In this document: piece by piece, positions 1-28,359 of the stretch | Layout of the letters: each line of letters starts with the position of its first letter | Position numbering within the stretch: position 1 is the first letter of the stretch | IMG/VR virus record: IMGVR_UViG_3300047299_000009 | Location: 1-28,359 of that record | Length of the DNA stretch: 28,359 bases | Reading direction: 5' to 3' (one strand) | Source of the DNA: a virus | The notes under the pieces: model-generated | Seen by the model: only the letters and a program-made list of their open reading frames with translations | Database searches by the model: none | What the model was told of the DNA's origin: nothing | Made by a program: the position numbers and the translations under genes

Positions 1-2433
1 CTTAAACATACCTTCGCCAATCATGCTGATTTTGTCAGCAACTGGTACTAGCTCGAGTATACGCTCCATCGGGCTCTTTGCACCAAACAAGCTCATTAAG
101 CCTGTTACCAAGCTAGTAGCAGTTGCGGCTACCATACCTGCGGCAAATACTACTGCACCAGCACCTACTGCCGCAAGACCTGCGCCAACTGCAATTAAAT
201 TTACTCCGTCAACACTGCCAATTTTTTCTATTGCGTCTGCAAACACATTGGCAGCTTGCCCTGCAACCCATGCCCCTACCCCAAATACACCAAGTGCAAT
301 CCCAAGTGCCGCGATTGCAGCCGAACCCAATAGTATTGGACCAACAAACGTACCCATAATGGCAGCAACTGCGCCAAAAGCTCCTAAAGCTACTACACCC
401 TTAGCAATACCTTCCCATTCTACGTCACTAAATGACTGGAAACCTTTACCAGCTACCCACATAGCGGCTCCAAGTATTGCAATAACTGCGGCGCCTTTGA
501 TCATACCAGTCGTTGCTTCGCCTACCAGTCTGGCTATACCAATTAGGCCGCCAAGTGCCAGTGTGCCTTTTACAAAACTTTCCCAGTTGACTTCGTTAAA
601 TGTTTTTAGTCCCACTGCCGTTAATGCTAATGCAGAACCTAACAATGCTAGTGTGCCTGCACCTTTAACAGTTTTACTTTCGCCAAGTTTACCAAGCAAG
701 TCACCGAAGCCTTCAAGACCTTTGCCTGCGGCACCACTTAGCTTGTCCATGATTCCGCTGCCAGCACCTTGTGCGGCAGCAGTGGGACCATTTTTCCAAC
801 CTGCAAGTGATCCAGCGGCTGGGCCAGCTGTACCCATCTTCTTGCCAAACATGCCACTAAACATGTCGCCCATCTTGCTGCCTAGGCCACCTTTTAATAA
901 TCCACCAATACCACCTGCAACCGCTATAGCACCCAGGCTACCTACTAATGTTGCAATACCAGCAGTAACACCAAGAATAACATTACGCAAACTTTCAAGA
1001 GCTGCCGTTAGGCTATTCATAGCCATGATGTTATCAGTTTCTGACGTTCTTGGCTTAGGCTCTTCGCCGGGTTTGGCGGTATCCATACCTGCTTTGAATC
1101 TTGCTAGTACGGCGCCGGTTGCTGAATAGTTTGGATTATTAACTGCTTGATTAGATGCATCTTGAATAATTTGTTCCATCTGTGGGGCCAAATTCTTCAT
1201 CTCTCTAGCAACAGCATTCATGTCCCCGGCGCCGCCGGCTCTGTTAATAGAAGTCATCAACAAGTCCATAGCTTGTTGCTGTGGTCCGGCTCCAATTACA
1301 GCTCGTGCCTGTCCTTCTTCGCCTCGCATTACACCTAGTGCGGCACGGGCGGCTTTTTCTGGGTCAGTCGCAACGCCCATGTCTTGCATTAACTTAGCCA
1401 AAGCCGCTGTTTCAGCAGTCATTCCTCCTCTAGCCGCAAATGTACCAGCGTCAGTTTTTCTAAATGCTTCTGCGGCTGCAAGTGCGGCTTTTGCGCTGAT
1501 GCCAAATGCACTGTTTAGAGACTTTGTAGACTCCATAGTTCTGGCATACTGTTCAACTAATCGTTGTTTTGCATCTTGTTCGTTTTTGGCACCCATAGCC
1601 GCGGTAACAGCAAGGTCACCTGTTAGCTTTGCTTGTTCTTCATCGGTTATACCCATCGAACGAGCGGCACGAGCGGCACGGTCAACACTTTTAACAAGAT
1701 CTTTACCTAATGCATTACGTAGGGTATTATTAAGATATCCACTACCATACTTCAATCCACGACTTAGGTTACTTAAATTTTCAGCGGCTTCTTGACTTGT
1801 AGCACCAAATGCTCTAAAAGTACCGTTACTGTTTTCAATTACTTTCATGAATGCGCCACCAAGGCCACTCATTAGTTTCATCTGCGTAACTGAGCCAACA
1901 CTAAATTTATCAAGGTCGGCAAATGCCCCCATCTCGCTAGCTTGTTTGGCAAATTCTTGAAGCTGACCGATTGCGAAACCAGCCCCCATCGCAATGCCGC
2001 CAACTATTCTACCAAATGTAGTGCCTGTACCCAATAAGCTACCACTGAAACTTCTAAACATGGTAGTAATATTTGCATCAGCACTGATCATTGATGCGCC
2101 TAAGTCCTTGAACGCATCAGTTGTTTGTTCTTGAATACGTTTGGCTTTTAATTGTTCTTTAGTCAAGTCTTGCTGGGCGTCAACAGCATCCTTGGTAGAT
2201 TTAATTTCTTTTTCTGTTTCTTTGTTTAACGCTTGAATCGTTTTAGTTGCTTTTTTTATTTCTTCGCGATTTGCTTTTTCAGTTGAATCAACTGCTTTAG
2301 CACGTGGTACTGGACCATTTTTAGGAGTGCCAGATGATGTTGATTGGCTACTGCCACGGCCAACAGAACTTGACACGCTGTCTAGCTTGTCTGTTAATCT
2401 GTCTATTGCCTTTATTAGTTCTTTATCATCCAT
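1..2433 (-). CDS. Tail tape-measure-like protein, partial (C-terminus beyond left edge)
   Basis: The minus strand is open from an ATG at 2433 to base 1 with no stop, giving 811 codons of a longer gene. The N-terminus (about residues 1-110) is charged and looks coiled-coil, rich in Lys, Glu and Gln. It is followed by a long Ala/Gly-rich helical region and then strongly hydrophobic segments from about residue 480. Two similar units, FNEVNWESFVKGTLALGG and FSDVEWEGIAKGVVALGA, lie roughly 75 residues apart, suggesting tandem modules. Extreme length, low-complexity helices and hydrophobic stretches are typical of phage tape-measure proteins, which set tail length inside the tube. It starts after AAAGGA and is divergent from the gp26-like gene, a likely tape-measure chaperone. 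A late-type promoter lies upstream at 2504-2510. The family call rests on composition and context rather than a diagnostic motif; a large tail or virion-internal protein is the alternative. Being on the opposite strand to the other tail genes is unusual. Confidence 0.7.
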   Translation of the reverse strand, partial: MDDKELIKAIDRLTDKLDSVSSSVGRGSSQSTSSGTPKNGPVPRAKAVDSTEKANREEIKKATKTIQALNKETEKEIKSTKDAVDAQQDLTKEQLKAKRIQEQTTDAFKDLGASMISADANITTMFRSFSGSLLGTGTTFGRIVGGIAMGAGFAIGQLQEFAKQASEMGAFADLDKFSVGSVTQMKLMSGLGGAFMKVIENSNGTFRAFGATSQEAAENLSNLSRGLKYGSGYLNNTLRNALGKDLVKSVDRAARAARSMGITDEEQAKLTGDLAVTAAMGAKNEQDAKQRLVEQYARTMESTKSLNSAFGISAKAALAAAEAFRKTDAGTFAARGGMTAETAALAKLMQDMGVATDPEKAARAALGVMRGEEGQARAVIGAGPQQQAMDLLMTSINRAGGAGDMNAVAREMKNLAPQMEQIIQDASNQAVNNPNYSATGAVLARFKAGMDTAKPGEEPKPRTSETDNIMAMNSLTAALESLRNVILGVTAGIATLVGSLGAIAVAGGIGGLLKGGLGSKMGDMFSGMFGKKMGTAGPAAGSLAGWKNGPTAAAQGAGSGIMDKLSGAAGKGLEGFGDLLGKLGESKTVKGAGTLALLGSALALTAVGLKTFNEVNWESFVKGTLALGGLIGIARLVGEATTGMIKGAAVIAILGAAMWVAGKGFQSFSDVEWEGIAKGVVALGAFGAVAAIMGTFVGPILLGSAAIAALGIALGVFGVGAWVAGQAANVFADAIEKIGSVDGVNLIAVGAGLAAVGAGAVVFAAGMVAATATSLVTGLMSLFGAKSPMERILELVPVADKISMIGEGMFK

Positions 2434-2468
2434 TTGGAGATTTTGGTCCTTTAACCGTTAAAACTGTA

Positions 2469-2484
2469 CATAAATACATTTATG
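2469..2484. promoter_or_regulatory. Late-type promoter ATAAATA within a 7-bp palindrome
   Basis: CATAAATACATTTATG is a perfect 7-bp inverted repeat around a two-base centre. Its plus-strand half contains ATAAATA (2470-2476), a close match to the T4 late -10 element. Transcription from it would start near 2482 and serve the gene at 2528, which has a TAAGGA ribosome site at 2514-2519. The symmetry could also make it an operator or allow reading in both directions. The palindrome is seen directly; the function is inferred. Confidence 0.5.
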
Positions 2485-2503
2485 ACATTAGGTTCTATAC
2501 ACC

Positions 2504-2510
2504 TATTTAC
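2504..2510 (-). promoter_or_regulatory. Late-type promoter GTAAATA for the tape-measure gene
   Basis: On the minus strand the sequence reads GGTAAATAGGTGTA, nearly identical to the sites at 9561 and 15399. The core resembles the T4 late promoter TATAAATA recognised by gp55. By T4 spacing, transcription would start near 2498, leaving a leader of about 65 bases before the ATG at 2433. Confidence 0.6.
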
Positions 2511-2527
2511 CGTTAAGGATTAACTAC

Positions 2528-3421
2528 ATGGATAACTCAAACCCACTGAAACAGCCAATTAAGCAGCCTGTTGCCAACCCATTGGCCCAATACTATCGTA
2601 AGCCCGGCACTTATATTGAACTGCCAAGTGGCGGACGTTTTTATAACACACCACCTAAGCTAAGTGACACAGGCGAATTGGCTGTATACCCAATGACTGC
2701 CAAAGATGAACTTGCGCTAAAGAATCCGGATGCGTTGTTAAACGGCGAAGCACTAAAACAAGTTATTGCTTCTGTGTGTCCTGACATTGCAAATGTATCA
2801 GAAATGCCTGCACCTGACATTGATGCTATCTTAGTTGCTATGCGTATGACCAGCTATGGCGATGATATGGAACTAGATGTTACTCATGGCTGCGAAGAAA
2901 GCGGTGGTAAAGCACAAAGAGTTACAGTTGGTTTAGGTAGTGTATTGTCAACATCACGTGCTATTCCTGAAAATTTAGGTACAGTAACATTAGCAAATGG
3001 CGTTGTTGTACAGCTAAAGCCTTATACATTAGAAGCACAAAGCAAACTACTTCGTGTGCAATTTAACACAATGCGCCAGCTTCAAGGGGTTGAAGCAAAC
3101 GAAAATTCTACTATTGAACAAAAAGCAGATGTTGCTAACCGTGGATACAAACAGTTAGTAGATTTGAGTACTGACATTCTTGCGGCAAGTATTACAGTAG
3201 TAAGATTGCCAGACGGAGTTGAAGTAACAAACTACGAACATATTCATGATTGGGTTAAGAATTTAGATCGCGCATCTAATGAACGTCTTGACGAAGAAAT
3301 CAAAGCATTTGGCAAGTATGGTATTACTCGTACATTAGAAGTAACTTGTGATCATTGCAAAAACAAATTTACAACCGACATGCTATTTGACCCTACAAGT
3401 TTTTTCAGCGTAGGCTCTTGA
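2528..3421 (+). CDS. 26: Gp26-like baseplate hub / tail assembly protein
   Basis: This 297-residue protein begins at an ATG eight bases after TAAGGA. The N-terminal part carries YYRKPGTYIELPSGGRFY, a pattern seen in T4-type gp26 baseplate-hub proteins. A Cys-X2-Cys pair (C274, C277) near the C-terminus and an earlier Cys (near residue 122) might bind metal. T4 gp26 is about 208 residues and is needed for hub assembly. Together with gp51 it may act as a chaperone for the tape measure rather than stay in the particle. Here the gene lies back to back with the tape-measure-like gene, which fits that role. Its last codons contain the heptamer T TTT TTC at 3400-3406, within a region where the -1 frame is also open. 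A -1 slip would replace the last four residues with 77 new ones, giving a 370-residue product. The gp26 call is from sequence pattern and position. Confidence 0.65.
   Translation: MDNSNPLKQPIKQPVANPLAQYYRKPGTYIELPSGGRFYNTPPKLSDTGELAVYPMTAKDELALKNPDALLNGEALKQVIASVCPDIANVSEMPAPDIDAILVAMRMTSYGDDMELDVTHGCEESGGKAQRVTVGLGSVLSTSRAIPENLGTVTLANGVVVQLKPYTLEAQSKLLRVQFNTMRQLQGVEANENSTIEQKADVANRGYKQLVDLSTDILAASITVVRLPDGVEVTNYEHIHDWVKNLDRASNERLDEEIKAFGKYGITRTLEVTCDHCKNKFTTDMLFDPTSFFSVGS
3400..3406 (+). promoter_or_regulatory. Candidate programmed -1 frameshift site TTTTTTC
   Basis: Read in the frame of the 2528 gene, the bases divide as T TTT TTC, a classical X XXY YYZ slippery heptamer encoding Phe292-Phe293. 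The -1 frame is open from 3391 (after a TGA at 3388-3390) to 3639. The site therefore falls inside the 31-base overlap where a slip can produce a fusion. A short hairpin (3418-3424 with 3428-3434, three-base loop, one G-U pair) begins 11 bases downstream and could stimulate slipping. Lambda and many other tailed phages use -1 frameshifting to make G/GT tail chaperones. Confidence 0.6.
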
Positions 3422-3639
3422 GTCTAGGACTCGATAGAAATAAGATTCGACGTTTTATCGAGAGCATTGAAAGTGAGTCAAGAGCCGTAATCAAAGAAGT
3501 ATCCATGTTAAGTGTTTGGGGCAACATTAGCCCACAAGAAATTTGGAACATGACTCACGAAGAAAGAACAGTACTAAGCGAAGTAATCAAAGAGCATACA
3601 GAAGTCATGTATGGCAAAAAGGGTATTGCTCGTCGTTAG
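3418..3639 (+). CDS. Small protein or -1 frameshift extension of the gp26-like gene (gp51-like position)
   Basis: As a separate gene this would start at TTG 3418, overlapping the upstream TGA by four bases, and give 73 residues with only a weak TAGG as ribosome site. As the frameshift extension it contributes 77 residues (3406-3636) after Phe293 of the upstream protein. The peptide is helical and charged, with IRRFIESIESESRAVIKEVS and then SPQEIWNMTHEERTVLSEVI. In T4 the hub-assembly gene 51 follows gene 26, and in lambda the T domain is the frameshifted part of GT, so position favours an assembly-chaperone role. No ATG lies near the expected N-terminus, which favours frameshifting or translational coupling over an independent start. 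It is followed by the gene-free region. Confidence 0.6.
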   Translation: MSLGLDRNKIRRFIESIESESRAVIKEVSMLSVWGNISPQEIWNMTHEERTVLSEVIKEHTEVMYGKKGIARR

Positions 3640-3663
3640 TATTCATTTGTAAAGTATTTTGGT

Positions 3664-3682
3664 AGAGCGAATACTTCGCTCT
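3664..3682. terminator. 8-bp hairpin after the gp26/51-like genes; possible weak terminator
   Basis: AGAGCGAA and TTCGCTCT pair perfectly around a three-base loop, 25 bases after the stop at 3639. The following TGAATTT is only a poor U-tract, so termination may be partial. The octamer CTTCGCTC recurs at about 3698-3705, giving a small repeat cluster. It could instead be the 5' boundary of the structured interval or protect the mRNA 3' end. Confidence 0.4.
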
Positions 3683-3824
3683 TGAATTTCGTATCGCTTC
3701 GCTCAACTCATTCAGATTACTTTAGTCTATATTTTTTAGATTTAACACGATTTTATATGATACTAGTGTTGTTTCTTAATACATGAACTACATAATGATT
3801 ACTTGACCTGATGCTTCAGTCACA

Positions 3825-3846
3825 CTTAGCCGTTTTACCGGCTAAG
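3825..3846. other. Perfect 8-bp stem-loop in the gene-free interval
   Basis: CTTAGCCG and CGGCTAAG pair around TTTTAC. It is flanked on both sides by similar words, ACTTGACCTGA at 3801 and ACTTGACCCGA at 3855. Neither strand has a U-run after the stem, so an intrinsic terminator is unlikely. A structural element of an RNA fits better. Confidence 0.45.
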
Positions 3847-4268
3847 ATAAAAACACTTGACCCGAAGTCCAATGCCACATTCAATTACAGCAACTTGTTA
3901 AAGTTAGGGCGGTCACGCTGTACCCTTTTACGCTTTTCTTATTATGACGCTACTGCACACACCTAATTGAAATAACGTGTGCAATATGCAGGTTGTAATA
4001 GTTCACCAGAGCCTGCTCTTTCTAGCTTTACATATACTAAACCCAGATCTTTTCAAGCAATTGATCTACGTCCTGTTAAGGATAGTGGGTGTTAGTCTCC
4101 GCTACTGCGTCGGAAGTTCCTTCCCCAGCGCAACCCTAGTGCCTGGTTTTATGGGTGCAATATAACTGGCTGCACAAGCCTATCAGTAGTAAATGAGTCT
4201 GGGGGAGTTAGCGGTTTACGCAGGAAGTATAAGGATTTATCTGTTGTACAGATGAGTTAACCGTGTAG

Positions 4269-4694
4269 TTAAAGTTTATCTTTAATATGATTTTTATGTA
4301 CTTTTAAGTTGATAATGCCGTTGTAATAGTCTGCTGATTCAAGTACTTTTCTATCAAATTGTTCTTTTGCTTCTATGTAAGAGCATACAGCTTTTGCATT
4401 GCAATAGTGCAGTATCTCTCTTTTAAATTTATCTGGGCCTAGTTGAGCCAAGTCTGCTAGTAGTTCTACAGATGAGCCATAATAAGTTTGCCAATCGGAA
4501 TCGATCTTACTTTTAATCTTCTTCCGCTTTTTTGTACCGTTCTTTAGTTTAACAACCTTGTATGTGGTTTTAGAAAACTTTGATAGCTTCTTCCCCACAT
4601 ACTTTCGGTTGTTAGTCAGGTTTGTTATAAGGTACACAAACCCAACGCAGTCATCAGGTAATGCGTCTACAACTTGATCGTTGTAAAACCACAT
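4269..4694 (-). CDS. GIY-YIG family endonuclease
   Basis: This 141-residue protein has the GIY-YIG nuclease signature in variant form: GFVYLITN (residues 18-25) and KYVGKK (31-36), followed by a Lys-rich insert (about 46-64) and SDWQTYYGS. A conserved Glu in SYIEAKEQF (E108) is the likely metal-binding residue. Similar short GIY-YIG proteins occur widely in T4-type phages as free-standing nucleases, either homing enzymes or of unknown role. It is the last gene of the minus operon; its ATG overlaps the stop of the upstream gene by one base (TAATG), indicating coupled translation. No intron is evident around it. The fold call is fairly firm, but the target and biological role are unknown. Confidence 0.75.
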   Translation of the reverse strand: MWFYNDQVVDALPDDCVGFVYLITNLTNNRKYVGKKLSKFSKTTYKVVKLKNGTKKRKKIKSKIDSDWQTYYGSSVELLADLAQLGPDKFKREILHYCNAKAVCSYIEAKEQFDRKVLESADYYNGIINLKVHKNHIKDKL

Positions 4695-4879
4695 TACTTG
4701 GCTGCTAACGCTTCTTTCTCCGCTGTAATCTCTTTACGGCGTTCTTTGATAGCTTTAGACATTTCTTGTAGTGCCTTGCGAGCACGAGCGGCAGCGGCCT
4801 TAACGCCTTTGCCTGCAAATTTTTCGTTTTCAGCTTTGTATGCTTCAAACTGTTCTAATAGAATTTCGTGATTTGTCAT
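4694..4879 (-). CDS. Small basic helical protein, histone-like pattern
   Basis: This 61-residue protein is almost entirely charged helix. It has an acidic N-terminal third and a Lys/Arg/Ala-rich remainder, KFAGKGVKAAAARARKALQ and then KAIKERRKEITAEKE. The KAAxxRARKAL pattern recalls small phage proteins sometimes annotated as histone-like, and nucleic-acid binding is plausible. It lies 8 bases after gp46 and is coupled to the GIY-YIG gene. Its function is unknown; the compact operon and the absence of another frame support that it is real. Confidence 0.6.
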   Translation of the reverse strand: MTNHEILLEQFEAYKAENEKFAGKGVKAAAARARKALQEMSKAIKERRKEITAEKEALAAK

Positions 4880-4887
4880 AATGTTCC

Positions 4888-6663
4888 TTAATTTTCAATG
4901 ACTTGCGTATCTGCTTCAAGCATAGTGAATCCATTTTCCTTAACTACCATAAGCACATTATTAACACGGCTTGCTAGTTCATCTCTGTGAGAGATTAAGA
5001 AAATGTTACGATTCATCTCACGACCCATTGACTTTAGAACCGACATGGAGTGTTCGATACCCACACTATCCATTCCAGAATCAACAAGCTCGTCAATAAA
5101 CATCAAGTTCATTGGCTCAGTGAAGCTTTCATACACATCTCTAAAACTCCAGCTCAATGCTAGAATTAAACGATTTCGTTCCCCTCGACTTAGGTTATCA
5201 AAGTCAAAACTTTGTCCTAGTTGGCTAATGTCTACTTCCAAATCACTTTTAAATGTAACTTGGTGCGGTAGTTGTAACTTATCCAAATAGTAACTTAGTC
5301 TATGATTTAGGTAAGCCAAGTTCTGCTCAATAATACGCTTTCGTACAAATGAGTCTTTGCTTGTAAGCAACTTTAACAAAAACTCTTGGTGCTCAAGTAG
5401 CTTACTTACTCTGTTAATTTCATCCCAGCTAACCAGAGCTAGTGCAGTATTACGCATAGCTTCAATTTGTTCTTGATAAGGATCTTCTTCTTGGACCTTT
5501 GCATCAAGTTGCTTGCGAATGTTTTCTAAGTTGTTTTTGTGAGCGGCAGCATCGGCTACGTCCTGGTATTTGGTACGTGGACGATCACCTAATGTGCCAA
5601 TGGTTCGAACAGCCATATCAGCTTGAGCCAAATAACCATGTTCTTCGCGAAGCGCACTAACAGTTAGATCCACAGCGGCCTGTGCATCTGTTGCCATTTG
5701 GTCATGCTTCTCATCATGCACATCCTGTCCACAAGATGGACATTGGTGAGCTTTGATAGATTCTAAACTCTTTTGTGCAACTGCTAAAGCATCTTGCAAC
5801 TTCTTAACGTTGCTTTGGCGAGTAGCTAATTCTTTATTGGCTAACTTAAGGCGACTTTCGTTATCCTTGTAAAGAGCTACAGCACGATGAGCCTCAAGCT
5901 CAGCTTCGATGTCTGTATTTTCTAATTCTGTAATAGCCGCTTCAAAAGCAGCCACGTCAGTTTCTTTCTTGCTAGTCCAAACACGACTGCGGCGTTCTAA
6001 GTCATCAATGCTGGTTTGAACACGAGCATTGCTTTCTTGCAAGGCTTTAATGCGTGACTCTTCATCCTTAATATCATCCTTGCTTTTCTTAATGAACTCG
6101 CGAAGGATCTCAGCTTTCTCACTTAGTTGAGTAATGCCCAGCAGTTCTTCAATGATGTCACGTTGCTCACCACTTTTCAAACTCAAGAACGGTTGAGTGT
6201 AAGTGTTAAGAGCCACTAAGTGCTTAAACATTTCTGCACTCATGCCAACAACTTTTTCAATTGCTTCTTGAGTTACACGGTTCTCACCGGCACCTTCGTC
6301 TGTACCTGATTCGTTTACTTCATGATCGTCAACCAAGAAGCGTAACACGTTAGGCTTGCGTCCACGTTCGATTGTGTACTTGGCGCCATTCTTTTCAAAC
6401 TCAACCGTGACCAGCATGCCTTTGGTGTTAGTTTTGTTAATCAAGTTTTCTTTGCGAATATTAGTAAGAGCATTGCCATAGATAGCATATGATAGTGCAT
6501 TAACCATAGTAGTCTTACCCACACCGTTGCGAGCACCATCACCACCTAGGTCTAAGTTATTACCAAGTACAAGTGTTAGTCCGTGTTGATTCATGCGAAG
6601 GGCTTGTGTTACATTGCCCACACTCATGAAGTTTTTAATTGTTAAATTGTTAAACTTGATCAA
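4888..6663 (-). CDS. 46: Gp46 recombination endonuclease subunit (Rad50/SbcC family ATPase)
   Basis: The 591-residue protein is an ABC-type SMC-like ATPase. Walker A is GARNGVGKTT (43-52), and the Q-loop region lies in NTYTQPFLSLKSGEQ (153-167). A long coiled coil (about 185-460) is interrupted by a zinc-hook CPSC (308-311). The signature is LSRGERNR (491-498), Walker B is LMFIDELVDSG (520-530), and the H-loop is SHR (558-560). Length is close to T4 gp46 (560 residues). With gp47 it forms the Mre11-Rad50-type nuclease that processes double-strand ends for recombination-dependent replication and host DNA breakdown. Its ATG overlaps the gp47 stop by four bases, as expected for a coupled pair. 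All key motifs are intact. Confidence 0.96.
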   Translation of the reverse strand: MIKFNNLTIKNFMSVGNVTQALRMNQHGLTLVLGNNLDLGGDGARNGVGKTTMVNALSYAIYGNALTNIRKENLINKTNTKGMLVTVEFEKNGAKYTIERGRKPNVLRFLVDDHEVNESGTDEGAGENRVTQEAIEKVVGMSAEMFKHLVALNTYTQPFLSLKSGEQRDIIEELLGITQLSEKAEILREFIKKSKDDIKDEESRIKALQESNARVQTSIDDLERRSRVWTSKKETDVAAFEAAITELENTDIEAELEAHRAVALYKDNESRLKLANKELATRQSNVKKLQDALAVAQKSLESIKAHQCPSCGQDVHDEKHDQMATDAQAAVDLTVSALREEHGYLAQADMAVRTIGTLGDRPRTKYQDVADAAAHKNNLENIRKQLDAKVQEEDPYQEQIEAMRNTALALVSWDEINRVSKLLEHQEFLLKLLTSKDSFVRKRIIEQNLAYLNHRLSYYLDKLQLPHQVTFKSDLEVDISQLGQSFDFDNLSRGERNRLILALSWSFRDVYESFTEPMNLMFIDELVDSGMDSVGIEHSMSVLKSMGREMNRNIFLISHRDELASRVNNVLMVVKENGFTMLEADTQVIEN

Positions 6664-7682
6664 ACCGTTAATCCTTGATAAATTTGTGTTAGAATTTGTT
6701 TGTCAATGACATCAGACTCAATAGCCTGGATCTGATTAAGAACAATAGCATCAACAGATTCAAATTGAATATCGCCGCCTGACCATTCGGTTGCGTGTTC
6801 TTCCTTCTTGCCAGGAATAAGCGACAGCTCACGCATGTTATACGTTTCTGCCCACTGCTCTTTGATGTATGTTGCTTCTTCGTAGCTAATGTCTACGTCA
6901 ATTGTAATACGAGCAAACGTTTGCGAATCAAACAATTCTTCGTGTCTATCGATTGCTTGAGTCAGTGTAAGTGTTTTAAACTTAGGAGCACCTGGCCATG
7001 AACGGAAGTCTGGCTCTCCGCCGTACTCTAAGAACATGCAACCGCGCTCGTCATCCCAGGCATCCGCATAGTTATGCGGGAAGCAATTTCCCATATAAAC
7101 AATGTTGCCTTTGCGCTGACGCTTATGAAAGTGTCCTGAGAATACTAGTTCTTGGTTGGGAAAGTGCCCAGCATTAAGCCCGCCATGATCTGGCATTTCT
7201 ACCATGGCGTTCATTTTAAAGCTAGGAAGTTCAAAGTGACCAAACACATAGCGGCTCTTGAGATTTTTCATAGTCTCCCATTCGTTGCCAACAAGCCACG
7301 GGATAATAGTCATGTCACCTACAGTGAGAGGTTCATCAACTAATACTACATTGTCTAAGTGTTTAGCAAACGGCAGTGAGTTAATCTCACGCTTTTCACG
7401 ATATGCTAAATCGTGATTGCCCATAATCAAGTATACTTTTTCAAAATGTTCTGAAAGATACTTGACGTTGGACGTTGTGTAATTTAGTGTGCTTACGTTA
7501 ACAGTGGATCTATTGTTGTGCCAGTCGCCAAGGAAGATGCATGTTTCAGCACCTTCTCGCTTGGCTTCGTCTACCATCCACTTAATAAAGTTTTCACAGT
7601 CATTGTTGTGACTACGACTATTGTTGCGTAGTCCAAAGTGAATGTCTGTAAAACAAACAGCTTTCTTGAAAGATTGAGTCAT
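6660..7682 (-). CDS. 47: Gp47 recombination endonuclease subunit (Mre11/SbcD family)
   Basis: The 340-residue protein is a calcineurin-type metallophosphoesterase with all motifs of the Mre11/SbcD family: DIHFG (D13, H15), GDWHN (D53, H55), GNHD (88-91), GHFE (H149) and SGHFHKR (H184, H186). T4 gp47 has 339 residues, so the length matches. It is the nuclease partner of gp46, directly downstream with a four-base overlap. The pair resects DNA ends in phage recombination and replication. It starts at an ATG just after the small YdcH-like gene. Confidence 0.96.
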   Translation of the reverse strand: MTQSFKKAVCFTDIHFGLRNNSRSHNNDCENFIKWMVDEAKREGAETCIFLGDWHNNRSTVNVSTLNYTTSNVKYLSEHFEKVYLIMGNHDLAYREKREINSLPFAKHLDNVVLVDEPLTVGDMTIIPWLVGNEWETMKNLKSRYVFGHFELPSFKMNAMVEMPDHGGLNAGHFPNQELVFSGHFHKRQRKGNIVYMGNCFPHNYADAWDDERGCMFLEYGGEPDFRSWPGAPKFKTLTLTQAIDRHEELFDSQTFARITIDVDISYEEATYIKEQWAETYNMRELSLIPGKKEEHATEWSGGDIQFESVDAIVLNQIQAIESDVIDKQILTQIYQGLTV

Positions 7683-7688
7683 CAGTTA

Positions 7689-7883
7689 TTATAGCATTTC
7701 TGCAAGTGTATGTCTACAACGAACCAATTCATCCTTAATGAAAAGTTTTCGTTTCTTGAGAGTTTGGGCAACAGGAGTATCATTTTGGTGTTGCTCTTCT
7801 AAGATCAATAGTTGCTTTTCGAGACTCTGGTGATGTAGCTCTAAATGATCAATGTGTCGTTTCAAACTGTCTGGGTGTTTCAT
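7689..7883 (-). CDS. Small YdcH/DUF465-like coiled-coil protein
   Basis: This 64-residue, all-helical protein has the pattern LEKQLLILEEQH followed by LKKRKLFIKDELVR. It resembles the DUF465 (YdcH) family of short hairpin coiled coils found in proteobacteria and some phages. Their biochemical role is not established. It has an unusual number of His residues in its N-terminal half. It sits six bases upstream of gp47, and a GGAGT-type ribosome site precedes its ATG. The family assignment is by pattern only. Confidence 0.6.
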   Translation of the reverse strand: MKHPDSLKRHIDHLELHHQSLEKQLLILEEQHQNDTPVAQTLKKRKLFIKDELVRCRHTLAEML

Positions 7884-7892
7884 GATTACTCC

Positions 7893-8105
7893 TTAGTTGG
7901 GACCTTTAGGGCGGCCGACTCCCCATTGCGTACCTAATGACGTGCCGTCATTAGATAAATCGCGATTCTTTATAGCAGTATCATATACCGGATCCTTGTC
8001 CATCTTCTCCCACAATGTGGGGTGTTGATTCTTAACACCTTTCCATCGTTGAAGATATGCTTGTTCTTCGGGGCGGTATGGCGCCATTTTTGGTTTCTTT
8101 GCCAT
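7893..8105 (-). CDS. Small hypothetical protein
   Basis: This 70-residue basic protein starts MAKKPKMAPYRPEEQAY. It contains several Trp and Pro residues and ends in GVGRPKGPN. I recognise no family. Its place in a gap-free operon between the pyrophosphohydrolase and the YdcH-like gene, with a GGAG-type ribosome site and no better alternative frame, supports translation. A short DNA-metabolism accessory protein would fit the context, but nothing in the sequence shows it. Confidence 0.55.
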   Translation of the reverse strand: MAKKPKMAPYRPEEQAYLQRWKGVKNQHPTLWEKMDKDPVYDTAIKNRDLSNDGTSLGTQWGVGRPKGPN

Positions 8106-8106
8106 C

Positions 8107-8481
8107 TTACTCCTTCTTTAAGAATGGTGCAAGCTCAGGTGGTGTCCAGCCTACTGGCTTGAGCACTTTACCATCTTCGCGTTTGCGAACTTTGCCAGTT
8201 TCTTTGTCAATCTTGGCAAAGTTGGTTTTCATAACTTCTTTCCAGGCTCCGTCGCCGTCGGAGCCCATACTATGAATAGCACCAATGGTAACAACCAGGA
8301 TGTCAATGAGTGCATCAAGTGTTTCAATTTGATCATTATTGTTAATGGCTTCTTTAAGCTCAGTAACTTCTTCGTTGATTAAATCGCAATATAGGCTAAA
8401 CTGTCCAGGATTAAAAGTGTCTACACTCTGATCGCAAGCCCTCATAAATTTTTCTTGATCACGGAATGGATTTGTCATCAT
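8107..8481 (-). CDS. MazG-like nucleotide pyrophosphohydrolase
   Basis: The 124-residue protein has the all-alpha NTP pyrophosphohydrolase signature: EEVTE (E37, E38, E41), and then ETLDALID (E53, D56, D60) one helix later. This is the EExxE and ExxD metal-binding arrangement of the MazG/HisE/dUTPase superfamily. The C-terminal part, KVRKREDGKVLKPVGW, matches a tail common in phage and bacterial members of this group. Such enzymes hydrolyse nucleoside triphosphates to monophosphates. In phages they are thought to clean nucleotide pools or alter alarmone signalling, but the substrate cannot be read from sequence. The gene overlaps the sigma-55 gene by four bases, so the two are co-expressed early. 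A second ATG two residues in makes the exact start uncertain. Confidence 0.75.
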   Translation of the reverse strand: MMTNPFRDQEKFMRACDQSVDTFNPGQFSLYCDLINEEVTELKEAINNNDQIETLDALIDILVVTIGAIHSMGSDGDGAWKEVMKTNFAKIDKETGKVRKREDGKVLKPVGWTPPELAPFLKKE

Positions 8482-9485
8482 GCTTCCTCGCTATCCTCTA
8501 AAATAATTTCTGATACTTCAATATCAGCATCAATGTCAACGTCGGCCTCTAAGCCAACATTAACTGGTAATTCTTCACCTGGATCAACAGCAGCCGCTGG
8601 ATCCTTAAGAGCATTGTATCTTTCGATACCTTCAATGTGTGCTTGCTGACTTTCCATTTGACGAGTCCATGATGGCATTTGACCGGAATCTTGCAACAAG
8701 TCGTCGCGGATATCACGTTGACGTTTTTCTACGTTAAGAACACGGGTAAATGAGTTTGTAACTGCGGCAGTATAGTAAGCAAATGGATTTTGTGATTTAC
8801 CTTCATCAAATTGAAGCCCAATTTGAGTAAGCTGAATTAAGGCCTGCCCACGCATTTCGTCTACATACGAATAGCCACGCCAGTTACTTCGTAAGCTATA
8901 GCGTTCACATAGCTTTAAGAACATTGCACCTAAACGATTTGTAATTTGTCCATGGTCAACACAAAACTCTCCAGTTTGTAAATCACCCTTCCAATGACTA
9001 CGAAGCACCTCACGCCATGTACCATCTTCATTTTGCATAAAATGTTTAAATGGTGGAAAGTTTACTTTGCTCCTGTGGTCAGCAATACTTTTAGGATTAT
9101 TTTTTCGTCCTGGTTCGAGCGGGATATGCTCAAATGTCATCATACGAACAACAAGATCAGTTACTGGAATCTTTTTAGGATTAACTTCAAATTGATCTTG
9201 TTTGGGTTTTGTACTTGCTTTGCCCTTAGCAGCCTCCCATTCGGCAATAGCGGCTTGGTATGCTTGCTGTTGTAGTCGTGTGGCACGAGCTTCACGTGCT
9301 AAGTTGATAGCACCTTCGGGACAGGCTTTGGTTTTACGATTATGAAAACTTTTTAATTCGGTTACAATGTAATCATACTGCTCAACATCTCGGCTTTCTT
9401 TCCAGCAATAGCTCATCTTACTTGCATGGATTGCGGCTAAAATATCTTTATTTTTTAGGTAAATGGTTGTTGTTTTCTCTGACAC
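8478..9485 (-). CDS. 55: Gp55-like late-transcription sigma factor, long form
   Basis: Residues about 180-265 match the T4-type gp55 core: ITNRLGAMFLKL, NWRGYSYVDEMRGQAL, and KSQNPFAYYTAAVTNSF followed by VEKRQRDIRDDLL. This corresponds to sigma region 2, which binds the beta' coiled coil and the TATAAATA-type -10. The protein is 335 residues, against 185 for T4 gp55. The extra length is an N-terminal section of about 100 residues of unknown role, a middle motif (VTDLVVRMMTFEHIP, 108-122) and a strongly acidic tail (about 310-335). In T4 the gp55 C-terminus contacts the gp45 sliding clamp; the acidic tail here may do similar work, which is an inference. It starts at GTG 9485 after AAGGAGA and is first in the operon, behind a sigma70-like promoter. 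Early synthesis would switch on the TAAATA promoters seen elsewhere in the window. Confidence 0.88.
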   Translation of the reverse strand: MSEKTTTIYLKNKDILAAIHASKMSYCWKESRDVEQYDYIVTELKSFHNRKTKACPEGAINLAREARATRLQQQAYQAAIAEWEAAKGKASTKPKQDQFEVNPKKIPVTDLVVRMMTFEHIPLEPGRKNNPKSIADHRSKVNFPPFKHFMQNEDGTWREVLRSHWKGDLQTGEFCVDHGQITNRLGAMFLKLCERYSLRSNWRGYSYVDEMRGQALIQLTQIGLQFDEGKSQNPFAYYTAAVTNSFTRVLNVEKRQRDIRDDLLQDSGQMPSWTRQMESQQAHIEGIERYNALKDPAAAVDPGEELPVNVGLEADVDIDADIEVSEIILEDSEEA

Positions 9486-9504
9486 TAGTAGTCTCCTTGT
9501 ATCA

Positions 9505-9534
9505 AGTATAGCATAAAGTTGTAAGCGTTGTCAA
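9505..9534 (-). promoter_or_regulatory. Sigma70-type promoter for the gp55-to-nuclease operon
   Basis: On the minus strand TTGACA (9529-9534) and TATACT (9505-9510) are separated by 18 bases. This is a perfect -35 and a good -10 for the host housekeeping sigma factor. Transcription would begin near 9498, with AAGGAGA immediately after and GTG at 9485. All minus-strand genes down to 4269 follow with overlaps or gaps of under 12 bases. Confidence 0.8.
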
Positions 9535-9560
9535 CGGTAATATACCTACTTTATAGAAAC

Positions 9561-9571
9561 GGTAAATAGGT
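9561..9571 (+). promoter_or_regulatory. Late promoter GGTAAATAGGT upstream of the baseplate operon
   Basis: This contains the extended motif GGTAAATAGGTAT, shared with 15399 and with 2500-2511 on the minus strand. The TAAATA core fits a gp55-dependent late promoter. Predicted initiation is near 9574, downstream of the ATG at 9572. This places the functional start of the next gene at 9587, with GGAG at 9574-9577 as its ribosome site. Confidence 0.65.
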
Positions 9572-9586
9572 ATGGAGAAACTTTTA

Positions 9587-10234
9587 ATGAAGATAAATGA
9601 GCTAAATTCCCGCATAGTTGCTGTATACGCTGGGCGCTTCCATCCGTTCCACCATGGACACGCTGAAGTGTTTCGTGAACTTGCAAACAAGTTTGGCATT
9701 AACAATACTTACATCACATCAAGTGGCAAGGTAGAGCCAGAAAAGAGTCCATTTTCGTTTGCTGAAAAAGCACTTATGATGCAAGCCGCTGGTGTGCCAA
9801 AAAAGAACATTGTAGAAGAAACAGTGCCATACGCACCAGTTAACTTGCCAGCAAAATTGGGACTTGACGCCAACAAAGACGTTATGGTTTTTGGTGTGGG
9901 TAAAAAGGACATGGCTGAAGATCCACGTTTTTCGTTCAAGCCATTGAAAGACGGCTCTCCAAGTTACTTCCAGCCATACACTAGCAAGAATTTAATGCCA
10001 TTCAGTAATGCTAAAAATGCTGATGGTACCCGTGCTGGCCACGGCTACGTCATTCCAGTTGCTGACGTGCAGTTTACTGTTGCTGGTCAAACTATCAACA
10101 GCGCAGGCCAAATTAGAAACTTGTACAAGGCCGCAGATGATGAAGGTCGTGTTGCAATTTTACATGAGCTATACCCAAATGGCGGCGCAGTAATTGACAG
10201 AATTAAACGCATCTTTGATGCCAAGCTAGGATAA
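9587..10234 (+). CDS. Nucleotidyltransferase of the NMN/cytidylyltransferase superfamily
   Basis: Residues 9-25 carry AVYAGRFHPFHHGHAEV, the GRFxPFHxGH nucleotide-binding signature of the HIGH-type nucleotidyltransferase fold (NadM/NadR, PPAT). Near the C-terminus INSAGQIRNLY resembles the second signature (ISxTxIR) that contacts the triphosphate. These enzymes transfer a nucleotidyl group from an NTP to a phosphate such as NMN; the acceptor here cannot be told. I chose ATG 9587 (215 residues) over ATG 9572 because GGAG at 9574-9577 is correctly spaced for it and the late promoter would start RNA near 9574. It is unexpected as the first gene of a late tail operon. It might act in NAD or cofactor salvage, or modify a virion component. 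Confidence 0.8.
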   Translation: MKINELNSRIVAVYAGRFHPFHHGHAEVFRELANKFGINNTYITSSGKVEPEKSPFSFAEKALMMQAAGVPKKNIVEETVPYAPVNLPAKLGLDANKDVMVFGVGKKDMAEDPRFSFKPLKDGSPSYFQPYTSKNLMPFSNAKNADGTRAGHGYVIPVADVQFTVAGQTINSAGQIRNLYKAADDEGRVAILHELYPNGGAVIDRIKRIFDAKLG

Positions 10235-10238
10235 TACA

Positions 10239-10874
10239 ATGGCAAACTTAGATAGTAAAGTTCAAATCGAGTTTAAAGCGTTTGCTGAAATGAACACCAC
10301 TGATGCCAGTGGTCGTAAAACTGGCGAGAACGACATTCGTTCTTTAACGTATAAAGAGCCTGGCAAGAATCATATCCTAGAATGGCCAAGTACTCCTAAG
10401 ATTAGCCAGTCTATTGAAGTAAACTACAGTACTTGGGAATTGCAACACACTAACTATCAGCCAAGCGCATTTGGTAATCGTTCAACACCTGTTGTAACAA
10501 TCAGTGGCCCTTGGTTTAGTCGCACCGAAGAAGAAGCAAAGAAAACATTAACTGCTATTCATTTGCTACGTTCAGCAACAAGTATGTTTTATGGCCGCGA
10601 AGATAGCAAAAAAGGAACACCACCTCCTATTGGACGTTTAAGTGCTCACGGCCTATATTCAAATACACCAGTGGTTGTAAAAACCTTTCAGTACGATTAT
10701 CCCAACGATGTTGATTATATTACTGTTGATATGTTCAATGGTAGACAATCAGTACCAGTATTATTTGAAATGAGTGTTAGCTTGATTGTACAAATCAACG
10801 CAGTCGAAGCAGTTAAAGAATACACATTAGAAAATTTCTACGGTGGCAAATTATTAGGAAACGGATACATTTAA
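10239..10874 (+). CDS. Baseplate tail-tube initiator/cap-like protein (gp48/gp54-like)
   Basis: This 211-residue protein has the pattern FGNRSTPVVTISGPWFSRT followed by EEAKKTLTAIHLLRSATSMFYG and a PPP loop. It ends with a YPNDVDYI segment and a Gly-rich C-terminus. The AFGNRSTP / EA...L..I..LR arrangement recalls T4 gp48 and gp54, which share the tail-tube fold and join the tube to the hub. It is shorter than either T4 protein (about 320-360 residues). It lies directly upstream of gp53 in the baseplate operon, which fits. AGGA eight bases before the ATG is a suitable ribosome site. The role is inferred from pattern and context; a minor tube or adaptor protein is the alternative. Confidence 0.55.
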   Translation: MANLDSKVQIEFKAFAEMNTTDASGRKTGENDIRSLTYKEPGKNHILEWPSTPKISQSIEVNYSTWELQHTNYQPSAFGNRSTPVVTISGPWFSRTEEEAKKTLTAIHLLRSATSMFYGREDSKKGTPPPIGRLSAHGLYSNTPVVVKTFQYDYPNDVDYITVDMFNGRQSVPVLFEMSVSLIVQINAVEAVKEYTLENFYGGKLLGNGYI

Positions 10875-10875
10875 A

Positions 10876-11175
10876 ATGGCAACTACTGGAAAGAATCAAT
10901 ACGCTGATACACCAATCCAAGACTTTTATCTTGACTTGGCAAAGCTACCAGTGGCAGCAGATATTGTAGACGGTAAAACAACTGAAACTATTGTAGTTGG
11001 ACCTAAATATCAGCATCGCCCCGACTTGCTAAGTTATTCGTTATATGGTAACAGCAGTTATTGGTGGATAATTGTCTTGCTTAACCGCAACCAGCTTCGT
11101 GATCCTATTAGAGATTTAAAAACAGGTATGGTACTTCGTGTATTGAACAAAGCAGATATCGCTGGAGTAGTATAA
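10876..11175 (+). CDS. 53: Gp53-like baseplate wedge protein
   Basis: The 99-residue protein matches the N-terminal part of T4 gp53: KYQHRPDLLSYSLYGNSSYWWIIVLLN, then RDPIRDLKTGMVLRV. The YQxRPDLLSxxLYGxxxYWW motif is characteristic of gp53 and related LysM-like baseplate wedge proteins, which bind at the wedge-hub interface. T4 gp53 has 196 residues, so this is a minimal version lacking the C-terminal half. Its stop overlaps the next start by one base (TAATG). The neighbours are baseplate genes, consistent with the assignment. Confidence 0.82.
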   Translation: MATTGKNQYADTPIQDFYLDLAKLPVAADIVDGKTTETIVVGPKYQHRPDLLSYSLYGNSSYWWIIVLLNRNQLRDPIRDLKTGMVLRVLNKADIAGVV

Positions 11176-13232
11176 TGGCTACTAAACCAACTTACAATGA
11201 CAATGTCGGCTTACCGGAAATTCATTATAACCCGTTACAGAATTATCGGAACGTAACATACACTACTCGACTAACTGCTATGCCAGTATTCGAGGCAACA
11301 CAATCACGTTACGAAAGAAGCTATGATTACAAAAAAGGTACCATATTATGGGAAACTGGCGGCTCTGGTACGGTATATCTTGAAGAAATGATAATGGAAT
11401 GTACTGGTGCCGGTAACAAGACAGGCAACTACATAACGCAAATGCCAATCTCGTTTAAAGGTAAAGTAGTCGAGCCATTAGGCGGAAGATTCATGGAAGC
11501 CCTTAGTTTGGCTGCATTAGACTTGGGCTACAAAAGCAATGACTGTGTTTATCTTTTTGAAATTGCTTTCTCTGGTTACAACACTGATTCGGACATGCCA
11601 GAAATATGCAAAGGCTGGGACGATGAAGATTTAATCTTTCGTTGGTATATTAAAATTAACGAATTACAAATGAACCTTGACTACAAAGGTAGCACGTATG
11701 ATTTTGAATTTGTAACATCAGAGGGTCTGTCAATGAACTCTGATTACACTCAACTCGAAGAAGGCTTTAGAATGGTTGGTACGCCAGCCACCGTTGGAAG
11801 TTTTTGTAAAGAACTTGCTGACGCATTAAACAAGCGAGAAGAAGAACATGTAAAGTCAGACATTCGTTGTATCCCACACAAATACGTTATTACAGCACAC
11901 AAAGATATTGCCAACTTAAAAATACAAAACGGATTTTGGTCTAGAGCATCGGCACAATTCAACATTGGCCGCGGCGAAGTACAAAGTCAGCCTGGGCAAA
12001 CTATCCAGTCGTTTATTCTTGGACAACTTGCCAACAGCCAAGATATGATGAAGCATTTACACCGTATTCCGGAAAAGAAAGATTACAACAGCAATGACGT
12101 TAAGCCTGGTAAGATAGATATTATACCAAGGAACGTTGTAATCATTCCAGGCGCCAAAGATATTGCAGAAAACAAGTCTTATGCATTTGATCCTAAATTA
12201 GGTGGCCCCGCTAAAGAGATTCATTTCTTTATCACAACAAAAGAAGATCCACGTAATATTATTGCTCCTCAGGAATACAAAGACGCACAAGATCCAGCGG
12301 AACGCAACAAACGAGTTAATCATTGGATTAAACAAGGACTTCTACGAAAAGTTTATAAGTGGATTTACACAGGTGAAAACTCTGAAGTTATCAACACTAC
12401 GCTAAAATTAAATTACATGTGGCGTAATGTACGACCACTGTGGGTTAGCTCGGAAACGGGCAAGCCAATTGCTCCAATGGGTACGTCGGCTACTGCTAAG
12501 AAAAAGTCTGATGCTTCAAGCAACGCCAAAACAATCAAATGTGATGACGCAAAAACAGTAGGAACAGAACAACAACGTGTAGCCGCAACATACGCCGAAG
12601 ATGCTCAGTTTAATGCTACCACTGGCAAAATAGAACCTAAACCAGGTTGGTATCCTCACATGCCGCAGTTTTATCACATGAACTTTGGTGTACAACAGCA
12701 GTCACAACAAAGTGCATTATCTCCGGAAAACGCAAACGAGTATAGTGTGTATCGTCAAATTGGTGCTAACTTATCAGGCAGTGGCGAGATGGTAGAATTA
12801 AATCTTGAAGTAGTAGGCGATCCTTATTGGCTAATGCAAATTCCTGGCAAACCTGGCAAGCCACCAATGGAAGAAGATGTATGGGAATACGAAAAAGAAC
12901 ACTTAACTGAAGATCAGATGGCCGAAAAAAGAAAGAAAGCCGCAACACATACATGGTTGCCGTTTATCTATTTTGAAGCGCAAGTACCATCTGCAACAAC
13001 TACAGGAACTGATACAATGGCACTTCGTGAGTCTGATGCTATCAGTGGCGTGTATTTTACTATTTCGCTAACAAACAAATTTACCAAAGGTAAATTTACT
13101 ACGAACTTGGTATGTGGCCGCGAACCTTTGTCTAATCCATGGAAAGGTAAAAAAGCACAGGTAACTAAGCCTGGCGGATCAACTCCCGGCAATGCCAATT
13201 CAGTTGGACCGAGTACCTCGAAAAAACCGTAA
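11175..13232 (+). CDS. Putative baseplate hub protein (gp27-like position)
   Basis: This 685-residue protein lies between gp53 and gp5 and is translationally coupled to gp53. Its first 220 residues are beta-rich. They include ISFKGKVVEPLGGRFMEALS and LFEIAFSGY followed by WYIKINELQMNLDYKG, a pattern seen in hub proteins that form tube-like rings beneath gp5. The middle (about 225-420) is mixed, with NVVIIPGAKDI and a WIKQGLLRKVYKWIYTG stretch. Residues 440-500 are low complexity (Ala/Lys/Ser). The C-terminal third is again beta-rich and ends in a Gly/Pro/Ser tail. In T4 the hub ring that holds gp5 is gp27 (391 residues), and no other gp27 candidate is in this window. The assignment is from position and pattern, not a diagnostic motif. 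Confidence 0.5.
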   Translation: MATKPTYNDNVGLPEIHYNPLQNYRNVTYTTRLTAMPVFEATQSRYERSYDYKKGTILWETGGSGTVYLEEMIMECTGAGNKTGNYITQMPISFKGKVVEPLGGRFMEALSLAALDLGYKSNDCVYLFEIAFSGYNTDSDMPEICKGWDDEDLIFRWYIKINELQMNLDYKGSTYDFEFVTSEGLSMNSDYTQLEEGFRMVGTPATVGSFCKELADALNKREEEHVKSDIRCIPHKYVITAHKDIANLKIQNGFWSRASAQFNIGRGEVQSQPGQTIQSFILGQLANSQDMMKHLHRIPEKKDYNSNDVKPGKIDIIPRNVVIIPGAKDIAENKSYAFDPKLGGPAKEIHFFITTKEDPRNIIAPQEYKDAQDPAERNKRVNHWIKQGLLRKVYKWIYTGENSEVINTTLKLNYMWRNVRPLWVSSETGKPIAPMGTSATAKKKSDASSNAKTIKCDDAKTVGTEQQRVAATYAEDAQFNATTGKIEPKPGWYPHMPQFYHMNFGVQQQSQQSALSPENANEYSVYRQIGANLSGSGEMVELNLEVVGDPYWLMQIPGKPGKPPMEEDVWEYEKEHLTEDQMAEKRKKAATHTWLPFIYFEAQVPSATTTGTDTMALRESDAISGVYFTISLTNKFTKGKFTTNLVCGREPLSNPWKGKKAQVTKPGGSTPGNANSVGPSTSKKP

Positions 13233-13240
13233 GGACATAA

Positions 13241-15373
13241 ATGCAATCAAATAACAAAGGTATTAGCACAGGAGGTACTGGCGCAGTTGGCAATAAAATG
13301 CAAGGCGTCTTTATCGGCAAAGTAAAAGACAACATTGACCCAGACGGCCTTGGCCGTCTACGAGTGTGGATTCCACAACTAAGTTCAGCCGCTGAGTCGA
13401 ATAAACAAGGTTGGTTCACTGTTCGCTATTGTCCTCCATTTGCTGGCGCAACGGATACCAAAGGCGAATCACAGGCCAAAGACGCAACCAAGTATGCTCA
13501 AACAAATCAAAGCTATGGCGTATGGATGGTACCACCAGATAAAAATGTACAAGTTATTTGTAGCTTTATCAACGGAGAATTAAACCAAGGCATTTGGTGG
13601 GCATGCTTGCCGCACGATGGCCACACTCACGCATTGCCAGCAGTAGCATCAGGAACAACGCACGACGGCGAAACAGCACCACTAGCCGAACGCAATCGCT
13701 TTAACACATCTGATCCAGATGTAGAACGCAGACCAAAGCATCCTCTTAATAACGTTATCAAGCGTCAAGGCTTAGAAAAAGACAAACGTCGTGGTCACAT
13801 CAACGCTGGCCCATTTAGAAATAAAGAAAAACACACAGGCCTAGCATATGGTGTTTTAACACCTGGTCAACATCAGTTTGTAATGGATGATGGCGAGGAA
13901 TTTAAAAACGGTCAAATACGTTTGCGTACTGCTTCAGGCAATACGTTTATCATGGACAACGACGAAGGCTTCATTTACTTTATCAACGCAACAGGCAATG
14001 CCTGGATGCAACTTGATAAAGAAGGCAACGTTGACGTTTATGCAGGTGGATCCTTTAGCGTAAATGCCGAAGACAGTATCAACCTTCGTGCTGGTAATAA
14101 TATTAACTTAGATGCTGGCTCAAATTTAAATGCAGGTGCCGCAAAGAACTTTAATCTTGAAGCATGTGAAGTATTCAATGCCACTGGTACAACTGGCATG
14201 AAGTTAAGCACCAGTCAAAACATGAACATCCTTGCTGACAGTCAGTTTAAGATGACTGGCCAACGCATTGACTTGAACGGTCCTCCTGCAGAACGTGCAA
14301 CATTGCCTGCGCCAAACAGCTTGGCTACAAACTCATCAGTTGGTAAAAGTATTGCTGGTCGTGTACCTGAAGCTGAACCTTATGGTGGGCATGTATCTAA
14401 AGGAGGCGAGCAGCCTACTGTAGTACAAGGCTCTGCGCCCATTGACGATCCAATTATTACTCCAGCACCAGAAAGCTATGAAGACAAACCAGCACCAGAA
14501 GACACAGATGCTATTGCCTGCATACCAGAAGTAACACAAAGCAAATTAAGCGACGAAGGATTTAAGATTTTAAAAAGCCGCGAAGCATATTGTGGTATTA
14601 TGTACAGCGACTACCAGGGTTACAGTATTGGCTATGGTATCCGCCTAGATATTTTTGGCCCTGGCGGTGGTGGTAAGATTGACGAAAACTTAAAGAAGGC
14701 ATTACTAGCTGGCCCTAGCGAACCAGAAGCACGGCTAGCCAGCCGTCAGATTATCGATCGCGAAAACACACCACGAATTATGCGAGCACTTGAAAAGGCA
14801 AAAAGCGGAGCAGGCAAGCCAATTTGTATTACACAGTCGCAAATTGATGCATTGATTATGGCTTCGTACAGCAGTCCAGCAAGTGCAGATAAAATGGCAC
14901 AGGCACTGGTTCAAGCTGCCGCAGCCACAGCAGATGGAAAGCCTACAAACGAAGATATTGCCAAAATTTGGGCAAACTCTCCATATAATAACAGTAGCAA
15001 AGTTCGCAACAGCGATGCAAAATATGCTATGACTGGCAAGCCAAACGCTGATACACGAGTAATGGAACCAGAGCAGTTGCAGGCTGAAGGTATCAAGCGA
15101 GATTTGTCACGTTTAAAGAACAACAAAGTTCAACTTCCTGACACAGCAGGCTGGCGTACTCCGTATGGCAATGGTGGTCAAACTGGAACAAAGGTTGAAA
15201 ATACCTACGGAAAACCAACTCCGCAACACCTAGCTCAATGGGAAAGAAGTTACTATCTAAACACTGGAAATGTGCCATATGGTAGCAACTTAACTGTTGA
15301 ACAACTACGTGACAAGTATGGTTCTCCGCATACAGGAGGCAATAATCCTCCAAGTGCTCCATCTGCTACTTAA
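13241..15373 (+). CDS. 5: Gp5-like baseplate hub spike with C-terminal tail lysozyme
   Basis: The 710-residue protein starts with an OB-fold of the phage spike type (about 20-126): GVFIGKVKDNIDPDGLGRLR and then GIWWACLPH. A beta-helix spike region follows (about 227-350) with repeating short strands such as SINLRAGNNINLDAGSNLN. After a Pro/Glu-rich linker (350-432) comes a T4-lysozyme-type domain (about 436-620): E448, D457 nine residues later, then GYSIGYG. The E/D spacing matches T4 lysozyme E11/D20. Ser462 takes the place of Thr26. In T4 gp5 the order is OB, lysozyme, helix; here the lysozyme is C-terminal to the spike. The role is piercing the envelope and local peptidoglycan cleavage during injection. 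AAGGAC precedes the ATG. Confidence 0.88.
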   Translation: MQSNNKGISTGGTGAVGNKMQGVFIGKVKDNIDPDGLGRLRVWIPQLSSAAESNKQGWFTVRYCPPFAGATDTKGESQAKDATKYAQTNQSYGVWMVPPDKNVQVICSFINGELNQGIWWACLPHDGHTHALPAVASGTTHDGETAPLAERNRFNTSDPDVERRPKHPLNNVIKRQGLEKDKRRGHINAGPFRNKEKHTGLAYGVLTPGQHQFVMDDGEEFKNGQIRLRTASGNTFIMDNDEGFIYFINATGNAWMQLDKEGNVDVYAGGSFSVNAEDSINLRAGNNINLDAGSNLNAGAAKNFNLEACEVFNATGTTGMKLSTSQNMNILADSQFKMTGQRIDLNGPPAERATLPAPNSLATNSSVGKSIAGRVPEAEPYGGHVSKGGEQPTVVQGSAPIDDPIITPAPESYEDKPAPEDTDAIACIPEVTQSKLSDEGFKILKSREAYCGIMYSDYQGYSIGYGIRLDIFGPGGGGKIDENLKKALLAGPSEPEARLASRQIIDRENTPRIMRALEKAKSGAGKPICITQSQIDALIMASYSSPASADKMAQALVQAAAATADGKPTNEDIAKIWANSPYNNSSKVRNSDAKYAMTGKPNADTRVMEPEQLQAEGIKRDLSRLKNNKVQLPDTAGWRTPYGNGGQTGTKVENTYGKPTPQHLAQWERSYYLNTGNVPYGSNLTVEQLRDKYGSPHTGGNNPPSAPSAT

Positions 15374-15398
15374 AATAAAACCCAGCTTAATAAAACTT

Positions 15399-15409
15399 GG
15401 TAAATAGGT
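15399..15409 (+). promoter_or_regulatory. Late promoter GGTAAATAGGT overlapping the gp25 start
   Basis: This is the third copy of the extended motif, reading GGTAAATAGGTGTATG into the start codon. The last A of TAAATA is at 15406, and the ATG begins six bases later at 15412. By T4 late-promoter spacing that is about the transcription start, so mRNA made here would be leaderless or nearly so. Confidence 0.6.
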
Positions 15410-15411
15410 GT

Positions 15412-15792
15412 ATGCCAAGTTACACTTCAAAATTCCGCGGGTACAGCTCAATCGGGACTAGTTTTTTAAATCCAGTCCTGTACGACCTTGCCCTTGCGAA
15501 ACAAGACTTACTAAACCACTTTAATACTCGCAAAGGTGAGCGTATTATGATGCCAGAATTTGGCAGCATTGTATGGGATATGCTTTTTGAACCGTTAGAT
15601 GATTACACAATCAATTTAATTGACGCTGATGTACGTTCAATTATCAAAGCAGATCCACGTTGGTTGTTGCAAAGTGTAGATATTAGCGAAGGTCCCAATG
15701 CACTTAACATTGAAGTTGTAGTGACATATTTGCCAACAGACGAAACAGTAGTATTACCAATGGTATACGATAAAGGAACGAACACATTATGA
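15412..15792 (+). CDS. 25: Gp25 baseplate wedge protein
   Basis: This 126-residue protein matches T4 gp25 (132 residues), the wedge component related to type VI secretion TssE. The diagnostic region is KGERIMMPEFGSIVWDMLFE (about 44-63). It is followed by helices and a final beta pair, ALNIEVVVTYLPTDETVV. Gp25 sits in the central wedge bundle with gp6 and gp53 and helps start sheath assembly. ATG 15412 was chosen because the TTG at 15397 has no ribosome site and lies inside the promoter motif. Its stop overlaps the gp6 ATG (ATGA). Confidence 0.9.
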   Translation: MPSYTSKFRGYSSIGTSFLNPVLYDLALAKQDLLNHFNTRKGERIMMPEFGSIVWDMLFEPLDDYTINLIDADVRSIIKADPRWLLQSVDISEGPNALNIEVVVTYLPTDETVVLPMVYDKGTNTL

Positions 15793-18700
15793 GCCAGACA
15801 CGACGCCTAGGACAGTTAAACGCCGCTGAAAGCTGGCTTAACAATTACCGTTATCTAGTAAATGCAGATTTTAAAGCATACGACTTTGAAAGCCTACGTA
15901 CAGCATTATTAGACCACATTCAGCTAAACTATCCAGAAGATTTTAACGATTTTATCAACTCAAGCGAGTATGTTGCACTTGTTGACTTAATGGCGTTTAT
16001 GGGACAAAACTTGTCCTTCCGTGCAGATTTAAACTTACGCGAAACGTTCTTGGAAACAGCAGAAGTTCGTGGCAACGTATTAAGTATTGCTCGTCAGTTG
16101 GGCTACAAGCCGTTCCGTAACGGTTCTGCCAATGGCTTCTTGAAAATTACGTCCGTAACTACTACACAAGAAATATACGACAGCAAAGGTACAAATTTGG
16201 CTGGTAAGACAATTGTGTGGGCTGACCCACTAAACTTAGATTTCAATGAACAATTTTCTTTAATTCTAAATCAAGCATTAAACAAGTCTAATCCAATTGG
16301 ACGACCAGTTAGTTCAATTTCTAACAATGGTACTACTCGACAAATTTATGAACTTGATCAACCTGATACTCGTACAATGGTCGAAGCATTTTCATTGACT
16401 GCAAGAAATAATAACAGCTACCCATGCGAGTTGGTCCCTGTTACAATTGATACAATCACAGAACTTGCTAAAGAAAACACACCAAACCCGTATGGTCGCC
16501 AGACAGTATTGTTTAACAACGACGGTACAGGTTTTGGGTCTAATAGTAACGGCTGGTTCTTTATGTTCAAGCAAGGTACATTGAAGTTTGAGGACTTTAT
16601 TCTAAACACACGAGTTGAAAACCGTGTAATTGATTTACAAGGCAATAACATTAACGAAACTGACATTTGGGTCCAAAGTATTGACTCACAAGGACAAGTA
16701 TTAGAACAGTGGACTCCTGTACCAAATACAAACAATAAGAACATTGTATTCAATGCAGTTGCCAAAGATGTGCGAAAAGTATACGAAGTAATTACTCGCG
16801 AAAACGATTCTGTGTCGCTAAAGTTTGGTGACGATATTTTTGCTGACATTCCAACTGGCAACATTCGTGTATGGTATCGCGAAAGCGCAAATGAAACATT
16901 GTCAATCTCTCCTAATGATGTAGCAGGGTTAGAAATGTCATTGCGTTTCGTTGACAATACATTGACAGAGCAAGATTTAACAATTACATTAGAATTATCT
17001 ACGCCAGCATCAAGCACAGCAGGTGAAACATTAGAACAAATTAAAAATCGTGCAAGTCGCACAAGTGCAAGCCAAGACCGCATGATCACCGCCTCTGACT
17101 ATAATATCTATCCAGAAGGTAAAGTAAGCGGTGTTGACAAGATTAAAGCGGTAAACAGAACACATGCAGGTCAAAGCGTATACGCAGACTTGTCTGACCC
17201 AACTGGTACATATCGTCCTGTTATTACATTTGCAGACGATGGCTACATCTACGAAACTGAAGTGGTTACATCCACTACAAAAGACTCACTATCAGGTCCG
17301 CAAGAAGTATTGTCTTGGGTAGAAAACAGTTTATTAAACAGACACTTGCACCAGTTATATTACAAAAAGTATACTCCTATTACACCAAATCCAGGTGTTA
17401 ATATTGAGTGGGTAACAGTAAGCTCAGGTAATGCAACTACCACAGGCCACTTTACCGTTGTGACAAATAATGCACCATTGCGTATTGGCCGTGGTAGTCC
17501 AGATATCAAATACAGAACTATTGGTAAGAACAGTTTGGTAAAAACCACTGGTGGCAAGTGGAGCCGTATATTAGATGTTTATCGAGAGGGTCTCGGCGTA
17601 AGCGACAACGACGGCAACAACACTGGCTTACGTGCCAATGGTCAAGGTTCTGTGTTTTTAAATTCTATTTTAACATCTACAGGTGTCGAAGCCTGGTTCC
17701 CATCATTGCGTACAATTTTTACTCCAACTGAGCAACGTGAAATTCTTGCTGAAATTCGTGCGGCACGTAGCTTTGGTTTAAAGTATGTAAACACATCAAC
17801 TCAGCCTGACCGTTGGAAAATTATTCCAGTAGACGCAGTTATAGCAACAGGCGACTTAGTTCCACCAACAGAACAAAACTCAAACTCTGGTGCAAGCTGG
17901 TTAGTACGTTTGGAGTATGATACAACAACAGGCTCTTGGACATTGTACACACGTAATGATCAAACAGTGTTTGGCAGCGTGGGCCAATTAACATTCCATA
18001 ACCAACGTTTTGGCCAATCAATTGACTCGTCATCAAAGCGTGTGCTAAAAGATACTATTAAGTTTTTAAAGCAAAACGGATTAGAGTCGGAATTGTCGCT
18101 TGACGTAAATGACTACTTTAAATTAGATGACGGTCGATTCGATTCGACCCGCGTAATGTTATTATTACCTGGTCTAAATGAAAACTTAGCACCAAATGAT
18201 CCAGAAGTAATTAGCAAGCTAATCACTGGTAATGTACAATTTGAACGTGTACCATTTGTTGATACTAAAGGTCAATACACACTAAAGCCAAGCAACGCAA
18301 CTGGCGTGCTATTACCTGGTAGAAAAGATTTAAAAGTACAAAGTACACATGTTCCTTTACGTGGTAACAGAGTTGATGCATCTACAACAAACATTGTTGA
18401 CATGTACGTACTAACATCTAACTATAACGATTCATATCGTGCTTGGGTTAACTCTGGTGGTAATGAATCTACAAAGCCATTGCCATTAACTTCATATGGC
18501 TTAGAAAAGCTAATGAGCTCTATAGTTCCTTATAAGAGTATCAGTGATAGCATTATCTTTCATCCTGTTAATTACAAAGTTATCTTTGGTAAGAATGCCG
18601 ACAGCAGAAATCAAGTTAAGATTCGTATTACTAAGAGTGATACTACACGAGTAAGCGATGCTGAAATTCGCAGTCGTGTTATTGCGGCAATCAACCAATA

Positions 18701-18917
18701 CTTCTCAGTTGATAATTGGGACTTCGGCGAGACATTTTATTTTACTGACATGGCTGCTTGGATACATAAGTCGTTAGGCGGAATTATCAGTAGTATTGTG
18801 TTAGTACCAAAACAAAAACAGTTGTCAAGCAATGACTTGTTCCAAATTCCATGTGAGGATGATGAAATTTTTATCAGTAGCGCAACGGTAAATGACGTTG
18901 AAGTTGTTTCAAATTAA
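15789..18917 (+). CDS. 6: Gp6 baseplate wedge protein
   Basis: The 1042-residue protein begins with features of the gp6/J-like baseplate family: YPEDFNDFINSSEYVALVDL and then MGQNLSFRADLNLRETFLET (about 47-85). The sequence ARQLGYKPFRNGSANGFL follows. Further on, SASQDRMITASDYNIYPEG marks the conserved middle, where J-like proteins have an ITxxDY motif. The C-terminal part is extended beyond the 660 residues of T4 gp6. Gp6 forms the iris that holds the baseplate together and triggers sheath contraction. It is coupled to gp25 by a four-base overlap. The N-terminal two thirds fit the family well; the added C-terminal segment resembles that of larger aquatic T4-type phages. Confidence 0.88.
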   Translation: MSQTRRLGQLNAAESWLNNYRYLVNADFKAYDFESLRTALLDHIQLNYPEDFNDFINSSEYVALVDLMAFMGQNLSFRADLNLRETFLETAEVRGNVLSIARQLGYKPFRNGSANGFLKITSVTTTQEIYDSKGTNLAGKTIVWADPLNLDFNEQFSLILNQALNKSNPIGRPVSSISNNGTTRQIYELDQPDTRTMVEAFSLTARNNNSYPCELVPVTIDTITELAKENTPNPYGRQTVLFNNDGTGFGSNSNGWFFMFKQGTLKFEDFILNTRVENRVIDLQGNNINETDIWVQSIDSQGQVLEQWTPVPNTNNKNIVFNAVAKDVRKVYEVITRENDSVSLKFGDDIFADIPTGNIRVWYRESANETLSISPNDVAGLEMSLRFVDNTLTEQDLTITLELSTPASSTAGETLEQIKNRASRTSASQDRMITASDYNIYPEGKVSGVDKIKAVNRTHAGQSVYADLSDPTGTYRPVITFADDGYIYETEVVTSTTKDSLSGPQEVLSWVENSLLNRHLHQLYYKKYTPITPNPGVNIEWVTVSSGNATTTGHFTVVTNNAPLRIGRGSPDIKYRTIGKNSLVKTTGGKWSRILDVYREGLGVSDNDGNNTGLRANGQGSVFLNSILTSTGVEAWFPSLRTIFTPTEQREILAEIRAARSFGLKYVNTSTQPDRWKIIPVDAVIATGDLVPPTEQNSNSGASWLVRLEYDTTTGSWTLYTRNDQTVFGSVGQLTFHNQRFGQSIDSSSKRVLKDTIKFLKQNGLESELSLDVNDYFKLDDGRFDSTRVMLLLPGLNENLAPNDPEVISKLITGNVQFERVPFVDTKGQYTLKPSNATGVLLPGRKDLKVQSTHVPLRGNRVDASTTNIVDMYVLTSNYNDSYRAWVNSGGNESTKPLPLTSYGLEKLMSSIVPYKSISDSIIFHPVNYKVIFGKNADSRNQVKIRITKSDTTRVSDAEIRSRVIAAINQYFSVDNWDFGETFYFTDMAAWIHKSLGGIISSIVLVPKQKQLSSNDLFQIPCEDDEIFISSATVNDVEVVSN

Positions 18918-18929
18918 TAAGGCAAAGAG

Positions 18930-21900
18930 ATGGCAAAAGATCCAAAAAAGTTAAATCCTGAAAACCCATATAGCAAGACATATCCAGGGCAGGATTTAAA
19001 CACAGGCGTTTCACCTAAAACGACTGACTTACTACCTACGATTTTTAGAACTGAAACTAATAAGAAAGTTCTAAGTGCGGTAATGGAAGACTTGTTTCAA
19101 CCAAGTTCCATCGAAACATTAAACTATGCCGTTGGTCGTAATCGTACAAAGTTTACTGGCTTAGATTATTTGCCACATCCCACTGCTCGCAGACAATTAG
19201 AAACTGGCTTAGTACTGTTTAATGATGATAAGGTATCAGTATTAACAGCCGACGACATTGCAACAGCATGGAATCTAAATGATAGAACACGCGAAACAGT
19301 AGAACCAATTAGCATTTTAGATTTGCCAATTGACCCAGACAAGTTTTTAAACTGGGCAAACTACTATTGGATCGAAGAACGTATGCCAGTGGTGTTCTTA
19401 ACCAGCGGCAACACTGACTTAAATGTACAAGCTGACATTGTTGGTAAGAAATATTACACATCACCTGTGCAGCCAAACGGTCGTAGTTTAGAATTTAAAA
19501 ATGGCATGCGGGTAGTATTTCACCAACGCCCAGGTTTAACTGATATTAGTGGTAATTTGGATTTAGACTTAGTTACAGACGGAACTGATCAATTACACCT
19601 AGACTATGAATTTGTCAACTACAATCGAGGTTTAATTGGCGTTTCAGTTGACGGTGTTATATTAACACAAGGCGTTGACTATTATATCACTGGTAACCAT
19701 ATTATATGGCTGACTGAAGTTCCTGCACTAAAAGCAGTACATGTCCACGCACCAAACTTTTACATTACATTAGATGAAGAACTTAGATTGCGTTCGTGGC
19801 TAGTGACAGGTGTTGGCACCGAAGAAGGTATTCAGCTACTAGGGCTAGCATCGCAGTTTACAAACACTGTTTACAGTAAAATATCAAATGCATTGTGGGA
19901 CCAATCGGCAGTGCCTTGGGACCGTGTTGAATGGGACGGTTTCATCCCCGGTATTAACCCTAAGGAATACATCTTACAAGAACCAGGTGCAAAAAATAGA
20001 AATGCACACAGCCGAACCAACTGTTGGTTCCATAAGTCTACTATTCAAACAGCAGTTGATTTTTTAGGGATTGCATTTAGCGACATTGCAAATGGCAATA
20101 GTCAAGCCTTACGTCCTATTGTTGAATTTGAAAACAGCCTTGAATTATACAATCACGGTACACGCTATCGCGCCTGGCCAACATTCCTGGTTAACGAATT
20201 AAACATTGGCGTTCCAGACTTTATTAACTTGCCTCTAGTAGATAAAAATACAACAGTACTAAATGCAAGATACATGTCTTTGTTGTCTAAATTAGATAGA
20301 CCAGTTGACATCATTGTACAAACACAAATTGGCGCTAACTTTAAATTGGCGCTAAACGCATCGTCTATTCCGCAAGATGAGCTTATTAAAATCTTGTCTA
20401 ACCTTGACAAGGACAATGCCGCCGGTCGAACACCAAAGTATGCAGTTTACAAAATAAGCGGTAACGGTATTACTTGGATTAAAAACCCACCAGCGTCAAA
20501 CTGGACAATTACCTACAGAATTTCTGGCGTCTTATTGTCTGCTTTGCGTATTCTGTGGTTAGCTAAAGATTCAAATGTTAATACAATTTTAAACATTAAA
20601 CACAACGGCGTAGAGACAACTGGAGTTTCAAAAGAAGTAGCAAATGATGGCGACGCAGTAGTAATCAATGTAACGTCATCAGCTGACCCGCATTACTTAA
20701 AAGAGTATCACTGGAAGAATGGCATTGCTGTTCCAGCAACGTTCCGTACTACTGCAATTCAACAACCAGTGTTTGAAGTGTACAGTCGCGACGGCGTTAA
20801 GCTAAGTTCAAACACAAGAACAAAGCCGTCGGTAGTTAACAGCACAATTATCAAGATTAAATCTGGCGCATATTTTGATGACGAGTCAGGTTATAACATT
20901 GACTTCTTACCAACTCAATTTACACAGCTGACTGCCGACAATACAGCGGTTAATAGCATGTACAATATTTTGTTTGAACACACGCTTCAAACAACAGCAT
21001 TGTATATTGACAGCACTGGTACTCAACGGCCAGTACAGGGCCCATACTCATTCCGTAGATTCAATGGCGGCGAAACAGTGTCTGAACTAAGCAATGGCTA
21101 TCGTCGTGCATGGTTCAAGTTGAAAAGCTGGGCACTTCGCTCACAAAACATTGACGGTCTGACAACTATTCAGTTAGATAGTTCGATGTGGCCAGATTAC
21201 AATTGGGCAGTTAAGATTGCCAATGGCGTTGGTACAGTATTGCACACAGATGACTTTAAAACAGTTGTTGATAATGTAGCAGTTGCCGCACGTGGACGCA
21301 CAGTTTCATTTAAAGTATATCACAACGGCTTACAGACTGTAGCAACAGTAAGTGGTCAGGGCTTCGAAGCGTTTGATGTGCCAGTAGTAGACGGTGTGGT
21401 TTCATTTGTTGTTCCAGCAACAGCAATTGATACTCTAACAGTTTCAGTTGGCTTTATCAGCTTTACTGCTCGACTAATTGAATTTAAAGATGATCCACGA
21501 TTTGTAAAAATTAAGTTGAACGGTCTTCCAGTAGACTACAACATCGATTCAACTGCTTATACAGTTACGTTAAATGGCACAGGCGTTGTTGAAATTCAGC
21601 ACCAAGGTAATAACATTGATAGAGATCACTTAACTGCTATTCCAGGCATTGATTATAATCCAGAGCAATTTGAAAACTTTGGCGAGATTAGTGTAGCACG
21701 AGTTGTCAAAGGCTTGTCAAAGAACATTGCAGTAAACACAGCAGGCAAGCGTGAATGGATTGATAGTCCAAAGTTTAAAACACTTGACGGCATTTATATG
21801 GCCGACAATAGTGCTATGCGTTCTTCATGGGCAAACTTTGCTTTACAACCAGGACTGCAAGATGTTGTAGTTGCACGTTCAATGAGCGCCTGGAGATGGT

Positions 21901-24900
21901 ACCGTAAGTTTATTTCCAAGTTAGAAGAAAGCAATATTGTTTACAACATTGGCGAGTATGGTATTAACAAAACGCTTGATCGTATATTGGGCGAAATGCT
22001 TCTTGGTGTAAATTATAGCTCAGTTGATGCAATATCAGGCATGGCACTTACTCGCGAAGGTATGCAATTGAATACATTAACGGCCAATGGTAGCAATACA
22101 TTTGCTATTGGTTCTGTTGATTTGTTTACTCTACCATATGCCGCAGATCACGTTTACGTGTATGTAAACGACAATTTACAATTACGCGGCGCCGACTATA
22201 CAATCAGCGGCCAACAAGTAGTGTTTAATACAGCACCGGCAATTGATAGTATCATTGAGATTTACTTTGCTGGACAAACTGAAGTGTATTCTGGAATCCC
22301 AGCAAGCCCTGCTAAACTTGGCCTTGGCGGCCTATATGTGCCACAAGTGGTAACAGAAACTTGGGGAACCAATAGCAAGACGTTTATTCAACGACACGAT
22401 GGCTCGCGCATTACTGCATACGTAGATCCAGAAACAGGAGAAGCCGATGAGAGCTATCTACTAAATGCAATTATTTTAGAATTAGAAAAACGAATTTACA
22501 ATGCTTGTATCAACACTGTTGGCGAAGCAAATAGACAGTACGCATTTAGAAACTATTCAGCAGAAGAAATAACTGAGTCACAGTCTCGTTCACAGTTGGA
22601 GTGGTACTCTATCAACGGCATCGATTACAGAAGCCGTAACGACTTTGATGCCAACGATGCGTGGACATGGAATTACGGTGGTGCAAGTTGGAGAAAGTTA
22701 TACTTAGATTTCTACGGAACTTATCGCTTGCATCAATCTCCATGGGAAGCATTAGGTTACGACAACAAACCAACATGGTGGGACACTCATTACTCGTGGA
22801 CTGATGCAACCAAACGTCAAGCACTTGAACTGGCCTTGTACTTTGGTATTTTAAATGAACCAGGTGCCGCGGCATATACTGATCCAAAATTTGCACACCC
22901 GCATGCAACTTACCCAGTTGATGCGTACGGTAATTTACTAAGCCCGTTTGATGCTGGTATTGCTTCTCCAACGGCCGATGAAGCACAACAGCCATGGGAA
23001 ATTGGTGCAATGGGTCCAGCTGAAACAGCATGGCGCCGAAGCATTACCGGCACTTGGTCTAATGTGCTTCGTGCATTAGATTGCTACGACTTAGCAAACG
23101 AGTTCTTTGATAGTGCAATTAACCCGTTTATACAAACAGTACATAATAACAGCACAGCGCCTAAGGGCACAGGCAGCATTGCACCTGACCAATTCCTATA
23201 CGCAAGACCTTTAATGGGCATTGGTGCAGTACTATTCGAAGGCTACCGCGAGTTTAACCTACTAGGAGAGTCACCATTGGAAGATTTGTTGTCCATCGGC
23301 ACTAAGTTAGAGTTCAGTGTTGGTGGCTTCACTGATGGTGTTATTACATTGAAAATGCCGTACGCTAAATTCCAAGACAATGAATATGTACCTGACAATG
23401 ACTTTGGTTTAACATTGAGCCACGGTATTCCAAAAGAACAGTTACGTTACACTTCTGTGCGAGTTGAAAAGGATGATGTTGGATTCCGTGTGTACGGCTT
23501 TGATCCAAAATATAGATTCTTTAAAGTATTAACACCAACAGCAAATGCGCTGTCAACAGGATATCCTACAACTCGTCGTCAGCTAGTTACTAGTTACGGA
23601 ACTTTTACCGAGTATCTAAGCTGGAACACAACGCCAGTGGCAGTGCCTTACGGAGCATACGTTGCAAATAAACAAGACTTGATTACATTATTAATGGGTC
23701 TTGGCGAGTATCAACAACAACAAGGTTTAATTTTAGACAGCATCAACAGTCGCGGCACCATTACAGACTGGAAACAAGCGGCAATTGATGCTATTGCCTG
23801 GAGCGAAGAACAATGGGGCAAAGAACACTTCTGTATCGTGGGTGTTGCAACAACTGATGGCTTAAAAATTCATCACACAATGGGCGCACTAAGCAGACTT
23901 GATGCTGACCTTGGACGTACTGGCAAGGTATTGTATGCCAATGGACGTTCGGCTACTGCCGCAGAGTTGTTAATTACTCGAGACTTTGAGCCAAGTACTG
24001 ATAAAATCACTCCACTAACCAACGATCAAATTGTATTTGTAAATTTTGAAACACAATATTACGATCACGTTTTCTTTATTAGCAACAAAACCAAGTTTGG
24101 TGATTTGATTGCTGACTTACAAACAGATAACAGATTGCAAGATCTAACAATTGCTGGCCGCAGAACTTACAACTGGACAGGCCGTCCTTCTGCACTTGGC
24201 GTATTACCACAGCAGTACAGCACCATGCCTGGTTTCGATACGCTTGTAAATGATATTGTTGCAAGTCACATGCCCGAACGTGTTGCATTTGATACACTTA
24301 AAACTGACATTGCTCGTGGAAACGTAGTACCTTCAAAGAAAAGTGTTATTGCTGACATTGTACAAGACAGTACAAGTGCGTATCTGTACCGTCAAGGCTT
24401 ACAAAGTGCTGTTGGTACAAACTTAGCCATTGATGCATTGTTTAGAAACAGAAATATTGACATTCCGGGTAACGAACAAGATGTAGGTGTTAATGAACAG
24501 TGGATGTTTAATACAGGCGAGTTTGGCAATTTGTCAAACAAGAAAACTTGGGAAATTGAACTTCGTAAAAAAGATCTAACAAGTAATCGTCAAATTGTAA
24601 GATTCCGCGACGATGCACTTGGGGTTACAGACTTACGAAGCGACAACATTATTGACATTGTTGGCAAAGCTGATCCACGTTGGGTTTCTCGTCCAAGCGA
24701 TTACTTGTTTAAAACAATTAACAGAGATGCCATTGACAAGAACTATAGCAAGTCACAAAATTGGTTGCCAAGTGCCGGTCTAGCCGACGTTGTTACAACT
24801 GACGTAGAAATTATGCGTCTAAGCGAACTTACATTTGATAAGTTGCTTAACGTAGAAGATTCTGCAATACTATTTGAAACACAGTCATTTAGCAGATACA

Positions 24901-27632
24901 ACGATTACAATACAGGCGACTTTGTTTGGCACCAAGGCAAACTATATCGCGCCACAGTTCGTATTGTTGGATCAGCAGTTAGTGCGTTTGACAATACCCA
25001 ATGGGACGAAGTACTGATTACTGGCACAATGTTGCCGTCAATTTGGATTAGCGATTACATTTTTACAGAGCCACAAGGCTATGGCTGGAACGTTCTGCAG
25101 GCATTTGCTCCTGCGTATATTGAAGAAATTTGTCCAAATGCAATCAACACTGGCTTAAACGAAAGTAAGGCTTCGTTTGCTAGCCCACACAGATTGGCAA
25201 AAGGCGACTCGTTTATTGTTGCTGGGACAAATGACGGAAACTATAACGGAGTTCATCAAGTTAAAGAAGTAGTCGACGACTATAATGTATTGATTCAGGC
25301 CCGTAGTACCAGCAATGAAGTTGTGTATAACGCAGTTGGATTTAAATTAAGCTCTGTTAAATTTACAACAGATGAGGAATTCTTAGCATCTACTCTATCA
25401 TTTAGTGCAGGTATGACAGCGTATGTTGATTATGGTGATATTGAAGGTAGCTACAAGATTTACACCTTTACTGGCAATGGTCAAGCCAATGCACAGCAGT
25501 ATAACATTGAAAACTACAGCAACACGATGATTGACAGTGGATCAATTTATCAAGTGCAGTTGTTTGATTACGACACTGAAGATTTGATTCAAACACTTGA
25601 AGTGTTTGATCCATACAAAGGCTTGACCATCGATGACGTTGCTCAATATATTGACTTTAAACAGTTGCCTGATCCTGCCAGTTATAATGTTAACGAGCTA
25701 GGCGTAGTAGACGAATACAATTCTTCACCTTGGGGTGCTGAACAAGTTGGCAAGCTATGGTGGGACCTTGACAAGGTACGTTATATTGAATATGAACAGT
25801 CAGGTAATTTACAATACCGTGCCAACCATTGGGGCGAACGCTTTGCTGACAGCGAAGTTGCCATCTACGAGTGGGTAGGTAGTACTGAACTACCATCTAC
25901 AGACGTTGCACCTGATGCGTACTTAGACACTAGCGGTAATGCTGACGGTCAAATTAGATACAGCGAAATTGTTACTACTGATTCAGATTCTGGCGCAAGC
26001 ACAACAACATATTATTACTGGAAGCGTAGCCCTTCAATAGTACCAGCAGGCGGCAACAGAGCATATTCTGCGGCAGCAATTGAGTCGGTGCTAAACAATC
26101 CGGATGTAAATGGCGTTGCTTGGCTAGCACCTATTGATACTAATGCATTTATTATTGCTAACATTTCTGGAGTGTTTGGTAACAAAGATCGAGTTATCTT
26201 GCGTATTGAACAAAACTTAAATCCAGAGCAGGTACATAACAACAGTGTATTAGTAACAGAAAACGTAGATGTGATTGATGACTTCTTGTATCAACGCTTG
26301 TCGTCAAGTATTGTTGGCCGTGACAACTACAGAGAAGCATACAAACTAAACGAGTATGTTGTTGGTCAACAATATCGCAAAGGCGATTACGTGTACATCA
26401 AGAACAACGGCATCGACGTTGCTACTAGCACATACGGCGGCAGCGATTATCCAATTCTTCAAAATCTCGATGATACTCGCTACGACATTAACACTGTTCG
26501 TCGTGCAACATCGGCAGATCATAAGATTTATGTAACTATCAATGACTTTGTTGCAAGTGGACTTGCTAAGGATATCAAGCAGAGATTTATTATCAAGAGC
26601 GCCGCAGGTGCATTGATTAAGGATCCTTACGAAAACACAGAAGGATACTATGCAGTAGTTAATACTCGTCGTAAAGTACCTGATGCTAGCTTACACCCAC
26701 TACGCCGTTACGGTAATGAGTATGCACCAAGACCACAATCTTGGTTCAAAGATGTTATTGCGGCACGTAGAACTCTTATTACAGCAGCCAACGACTACTT
26801 GCTAAACATTGACACAATTAGCAAACCAGACTGGGACCGTTACTTGATAAAGTATCAGCCTTTGAACGGATCATACGAAAAGGATCTAACGCAGTATTGG
26901 GATTATGTTGATTACATTGTACCCGGCTACACAGTTGGCAACGAACAAGTACGAATCCGTGCTGAAGAGATTGGCTCACTTGACAACACAGTAACAAACT
27001 TTGGTATCGCTGATGCATATGGTAATGTCATTGAAGCATATACAAAGTCTGGCAACAACTTAACTCTAATGTATCGTAAAAATGGTACAATCCAATTCTC
27101 AAATTCAATTTGGGATGGCAGCTTAAACGATGCATGGGACAAGTTATCCTGGGATAGAACATACTGGGACGAAGATATCAGCGAAGTAGTTGAGAGCATC
27201 CTACGTGCCCTTCGCAAGAATATCTTTGTAGGCGAGGACATTGGCTACTTTAACAAGTTATTCTTTGCGTTAGTTAAGGAAAGTTTGTCACAGATTTCAA
27301 ACGCAGATTGGGTAGTAAAAACAACATATCTTGACGTATTCCAAACCAGCGAGCGCGAATTAGAAAAGGTGGGTACATACTACAATAAGAAAGATAAGTT
27401 AATTATCAAGTACATTGACGAAGTTAAACCCTTCCACAGTAAAATTGTGGAGGCAAATAAGCTAAACAATGCCCAGCAAGATATTGCAGTTGCTATCGGG
27501 GAATCAGTTTCATTAACTTGGACTACTCGTACCGTGATAACTGATGAAAACGAAAACCCAATTACTACCGAAGATGGCAGAAAGCTATCACCGGTCACAG
27601 AAGTGGTCGTACAGGAACTGCAAGAGGAATAA
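18930..27632 (+). CDS. 7: Giant gp7-like baseplate wedge / structural protein
   Basis: This is one uninterrupted frame of 2900 residues, nearly three times T4 gp7 (1032). Its place directly after gp6 and its general pattern indicate the gp7 wedge slot. Visible features are a conserved N-terminus (YPGQDLNTGVSPKTTDLLPT), Trp/Asp-rich stretches near 322-341 and 2728-2750, and YRLHQSPWEALGYDNKPTWW near 1265-1285, a motif I associate with very large structural proteins of marine T4-type phages. Small beta units of the type V.VNG..L..G.DYTISG..I.F recur near residues 235, 860 and 1073. No signal peptide or enzymatic motif is evident. An AAGGC/AGAG sequence precedes the ATG. It could be gp7 fused to further wedge or fibre modules; the exact domain limits cannot be set by eye. 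Confidence 0.75.
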   Translation: MAKDPKKLNPENPYSKTYPGQDLNTGVSPKTTDLLPTIFRTETNKKVLSAVMEDLFQPSSIETLNYAVGRNRTKFTGLDYLPHPTARRQLETGLVLFNDDKVSVLTADDIATAWNLNDRTRETVEPISILDLPIDPDKFLNWANYYWIEERMPVVFLTSGNTDLNVQADIVGKKYYTSPVQPNGRSLEFKNGMRVVFHQRPGLTDISGNLDLDLVTDGTDQLHLDYEFVNYNRGLIGVSVDGVILTQGVDYYITGNHIIWLTEVPALKAVHVHAPNFYITLDEELRLRSWLVTGVGTEEGIQLLGLASQFTNTVYSKISNALWDQSAVPWDRVEWDGFIPGINPKEYILQEPGAKNRNAHSRTNCWFHKSTIQTAVDFLGIAFSDIANGNSQALRPIVEFENSLELYNHGTRYRAWPTFLVNELNIGVPDFINLPLVDKNTTVLNARYMSLLSKLDRPVDIIVQTQIGANFKLALNASSIPQDELIKILSNLDKDNAAGRTPKYAVYKISGNGITWIKNPPASNWTITYRISGVLLSALRILWLAKDSNVNTILNIKHNGVETTGVSKEVANDGDAVVINVTSSADPHYLKEYHWKNGIAVPATFRTTAIQQPVFEVYSRDGVKLSSNTRTKPSVVNSTIIKIKSGAYFDDESGYNIDFLPTQFTQLTADNTAVNSMYNILFEHTLQTTALYIDSTGTQRPVQGPYSFRRFNGGETVSELSNGYRRAWFKLKSWALRSQNIDGLTTIQLDSSMWPDYNWAVKIANGVGTVLHTDDFKTVVDNVAVAARGRTVSFKVYHNGLQTVATVSGQGFEAFDVPVVDGVVSFVVPATAIDTLTVSVGFISFTARLIEFKDDPRFVKIKLNGLPVDYNIDSTAYTVTLNGTGVVEIQHQGNNIDRDHLTAIPGIDYNPEQFENFGEISVARVVKGLSKNIAVNTAGKREWIDSPKFKTLDGIYMADNSAMRSSWANFALQPGLQDVVVARSMSAWRWYRKFISKLEESNIVYNIGEYGINKTLDRILGEMLLGVNYSSVDAISGMALTREGMQLNTLTANGSNTFAIGSVDLFTLPYAADHVYVYVNDNLQLRGADYTISGQQVVFNTAPAIDSIIEIYFAGQTEVYSGIPASPAKLGLGGLYVPQVVTETWGTNSKTFIQRHDGSRITAYVDPETGEADESYLLNAIILELEKRIYNACINTVGEANRQYAFRNYSAEEITESQSRSQLEWYSINGIDYRSRNDFDANDAWTWNYGGASWRKLYLDFYGTYRLHQSPWEALGYDNKPTWWDTHYSWTDATKRQALELALYFGILNEPGAAAYTDPKFAHPHATYPVDAYGNLLSPFDAGIASPTADEAQQPWEIGAMGPAETAWRRSITGTWSNVLRALDCYDLANEFFDSAINPFIQTVHNNSTAPKGTGSIAPDQFLYARPLMGIGAVLFEGYREFNLLGESPLEDLLSIGTKLEFSVGGFTDGVITLKMPYAKFQDNEYVPDNDFGLTLSHGIPKEQLRYTSVRVEKDDVGFRVYGFDPKYRFFKVLTPTANALSTGYPTTRRQLVTSYGTFTEYLSWNTTPVAVPYGAYVANKQDLITLLMGLGEYQQQQGLILDSINSRGTITDWKQAAIDAIAWSEEQWGKEHFCIVGVATTDGLKIHHTMGALSRLDADLGRTGKVLYANGRSATAAELLITRDFEPSTDKITPLTNDQIVFVNFETQYYDHVFFISNKTKFGDLIADLQTDNRLQDLTIAGRRTYNWTGRPSALGVLPQQYSTMPGFDTLVNDIVASHMPERVAFDTLKTDIARGNVVPSKKSVIADIVQDSTSAYLYRQGLQSAVGTNLAIDALFRNRNIDIPGNEQDVGVNEQWMFNTGEFGNLSNKKTWEIELRKKDLTSNRQIVRFRDDALGVTDLRSDNIIDIVGKADPRWVSRPSDYLFKTINRDAIDKNYSKSQNWLPSAGLADVVTTDVEIMRLSELTFDKLLNVEDSAILFETQSFSRYNDYNTGDFVWHQGKLYRATVRIVGSAVSAFDNTQWDEVLITGTMLPSIWISDYIFTEPQGYGWNVLQAFAPAYIEEICPNAINTGLNESKASFASPHRLAKGDSFIVAGTNDGNYNGVHQVKEVVDDYNVLIQARSTSNEVVYNAVGFKLSSVKFTTDEEFLASTLSFSAGMTAYVDYGDIEGSYKIYTFTGNGQANAQQYNIENYSNTMIDSGSIYQVQLFDYDTEDLIQTLEVFDPYKGLTIDDVAQYIDFKQLPDPASYNVNELGVVDEYNSSPWGAEQVGKLWWDLDKVRYIEYEQSGNLQYRANHWGERFADSEVAIYEWVGSTELPSTDVAPDAYLDTSGNADGQIRYSEIVTTDSDSGASTTTYYYWKRSPSIVPAGGNRAYSAAAIESVLNNPDVNGVAWLAPIDTNAFIIANISGVFGNKDRVILRIEQNLNPEQVHNNSVLVTENVDVIDDFLYQRLSSSIVGRDNYREAYKLNEYVVGQQYRKGDYVYIKNNGIDVATSTYGGSDYPILQNLDDTRYDINTVRRATSADHKIYVTINDFVASGLAKDIKQRFIIKSAAGALIKDPYENTEGYYAVVNTRRKVPDASLHPLRRYGNEYAPRPQSWFKDVIAARRTLITAANDYLLNIDTISKPDWDRYLIKYQPLNGSYEKDLTQYWDYVDYIVPGYTVGNEQVRIRAEEIGSLDNTVTNFGIADAYGNVIEAYTKSGNNLTLMYRKNGTIQFSNSIWDGSLNDAWDKLSWDRTYWDEDISEVVESILRALRKNIFVGEDIGYFNKLFFALVKESLSQISNADWVVKTTYLDVFQTSERELEKVGTYYNKKDKLIIKYIDEVKPFHSKIVEANKLNNAQQDIAVAIGESVSLTWTTRTVITDENENPITTEDGRKLSPVTEVVVQELQEE

Positions 27633-27653
27633 AGTGGGTTATAAAACAACTAA

Positions 27654-27660
27654 CTAAATA
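27654..27660 (+). promoter_or_regulatory. Late-type promoter CTAAATA overlapping the next gene start
   Basis: CTAAATA ends at 27660, and the ATG of the next gene begins six bases later, exactly as at 15406/15412. No Shine-Dalgarno sequence lies before this ATG. Initiation here would give a leaderless mRNA. Confidence 0.5.
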
Positions 27661-27665
27661 TCATT

Positions 27666-28292
27666 ATGAACATAACATCTTTACCAGTTAAAATTACAAC
27701 TCACATTGTGATTACAGATGCTGATACCGGGGAAGTATTGCGTGAAGGCGAAAACGCCATTCACCAGGAAAATATGAGTCAAGTGTTAGCAACAGCACTT
27801 GCCCGCGGAACAAACAGCTTTATTAGTGAAATGCACTTTGGTAAAGGTGCAAGTGTAACTGCAATCGACGGTTCTATTTCATATAGAACACCAAACGTTT
27901 TTGGATCAAATTCAGAACTGTATAATCCAACGTACTTTACAGTGGTTGATGCACAAGATCTAAACAATCCAGACTCTGCTAATAACAACTTAACAGTGGC
28001 ACATACTACAGGAACAACTTACAGCAGTACAGTAGTAACAGCAACACTGGACTATAATGATCCCGTTGCAAGTGATAGCGTTTTTAACATTGTTAACAGC
28101 ACCGAAGACAGCTTAAATGCAACCACAAGCGTAGATGGCGAAATGGTATTTGACGAAATCGCGTTAAAAACAAAAGGGACAGCAGGTTTAAATTCTGGTA
28201 ATTTGCTTACGCACTTTATCTTCCACCCGGTTGAGAAGAGTCACAATCAGCGTATACAGATTGTATACACTCTAAAAGTTCAAGCTGGTTAA
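27666..28292 (+). CDS. Conserved phage structural protein
   Basis: This 208-residue beta-rich protein starts with TTHIVITDADTGEVLREGEN and continues NAIHQENMSQVLATALARG. Later come EMHFGKGASVTAIDGSISYR and LLTHFIFHPVEKSHNQ, ending in IVYTLKVQAG. I associate this pattern with uncharacterised structural proteins encoded near gp7/gp8 in aquatic T4-type phages. It could occupy a wedge or fibre-attachment position, but it is much shorter than T4 gp8 (334 residues) and I do not equate them. The start lacks a ribosome site and follows a late-type promoter by six bases. Confidence 0.6.
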   Translation: MNITSLPVKITTHIVITDADTGEVLREGENAIHQENMSQVLATALARGTNSFISEMHFGKGASVTAIDGSISYRTPNVFGSNSELYNPTYFTVVDAQDLNNPDSANNNLTVAHTTGTTYSSTVVTATLDYNDPVASDSVFNIVNSTEDSLNATTSVDGEMVFDEIALKTKGTAGLNSGNLLTHFIFHPVEKSHNQRIQIVYTLKVQAG

Positions 28293-28304
28293 TCCAAATT
28301 TAAA

Positions 28305-28311
28305 CTAAATA
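28305..28311 (+). promoter_or_regulatory. Late-type promoter CTAAATA for the next gene
   Basis: CTAAATATACA lies 33 bases upstream of the ATG at 28344. Predicted initiation near 28317 leaves a leader containing AAGGAC (28331-28336), seven bases before the start codon. It is a conventional arrangement, in contrast to the two promoters that overlap start codons. Confidence 0.5.
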
Positions 28312-28343
28312 TACAAAGGCAATAAGCCAAAAGGACATGAGAA

Positions 28344-28359
28344 ATGGCATACGAAGTAA
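28344..28359 (+). CDS. Start of the next late gene, partial
   Basis: Only the first five codons (MAYEV) are present before the right edge. AAGGAC at a seven-base spacing and the late-type promoter at 28305 support a real start. The overlapping ATG at 28337 is poorly spaced from the ribosome site. Position suggests another baseplate or fibre gene, but the product cannot be identified. Confidence 0.5.

Follow-up and report, generated by a model that had tools for sequence, protein, structure and literature searches.

The main product of our analysis is a two-product reading of one phage gene. On comparative sequence data, and with a probability that we put at roughly 0.93, the gene at 2528–3421 of the window encodes the tail assembly chaperone (TAC) of a T4-like phage both as a short TAC-N and as an extended TAC-NC, the latter made by a programmed -1 ribosomal frameshift that a downstream RNA stem would aid. 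The window is the whole 28,359-nucleotide stretch analysed here (IMG/VR record IMGVR_UViG_3300047299_000009). Established at the sequence level are the heptamer with its frame overlap, a selected protein in the -1 frame, a covarying stem, the protein family and its single copy. The features concerned are as follows:

1–2433, minus strand: tape-measure gene, 811+ amino acids, running off the window (phrog_4372, tail length tape measure, E 1.8e-10)
2469–2476, plus strand: CATAAATA, resembling a T4-type late promoter, upstream of the TAC gene
2514–2519, plus strand: Shine-Dalgarno sequence TAAGGA ahead of the TAC-N ATG
2528–3421, plus strand: TAC-N, ATG start, 297 amino acids, gp26-like (PF12322/phrog_150 baseplate hub family)
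3391–3639, plus strand: -1 open frame, in which codons 3406–3636 give the 77-amino-acid TAC-C extension of the 370-amino-acid fusion
3400–3406, plus strand: slippery heptamer T TTT TTC in the zero frame (T TTT TTY in 85/85 genes)
3413–3421, plus strand: 5' arm GGCUCUUGA of a conserved, probably stimulatory stem, 6 nt past the heptamer
3478–3486, plus strand: 3' arm UCAAGAGCC, pairing with 3413–3421
3430–3462, plus strand: less conserved inner hairpin in the stem loop (3430–3439 with 3453–3462)

The zero and -1 frames overlap by 31 bases (3391–3421), and TAC-N ends at a zero-frame stop at 3419–3421. A slip at the heptamer would join 293 zero-frame residues to 77 residues of the -1 frame, giving a 370-residue fusion with a Phe293-Gln294 junction. 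A preliminary description of this DNA had already placed the heptamer and the overlap at these coordinates and predicted this junction and products of 297 and 370 residues, all of which proved correct on recheck.

To the family of the gene several lines of evidence point. The window protein matched PF12322 (T4_baseplate, gp26/gp51) with 52.1 bits against a gathering cut-off of 24.5 and phrog_150 with an E-value of 7.9e-21; in T4, gp26 (215.6 bits) and gp51 (177.5 bits) each belong to PF12322 as well. Its predicted fold resembles T4-like baseplate hub proteins in BFVD, and a search among solved structures for folds resembling TAC-N gave no credible match. By analogy, we assign the gene as the putative TAC of a large T4-like phage. 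Each of the ten scoring heptamer-bearing T4-like genomes or large contigs carried one PF12322 gene, versus two in T4, a count in which SCTP-2 has no scoring gene and the window, a 28-kb fragment, has its single copy judged by its relatives. The T4-style two-gene TAC (26 plus 51) was thus not encountered, as no second PF12322 gene was found in the scoring relatives, which fits the published view that T4 replaces frameshifting by two genes. The premise of the preliminary description that T4-type phages have separate genes 26 and 51 is outdated, since frameshifting T4-like TACs have been published.

A viral-contig search recovered 80 relatives of the TAC at 37–98% identity. The comparison then covered 85 genes: the window, 78 relatives whose 3' end is complete, reaching down to about 36% identity, and six cultured jumbo phages (Atu_ph07, Paride, RaK2, GAP32, SCTP-2 and XacN1). 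All 85 carry the heptamer in the zero frame, as T TTT TTC in 73 and T TTT TTT in 12, between 1 and 10 codons before the stop. In-frame XXXYYYZ heptamers are frequent (40 per 8,845 codons in the window), so that the heptamer by itself says little and gains its significance from being invariant. The same result came from a further list of 17, made up of the same six cultured phages, eight more cultured phages, contigs L094 and L095 and cyanophage S-PM2, where a zero-frame T TTT TTY lies near the stop in 17/17. Synonymous variation falls to zero at ACA AGT TTT, against a gene-wide median of observed over expected near 1. When distant members were used as queries, the viral-contig searches returned few extra loci, and a nucleotide search against phages returned no match. 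The alignment of homologues that the preliminary description had proposed thereby shows that no relative whose 3' end is complete lacks either the heptamer or the -1 overlap.

Just past the heptamer lies the second conserved element. In the aligned sequences, GGCTCTTGA can pair with TCAAGAGCC, which is just as conserved and lies about 56 nt downstream. The two make up the 9-bp stem of 3413–3421 with 3478–3486, and its arms change together: GGCTTTTG/CAAAAGCC, GGCTTTCT/AGAAAGCC, AGGCTCCTG/CAGGAGCCT and GGCTCTTTGT/ACAAAGAGCC. With synonymous-codon shuffles that preserve protein and codon usage as the null (p at most 0.05), a stem beginning just past the heptamer was significant in 58 of 63 genes. 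RNAalifold on 47 sequences returned this stem alone as its consensus, the window fold contains it (MFE -26.4 kcal/mol, z -2.74), and it lies within the MFE fold of 42/42 close relatives. By pair counting, 28 cells were doubly compensated against a shuffled mean of 8.5, a count of cells that overstates the number of events because relatives are not independent; several pair differences separate the stems of the window clade, the L070 group, the L077 group, L068, Atu_ph07 and XacN1. Paired cells amount to 87% and drop to 27–56% when the partner is slid, a control biased toward any stem derived from the same sequences, and we therefore give the compensatory cells and the synonymous data more weight than the slide test. 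Read as -1-frame codons, CTC TTG of the 5' arm and xCA and GCC of the 3' arm show no synonymous variation, whereas codons elsewhere have a median near 1. The inner hairpin has 69% of cells paired and 50 double changes. We also observed, within the stem loop, a GAA codon (3469–3471) with no synonymous change in 45 sequences.

The stem is variable in form and in occurrence. SCTP-2 has it with a loop of about 125–130 nt, contig L095 has a 16-bp version, and Paride and PA5oct each offer two competing candidates, one short-loop and one long-loop. In the shuffle test the stem was not significant in RaK2, GAP32, Munch, BF, EcMJ, Vibrio 2.275, XaC1, CM1 and L094; the first five form an enterobacterial jumbo lineage in which the stem is weak or absent and the heptamer is kept. 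Since these nine members all bear the heptamer, we regard the heptamer as universal in this sample and the stem as lineage-specific. A different element, a hairpin at 3418–3434, had been put forward in the preliminary description. Its 7-bp inverted repeat is present as letters, but it is absent from the predicted fold, and about half of the relatives cannot form three of its seven pairs, which led us to reject it; the covarying stem is the likelier downstream element and probably promotes slippage, its spacing from the heptamer fitting the canonical one for -1 frameshifting.

The protein encoded past the heptamer bears its own marks of function. The -1 extensions are 70–81 amino acids long, and by codon comparison the extension is under purifying selection (median dN/dS 0.20 over 401 pairs, with third codon positions varying most). 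An AlphaFold2 model of the extension gives a helical domain with pLDDT 87. In one relative, L079, unlike in all others, the -1 frame is cut short by a TAG 11 codons past the heptamer (L079 3816–3857), which may be an error or decay, and in L013 and L020 the extension stops at the contig end.

A selected downstream frame might also be a separate small gene, translated by coupling or by re-initiation at TTG 3418 beside the stop at 3419–3421. This TTG is the sole -1-frame start near the heptamer; in the window and its close relatives it shares bases with the stop (TTGA), its best Shine-Dalgarno match is a weak AGG upstream, and the small ORF is annotated as a gene of its own in several cultured phages. 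The TTG start with a weak ribosome site had been pointed out before, to which we add that the TTG is not conserved: closer relatives share it, several distant ones lack it, and L069, L077, Paride and RaK2 are among those without a usable nearby start. Neither a conserved start nor a good ribosome site was found in the second frame among the relatives compared, and heptamer-less relatives with two frames and clear ribosome sites, named earlier as the case against a frameshift, were sought among the relatives and none was found. Moreover, the extension is alignable from the first codons past the heptamer (RRLL), ahead of any possible start, the invariance of the heptamer argues against a separate gene, and the conserved CTC TTG letters are accounted for by the stem. 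An independent start at TTG 3418 was rejected because it is not conserved, and a separate gene is in our view improbable. The programmed -1 frameshift in a G/GT-type tail chaperone, as first suggested from the sequence, is supported by the conserved heptamer and overlap and by the lack of a good second-frame start.

The frames could likewise be joined during transcription, by RNA polymerase slipping on the T run in place of the ribosome, and a subclade with longer runs (TTTTTTTT in L058 and L059) would suit this. A run of six T is short for transcriptional slippage, however, and most members have only six, while a covarying RNA stem at 5–6 nt spacing fits ribosomal -1 frameshifting; we consider this explanation slightly less probable still than a separate gene. 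A pseudogene break or sequencing error in a once-continuous gene, which typically shows as neighbouring frames that meet at a homopolymer, is refuted by the comparative data and has a negligible chance of being right: independent assemblies and cultured phages alike have the arrangement, in 85/85 genes, both frames are conserved, and purifying selection acts on the -1 frame.

Under programmed ribosomal frameshifting, most ribosomes would terminate at 3419–3421 and release TAC-N, and a minority would slip back one base at U UUU UUC. The 9-bp stem, enclosing the inner hairpin, would aid the slip by slowing or straining the ribosome, and slipped ribosomes would read the -1 frame to make TAC-NC, with TAC-C as its helical C-terminal domain. 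TAC-N would then coat the tape-measure protein, and a few copies of TAC-NC would recruit tail-tube subunits, both by analogy with lambda gpG/gpGT. We infer the slippage, its efficiency, stimulation by the stem and the chaperone role from sequence and from this analogy.

The neighbourhood follows the lambda-like layout only in part. Adjacency to a tape-measure gene, as described earlier, holds (phrog_4372), but the lambda G-T-H gene order does not: the tape measure lies on the minus strand and is transcribed divergently from the TAC, and the usual same-strand order of tail tube, TAC and tape measure, which is typical and not strictly defining, was not seen in the window. RaK2, GAP32, Paride and SCTP-2 also have a long minus-strand neighbour upstream of the TAC. 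In 63 of 82 loci, NATAAATA occurs within 110 bases upstream of the TAC. Between the two divergent genes, CATAAATACATTTATG at 2469–2484 resembles a T4-type late promoter that is perhaps two-way. On the other side, the gap after TAC-C contains a full-length Rfam Polynucleobacter-1 RNA (RF01718, 94.9 bits; 4036–4180, minus strand). Of 20 related phage loci, 19 carry this RNA a short way past TAC-C, again on the opposite strand, and the RF01718 family therefore looks phage-borne.

Taken together as one joint proposal, to which we would give even odds, the long-loop stem (about 7–16 bp, loops of about 32–130 nt, 3–6 nt past the heptamer) may be a previously undescribed, lineage-specific element that determines how much TAC-N is made relative to TAC-NC in those T4-like jumbo phages in which TAC and tape-measure operon are uncoupled; the enterobacterial jumbo branch would have lost it or put something else in its place.

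A frameshifting TAC of this type is already known from related phages, and the stem appears to be the fresh part. Vladimirov, Gautam and Davidson (2022, Virology 566:9) reportedly identified the TAC genes of T4-like phages, and are said to have found a gp26-type TAC-N joined to a -1 TAC-C at a poly-T slippery site, with T4 using genes 26 and 51. That frameshifting in T4-like tail chaperone genes is published (Vladimirov et al. 2022) is also cited in PMC10885494 (PRFect) and PMC12846349. The window has the same poly-T join of TAC-N and TAC-C. In T4 itself, 26 and 51 are two separate genes and the end of gene 26, unlike the window, has no heptamer, in keeping with a switch from T4-like frameshifting to a two-gene arrangement in the group of T4 itself. 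The C-terminal extension of T4 gp51 weakly resembles TAC-C (27 columns, 30% identity, hhalign P 0.0012), and a Foldseek match of TAC-C to gp51 of Acinetobacter phage ZZ1 was not significant; direct homology of TAC-C to the gp51 C-terminus, suggestive only on these 27 columns, was not adopted.

Other systems share part of the arrangement. Lambda gpG/gpGT, the source of the chaperone role proposed here (Xu 2004, 2013; review PMC5009743), likewise pairs a short with a -1-extended chaperone adjoining the tape-measure gene, but it uses another slippery sequence and is not known to be related in sequence, and the TAC and tape measure of the window are divergent. The TAC of Pakpunavirus Adele and of Vandenendeviridae and Andersonviridae has an invariant GTTTTT at the TAC-N 3' end followed by an uninterrupted -1 frame (PMC12846349), and so shares the 3'-end T motif and open -1 frame with the window across different phage families; the consulted part of that source mentions no downstream stem for it. 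Cyanophage S-PM2 (NC_006820) gp26 has T TTT TTC, as the window does, one codon before its own stop, and a perfect 14-bp hairpin 9 nt downstream (shuffle p 0.22) with a short 7-nt loop, unlike the long-loop stem of the window; its next gene, on the same strand, is a long unnamed ORF of 3.5 kb where a tape measure would be expected, whereas the tape measure of the window is divergent. The annotated 57-aa gp51 of S-PM2 (L099:1191–1364) lies inside the -1 extension of gp26, and what was annotated there is probably part of a frameshift product.

The literature searched yielded no account of the long-loop stem, which falls short of proving that none exists. The analysis reinterprets a gene pair usually shown in databases as a baseplate hub protein and a small hypothetical ORF, and it offers, backed by covariation, a candidate stimulatory stem whose part in balancing the tail-chaperone forms lends itself to direct testing. 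Compared with the T4-like TACs of Vladimirov et al., the window clade, of uncultured jumbo T4-like phages, would add this covarying long-loop stem 6 nt downstream of the heptamer.

Follow-up and report, generated by a model that had tools for sequence, protein, structure and literature searches.

GOLLD and ROOL RNAs form homo-oligomeric nanocages, and GOLLD is often encoded near tRNA genes. An adjacent endonuclease gene is characteristic of HEARO/OMEGA RNAs and of homing-endonuclease introns. Passages of PMC12286853 describe GOLLD as large, ornate, and phage borne, with conserved and variable parts and an unknown function; many GOLLD RNAs exceed 800 nt. ROOL, for which 659 nt is given there as an example, has several pseudoknots and occurs in phages and prophages, and the methods of that article state that Rfam includes GOLLD, ROOL, and OLE profiles. 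The Polynucleobacter-1 motif of Weinberg et al., 2010 (PMC2864571), is cataloged as Rfam RF01718. In Table 1 of that paper, it is entered as probably RNA and probably cis-regulatory, as ambiguous with respect to riboswitch function, and under the taxa Burkholderiales and fresh water/estuary; a passage of the same paper states that cis-regulation was usually assumed for motifs commonly found upstream of genes.

Here we describe a viral locus in which the RF01718 motif is, judged by sequence comparison, just the 5' quarter of a larger RNA. The window, meaning the whole stretch of DNA analyzed, is a virus record of 28,359 bases. Alignments of its relatives show that minus-strand positions 4193-3664 encode a conserved RNA structure of ~530 nt with three predicted pseudoknots (PK1 to PK3). 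It has three parts: the RF01718 domain at the 5' end, a universal core with pseudoknots, and a hairpin-containing 3' domain.

The gap, its neighbors, and the collection of relatives

The 630-base gap between the end of a plus-strand gene at 3639 and the end of a minus-strand gene at 4269 holds no credible protein gene. Its sole open reading frame (ORF) of at least 60 amino acids (aa), a 62-aa plus-strand frame with a GTG start (3977-4165), remains uninterrupted in 3 of 33 relatives, and the GC content of the gap reaches 50 to 51% at 4050-4199 versus 26 to 43% in other 100-base intervals of 3400-4700. An initial annotation had described a gene-free gap (3640-4268) with a GC-richer core, and both descriptions were borne out. 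The many perfect nested stems that it offered as evidence proved weak: folding of the gap sequence alone gave a z score of -1.18 on the RNA (minus) strand, with 15 of 100 shuffles equally good, and -2.31 on the opposite strand, with 1 of 100 equally good. It is the comparative evidence, not single-sequence stems, that makes the case for the RNA. The annotation was also wrong in finding no match to any RNA family, since the minus strand matches RF01718 over the entire model (E = 1.7e-19), and the score of 94.9 bits clears the gathering score of 37 bits. Its description of the RNA as undescribed thus stands for about three-quarters of the length and fails for the 5' 141 nt, published in 2010 as Polynucleobacter-1.

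This was the sole match of Rfam release 15 in the whole window. None of the other models (introns and the rest of the 4227 families) matched, and in the gap this held for E values up to 5; the core (4021-3876) had no Rfam match, and ARAGORN found no tmRNA. The RF01718 model spans 141 of the ~530 nt, without the PK3 5' strand and without the entire core, and it was published from Burkholderiales and fresh water, whereas the loci here are viral contigs. Among 16 diverse loci tested, 10 had a full RF01718 match, and 6 (L076, L111, L115, L129, L155, and L159) had the core with no RF01718 match above threshold. Two exact patterns, of a kind that misses diverged copies, had no match in a genome collection of 84,980 species. 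A survey of the open-licence PMC literature, a scope outside which most subscription journals fall, found no report of the full RNA, its core, PK1 to PK3, the jumbo-phage range, or the multicopy genomes.

Genes on the minus strand down to 4269 encode SbcD-like and SbcC-like exonuclease subunits, an Hc1-like 61-aa protein, and a SegE-type GIY-YIG endonuclease. The 61-aa histone H1-like ORF (Hc1, PF07432; 4694-4879) lies between gp46 and SegE and has relatives in many loci. Positions 18930-27632 of the window form one 2900-aa ORF. The convergent 73-aa ORF had no Pfam or PHROG match. Sigma-70-like sites at the gap of the window numbered 2 versus 2.4 in shuffles, and upstream T4 late promoters were not enriched, either exact (TATAAATA; 2 of 56 loci versus 2% of shuffles) or with one mismatch (17 of 56 loci versus 30%). 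No terminator-like site was found at the RNA, and its last hairpin is not followed by a U-run.

Where loci had enough DNA, conservation extended ~370 nt beyond the Rfam model, across the rest of the gap as far as the convergent gene. Four loci (L014, L018, L032, and L038) have unlike upstream DNA, and their similarity starts at about CACTACTG/TACTACTG, at window position 4193 or just inside it; we therefore placed the 5' boundary near 4193.

Relatives were collected in successive scans of viral contigs. The first, with a conserved 15-mer, returned 54 stretches, of which 22 had the RNA (23 including the window's own locus) and those without ACTATCC downstream were dropped. The second returned 54 stretches, 37 of them retained by reading; the third returned 102, from which 63 new loci (L099-L161) were inspected and 8 dropped as chance (L108, L114, L125, L128, L130, L153, L154, and L161). 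R1, a covariance model of the core that leaves out PK1 and PK2, was built from 29 rows, 1 of them the window's own sequence. It matched all 27 loci newly obtained in a fourth scan, none of which was a training row and each of which had been fetched by a 21-base core pattern. Altogether, 118 viral loci, defined by the pattern, carry the core, 57 of them at <96% identity, and 57 representatives pass R1. Alignment A2 comprises 58 rows aligned to R1 (the 57 representatives and the second copy of contig G021), 28 of them R1 training rows. Alignment A3 comprises 33 full-length rows chosen for recognizable ends; those of L071, L073, L115, and L145 were trimmed by hand, which left L071 without the 5' strand. 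A blastn search of INPHARED with the gap and the cores of L076, L159, and L117, a method that misses diverged copies, gave no relevant match, and three Streptomyces records (30 bases, E = 0.5) were taken as chance. We took the same view of a weak R1 match at 9440-9562 on the plus strand of the window (13.6 bits, E = 0.058).

Features of the RNA and its neighbors in the window (positions of the window) and of two stretches in cultured phages (positions of the records named)
Feature	Position	Strand	Remarks
Whole RNA, ~530 nt	3664..4193	minus	Conservation bounds: CUACUG strand (5'), last conserved hairpin (3')
5' domain, Rfam RF01718 (Polynucleobacter-1)	4036..4180	minus	94.9 bits, model positions 1-141 of 141
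PK3 5' strand, CUACUG	4184..4189	minus	A3; upstream of the Rfam model
PK3 3' strand, CAGUAG	4102..4107	minus	A3; loop of UCCG/CGGA hairpin
Universal core (model R1), 146 nt	3876..4021	minus	155.1 bits, E = 2.1e-36 in the window (a training row)
Long core hairpin	3951..3986	minus	3986-3977 with 3960-3951; A2 helices 2-4
PK2 loop strand, UUCAAUUA	3964..3971	minus	In loop of long core hairpin
PK2 downstream strand, UAAUUGAA	3880..3887	minus	A2 helix 5, after next hairpin
PK1 strand, GUCAU	3944..3948	minus	A2 helix 6
PK1 loop strand, GUGAC	3912..3916	minus	Within AGGG/CCCU hairpin; A2 helices 6 and 7
CUUAGCCG/CGGCUAAG hairpin	3825..3846	minus	A3 helix 14; 97.7% paired, two-sided changes in 2 of 8 pairs
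3' hairpin with tandem-GA internal loop	3683..3714	minus	GA/GA or GA/GAA
Last hairpin, GAGCGAAGUAUUCGCUC	3664..3682	minus	A3 helix 16; 90.8% paired, two-sided changes in 5 of 8 pairs
SegE-like GIY-YIG endonuclease, upstream neighbor	4269..4694	minus	PF19835, E = 5.2e-32
gp46/SbcC-like exonuclease subunit	4888..6663	minus	phrog_77, E = 2.6e-102
73-aa ORF, convergent	3418..3639	plus	Many loci have a relative of it next to the RNA
T4-type baseplate hub gene, convergent	2528..3421	plus	phrog_150, E = 7.9e-21; PF12322, E = 9.2e-14
Phosso gap	L162 15411-16424		Sinorhizobium phage Phosso PV764938.1 229759-230772
Paride element	L164 15150-16420		OR805295.1 234211-235481; parts at 171222-171465 and 117413-118075

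Covariation in the core and in full-length relatives

In A2, 91.7% of 2065 cells were in standard pairs and 31 of 36 pairs had changes on both sides, counts that lean towards the nested stems, which are those in the R1 model. The covariation score was 0.626, versus 0.207 (SD, 0.009) in shuffles, a test inflated by related rows, and 0.044 to 0.093 when the registers were slid by 1 to 3 columns. The covarying pairs that the initial annotation had proposed to look for in an alignment of relatives were thus found, and its large structured phage RNA in the gap is supported by conservation, covariation, and the three pseudoknots. All 10 pairs of the long core hairpin changed on both sides, with 84.5%, 90.4%, and 87.8% of cells paired in helices 2, 3, and 4, respectively; its last pair was unpaired in 27 of 58 rows. 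Helix 8 was weak (78.4% paired, one pair open in 37 of 58 rows). Pairs in A2 included 114 G-U cells versus 30 A-C cells, and the two pseudoknots outside the R1 model, PK1 and PK2, had 62 versus 17; because G-U and A-C would swap on the other strand, this favors an RNA on the minus strand, with which the Rfam match agrees.

PK2 had 91.0% of its cells paired, and all 8 pairs changed on both sides, the end pair being open in 22 of 58 rows. With the columns fixed, at least 6 of the 8 positions pair in 54 of 58 rows (the exceptions are L207, L208, L206, and L202); with the register free and G-U allowed, the best run reaches at least 6 pairs in all 58, that of L199 in another register. The pairing score of rows with their own partner strands was 17.4, versus 11.2 (SD, 0.40; maximum, 12.8 of 10,000) with rows permuted. 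The 35 "distinct helices" of this permutation test are a count of strings in which length variants are counted apart; examples are UUCAAUUA/UAAUUGAA in the window, CUCAUAUCC/GGAUAUGAG in L155, UUUGGUU/AACCAAA in L117, and UCUACAC/GUGUAGA in L076. For PK1, 96.1% of cells were paired, and 3 of 5 pairs changed on both sides. The free-register test was weak for PK1 (own, 11.55; permuted, 10.99 [SD, 0.16; maximum, 11.60]; for 31 distinct rows, own, 11.35, and permuted, 10.91 [SD, 0.26]) since little of the strand varies, and we used the fixed-register count as evidence.

Across the full-length rows of A3, 93.0% of 2892 cells over 92 pairs were paired and 52 pairs changed on both sides. There were 412 cells changed on both sides versus 133.4 in shuffles, and the covariation score was 0.363, versus 0.144 (SD, 0.005) when shuffled and at most 0.078 when slid; of the five measures, the one for further pair types was not above shuffles (282 of 500). 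The stems of the RF01718 domain were drawn from the present alignment and are close to, and not copied from, those of Rfam. Its helices 2, 3, and 5 were 84.7%, 85.5%, and 88.0% paired, and helices 4 and 7 were 100% paired, and each of the five includes pairs with two-sided changes; helix 6 was 94.9% paired and so nearly invariant as to be uninformative.

PK3 pairs in all 32 rows that include it, in four versions (CUACUG/CAGUAG, CUACCG/CGGUAG, CUACGG/CCGUAG, and CUAUCG/CGAUAG), counts that are biased since most 5' ends were found by a pattern favoring CUACUG/CUACCG. L073 and L115, which were taken without the 5' pattern, still pair. Four of its six pairs never vary and two change on both sides; its own score was 15.16, versus 13.82 (SD, 0.17) when permuted. 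In 15 of 33 rows, UA replaces one CG pair of the UCCG/CGGA hairpin around the 3' strand. Farther downstream, the hairpin with a tandem-GA internal loop was found in 33 of 55 loci versus 45 of 1100 block shuffles and was absent from 22 of 55 by the same test, which had been widened after the fact from GA/GAA to include GA/GA. The GA/GAA form was rejected as a universal feature, with just 26 of 55 loci (41 of 550 shuffles).

Genomic setting, copy number, and cultured relatives

The neighbors of 58 loci were surveyed by tblastn with proteins of the window and its relatives, within 5 kb. In 46 of them, the RNA has a nuclease gene upstream on its own strand: a SegE-like gene adjoins the RNA in 38 and lies further off in L208, and another nuclease occupies the slot in 7 (PDDEXK_15 by Pfam for the two proteins used as queries, the rest by tblastn). 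L014 and L145 are cut short upstream and have the baseplate gene. That convergent hub gene is downstream in 40 of 48 loci, the other 8 having at most 685 bases there. Ten of the 58 loci, some with short flanks, show no canonical neighbors within the available flank (L076, L155, L159, L191, L193, L195, L197, L206, L207, and L216), and a same-strand gene follows the RNA in L155, L076, and L159. The RNA is not bound to any single gene: in most loci it points at the 3' end of the convergent baseplate gene, and in others it precedes a gene of the PolyA_pol type or of another type. The gene with a PolyA_pol head domain (tRNA nucleotidyltransferase-like) follows the RNA in two distant phages, L076 and L155 (matches at L177 2204-2551 and L184 812-1228 in the L076/L155 flanks, the L177 match barely at the cutoff).

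Thirty-five viral records, chosen because they were hit in the scans, were searched whole with R1 (G017 and G018 twice). Credible matches were found in 31; the other four (G004, G020, G022, and G030) were chance pattern hits, and a 14.4-bit R1 fragment in G020 was likewise taken as chance. All eight records of >200 kb carry the RNA (G013, G018, G019, G021, G023, G033, G034, and G039), two of them more than once. Contig G013 (317,722 bases) has four diverged copies (E = 2.9e-17 to 2.4e-9), and contig G021 (235,561 bases) has two, the second at E = 2.1e-5; such copy numbers fit a trans-acting gene.

The gp46-like protein is closest to those of the jumbo phages Phosso and Atu_ph07 and the Paride/PA5oct group (44.6 to 48.5% identity). 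R1 had no credible match in Phosso, Atu_ph07, or Paride; matches in Atu_ph07 (E = 0.127, inside an annotated gene) and Paride (E = 0.178, inside a long open frame) were taken as chance, and unfiltered searches of the syntenic Paride and Phosso gaps reached at most 6.7 bits. Annotated genes fill the equivalent slot in Atu_ph07. Phosso has ~1.0 kb without an annotated gene there, between Holliday junction resolvase and RNase HI genes, with no Rfam match and no other INPHARED record matching by blastn. A Holliday junction resolvase is near gp46 in both Paride and Phosso, and SegE GIY-YIG or PDDEXK_15 is in the slot elsewhere; SegE may be a recombination enzyme here and not a homing endonuclease.

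Paride has ~1.3 kb at the gp46/baseplate slot, with tiny hypothetical ORFs only. The stretch recurs at ≥99% in 11 records, all Pseudomonas phages and two of them versions of PA5oct, and parts of it recur at two other Paride sites (83% identity over ~130 bases), where tiny hypothetical ORFs are annotated. All three copies lie behind a TTGACA-17-TAnnnT site, an observation made with no control; one TTGACA site scored 12/12, and sites overall were no more frequent than in shuffles. By the widened test, two of the three copies have a long tandem-GA hairpin near the 3' end (0 of 300 block shuffles each), and Phosso has none. With the test restricted to GA/GAA, the three copies and Phosso yielded a single weak match, that of Paride copy 1, equaled in 92 of 200 shuffles. 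R1 reached at best 10.9 bits on the Paride copies, sequence and model searches found no homology, and a scan of viral contigs for a motif common to Paride and Phosso found nothing. We treat the three-copy Paride/PA5oct element as different from the RNA described here and as a lead only, with no claim of homology; it is a candidate for a large RNA family of its own.

Possible roles and comparison with known RNAs

The best explanation overall, to which we assign a probability of roughly 70%, is a stand-alone, trans-acting RNA of large T4-like phages that is GOLLD/ROOL-like and in neither family. Compensatory change at such depth means that the fold is selected as RNA. Trans action is suggested by the different neighbor genes, by an orientation in the window that points away from any gene the RNA could lead, and by the multiple copies in two genomes. 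Speaking against the reading are the failure to find a promoter or a terminator-like site, the 2010 entry as probably cis-regulatory, the absence of tRNA genes from the window and the 12 scanned loci, and the unremarkable folding of the sequence by itself. The RNA gene would stand alone in these phages and act in trans during infection, and it would not be a leader controlling the next gene. Its product may be a rigid multi-pseudoknot scaffold like GOLLD and ROOL, and we would guess that this scaffold most likely binds a phage or host machine (the ribosome or another RNA-binding complex) or its own copies.

A cis-acting role, either as a 3' untranslated region structure of the gp47-gp46-SegE operon or, following the 2010 view, as a leader of a codirectional next gene, is possible and rather unlikely. 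It has behind it the table of PMC2864571, where cis-regulation is entered as "y" (probably), the same-strand nuclease gene upstream in 46 of the 58 loci, and the three loci in which a same-strand gene follows. In the window, however, no same-strand gene comes after the RNA before the convergent gene, the following genes differ between classes, four diverged copies sit at different places of one genome, and ~530 nt with three pseudoknots would be large for a leader. The position between convergent units, conserved in most loci, might instead suggest an insulator or terminator; in T4, gp46 is early and the baseplate late. We consider this improbable given that no terminator-like site was seen, that 10 of 58 loci (some on short flanks) lack the canonical neighbors, and that termination would not need covarying internal pseudoknots.

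It is more doubtful still that the RNA is a mobile element or intron moved by a GIY-YIG SegE homing endonuclease. The SegE-like gene is directly upstream in 38 loci and further off in one, but seven loci have the RNA without SegE and with another nuclease in its slot, the position is stable across classes, and no intron family in Rfam matches; a homing role for SegE was set aside on account of those seven loci. A decayed protein gene, named by the initial annotation as what would speak against an RNA, or chance noncoding DNA would be in keeping with single-sequence folding barely better than shuffles, but either is in effect refuted by the covariation, with 93.0% of cells paired and the excess of changes on both sides, and the internal ORF is open in just 3 of 33 relatives.

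The results place an orphan 141-nt motif of Burkholderiales and fresh water at the 5' end of a large phage RNA, of which it makes up a quarter, and what was listed as a probable cis-regulator would, on the preferred reading of a stand-alone RNA, probably act in trans. The RNA offers a target for RNA sequencing, cryo-electron microscopy, and knockout, perhaps in jumbo phages of Pseudomonas that are in culture, should their element prove related. More speculatively, and with considerable doubt, the window could hold the first known representative of a superfamily of large multi-pseudoknot RNAs across jumbo T4-like phages, sometimes in several diverged copies, that form RNA-only particles like GOLLD and ROOL as an independent third invention, with the Paride/PA5oct element as a distant cousin.

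Compared with known systems, the RNA shares with HEARO/OMEGA RNAs and homing-endonuclease introns an adjacent endonuclease gene in many loci but has no Rfam match to them, and its nuclease family changes between relatives. The initial annotation had drawn a comparison with GOLLD and ROOL without claiming homology, a caution that the Rfam covariance search, matching neither, upheld; judged by that search, the RNA belongs to neither family. Like GOLLD, it is large, ornate, and phage borne, with conserved and variable parts, and like ROOL, it combines a similar size with several pseudoknots in a phage setting. It differs from both in lacking tRNA genes (none in the window or in 12 loci scanned) and from GOLLD in its length of ~530 nt. 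In size, pseudoknots, and phage setting, the predicted RNA resembles those of PMC12286853. We rate it as a new class among the large ornate RNAs of phages, one that incorporates a single cataloged domain, RF01718. It would stand beside GOLLD and ROOL, whose role is open, as a class of its own that combines strong covariation with a mapped pseudoknot topology and multicopy genomes.
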